From: Candidatus Heimdallarchaeota archaeon LC_3
Lineage (GTDB): Archaea; Asgardarchaeota; Heimdallarchaeia; Hodarchaeales; LC-3
Length of the DNA: 12,778 bases
Direction of reading: 5' to 3'
NCBI GenBank assembly: GCA_001940645.1
Contig: MDVS01000052.1
Coordinates: 1 to 12,778, forward strand
Below are positions 1 through 12,778 of the stretch, piece after piece. Both the position numbers and the translations under genes were made by a program. The first letter of the stretch is position 1. Every line of letters starts with the position of its first letter. The notes under the pieces are model-generated. The model was not told where the DNA came from. It saw only the letters and a list, made by a program, of their open reading frames with translations, and did not search any database.

Positions 1-2
1 TC

Positions 3-158
3 CTTAAAGGTCGTGTAGTTCCGGTTAGAGGATTAATAAAGGTTAGAAAATATGTTCTGTTCGCGTGTATTCTCTCTCAATTAATAGGCAAGGTGAATTG
101 GATTAAAATCCACAAACGAAACAGATTTTCTTTAATTAAGCTCAATAAATTCATTTAA
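3..158 (+). CDS. Possible 3' end of an upstream gene (partial, unrecognised)
   Basis: One plus-strand frame is open from the window edge for 51 codons and stops with TAA at 156-158. The predicted tail is basic (ending in KLNKFI) and matches no family I recognise. The first 120 bases look less AT-rich than the DNA that follows, and a run of nine T residues begins six bases after the stop. Both fit the end of a transcribed unit. The other two plus frames stop within the first 20 bases. It could instead be the end of a non-coding RNA or chance; the missing upstream sequence would decide. Confidence 0.25.
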   Translation, partial: LKGRVVPVRGLIKVRKYVLFACILSQLIGKVNWIKIHKRNRFSLIKLNKFI

Positions 159-164
159 TATTTG

Positions 165-173
165 TTTTTTTTT
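165..173 (+). terminator. T-tract, candidate transcription terminator of the upstream unit
   Basis: Nine consecutive T residues lie just downstream of the TAA at 156-158, with further T-rich sequence on both sides. Archaeal transcription commonly ends on such U-tracts without a hairpin, and I see no stem directly upstream. Confidence 0.35.
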
Positions 174-628
174 CTTTATAGAGATTTTTCTACTTAAATT
201 ATGGCCTGTGCTTCATTTCAAAATATTTTTAAACGCTTGGCCATAAATGAGATATAAAAAATTTCTTTTTGCAATAGCCTATATATATATTAATAACTAA
301 TTTATGCTTGATTAAATTCTTACTAAATGAAGCTAATATAACAGCCCGAATCATAGAAAAAATTGATTTGAAAATTTTGAAAAATGGAATTATTAATTTT
401 CAATTTCTCTTCAAATGAAGATAAGTAGGGATAATTGGAAGTGTATTTACAAGAACTGAAATGATAGAGAAGATCATAGATTTTTATATGAATTTAGGCG
501 TGACGATGCGGATTAAGTAGCCTGATATTACTATATTAAAACATAGAAATATTTTTTTTGGGTTTTGTCAACAAAACTTTTGTCATAATGTAGCAAAATG
601 ATTAAGATTTTATTTATATTTAACCTAA

Positions 629-751
629 TTATTTACCATTTTGCTCAATTCTAGTTAATATGATAAATATTTTTTCTTTTTTTGAATACTTAGGTTCGTT
701 GGGAAGACCATTAAAGATATCAAAATCATAATCTCTTATCATTTCATCCAT
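629..751 (-). CDS. Doubtful small ORF, 40 residues, divergent from metF
   Basis: An ATG at 749-751 (minus strand) opens 40 codons to TAA at 629-631. The product is charged and has a mixed, protein-like composition (for example NGLPNEPKYSKKEK). It does not look like the low-complexity I/N/K/F string expected from random AT-rich DNA. An in-frame TGA lies three codons upstream, so the ORF cannot extend further. No ribosome site precedes it, and only 36 bases separate its start from the metF start. It may be a small gene, a remnant of a longer one, or chance. I assign no function. Confidence 0.2.
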   Translation of the reverse strand: MDEMIRDYDFDIFNGLPNEPKYSKKEKIFIILTRIEQNGK

Positions 752-787
752 TATTTCATATCATTACAACTACTTTGGAAAATTACT

Positions 788-1750
788 ATGAAAATACACG
801 AATACATTAAGGATCATCAAGGGGAACCTTTTATTAGTTTTGAACTTATTCCACCTAAAAGAGGTGCAAGATATCGAGACATTGAAGAGCGTATTGAAAT
901 TCTCAGTAGATTTAATCCCCCTTTTATCGATGTTACTACACATGCTTCAGAAATTATTTACCAAGAATCAAAATCTGGTATTAAAAAACTTTTCAAAAAG
1001 AAACGGCCAGGTACACATGGTATTTGTGCAATTATTCAACATAAGTTTGGGATTGAAGCAGTTCCACATATACTCTGTCGCGGGTTTACTCGCGAAGAAA
1101 CAGAAGATTTATGCATAGATCTACATTATTTAGGTATTAATAATGTGTTGGCAGTTCAGGGCGATGAAAGAGGTTATGAACCTCCGTATGTAAATGGAGG
1201 TCACAATCGTTATGCTAATGAACTGGTTTCCCAAATTAATAATCTCAAAGAAGGAATTTATCTTGATGAAGATTCTTTAAATGAGGAAACCTTTGATTTT
1301 TGTATCGGTGTTGGTGCTTACCCAGAAAAACATTATGAAGCTCCTAATATGGAATATGATTTACAATTTCTCAAGCAAAAAATTGATGCTGGAGCTTGTT
1401 ATATGGTTACACAGATGTTTTATGATAATCAAGCATTTAAATCATTTGTAAAACAAGCTTCTGATTTTGGGATAAATGCCCCTATTATCCCTGGATTGAA
1501 GGTTTTTACATCTAAAAAGCAATTAAACAGTCTTCCTAAAATTTTTCATATCAACATTCCCCCAGAACTTACAAAAAGGACGATGAAAGCTAATGATTCA
1601 AATATTTTAGATATCGGAATCAAATGGGCCGTTGAACAATGTAAAGACCTATTGGAATTTGGTGTTCCAGGTATTCACTTCTATGTTCTAGAGAATGCTT
1701 CTGTAGTTGCTAAAGTTATTGACCAATTGAAAGATAAGAAATTAATTTAG
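788..1750 (+). CDS. metF: 5,10-methylenetetrahydrofolate reductase
   Basis: A cytosolic flavoprotein, 320 residues, that reduces 5,10-methylene-THF to 5-methyl-THF, the methyl donor for the methionine synthase encoded next. It shows the family marks in order: SFELIPP near the N-terminus with the expected catalytic Glu at residue 19, LAVQGDE with Asp126 (equivalent to the LRGD motif), GAYPEKHYEAPN around 176-187, VTQMFYDN with Gln209, PIIPGLK near 232-238, and GVPGIHFYVLEN near the end. Length is normal for a single-domain MetF (about 290-320). The RPGTHGICAIIQ block and the PIIPGLK to PKIFHINIPPEL block recall Bacteroidota-type MetF from memory, which suggests a bacterial origin for the gene. 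The start ATG at 788 has only a weak GGAA about ten bases upstream. It is the first gene of an operon, with 13 bases to metH. Confidence 0.95.
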   Translation: MKIHEYIKDHQGEPFISFELIPPKRGARYRDIEERIEILSRFNPPFIDVTTHASEIIYQESKSGIKKLFKKKRPGTHGICAIIQHKFGIEAVPHILCRGFTREETEDLCIDLHYLGINNVLAVQGDERGYEPPYVNGGHNRYANELVSQINNLKEGIYLDEDSLNEETFDFCIGVGAYPEKHYEAPNMEYDLQFLKQKIDAGACYMVTQMFYDNQAFKSFVKQASDFGINAPIIPGLKVFTSKKQLNSLPKIFHINIPPELTKRTMKANDSNILDIGIKWAVEQCKDLLEFGVPGIHFYVLENASVVAKVIDQLKDKKLI

Positions 1751-1753
1751 GAG
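1749..1753 (+). promoter_or_regulatory. Ribosome binding site that sets the TTG start of metH
   Basis: AGGAG begins inside the metF stop codon and lies ten bases before the TTG at 1764. This supports TTG initiation and translational coupling of metH to metF, rather than initiation at the internal ATG at residue 20. Confidence 0.6.
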
Positions 1754-1763
1754 AATTAAATAT

Positions 1764-4301
1764 TTGAATCAATTAATAACTGAATCAGAATTATCTATTA
1801 CTACACGTCTACAAACTTTAATGAATCAACGAATTGTGATCATTGATGGAGCTATGGGGACTGCAATACAGGATTTTAATTTATCTGCTGATGATTTTGG
1901 TGGCCCTCAATACGAAGGGTGCAATGAATATCTAGTTATTTCAAAACCTGAAGTCATTAAAAAGATTCATTTGGATTATCTTGAAGCCGGGGCCGATATT
2001 ATAGAAACCAATACTTTTGGTGCCACAAGTGTGGTGCTCGATGAATATCAACTAGGGGATCAAGCTTTTGAAATTAATAAACAAGCAGCTAGGATAGCAA
2101 AAGAAGTAGCAAGTAAGTTTACTGATCGTTTTGTAGCTGGTTCCATAGGTCCTACAACAAAAAGTCTTATTGTCACAGGAGGAATTACCTTTGATGAACT
2201 ACGTGATAGTTATTATCAACAGGCAGCAGGATTATTAGCAGGTGGGGTAGATTTATTTTTTATAGAAACAGGCCAAGATACCTTAAATATGAAGGCTGCT
2301 TTAGTAGCAGTTCAACAAGTCTGTCAAGAACAACAAGTCAATCGGCCAATTTTTCTCTCTGGAAGTATACTTGAACAAGGTGCTATGTTAGCCGGTCAAG
2401 AAATTGAAGCTTTTTTCACAAGCTTGCGATATAGTCAACCTTTTGCCATCGGTATGAATTGCGCTGTTGGACCTAAAGACATGTACCCACATTTACAACA
2501 GCTCAATGAGTTAAGTGATCTACCTGTGTTTATATTTCCTAATGCAGGTCTTCCAAACACTGAAGGACAATATGAGGAAACACCTGAAATGTTCACCAAA
2601 AATATTACTCCCTATTTAAAAAATGGCTGGGTGAATTTAGTTGGAGGTTGTTGTGGTACAACAGCTAAGCATATAAAATTACTTAAACAAGCAACAGAAG
2701 GAATAATTCCCCGAAAATTTGAGAAAAAGCAATCTTTATTTCAGGTTTCCGGTGTCGATCGTGTTACTCCTGATGAGAAACAAAGACCAATATTTGTAGG
2801 GGAACGAACCAATGTTCAAGGCAGTCGTAAGTTCAAAGATCTTATTAGAAATGGTGATTTTGATAAAGCCTTATCCATAGCTAAACAACAAGTATTAACA
2901 GGGGCACAAATTATTGATATATGCTTAGAAGACACTGAAGTTAATGAAATAGATACCATAAATGATTTTTATTCCCGTGTCGTAAAAGCTGTGAAAGTCC
3001 CTATTATGATTGATTCAACTGATCCAGAGGCAATTGAAGTAGCTTTAAAGCATTTACAGGGGAAGGGTATTATTAATTCTATTAATTTAGAAAGTGGTAC
3101 TGAAAGAATTGATAAAATTGTTCCATTAGTAAAAAAATATGGCGCATCTGTTGTTGTTGGTCTTATAGATGAACAAGGAATGGCTGTCACCTATGAAAGA
3201 AAGATAGAGGTAGCAGAACGGTTATATAATCTCTTAACAACAACCTATGGATTAGCAGATGAAGATTTAATTTTTGATCCATTAGTATTTACTGTAGACA
3301 ACACAGATCCTACATATCAAGATAGTCCAAAAGCAACTATTGATACAATAAAGACACTAAAAGAAAGGTTTCCAGCCTGTTTAACAATTCTTGGTGTTTC
3401 TAATGTTTCATTCGGATTACCGGGAGCAGGTCGCGAAGTATTAAATTCTGTTTATCTCTATCATGCTACACAAGCAGGATTAGACTTAGCAATAATTAAT
3501 CCAGCTACCATTAAACGATATAATTCCCTGGAAGAAGAAGAAATAAAACTTGTAAACACACTGCTATTCAACAAAACTGTGGATGCGATTCAAACCTTTA
3601 GTAATAAATACAAACAAACAGTACCAAAAGATGATAGACTTTTGGTTAATTTATCTCCTGAAGAATTTATTCATCGTGCAATTGTTTTAGGAGACCATGA
3701 TAGATTAGAAGAAACAATAGTTTCACTTCTTAATAAATACCCTGCTTTAGAAATTATAAGTAATATTTTAATGAAGGCAATGGATGAAGTGGGTGAATTA
3801 TTTGGTGATGGTAAACTTATTGTTACTGAAGTTCTTCAAAGTGCTGAAGTTATGAAAGCTACTATTGATCGTGTGCAGCCACATATTCCTCAAAAGGATT
3901 TAGGAATCAAAAAGAAGATTATTGTGGCTACAGTAAAGGGAGACGTACATGACATTGGTAAAAATTTAGTAAAAATTATTTTTACTAGTAATGGGTTTGA
4001 GGTTATTGATTTGGGAATTAAAGTTGATAGTCCAGCAATAATACGAGCAGTAAAAGATCATAAACCTGATGCAATAGGATTAAGTGGATTATTAATAAAA
4101 AGTGCAAAACAAATGGTTATAACGGCTGAAAGTTTAAGTGCTAACAATATTACTATACCGCTTATGGTTGGAGGAGCAGCTTTGACAAAACGCTTTGCTG
4201 AGACTCAGATTCAAGATGCTTATAAAGGAAAAATTCATTACGCTAAGGATGCGATGACTGGCTTATCAATGTTACAGAATATTTTTCCAAGAGCAAGTTA
4301 G
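1764..4301 (+). CDS. metH: Cobalamin-dependent methionine synthase, lacking the C-terminal reactivation domain
   Basis: Transfers a methyl group from 5-methyl-THF through cobalamin to homocysteine. Domains in 845 residues: homocysteine-binding barrel (about 15-310) with zinc ligands Cys233 in GMNCAVGP and Cys296-Cys297 in GGCCGTT; pterin-binding barrel (about 340-600) opening with FVGERTNVQGSRKF, then MIDST at 415-419 and GVSNVSFGLPG near 544-554; helical cobalamin cap (about 635-710); Rossmann cobalamin domain (about 715-845) with D727-V-H729-D-I-G732, where His729 is the lower axial cobalt ligand, GLSGLLIKS at 772-780 and VGGAALTKR near 802-810. The protein ends after the cobalamin domain, whereas E. 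coli MetH (about 1227 residues) continues into the AdoMet-binding reactivation domain. Here that domain is the next gene. TTG start, supported by AGGAG ten bases upstream. Central gene of the metF-metH operon. Confidence 0.95.
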   Translation: MNQLITESELSITTRLQTLMNQRIVIIDGAMGTAIQDFNLSADDFGGPQYEGCNEYLVISKPEVIKKIHLDYLEAGADIIETNTFGATSVVLDEYQLGDQAFEINKQAARIAKEVASKFTDRFVAGSIGPTTKSLIVTGGITFDELRDSYYQQAAGLLAGGVDLFFIETGQDTLNMKAALVAVQQVCQEQQVNRPIFLSGSILEQGAMLAGQEIEAFFTSLRYSQPFAIGMNCAVGPKDMYPHLQQLNELSDLPVFIFPNAGLPNTEGQYEETPEMFTKNITPYLKNGWVNLVGGCCGTTAKHIKLLKQATEGIIPRKFEKKQSLFQVSGVDRVTPDEKQRPIFVGERTNVQGSRKFKDLIRNGDFDKALSIAKQQVLTGAQIIDICLEDTEVNEIDTINDFYSRVVKAVKVPIMIDSTDPEAIEVALKHLQGKGIINSINLESGTERIDKIVPLVKKYGASVVVGLIDEQGMAVTYERKIEVAERLYNLLTTTYGLADEDLIFDPLVFTVDNTDPTYQDSPKATIDTIKTLKERFPACLTILGVSNVSFGLPGAGREVLNSVYLYHATQAGLDLAIINPATIKRYNSLEEEEIKLVNTLLFNKTVDAIQTFSNKYKQTVPKDDRLLVNLSPEEFIHRAIVLGDHDRLEETIVSLLNKYPALEIISNILMKAMDEVGELFGDGKLIVTEVLQSAEVMKATIDRVQPHIPQKDLGIKKKIIVATVKGDVHDIGKNLVKIIFTSNGFEVIDLGIKVDSPAIIRAVKDHKPDAIGLSGLLIKSAKQMVITAESLSANNITIPLMVGGAALTKRFAETQIQDAYKGKIHYAKDAMTGLSMLQNIFPRAS

Positions 4302-4311
4302 TGAATTATTT

Positions 4312-5130
4312 GTGACGAAACCAATCATTCCTATTTTATCAGACTTACCGGCTCCTCCAGATTATCAACTTCATAGTAAAGAAGATTATTCTTTTACTGA
4401 GATTTGGAAATTAATTGGAACCAAGATGTTTCATAACAAAATATTGGGATATAAAGGTAATTTTAATCTTGATTTAGAAAATAGTGTTCAATCCGCAGTT
4501 ACGCTAAATGACCAATTAAACCGTGTCAAAGAATATATATTATCAAATAATTTTAATCTCATGCAACCTAAAGCCACATGGCAGTTTTTCAAAACAAAAA
4601 TAGTTGATGAAAATCTTTTAATAGTAGAAAAATCATCCAATGAGGTTTTACAATCATTTATTTTTCCCAGACAAAATAAAGGAAAAAAATTGTGCTTGAT
4701 TGATTATCTTAACCCGAAAGCTGATTCAATAGCGTTCTATGCATGTACATCTGGTAATAAAGTAAGTGAATTAGCAAATATTTGGATTGATGAAGGGAGA
4801 TATCAAGATTCATTTATTTTACAGGGATTAGCATTAGCAACTGCTGAGGCATTAGCTGAATTTGTTCACAAAGAAATTCGATCTTCATGGGGATTTCCAG
4901 ATCGATTTAATATAACTTTAGAAGAAATAATGCTAGCAAAATATCGAGGATGTCGATATAGTTTTGGATATCCTGCTTGTCCAAATTTGGAGGATCAAAA
5001 GAAATTATGGCAATTACTAAGACCAGAAAGAATTAAAATGGAACTTACCGAGGGATATATGATGGATCCAGAAGCATCAGTATCAGCTTTGGTATTCCAC
5101 CACCCAGAAGCTAAGTATTTTAGTGTTTAG
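4312..5130 (+). CDS. Stand-alone MetH reactivation (AdoMet-binding) domain protein
   Basis: A 272-residue protein equivalent to the C-terminal activation domain of full-length MetH, which binds S-adenosylmethionine and supports reductive methylation of inactive cob(II)alamin. The evidence is the C-terminal half: RGCRYSFGYPACP (212-224) corresponds to the RxxxGYPACP signature, followed by ELTEGYMMDPEASVSALV, a final HHPEAKYFSV, and FPRQNKGKKLCLIDY near 118-132. The first 80 residues are a helical lead-in. It starts with GTG ten bases after the metH stop in another frame. The frame above the GTG is open back to a TGA at 4255 but offers no better start. A similar split is known in Thermotoga, where MetH and its reactivation domain are separate genes. 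It probably docks on the 845-residue MetH. No strong ribosome site is visible. Confidence 0.9.
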   Translation: MTKPIIPILSDLPAPPDYQLHSKEDYSFTEIWKLIGTKMFHNKILGYKGNFNLDLENSVQSAVTLNDQLNRVKEYILSNNFNLMQPKATWQFFKTKIVDENLLIVEKSSNEVLQSFIFPRQNKGKKLCLIDYLNPKADSIAFYACTSGNKVSELANIWIDEGRYQDSFILQGLALATAEALAEFVHKEIRSSWGFPDRFNITLEEIMLAKYRGCRYSFGYPACPNLEDQKKLWQLLRPERIKMELTEGYMMDPEASVSALVFHHPEAKYFSV

Positions 5131-5137
5131 AAAAAAC

Positions 5138-5144
5138 TTTTTTT
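5138..5144 (+). terminator. T-tract terminator of the methionine operon
   Basis: Seven T residues start eight bases after the stop codon of the reactivation-domain gene, followed by more T-rich sequence up to 5160. There is no clear stem. The position between two convergent genes fits termination; the opposite strand carries a T-rich stretch around 5207-5220 that could serve the facing gene. Confidence 0.4.
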
Positions 5145-5237
5145 CAATTTCTTTATTTTACAAAAAATAAACTATCTCTAAGTTAACTATGTAAAGAATT
5201 TTAATAAAGAAAAATAAGGGTTAAATCAGCTTCTACT

Positions 5238-5939
5238 TTAGAAAGGTAGGAAAGGTTGTATTAGAGAAGCTAATAGTCCAATTTCCCTATTTTGAGTATA
5301 AACTACTCCTGGTCCAGTATAACGGATAACAAATCCTTCTCCACCAAGTACAAAGCTCTTTCTTCCACCTACTTTGCTTATTTTGTGTTGCATATCAGCA
5401 GTGTAAGCCATCATAACACCTGTATCTACGACAAATTCTTTTCCTGCTTCTATTTCATGTCTTTCAACCATTCCATACCCCCCAAACCAAACGTCTCCAT
5501 CTGCTTCTGCTGTAACAGTAGTTTGAAAAAGACCTTCTCCACCAAATAATTGTTTACCAGAAGCTTTTGTTGATACAGCAATGCTTGTTGTACCACAAAT
5601 ATAAGCATCTCGGCTTAAAACCCATTGTTCACCTTGTTTCATGTGTAAATGGATTATATCACCAGGTGCTCCATGAGAAAAAGACACTTTTCCGGAATTA
5701 GCTCCATCTGGGAGTGTGAAATAATTTTGGAACATTGATTCTCCACCGAACATTCTCTTTATACCCTTCCTTATTCCTCCAGAGGATTTAGTAGTCATTT
5801 CAATATGTCCATCCATATATATCATAGCCCCACCTTCAGCAACAACTTGTTGCCCGGGTTTATCTAAAAAGATTTCCACTGAAGCGAAAGATGGACTTCC
5901 TCTAATTTCATATTTCAAAAACGATTCTTTTTCTGACAT
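5238..5939 (-). CDS. AIM24 / TIGR00266 family protein
   Basis: A 233-residue protein of the AIM24 (DUF124) family, a beta-rich fold found in bacteria, archaea and mitochondria. No biochemical activity is firmly assigned for the prokaryotic members. Family marks are AEGGAMIYMDG near 34-44, FGGESMFQNYFTLP near 65, the related FGGEGLFQTTVTAEADG in the middle, VDTGVMMAY, and GEGFVIRYTGPGVVYTQNR at the end. The three related FGGES/FGGEG/LGGEG segments reflect the internal repeat of the fold. It has no signal peptide or membrane helix, so it is probably cytosolic. I place the start at the ATG (5937-5939). The frame extends 13 codons further to a TTG at 5978, but those residues are not family-like. 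It stands alone, convergent with the methionine operon and divergent from the small membrane protein gene. Confidence 0.85.
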   Translation of the reverse strand: MSEKESFLKYEIRGSPSFASVEIFLDKPGQQVVAEGGAMIYMDGHIEMTTKSSGGIRKGIKRMFGGESMFQNYFTLPDGANSGKVSFSHGAPGDIIHLHMKQGEQWVLSRDAYICGTTSIAVSTKASGKQLFGGEGLFQTTVTAEADGDVWFGGYGMVERHEIEAGKEFVVDTGVMMAYTADMQHKISKVGGRKSFVLGGEGFVIRYTGPGVVYTQNREIGLLASLIQPFLPF

Positions 5940-6009
5940 TATTTTAACACCAATGTTTAAGATTTTGTTAACGCACAAACTTCGGATATGTTTTTCTTAA
6001 GAAATTTGA

Positions 6010-6028
6010 TTATAAAATGATTATAAAG
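6010..6028 (-). promoter_or_regulatory. Candidate promoter of the AIM24 family gene (TATA-like)
   Basis: Read on the minus strand, two overlapping TATA-like boxes (CTTTATAATC and TTTTATAATC) lie about 70-90 bases upstream of the chosen ATG. They would place a start of transcription near 5985-5995 if an archaeal TATA box is used. They also contain TATAAT, so a bacterial -10 element is an alternative reading. Confidence 0.3.
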
Positions 6029-6095
6029 AGTAACTTAATTAACATGTTTGAATATTTTTAGTTTTAAATATTGATAAGATTACCTATTTCAGACC

Positions 6096-6101
6096 TATAA
6101 T
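6096..6101 (+). promoter_or_regulatory. Candidate promoter element of the small membrane protein gene
   Basis: TATAAT sits 21 bases before the ATG at 6123. As an archaeal TATA box this would give an almost leaderless transcript. As a bacterial -10 it pairs with TTGATA at 6071-6076 (spacing 19), but would start inside or at the coding sequence. No ribosome site precedes the ATG, which favours the leaderless reading. Confidence 0.3.
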
Positions 6102-6122
6102 AATTTAAATCTGTGGTTTCTT

Positions 6123-6563
6123 ATGGGAAATAATATTAGCAATTTAGGATATACAAGTTTTTTTTTATTCGGAATTCTTCTGATACTAACAGGATCATCA
6201 TTGCTGTTTATTCTTGATATTCTAAATTCCACCAATTTCGGACTAATTAGTGGGATAATTTTAGGTGGATTTCTTATTTTGGCAGTTTGTATAAATTGGT
6301 TAAGGAATTTATTAAAATTGCACCATATTATCAAAGATATTATTAATTTTCTAGGATTTATTTTAATAATCCTTGGAAGCTGGTTTCTTTTGATTCGAAC
6401 AATTGCTCTTCCACCAAATTTTGAACCAAATGACATTGGAATTTACTGGTTTACCCAATCTTTTAATCTATTATGGTCTTTTTTACCAGTTATCGTAATA
6501 TTTTTTGGTTTTTATTTATATAAAATAGCTGAATACTTCCCAAAAAAGGAAGATGAAAGGTAA
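6123..6563 (+). CDS. Small four-helix membrane protein, function unknown
   Basis: A 146-residue protein I do not recognise. Four hydrophobic segments are predicted at about 11-31, 38-58, 73-93 and 116-134. The loop between helices 2 and 3 is basic (RNLLKLHHIIKD), and the C-terminal tail is charged (FPKKEDER). Both ends therefore probably face the cytoplasm. The loop between helices 3 and 4 is about 20 residues, with prolines and acidic residues (PPNFEPND). It lies on the same strand as the peptide transporter, 283 bases ahead of it, with a T-tract and a separate promoter candidate between, so it is probably not in that operon. Its layout resembles the membrane insertion in DppF (see findings). 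A minus-strand ORF over the same bases looks like a shadow. Confidence 0.7.
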   Translation: MGNNISNLGYTSFFLFGILLILTGSSLLFILDILNSTNFGLISGIILGGFLILAVCINWLRNLLKLHHIIKDIINFLGFILIILGSWFLLIRTIALPPNFEPNDIGIYWFTQSFNLLWSFLPVIVIFFGFYLYKIAEYFPKKEDER

Positions 6564-6578
6564 AATCTTTATTATTTA

Positions 6579-6585
6579 TTTTTTT
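6579..6585 (+). terminator. T-tract after the small membrane protein gene
   Basis: Seven T residues, 16 bases downstream of the stop codon, within a T-rich stretch. This is a plausible U-tract terminator separating this gene from the transporter operon. The rest of the 283-base gap up to 6846 has no ORF of note. Confidence 0.35.
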
Positions 6586-6799
6586 AAAGCTAAATCAACT
6601 TTATGAAATAGATTCTCAGAGTAATTTTCAAATGAAGATCTTCTATGTCGTATAAAGTAAAATCTAATCTTAATGAATTGTAATTTTAATTTTTTGCATC
6701 AAACTTACACTATAAGTTACTAAAAATTCTTAAAAATCATCAATTAAATATGCAAATCTAACAATATTTTTCTTAAAAACCAATAATTTAAGATTTTTC

Positions 6800-6837
6800 T
6801 TTTATAATTAGAACAAATCATTGCTTCTTATTAAGGA
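6800..6837 (+). promoter_or_regulatory. Candidate promoter and ribosome site of the peptide transporter operon
   Basis: CTTTTATAAT at 6799-6808 is a TATA-like box about 40 bases ahead of the dppB start. It would place transcription initiation near 6830 under archaeal spacing. AAGGA at 6833-6837 is nine bases before the ATG and is a plausible ribosome site. A bacterial -10 reading is possible, but no good -35 is seen. Confidence 0.4.
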
Positions 6838-6846
6838 TTTACTATT

Positions 6847-8541
6847 ATGACTAGTTTAAAGACTTTTGTTTTACAGAGGTTAGCTTTGATTCCAGTTACT
6901 ATATTTTTTATGGTTACAATGATTTTTTTTATTCTGAGAGTCGTTCCTGGTAGAAATCCAATAAGGGCAATAAATCCTCAACTTCCCCTTGATAAAGTTG
7001 AAGAAATTTCTGCACTTTTAGGCTTGAATAGACCAATTTTAGATCAATACTTCAATTTTCTTGAACGAATTTTAAATTTAGATTTTGGAGTTTCTTTTAA
7101 GTCTGGAACGGTTATTCTTGATGAATTAGTACCAAGGTTTGCAGCAACGATAGAACTTACATTAGTAGCAGTATTAATTGGTATGCCATTAGGGATTTAC
7201 GTTGGTACATATTCTGGACGTTGGAGAGAAACTAGGAGAGATCACTTACTTAGGATTTACTCGATAGCTGTATTTGCTGTTCCAATTTTCTTATTCGGAA
7301 TTTATATTCAATATATTTTTGGAATTATACTTCAAGTTGATGGAGTAGGTTGGATATCTCCTAATCTGAGAACAAGTGGTGGAGTTTCTGGAGTTATTAA
7401 TGCTGTAACTGGTATTTATTTGATCGATTCTTTATTTTTCTCAGGGATTGTTGGTGGAGAAGTCATTTTTTTCCTCATTGGAATCTTGCTACTCGTTTCT
7501 GGAATGCTTGGATGGTTTTATCTCAAAAGAAATGAAATAAAGGAACTCATATCAAATCAACTAACAAGTTTTATAGTAACTCTTATTGCATTATCGATCA
7601 TAGGAGTAATATTGTTTGAAATATTGGAATCAGTACAAATTTTCGAGCTCATTATAGTAATTTTAGTATTTTTTATTGGAGTTCTTGCATGGTTAATGGC
7701 ATATAAAAATCAATCAAAATTACATTCATTTAGTGAACCACGAAATATTTTGTTAGCTTTTGTATTCTTTATTTCAATCGTCTACTTTTTATTATATCAA
7801 GGAATATTTCATCCAATAAGTGAAATAATTTTTCGGTATACAGAATTCTCAATCGATAACCTTATTTCAGAATTTATCTCTTTTATTCCTGGCTTACTAT
7901 TTTTTCCTTTTCAAGTATTAATCTTTCTAATAGGAATTTTAATTTGGCCACTAACATTGAAAGCTTTTTCACAGAATTCTCGTAAATTTATGAAAAAAAC
8001 TTGGCTTTTAGGATTAATTATTAGTTTATTGCCTCTTATTCTTTATCTTTGGGAATCTTGGTATGATCCAAGGTTTGAAGTTTCTGCTGCAGATGTACCA
8101 GTTACTGGGTTTTATTTATTTACTGATGTGATAGTTCACTTACTTTTACCAGGTTTTGCGTTAGCCCTTCTTATTTCGGGAGTTGTTTCACGTGTCGTTA
8201 GGACTAATATGATTGTAGCCATGAATGAAGCTTATATTGATGCATCAAGAGCACGAGGTATTGCAGAGAAAAAGATTGTATATAACTATGCCCAAAAAAA
8301 TGCAACTATACCTGCAATACCATTATTTGGAACGCAATTTGCATTATTGCTCGCGGGAGCTTTGTTAACTGAGACTACTTTTTCTTATCGAGGTTTAGGA
8401 TTTTATCTATTCCAAGCTATTCAGTCTCAGGATTTTCCTCAAATAGAAGCAGCTATAGTTTTCCTAACGTTTTCAGTTGCAATTGTAAGTTTTTTTACAG
8501 ATTTACTTTATGCAAGTCTTGATCCACGCGTAAGACTATAA
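6847..8541 (+). CDS. dppB: Peptide ABC importer permease (DppB/OppB type) with a large six-helix insertion
   Basis: Membrane subunit of a dipeptide/oligopeptide importer, 564 residues against the usual 310-340. The canonical first half is residues 1-200: helix 1 at 11-31, LLGLNRPILDQYFNFL, DFGVSF, helices at about 101-122 and 136-163, GWISPNLR, and TGIYLIDSL. The canonical end is 417-564: HLLLPGFALAL, the EAA loop around 460-491 (EAYIDASRARGI to NATIP) that contacts the ATPases, LTETTFSYRGLG, and a final DLLYASLDPRVRL. Between them, about 201-416 is extra and contains six hydrophobic segments (about 203-225, 240-259, 263-285, 300-317, 345-370, 385-402). Basic loops at 227-233, 286-299 and 371-384 would face the cytoplasm. 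Six is even, so the canonical topology is kept. First gene of the operon, 40 bases before dppC. The Dpp/Opp substrate cannot be told from sequence. Confidence 0.92.
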   Translation: MTSLKTFVLQRLALIPVTIFFMVTMIFFILRVVPGRNPIRAINPQLPLDKVEEISALLGLNRPILDQYFNFLERILNLDFGVSFKSGTVILDELVPRFAATIELTLVAVLIGMPLGIYVGTYSGRWRETRRDHLLRIYSIAVFAVPIFLFGIYIQYIFGIILQVDGVGWISPNLRTSGGVSGVINAVTGIYLIDSLFFSGIVGGEVIFFLIGILLLVSGMLGWFYLKRNEIKELISNQLTSFIVTLIALSIIGVILFEILESVQIFELIIVILVFFIGVLAWLMAYKNQSKLHSFSEPRNILLAFVFFISIVYFLLYQGIFHPISEIIFRYTEFSIDNLISEFISFIPGLLFFPFQVLIFLIGILIWPLTLKAFSQNSRKFMKKTWLLGLIISLLPLILYLWESWYDPRFEVSAADVPVTGFYLFTDVIVHLLLPGFALALLISGVVSRVVRTNMIVAMNEAYIDASRARGIAEKKIVYNYAQKNATIPAIPLFGTQFALLLAGALLTETTFSYRGLGFYLFQAIQSQDFPQIEAAIVFLTFSVAIVSFFTDLLYASLDPRVRL

Positions 8542-8581
8542 TAAATTAAAATTATTCATTAAATTATTGAGAACGATAAAT

Positions 8582-10594
8582 ATGTCTGAAGAACAGCAAG
8601 ATACGGAAGTTTTACATTCTTTACCTTTTTTAGATTACAGAACAACCCCAATTTATCAACCACCGTCTTTTATTATTAGTATGTTCCTTTTTGTCTCAAT
8701 TATTCTATTATGGTTGATACAATTTGATTTAACATTTTTTTCATTTTCTTTTGTTGTTCCAGGTATTAACCTAAATATTATTAATTTTAGTGTTCAGGAA
8801 GTTGAACTTAGGTTCGTAGTGAATCTAGTTGTAACCTTAATATTGATAGCAGCTTTCATTGCCTTAGTATTAAGAAGATTTAAATTTACTATTTTTCTTC
8901 TCATCATTTTGTTTTTCTATAATGCAATAGGTCTACCAAATGAAGTGAACGCTGATTCAATTCCGATAAAAGAATTCAATATTGCTTTTGATTTATTAAC
9001 AATTGTAATTTTGTTTGGTTTAATAGGTTCAATAGTATTTAGGAAAACTACTTTAGCATTGTTGTTATTAATTATTTCAGTATTCTACACATTCGTAGGG
9101 ACTCTGGGCATATATTCTTTTGTTATTAACTTTGATACTCCAGATTTTCAAGTGCCATTGATACTGTTGCAAGTAGCTGAACAATTTCAATTGTTGCGTG
9201 TTCAAATCCTTGTTTTCGCAAGTTTCTTGATCATATTTGTTTTAGTGTTACCAAGATTACATTCATGGTTTGCATATTTATCAAATTTTCTAACTAAATT
9301 TTATACATTAATTAGATTATTCAAATTTAAATCTTCAATGAAAATACATTGGAATGATTCTAAGTCGTTAATAAATGGACGTTGGAATGATTTTAAAAAT
9401 GAAGTTAATAATAAAAATGAAACGAAAATTAGCTCTATCTTATTTTATTTAAAAAAGCCAAAATTAATTGTAAAAGTACCTCTATTTTATTTAAAAAATC
9501 TAAAGTTAATTGTAAAATTAGCCTATATATTAGCTATTATTTCTGTAATTACAATCCTAACTGGAATAATTTCTTTACTTGATTTTCTTAGTTCTACTTC
9601 TAAAACACTTTTTAGTTTCTTAAAAAGTAAGACTTTAGCAATAGGATTAGCAATTGTGGTATTCTTCTTATTGATAGCAATTTTTGCTCCACAAATTGCT
9701 CCGTATGGTTTTGATGAACGACATATTAATTGTGGTGATAACAGAGTTTGTCGTCAAGCTCCTCCTAGTCCAGAACATCTAATGGGAACTAATACTATTG
9801 GATTTGATCTCTATAGTCGTATGATATGGGGAGCTCAAATACCGTTTATAATGAGTATATTTGCAGCGGTTTTAGCAATGTCCGTAGGTATACCAATAGG
9901 GTTAATTAGTGGATATTATGGTGGATTTACTGATAGAATATTGAATGCAACGATGGATCTTTTGTATTCTTTCCCTGCAATTCTATTTGCTATTACTTTA
10001 TCTTTATTTCTTTCCGATGTTCCATTCATTGGATCAGAAGAAGATGTCACGCCGAAAATAATTATCGTTGTCGGATTATCGGTAGGTTTAGTCTACATTC
10101 CAGTATTTTATAAAATTGTAAGATCACAAGTATTCCAAGTTAAAGAATTACCATATATTGAAGCTGTGAGATCTATTGGAGCATCTGATGGAACAATACA
10201 AACAAAATATATATTACCAAATGTAATAGCTAATCCTGTTTCTTTGATTCCGTTCCCTATGGTGGATGCAATACTGACAGCAGCAGCATTGGCTTTTTTA
10301 GGAATTGGATTACAAGCACCAACACCAGATTGGGGATTTGATCTAACTGAAGGATCTAGAGTCATTACCTCTTCTCCTTGGTGGGTAACTTACCCCGGTA
10401 TAATGATATTTTTACTGGCTTTTGCTTTTGCCTTGATTGGAGATGCCTTGAATGATCGATATAATCCACTGTTACAGTCCATAGAAGTCATCAAAAAAGG
10501 TGATGATCTTAAAAAGTTAGAAAATGAAGATAACTTAAAAGTAGCTAAAATTAATACGACGGAAGTAAAAAATAACGGACTTAGAGGGCAATAA
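8582..10594 (+). CDS. dppC: Peptide ABC importer permease (DppC/OppC type) with a long membrane-spanning N-terminal extension
   Basis: Second membrane subunit, 670 residues from the ATG at 8582 (a TTG five codons earlier is possible but less likely); DppC is usually 280-320. The canonical part is the C-terminal half from about 345: FLKSKTLAIGLAIV, IFAPQIAPYGFDE, HLMGTNTIGFDLYSRMIWGA, GLISGYYGG, the EAA loop at 527-547 (EAVRSIGAS to ILPN), LAFLGIGLQAPTPDWG, and DALNDRYNP. The extra N-terminal half has hydrophobic segments at about 30-48, 77-97, 102-118, 137-153, 156-180, 206-226 and 311-336. A strongly basic linker at about 227-310 contains two short tandem repeats. Seven extra segments create a parity problem with the canonical topology (see findings). 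Cys384 and Cys390 lie in the predicted external loop after helix 1 of the core. It sits between dppB and dppD. Confidence 0.9.
   Translation: MSEEQQDTEVLHSLPFLDYRTTPIYQPPSFIISMFLFVSIILLWLIQFDLTFFSFSFVVPGINLNIINFSVQEVELRFVVNLVVTLILIAAFIALVLRRFKFTIFLLIILFFYNAIGLPNEVNADSIPIKEFNIAFDLLTIVILFGLIGSIVFRKTTLALLLLIISVFYTFVGTLGIYSFVINFDTPDFQVPLILLQVAEQFQLLRVQILVFASFLIIFVLVLPRLHSWFAYLSNFLTKFYTLIRLFKFKSSMKIHWNDSKSLINGRWNDFKNEVNNKNETKISSILFYLKKPKLIVKVPLFYLKNLKLIVKLAYILAIISVITILTGIISLLDFLSSTSKTLFSFLKSKTLAIGLAIVVFFLLIAIFAPQIAPYGFDERHINCGDNRVCRQAPPSPEHLMGTNTIGFDLYSRMIWGAQIPFIMSIFAAVLAMSVGIPIGLISGYYGGFTDRILNATMDLLYSFPAILFAITLSLFLSDVPFIGSEEDVTPKIIIVVGLSVGLVYIPVFYKIVRSQVFQVKELPYIEAVRSIGASDGTIQTKYILPNVIANPVSLIPFPMVDAILTAAALAFLGIGLQAPTPDWGFDLTEGSRVITSSPWWVTYPGIMIFLLAFAFALIGDALNDRYNPLLQSIEVIKKGDDLKKLENEDNLKVAKINTTEVKNNGLRGQ
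9349..9414 (+). repeat. 33-bp tandem repeat inside dppC (11-residue unit)
   Basis: TTGGAATGATT occurs at 9349 and again at 9382, exactly 33 bases apart and in frame. The two 11-residue units are HWNDSKSLING-like and RWNDFKNEVNN-like. They lie in the basic linker of the N-terminal extension. The rest of each unit has diverged, so the duplication is old or only partial. Confidence 0.55.
9441..9524 (+). repeat. 42-bp tandem repeat inside dppC (14-residue unit)
   Basis: Two adjacent copies begin at 9441 and 9483, each starting TATTTTATTTAAAAAA and sharing TTAATTGTAAAA later. They encode LFYLKKPKLIVKVP and LFYLKNLKLIVKLA. The copies differ at only a few bases outside their last seven, which indicates a fairly recent in-frame duplication. 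Each unit is an amphipathic, lysine-rich segment that may lie on the membrane surface. Confidence 0.75.
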
Positions 10595-10644
10595 TAAGTA
10601 TAAACAACACATGAATCATTATGAAAAAGGAATTTTAAATAAAA

Positions 10645-11673
10645 ATGAGTCAATTAGATATTTCGGAGAAAGAAAAGTATCCAGTTTTAGAAATTAAAGA
10701 TCTACAAGTTTTTTTTCACACAAAACAGAAACCCGTTAGAGCTGTGGATGGTGTTAATCTAGCAATTAACTTTGGTGATTCATTAGGACTTGTTGGAGAA
10801 TCTGGTTGTGGTAAATCAACGCTCGGATTTTCTATTTTGAGGCTTTTAAAAAGTAATGGAGAAATAATAAATGGATCAGTCGTAGTAAATATGAATGGAA
10901 CTAGAGTTGACTTAACCAAACTTCCAGAACGACAAATGGAGAGAATTCGTGGTCGTTATGTATCAATGATTTTTCAAGCTGCGCAAGATTCATTAAATCC
11001 GTTACAAACTATTCGTGATCACCTTTCGGATACATTAGAAGCCCATGATATTGCTGAAGAAGATATCGAATCGAAAATTAACGAATTATTAATTGATTTA
11101 GAAATTCCTTTGAGTCGATTAGATGATAGACCTCACCAATTTTCTGGAGGAATGCAACAAAGAATATCAATAGCTCTGGCTTTAATTCTTGATCCATTTC
11201 TTGTCATTGCTGATGAACCTACAACTGCTCTTGATGTTCTTGTTCAAGCAAGAATAATTGGTATATTGAAATCACTAAAAAAAATCCACAATTTATCTCT
11301 AATTTTTATTAGCCACGATCTTGGTGTTATCGCTGACATAACAAACAAAATTGCTGTTATGTATGCTGGTCAAATTGTTGAAACTGGACCAACCGATGTT
11401 GTTTTCAGTAACCCTGGTCATCCTTATACTGTTGGGTTATTAAATGCAGTTCCAAATGTTCGAAAAGATATTGAAACACTTTCTTCTATTCCTGGGTCTC
11501 CTCCAGACTTGAAGAATCCTCCTTCGGGTTGCCGTTTTCATCCACGTTGTCCAAAAGCAAAAAAAATCTGTCAAGAAAAGTTTCCTTCCTTTTGGTCTCC
11601 AACCCAAGATCAAATTGTTCTTTGCCATATTTACGATCCTGAATACGAAACTTCACCAGAGGTGAAATTATGA
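10645..11673 (+). CDS. dppD: Peptide ABC importer ATP-binding subunit (DppD/OppD type)
   Basis: Cytoplasmic ATPase of normal length (342 residues) that drives the importer as a heterodimer with the next gene product. Motifs: Walker [10 protein letters not shown] at 51-59, Q-loop Gln111 in [12 protein letters not shown], signature FSGGMQQR at 166-173, Walker B LVIADE with Asp190-Glu191, D-loop ALDV, and switch His224 in FISHDLG. The C-terminal oligopeptide-transporter extension contains PGSPPDL and four cysteines (296, 302, 309, 327) in [15 protein letters not shown] and VLCH. This cysteine set is conserved in the Dpp/Opp ATPases and has been linked to an iron-sulfur cluster in some members. 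Unlike its partner it has no membrane insertion. Starts at ATG 10645, 50 bases after dppC; its stop overlaps the dppF start (ATGA). Confidence 0.95.
11659..11665 (+). promoter_or_regulatory. Strong ribosome binding site for dppF
   Basis: GAGGTGA lies inside the end of dppD, four bases before the ATG at 11670. It matches seven bases of the ideal GGAGGTGAT complement of the 16S rRNA 3' end. With the ATGA overlap this indicates coupled translation of the two ATPases and fixes the dppF start. Confidence 0.65.
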
Positions 11674-12778
11674 GTAGTTCTTCTGATTATCTTTTAGAAT
11701 TAAGGAACATTAAGAAATATTTCCCAGTTGAAAAGAGTATTATAGAAAGAATATTGGGAAGCTCTACTGAAGCAGTTCATGCAGTGGATGACATTACTTT
11801 AAAAATCAAAGAAAATGAAATTTTTGGGTTATGTGGTGAAAGTGGGTGTGGAAAGTCAACAACTGCTCGTGTAATCACTGGACTTGATTTTGAAACTGGC
11901 GGTGATTTTGTTTGGAAAGGTGAAATTAAATCAATTGCTGAAAGAAAGAAATTTTCTTTTAGAAAAAAAATTCAAATAATTTTTCAGAATCCCTTTCAAA
12001 GTCTTCATCCAAGAATGACAGTAGGTTCACAAGTTGCACATGCCTTGGAAATCCAACTAGATCATCCCCAAAGAGAATTATACATGAATTTTTCTCGATT
12101 AGGTACTAAAATCGCTTTGGTTATATTTTTTGCATCATTTTCACTATTAATATTGGGAAATATCTATGAATTATTGGAAACACTTGCTTCATTAGGAATT
12201 ATTATTTCAAAATCAACTTTTGAATTTTTTAGTTATTATGGTTTCCTAATATCAGTCGTTAGTTTTCTTCTCCTCAATTATATACCAAAACAGCTATTAT
12301 TTTATAAAATAATTAGAGGAATGGAAAATAGAGAAAAAGCTAACATGTTATTAAAATCAGATATTGGATCGAAAATATTTGGAATATCATTTTTCGTTGC
12401 TATTTATTTCGTTATACTTGGGATACAACCGAGTTCTCCTCTTGAAATAAATCTGTTCTCACAAAATTATCCAATAGATAACCCTGGGTTATTATTAATC
12501 TATACTGGTCTATTCGTATTTTTATTTGGTGGATTTCTTTATTTAAGATTTAATTACATCGCTAAACGTCGTTATCTTGATAAGGATGTCATTGTATTAT
12601 TTAAAGCTGTTGGATTAGTACCTGCTCCAGATTATTATTTAAAATATCCCCACCAATTATCAGGTGGTGAACGTCAAAGAGTAGCTATTGCTAGAGCTCT
12701 TATTCTTAATCCTAATCTTATTATCGCTGACGAGCCTACCTCTATGCTAGATGTATCAATAAGAGCATCCATATTGGA
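11670..12778 (+). CDS. dppF: Peptide ABC importer ATP-binding subunit (DppF/OppF type) interrupted by a four-helix membrane insertion (partial, runs off the window)
   Basis: Partner ATPase of DppD; 369 codons are visible and the 3' end is missing. ATPase motifs in one continuous frame: [12 protein letters not shown], Walker [10 protein letters not shown] at 56-64, Q-loop Gln106 in [15 protein letters not shown], then [16 protein letters not shown], signature LSGGERQR at 330-337, Walker B LIIADEP with Asp354-Glu355, and D-loop SMLDV. In E. coli DppF the Q-loop Gln and signature Ser are about 58 residues apart; here the distance is 225. The extra residues (about 132-305) contain hydrophobic segments at about 146-166, 187-206, 233-252 and 272-292. 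Loops before 146, at 207-232 and after 292 are basic, while the two external loops (167-186, 253-271) carry little positive charge. The count is even, so both halves of the ATPase stay cytoplasmic. The start is fixed by the ATGA overlap and strong ribosome site. Confidence 0.92.

Follow-up and report, generated by a model that had tools for sequence, protein, structure and literature searches.

The last gene of the window (the whole stretch of 12,778 nucleotides analysed here) encodes an F-type ATPase subunit of an ABC importer of the Dpp/Opp peptide type. Its sequence establishes that an otherwise ordinary nucleotide-binding domain (NBD) is broken by predicted membrane segments right after the helix following the Q-loop. 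In the textbook view of ABC importers, two soluble ATPases drive two membrane subunits by way of coupling helices. Here the ATPase itself is predicted from hydropathy and charge to be an integral membrane protein, as the first-pass annotation of this DNA had proposed, and in our judgement it is very probable that the helices are truly inserted in the membrane.

The gene is preceded on the + strand by genes for a DppB-type permease (6847–8541, 564 aa), a DppC-type permease (8567–10594, 675 aa) and a DppD-type partner ATPase (10645–11673, 342 aa), the last of which lacks the insert in our alignment. The dppF-like ORF (11670–12776, + strand, 369 aa) begins with ATG and is open at the 3′ end of the window, which cuts it ahead of the H-loop and the C-terminal oligo_HPY/Fe-S region. 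It runs with no stop from Walker A (11835–11861, aa 56–64, with G56–K62 invariant in the alignment) through the Q-loop QNP (11985–11993, aa 106–108) and the extra stretch to the ABC signature SGGERQ (12660–12677, aa 331–336, invariant columns) and to Walker B with the catalytic Glu, LIIADE (12717–12734, aa 350–355), all on the + strand. Because these motifs are intact, the subunit should still hydrolyse ATP. The Pfam profile PF00005 scores 99.6 bits against the ORF (cut-off 25) with a match split in two stretches, which together with the four motifs identifies an ABC transporter ATPase, and the Pfam search of this ORF gave nothing besides ABC_tran. The protein belongs to the Opp/Dpp/Nik type (PepT, TC 3.A.1.5 in an excerpt of PMC7997004) in the broad sense, as dppB, dppC and dppD precede the gene and the nearest solved relatives are Opp/Dpp ATPases, a structural comparison that draws partly on the relatives P0002 and P0008. 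The earlier reading of a DppF-type ATPase thus holds for an F-type subunit of the Opp/Dpp family in this broad sense, by profile, alignment and gene context. The curated NCBIfam cut-offs are missed by NF043071 (DppF equivalog, cut-off 660; 138.3 bits for the truncated window ORF, and 239.5 and 278.9 bits for full-length P0002 and P0008) and by NF008453 (subfamily, cut-off 408; 163.2, 300 and 316.7 bits, respectively), and the window protein is therefore filed as an F-type relative and not as DppF. In P0002, oligo_HPY (PF08352, precomputed Pfam) is present with four Cys, in the region upstream of which the window stops.

Farther upstream, the window holds an MTHFR-like ORF (788–1750) ahead of a methionine synthase split in two genes (1764–5130), where an 845-aa MetH-like ORF is followed after 10 bases by an ORF for the B12 activation domain (PF02965); the names MetH and MTHFR were assigned by eye, not by profile. 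An AIM24-family ORF (5238–5978, − strand; PF01987, 189.6 bits) lies between the methionine genes and the transporter, on the opposite strand.

The insert comprises 174 residues (aa 130–303; 12057–12578, + strand) between two helices of the helical subdomain that we take to be alpha3 and alpha4, and these borders are close to those first given (12063–12584, about 165 aa). At a Kyte–Doolittle threshold of 1.6 and a scanning width of 19 residues, it contains four hydrophobic segments on the + strand: segment 1 at 12111–12167 (aa 148–166, peak 2.24), segment 2 at 12219–12275 (aa 184–202, 1.75), segment 3 at 12363–12419 (aa 232–250, 2.11) and segment 4 at 12489–12545 (aa 274–292, 2.21), the last of which contains Tyr 291. 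The loops carry 3, 1, 6, 0 and 2 Lys or Arg residues from N to C terminus, which sums to 11 for the three loops inside and 1 for the two outside; this charge bias places both insert ends on the predicted cytoplasmic side. Both the four membrane-type segments (peaks of 1.75–2.24) and the positive-inside pattern of the first-pass annotation are thus borne out. With the same settings, no peak was found in four soluble proteins of the window (MTHFR, MetH, the B12 activation domain and AIM24), and DppD of the window has one marginal peak (1.64). The spacing from Q-loop to signature is 225 residues in the window ORF versus the common 57–60 (228 proteins among the matches listed). Other large spacings outside the insert family belong mainly to fused two-NBD proteins, in which the simple motif search ran from one NBD into the next; three such fusions (P0161, P0173 and P0222) show one marginal peak each (1.62–1.64) within the stretch. 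A peripheral importer ATPase has no membrane-spanning segment, and by hydropathy and charge the window protein is predicted to depart from that type.

Alignment with E. coli DppF puts the start of the insert directly after the equivalent of N129, five residues past E124. In E. coli DppABCDF, DppC S196, N210 and N214 contact DppF N113 and E124, with the coupling helix as mediator (excerpt of PMC12136057), and for pneumococcal FtsE the plastic regions that give the coupling-helix cavity its form include the C-terminal portion of helix alpha3 (excerpt of PMC7468199). Both E. coli contact positions are His in the window protein (aa 113 and 124), so the exact contacts differ. Taken together, the text of these excerpts and the alignment, rather than coordinates, would tie the insert by homology to the permease-facing side of the motor; the helical-subdomain linker named earlier as its location becomes a place directly behind the helix whose E. 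coli counterpart, according to the excerpt, contacts DppC. In the model of the one-hairpin relative P0008, two long helices are attached to an OppF/DppF-like core, and the model of P0002, a stand-in with four segments, has low confidence in its middle part (pLDDT about 34–55 for residues 171–270).

Soluble inserts are found at the same site in four D-type ATPases (L009, L017, L018 and L019; type and archaeal origin assigned by reading), none with a hydropathy peak and two (L017 and L019) with CxxC pairs like those of a zinc ribbon, so the site is permissive. The F-type partners in L009, L017 and L019 carry soluble inserts before the Q-loop, between it and Walker A. There were also no hydropathy peaks between Walker A and signature in 38 NBDs (34 without four duplicates) from the loci of G001 relatives and L002, and the 399 G001 relatives gave ordinary ATPase matches only (39 of 399 at 1e-60, best 8.5e-66). 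Across the loci and proteins scanned, the membrane kind of insert was seen only in the clade described below.

An insert at the same site was found in at least 22 other database proteins, which makes a set of 23 with the window protein and answers the earlier question of whether the insertion recurs in independent assemblies. These relatives come from the matches listed, namely the best 120 of 7976 and the best 120 of 7999 scored proteins, and their number therefore gives no frequency of the trait. Organism names are attached to four of the 22, Hodarchaeales (P0003), Thorarchaeota (P0007), Hodarchaeum mangrovi (P0072) and Hodarchaeota (P0209), all of which we take to be Asgard lineages. P0002 (506 aa, from another contig) is 66% identical with the window protein over 98% of its length. 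The identity is 108/122 (89%) before the insert, 77/174 (44%) inside it and 58/66 (88%) after it, so that in this pair the insert is the fastest-changing part of the protein. When the P0002 insert alone (aa 122–322) was used as a protein query, only P0002 itself was recovered among 2748 candidates and even the window protein was missed, so relatives of the insert cannot be traced by that route. The size of the insert differs widely: 183–184 aa in P0004, P0005 and P0006 (515–518 aa), 138 aa in three relatives, 74–94 aa, the length of one hairpin, in 14 relatives (395–569 aa), and 435 aa with about 12 hydrophobic segments (11 at threshold 1.6) in P0181 (774 aa). The predicted number of segments thus varies within the family, with one hairpin in most relatives found, two in the window protein and about six in P0181. 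One of the one-hairpin relatives, P0068 (569 aa), shows by eye a further insert, long, charged and repeat-like, within the cysteine region at its C terminus.

Two features are kept through this variation. Over the 23 inserts, Lys and Arg make up 231 of 1026 residues in inside loops versus 26 of 501 in outside loops, and their density is higher inside in 21 of 23, the exceptions being P0008 (9/32 versus 2/7) and P0072 (8/33 versus 1/3). For this count, the number of segments was preset for each protein and the threshold lowered to 1.2; three of four requested segments were found in P0218 and in P0220, so their last loop was scored as outside. Without a preset number and at threshold 1.6, the segment count is even in 18 of 23 inserts and odd in P0008 and P0009 (one each), P0216 and P0220 (three each) and P0181 (eleven); the second segment is weak by hydropathy in P0008 (1.29) and P0009 (1.41). 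Moreover, the residue 13 places before the insert end, located where the last segment ends or close by, is aromatic in all 23 proteins (Tyr in 21, Phe in P0003, Trp in P0216). In the window protein it is Tyr 291, the sole insert residue among the invariant columns of a 13-row alignment. That the segments could instead be buried soluble helices, an alternative raised at the outset, finds no support in the charge density of 21 of 23 inserts or in the two long helices modelled for a one-hairpin relative.

To trace descent, trees were built from the NBD cores with the inserts cut out. In a FastTree tree of 158 tips (409 NBD stretches thinned by word overlap, with all 23 insert-bearing ones kept), the 23 form one clade with support 0.996, and they do so again in an IQ-TREE tree of the 23 and their 36 nearest others (100/99). 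The window NBD groups with those of P0002 and P0003, which would place the source organism among the Asgard archaea, near Hodarchaeales. In the IQ-TREE tree, the five proteins with four segments occupy two separate positions, a split forced by starred branches; P0181, P0216, P0218 and P0220 were counted with the one-hairpin group in that analysis. No insert-free member of the clade was seen among the ATPases sampled in both trees, and because the remaining tips were found by their likeness to insert-bearing proteins, a close relative lacking the insert may have escaped the sampling. The simplest history is one origin of the insert followed by growth; loss from a larger ancestor may be the other history.

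Growth could have proceeded by repetition of the hairpin. A profile of the 14 one-hairpin inserts scores 32.8 bits with the last unit of P0181 and 12.6, 14.2 and 13.2 bits with the first hairpins of P0004, P0005 and P0006. With the second hairpin of the window protein (segments 3–4), this same-clade profile scores 17.4 bits (E = 1.9e-7 for one sequence; 15.2 bits in the whole ORF), and it matches neither the first window hairpin nor either hairpin of P0002. Within P0181, with unit borders set by eye, the scores of the unit pairs 2-3, 2-4, 2-6, 3-4, 4-5 and 4-6 were reached by 0 of 500 shuffles, those of 3-5 and 5-6 by 1, that of 3-6 by 3 and that of 2-5 by 32, and unit 1 stands apart (1 to 116 of 500 against the other five). 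A tandem origin in P0181, in which units 2–6 would largely be hairpin repeats, is thus well supported by these comparisons. For the window hairpins a tandem origin is only suggested. None of 1000 segment-wise shuffles reached the score between hairpins 1 and 2 of the window protein (P0001 in these comparisons, with hairpins h1 and h2), but the score between the two P0002 hairpins was reached by 179 of 1000, and those of the cross pairs by 58 (P0001 h1 with P0002 h2) and 597 (P0001 h2 with P0002 h1) of 1000; we do not claim a tandem duplication of the two window hairpins. When seven one-hairpin inserts were compared with each window hairpin, no more than 10 of 500 shuffles attained the score in three of the 14 comparisons (P0008 with h2, 2; P0009 with h2, 7; P0007 with h1, 10), and 50 to 492 did so in the other eleven.

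The permeases of the window are themselves enlarged. The DppB-type permease has an internal hydrophobic insert of about 240 aa (about aa 186–425, borders by eye) between its usual parts, and 12 hydropathy peaks versus 5 in E. coli DppB by the same count. The DppC-type permease has an N-terminal extension of about 345 aa with seven hydropathy peaks ahead of its OppC_N domain, and 13 peaks in total versus 4 in E. coli DppC, again by the same count. A 146-aa ORF (6123–6563) lies 283 bases upstream of dppB; it shows four hydropathy peaks and matches no Pfam family. The same hairpin was sought in DppB, DppC and this ORF, and no match over chance was found by profile or by shuffling (scores reached by 67 to 451 of 500 shuffles).

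We propose that the hairpins fix the ATPase in the membrane at the side of DppC and brace the complex, a statement to which, as a whole, we give a probability of about 0.6. On this view the F-type ATPase of a Dpp/Opp importer would have been turned into an integral membrane protein, with hairpins that would leave the helical subdomain on its permease-facing side and enter the bilayer adjacent to DppC, the permease with which DppF is paired. There they would keep the ATPase on the complex and form a second contact between ATPase and membrane part besides the coupling helix. The helical subdomain of E. coli Dpp turns about 20 degrees between the inward- and outward-facing states (excerpt of PMC12136057), and the hairpins might tilt along with this rotation in the ATP cycle or restrain it. 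That the sequence changes fast while its character is kept is easier to reconcile with an anchor or brace packed against lipid and permease than with a part that binds a ligand or takes part in catalysis. It counts against the anchor that E. coli Dpp functions without one.

The fast divergence of the insert would equally be expected of a neutral passenger, that is, a hairpin that entered an insertion-tolerant linker once, did no harm and has since grown or shrunk without a function of its own, and such a history would agree with the varying number of segments inside the clade and with the soluble inserts of D-type ATPases at the same permissive site. A passenger would not be expected, however, to keep its charge bias in 21 of 23 inserts and an aromatic residue at one place in 23 of 23, nor to be present in every clade member seen, even though sampling could miss an insert-free one, and we consider this explanation rather unlikely. 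The conserved Tyr with which the last segment nearly ends could also be the contact point of a regulatory sensor, whose hairpins would read tension, lipid make-up or a partner and set ATPase activity via the helix behind the Q-loop. The insert lies directly behind the permease-contacting helix, and of the two ATPases of the window only the F-type carries it; yet besides this Tyr no insert residue is invariant in the 13 alignment rows, which leaves no obvious binding site, and the sensor would have to reside in the fastest-changing part of the protein, so we think it decidedly unlikely. The many extra hydropathy peaks of DppB and DppC from the same operon would suit a third role, in which hairpins and enlarged permeases together form an additional membrane domain in the substrate path or for separate transport. 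This would be most plausible for P0181 with its about 12 segments, but the extra parts of DppB, DppC and DppF and the 146-aa neighbour share no detectable likeness, and Pfam gives ABC_tran only in the window ORF; the odds of such a role appear slim. A chimeric contig or frame-shifted join, conceivable for a single contig, is scarcely credible given similar long inserts in P0002, P0004, P0005 and P0006 and inserts at the same site in 18 more relatives, all from jgi, ena, lgn and ncbi sources, and given a coding-type base pattern that continues across the insert (GC 0.36, 0.29 and 0.17 at the three codon positions). Since related proteins in other assemblies share the insert, the arrangement, which appears to be undescribed to date, looks genuine and not like a mistake of assembly.

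If the hairpins are indeed membrane anchors, an ABC motor can accept a further link to the membrane and still work, and the transfer of NBD motion becomes testable by adding a natural hairpin or taking it away. Growth within a catalytic domain, from one hairpin to about six, would also offer a clear example of membrane-domain enlargement. We further offer, as a speculation that we hold to be doubtful in its entirety, an Asgard importer lineage with an integral-membrane F-type ATPase, in which a multiplying hairpin (one, two, about six) would provide a second mechanical route bypassing the coupling helix and, with the enlarged DppB and DppC, an extra membrane collar.

The first-pass annotation knew of no described member of this shape, and likewise no description of such a design was found among the matches listed in the open-licence PMC literature. 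The consulted excerpt of an Asgard transporter survey reports the PepT family in all four metagenomes and makes no mention of such an insert (PMC7997004). The closest known system is E. coli DppF/OppF (PDB 8z1v, 8z21), the ATPase of DppBCDF/OppBCDF, which has the same NBD fold (by the models of P0002 and P0008), the same motifs, the same dppB, dppC and dppD partners and a C-terminal four-Cys region that is also present in P0002 and lies beyond the truncated window ORF. E. coli DppF is a peripheral subunit with a short linker, whereas the window protein has 174 residues with four hydrophobic segments in its place. The D-type ATPases L009, L017, L018 and L019 share the insertion site, but their inserts are soluble and occur in the D-type, not the F-type. 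The NBD subunit of the TagGH exporter goes by the name TagH. In the B. subtilis TagGH-type teichoic acid exporter, the ABC ATPase subunit (named TagG in the excerpt of PMC11466899) is likewise itself a membrane protein, but according to this excerpt its membrane helix follows the NBD and is continued by a C-terminal domain outside the cell, whereas the segments of the window protein interrupt the NBD and both ends are predicted to be cytoplasmic. With its hydrophobic segments between Q-loop and signature, the window protein is no NBD–TMD fusion of the half-transporter or TagGH type, in which the membrane part is attached before or behind an unbroken NBD. The ABC NBDs of Rad50/SMC and UvrA are split by soluble inserts (coiled coil, zinc modules) and are not known to contain a membrane hairpin. 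ABCF proteins (EttA and others) carry an Arm subdomain inside NBD1 (excerpt of PMC6723617), so that an NBD is likewise split, but by a soluble insert.
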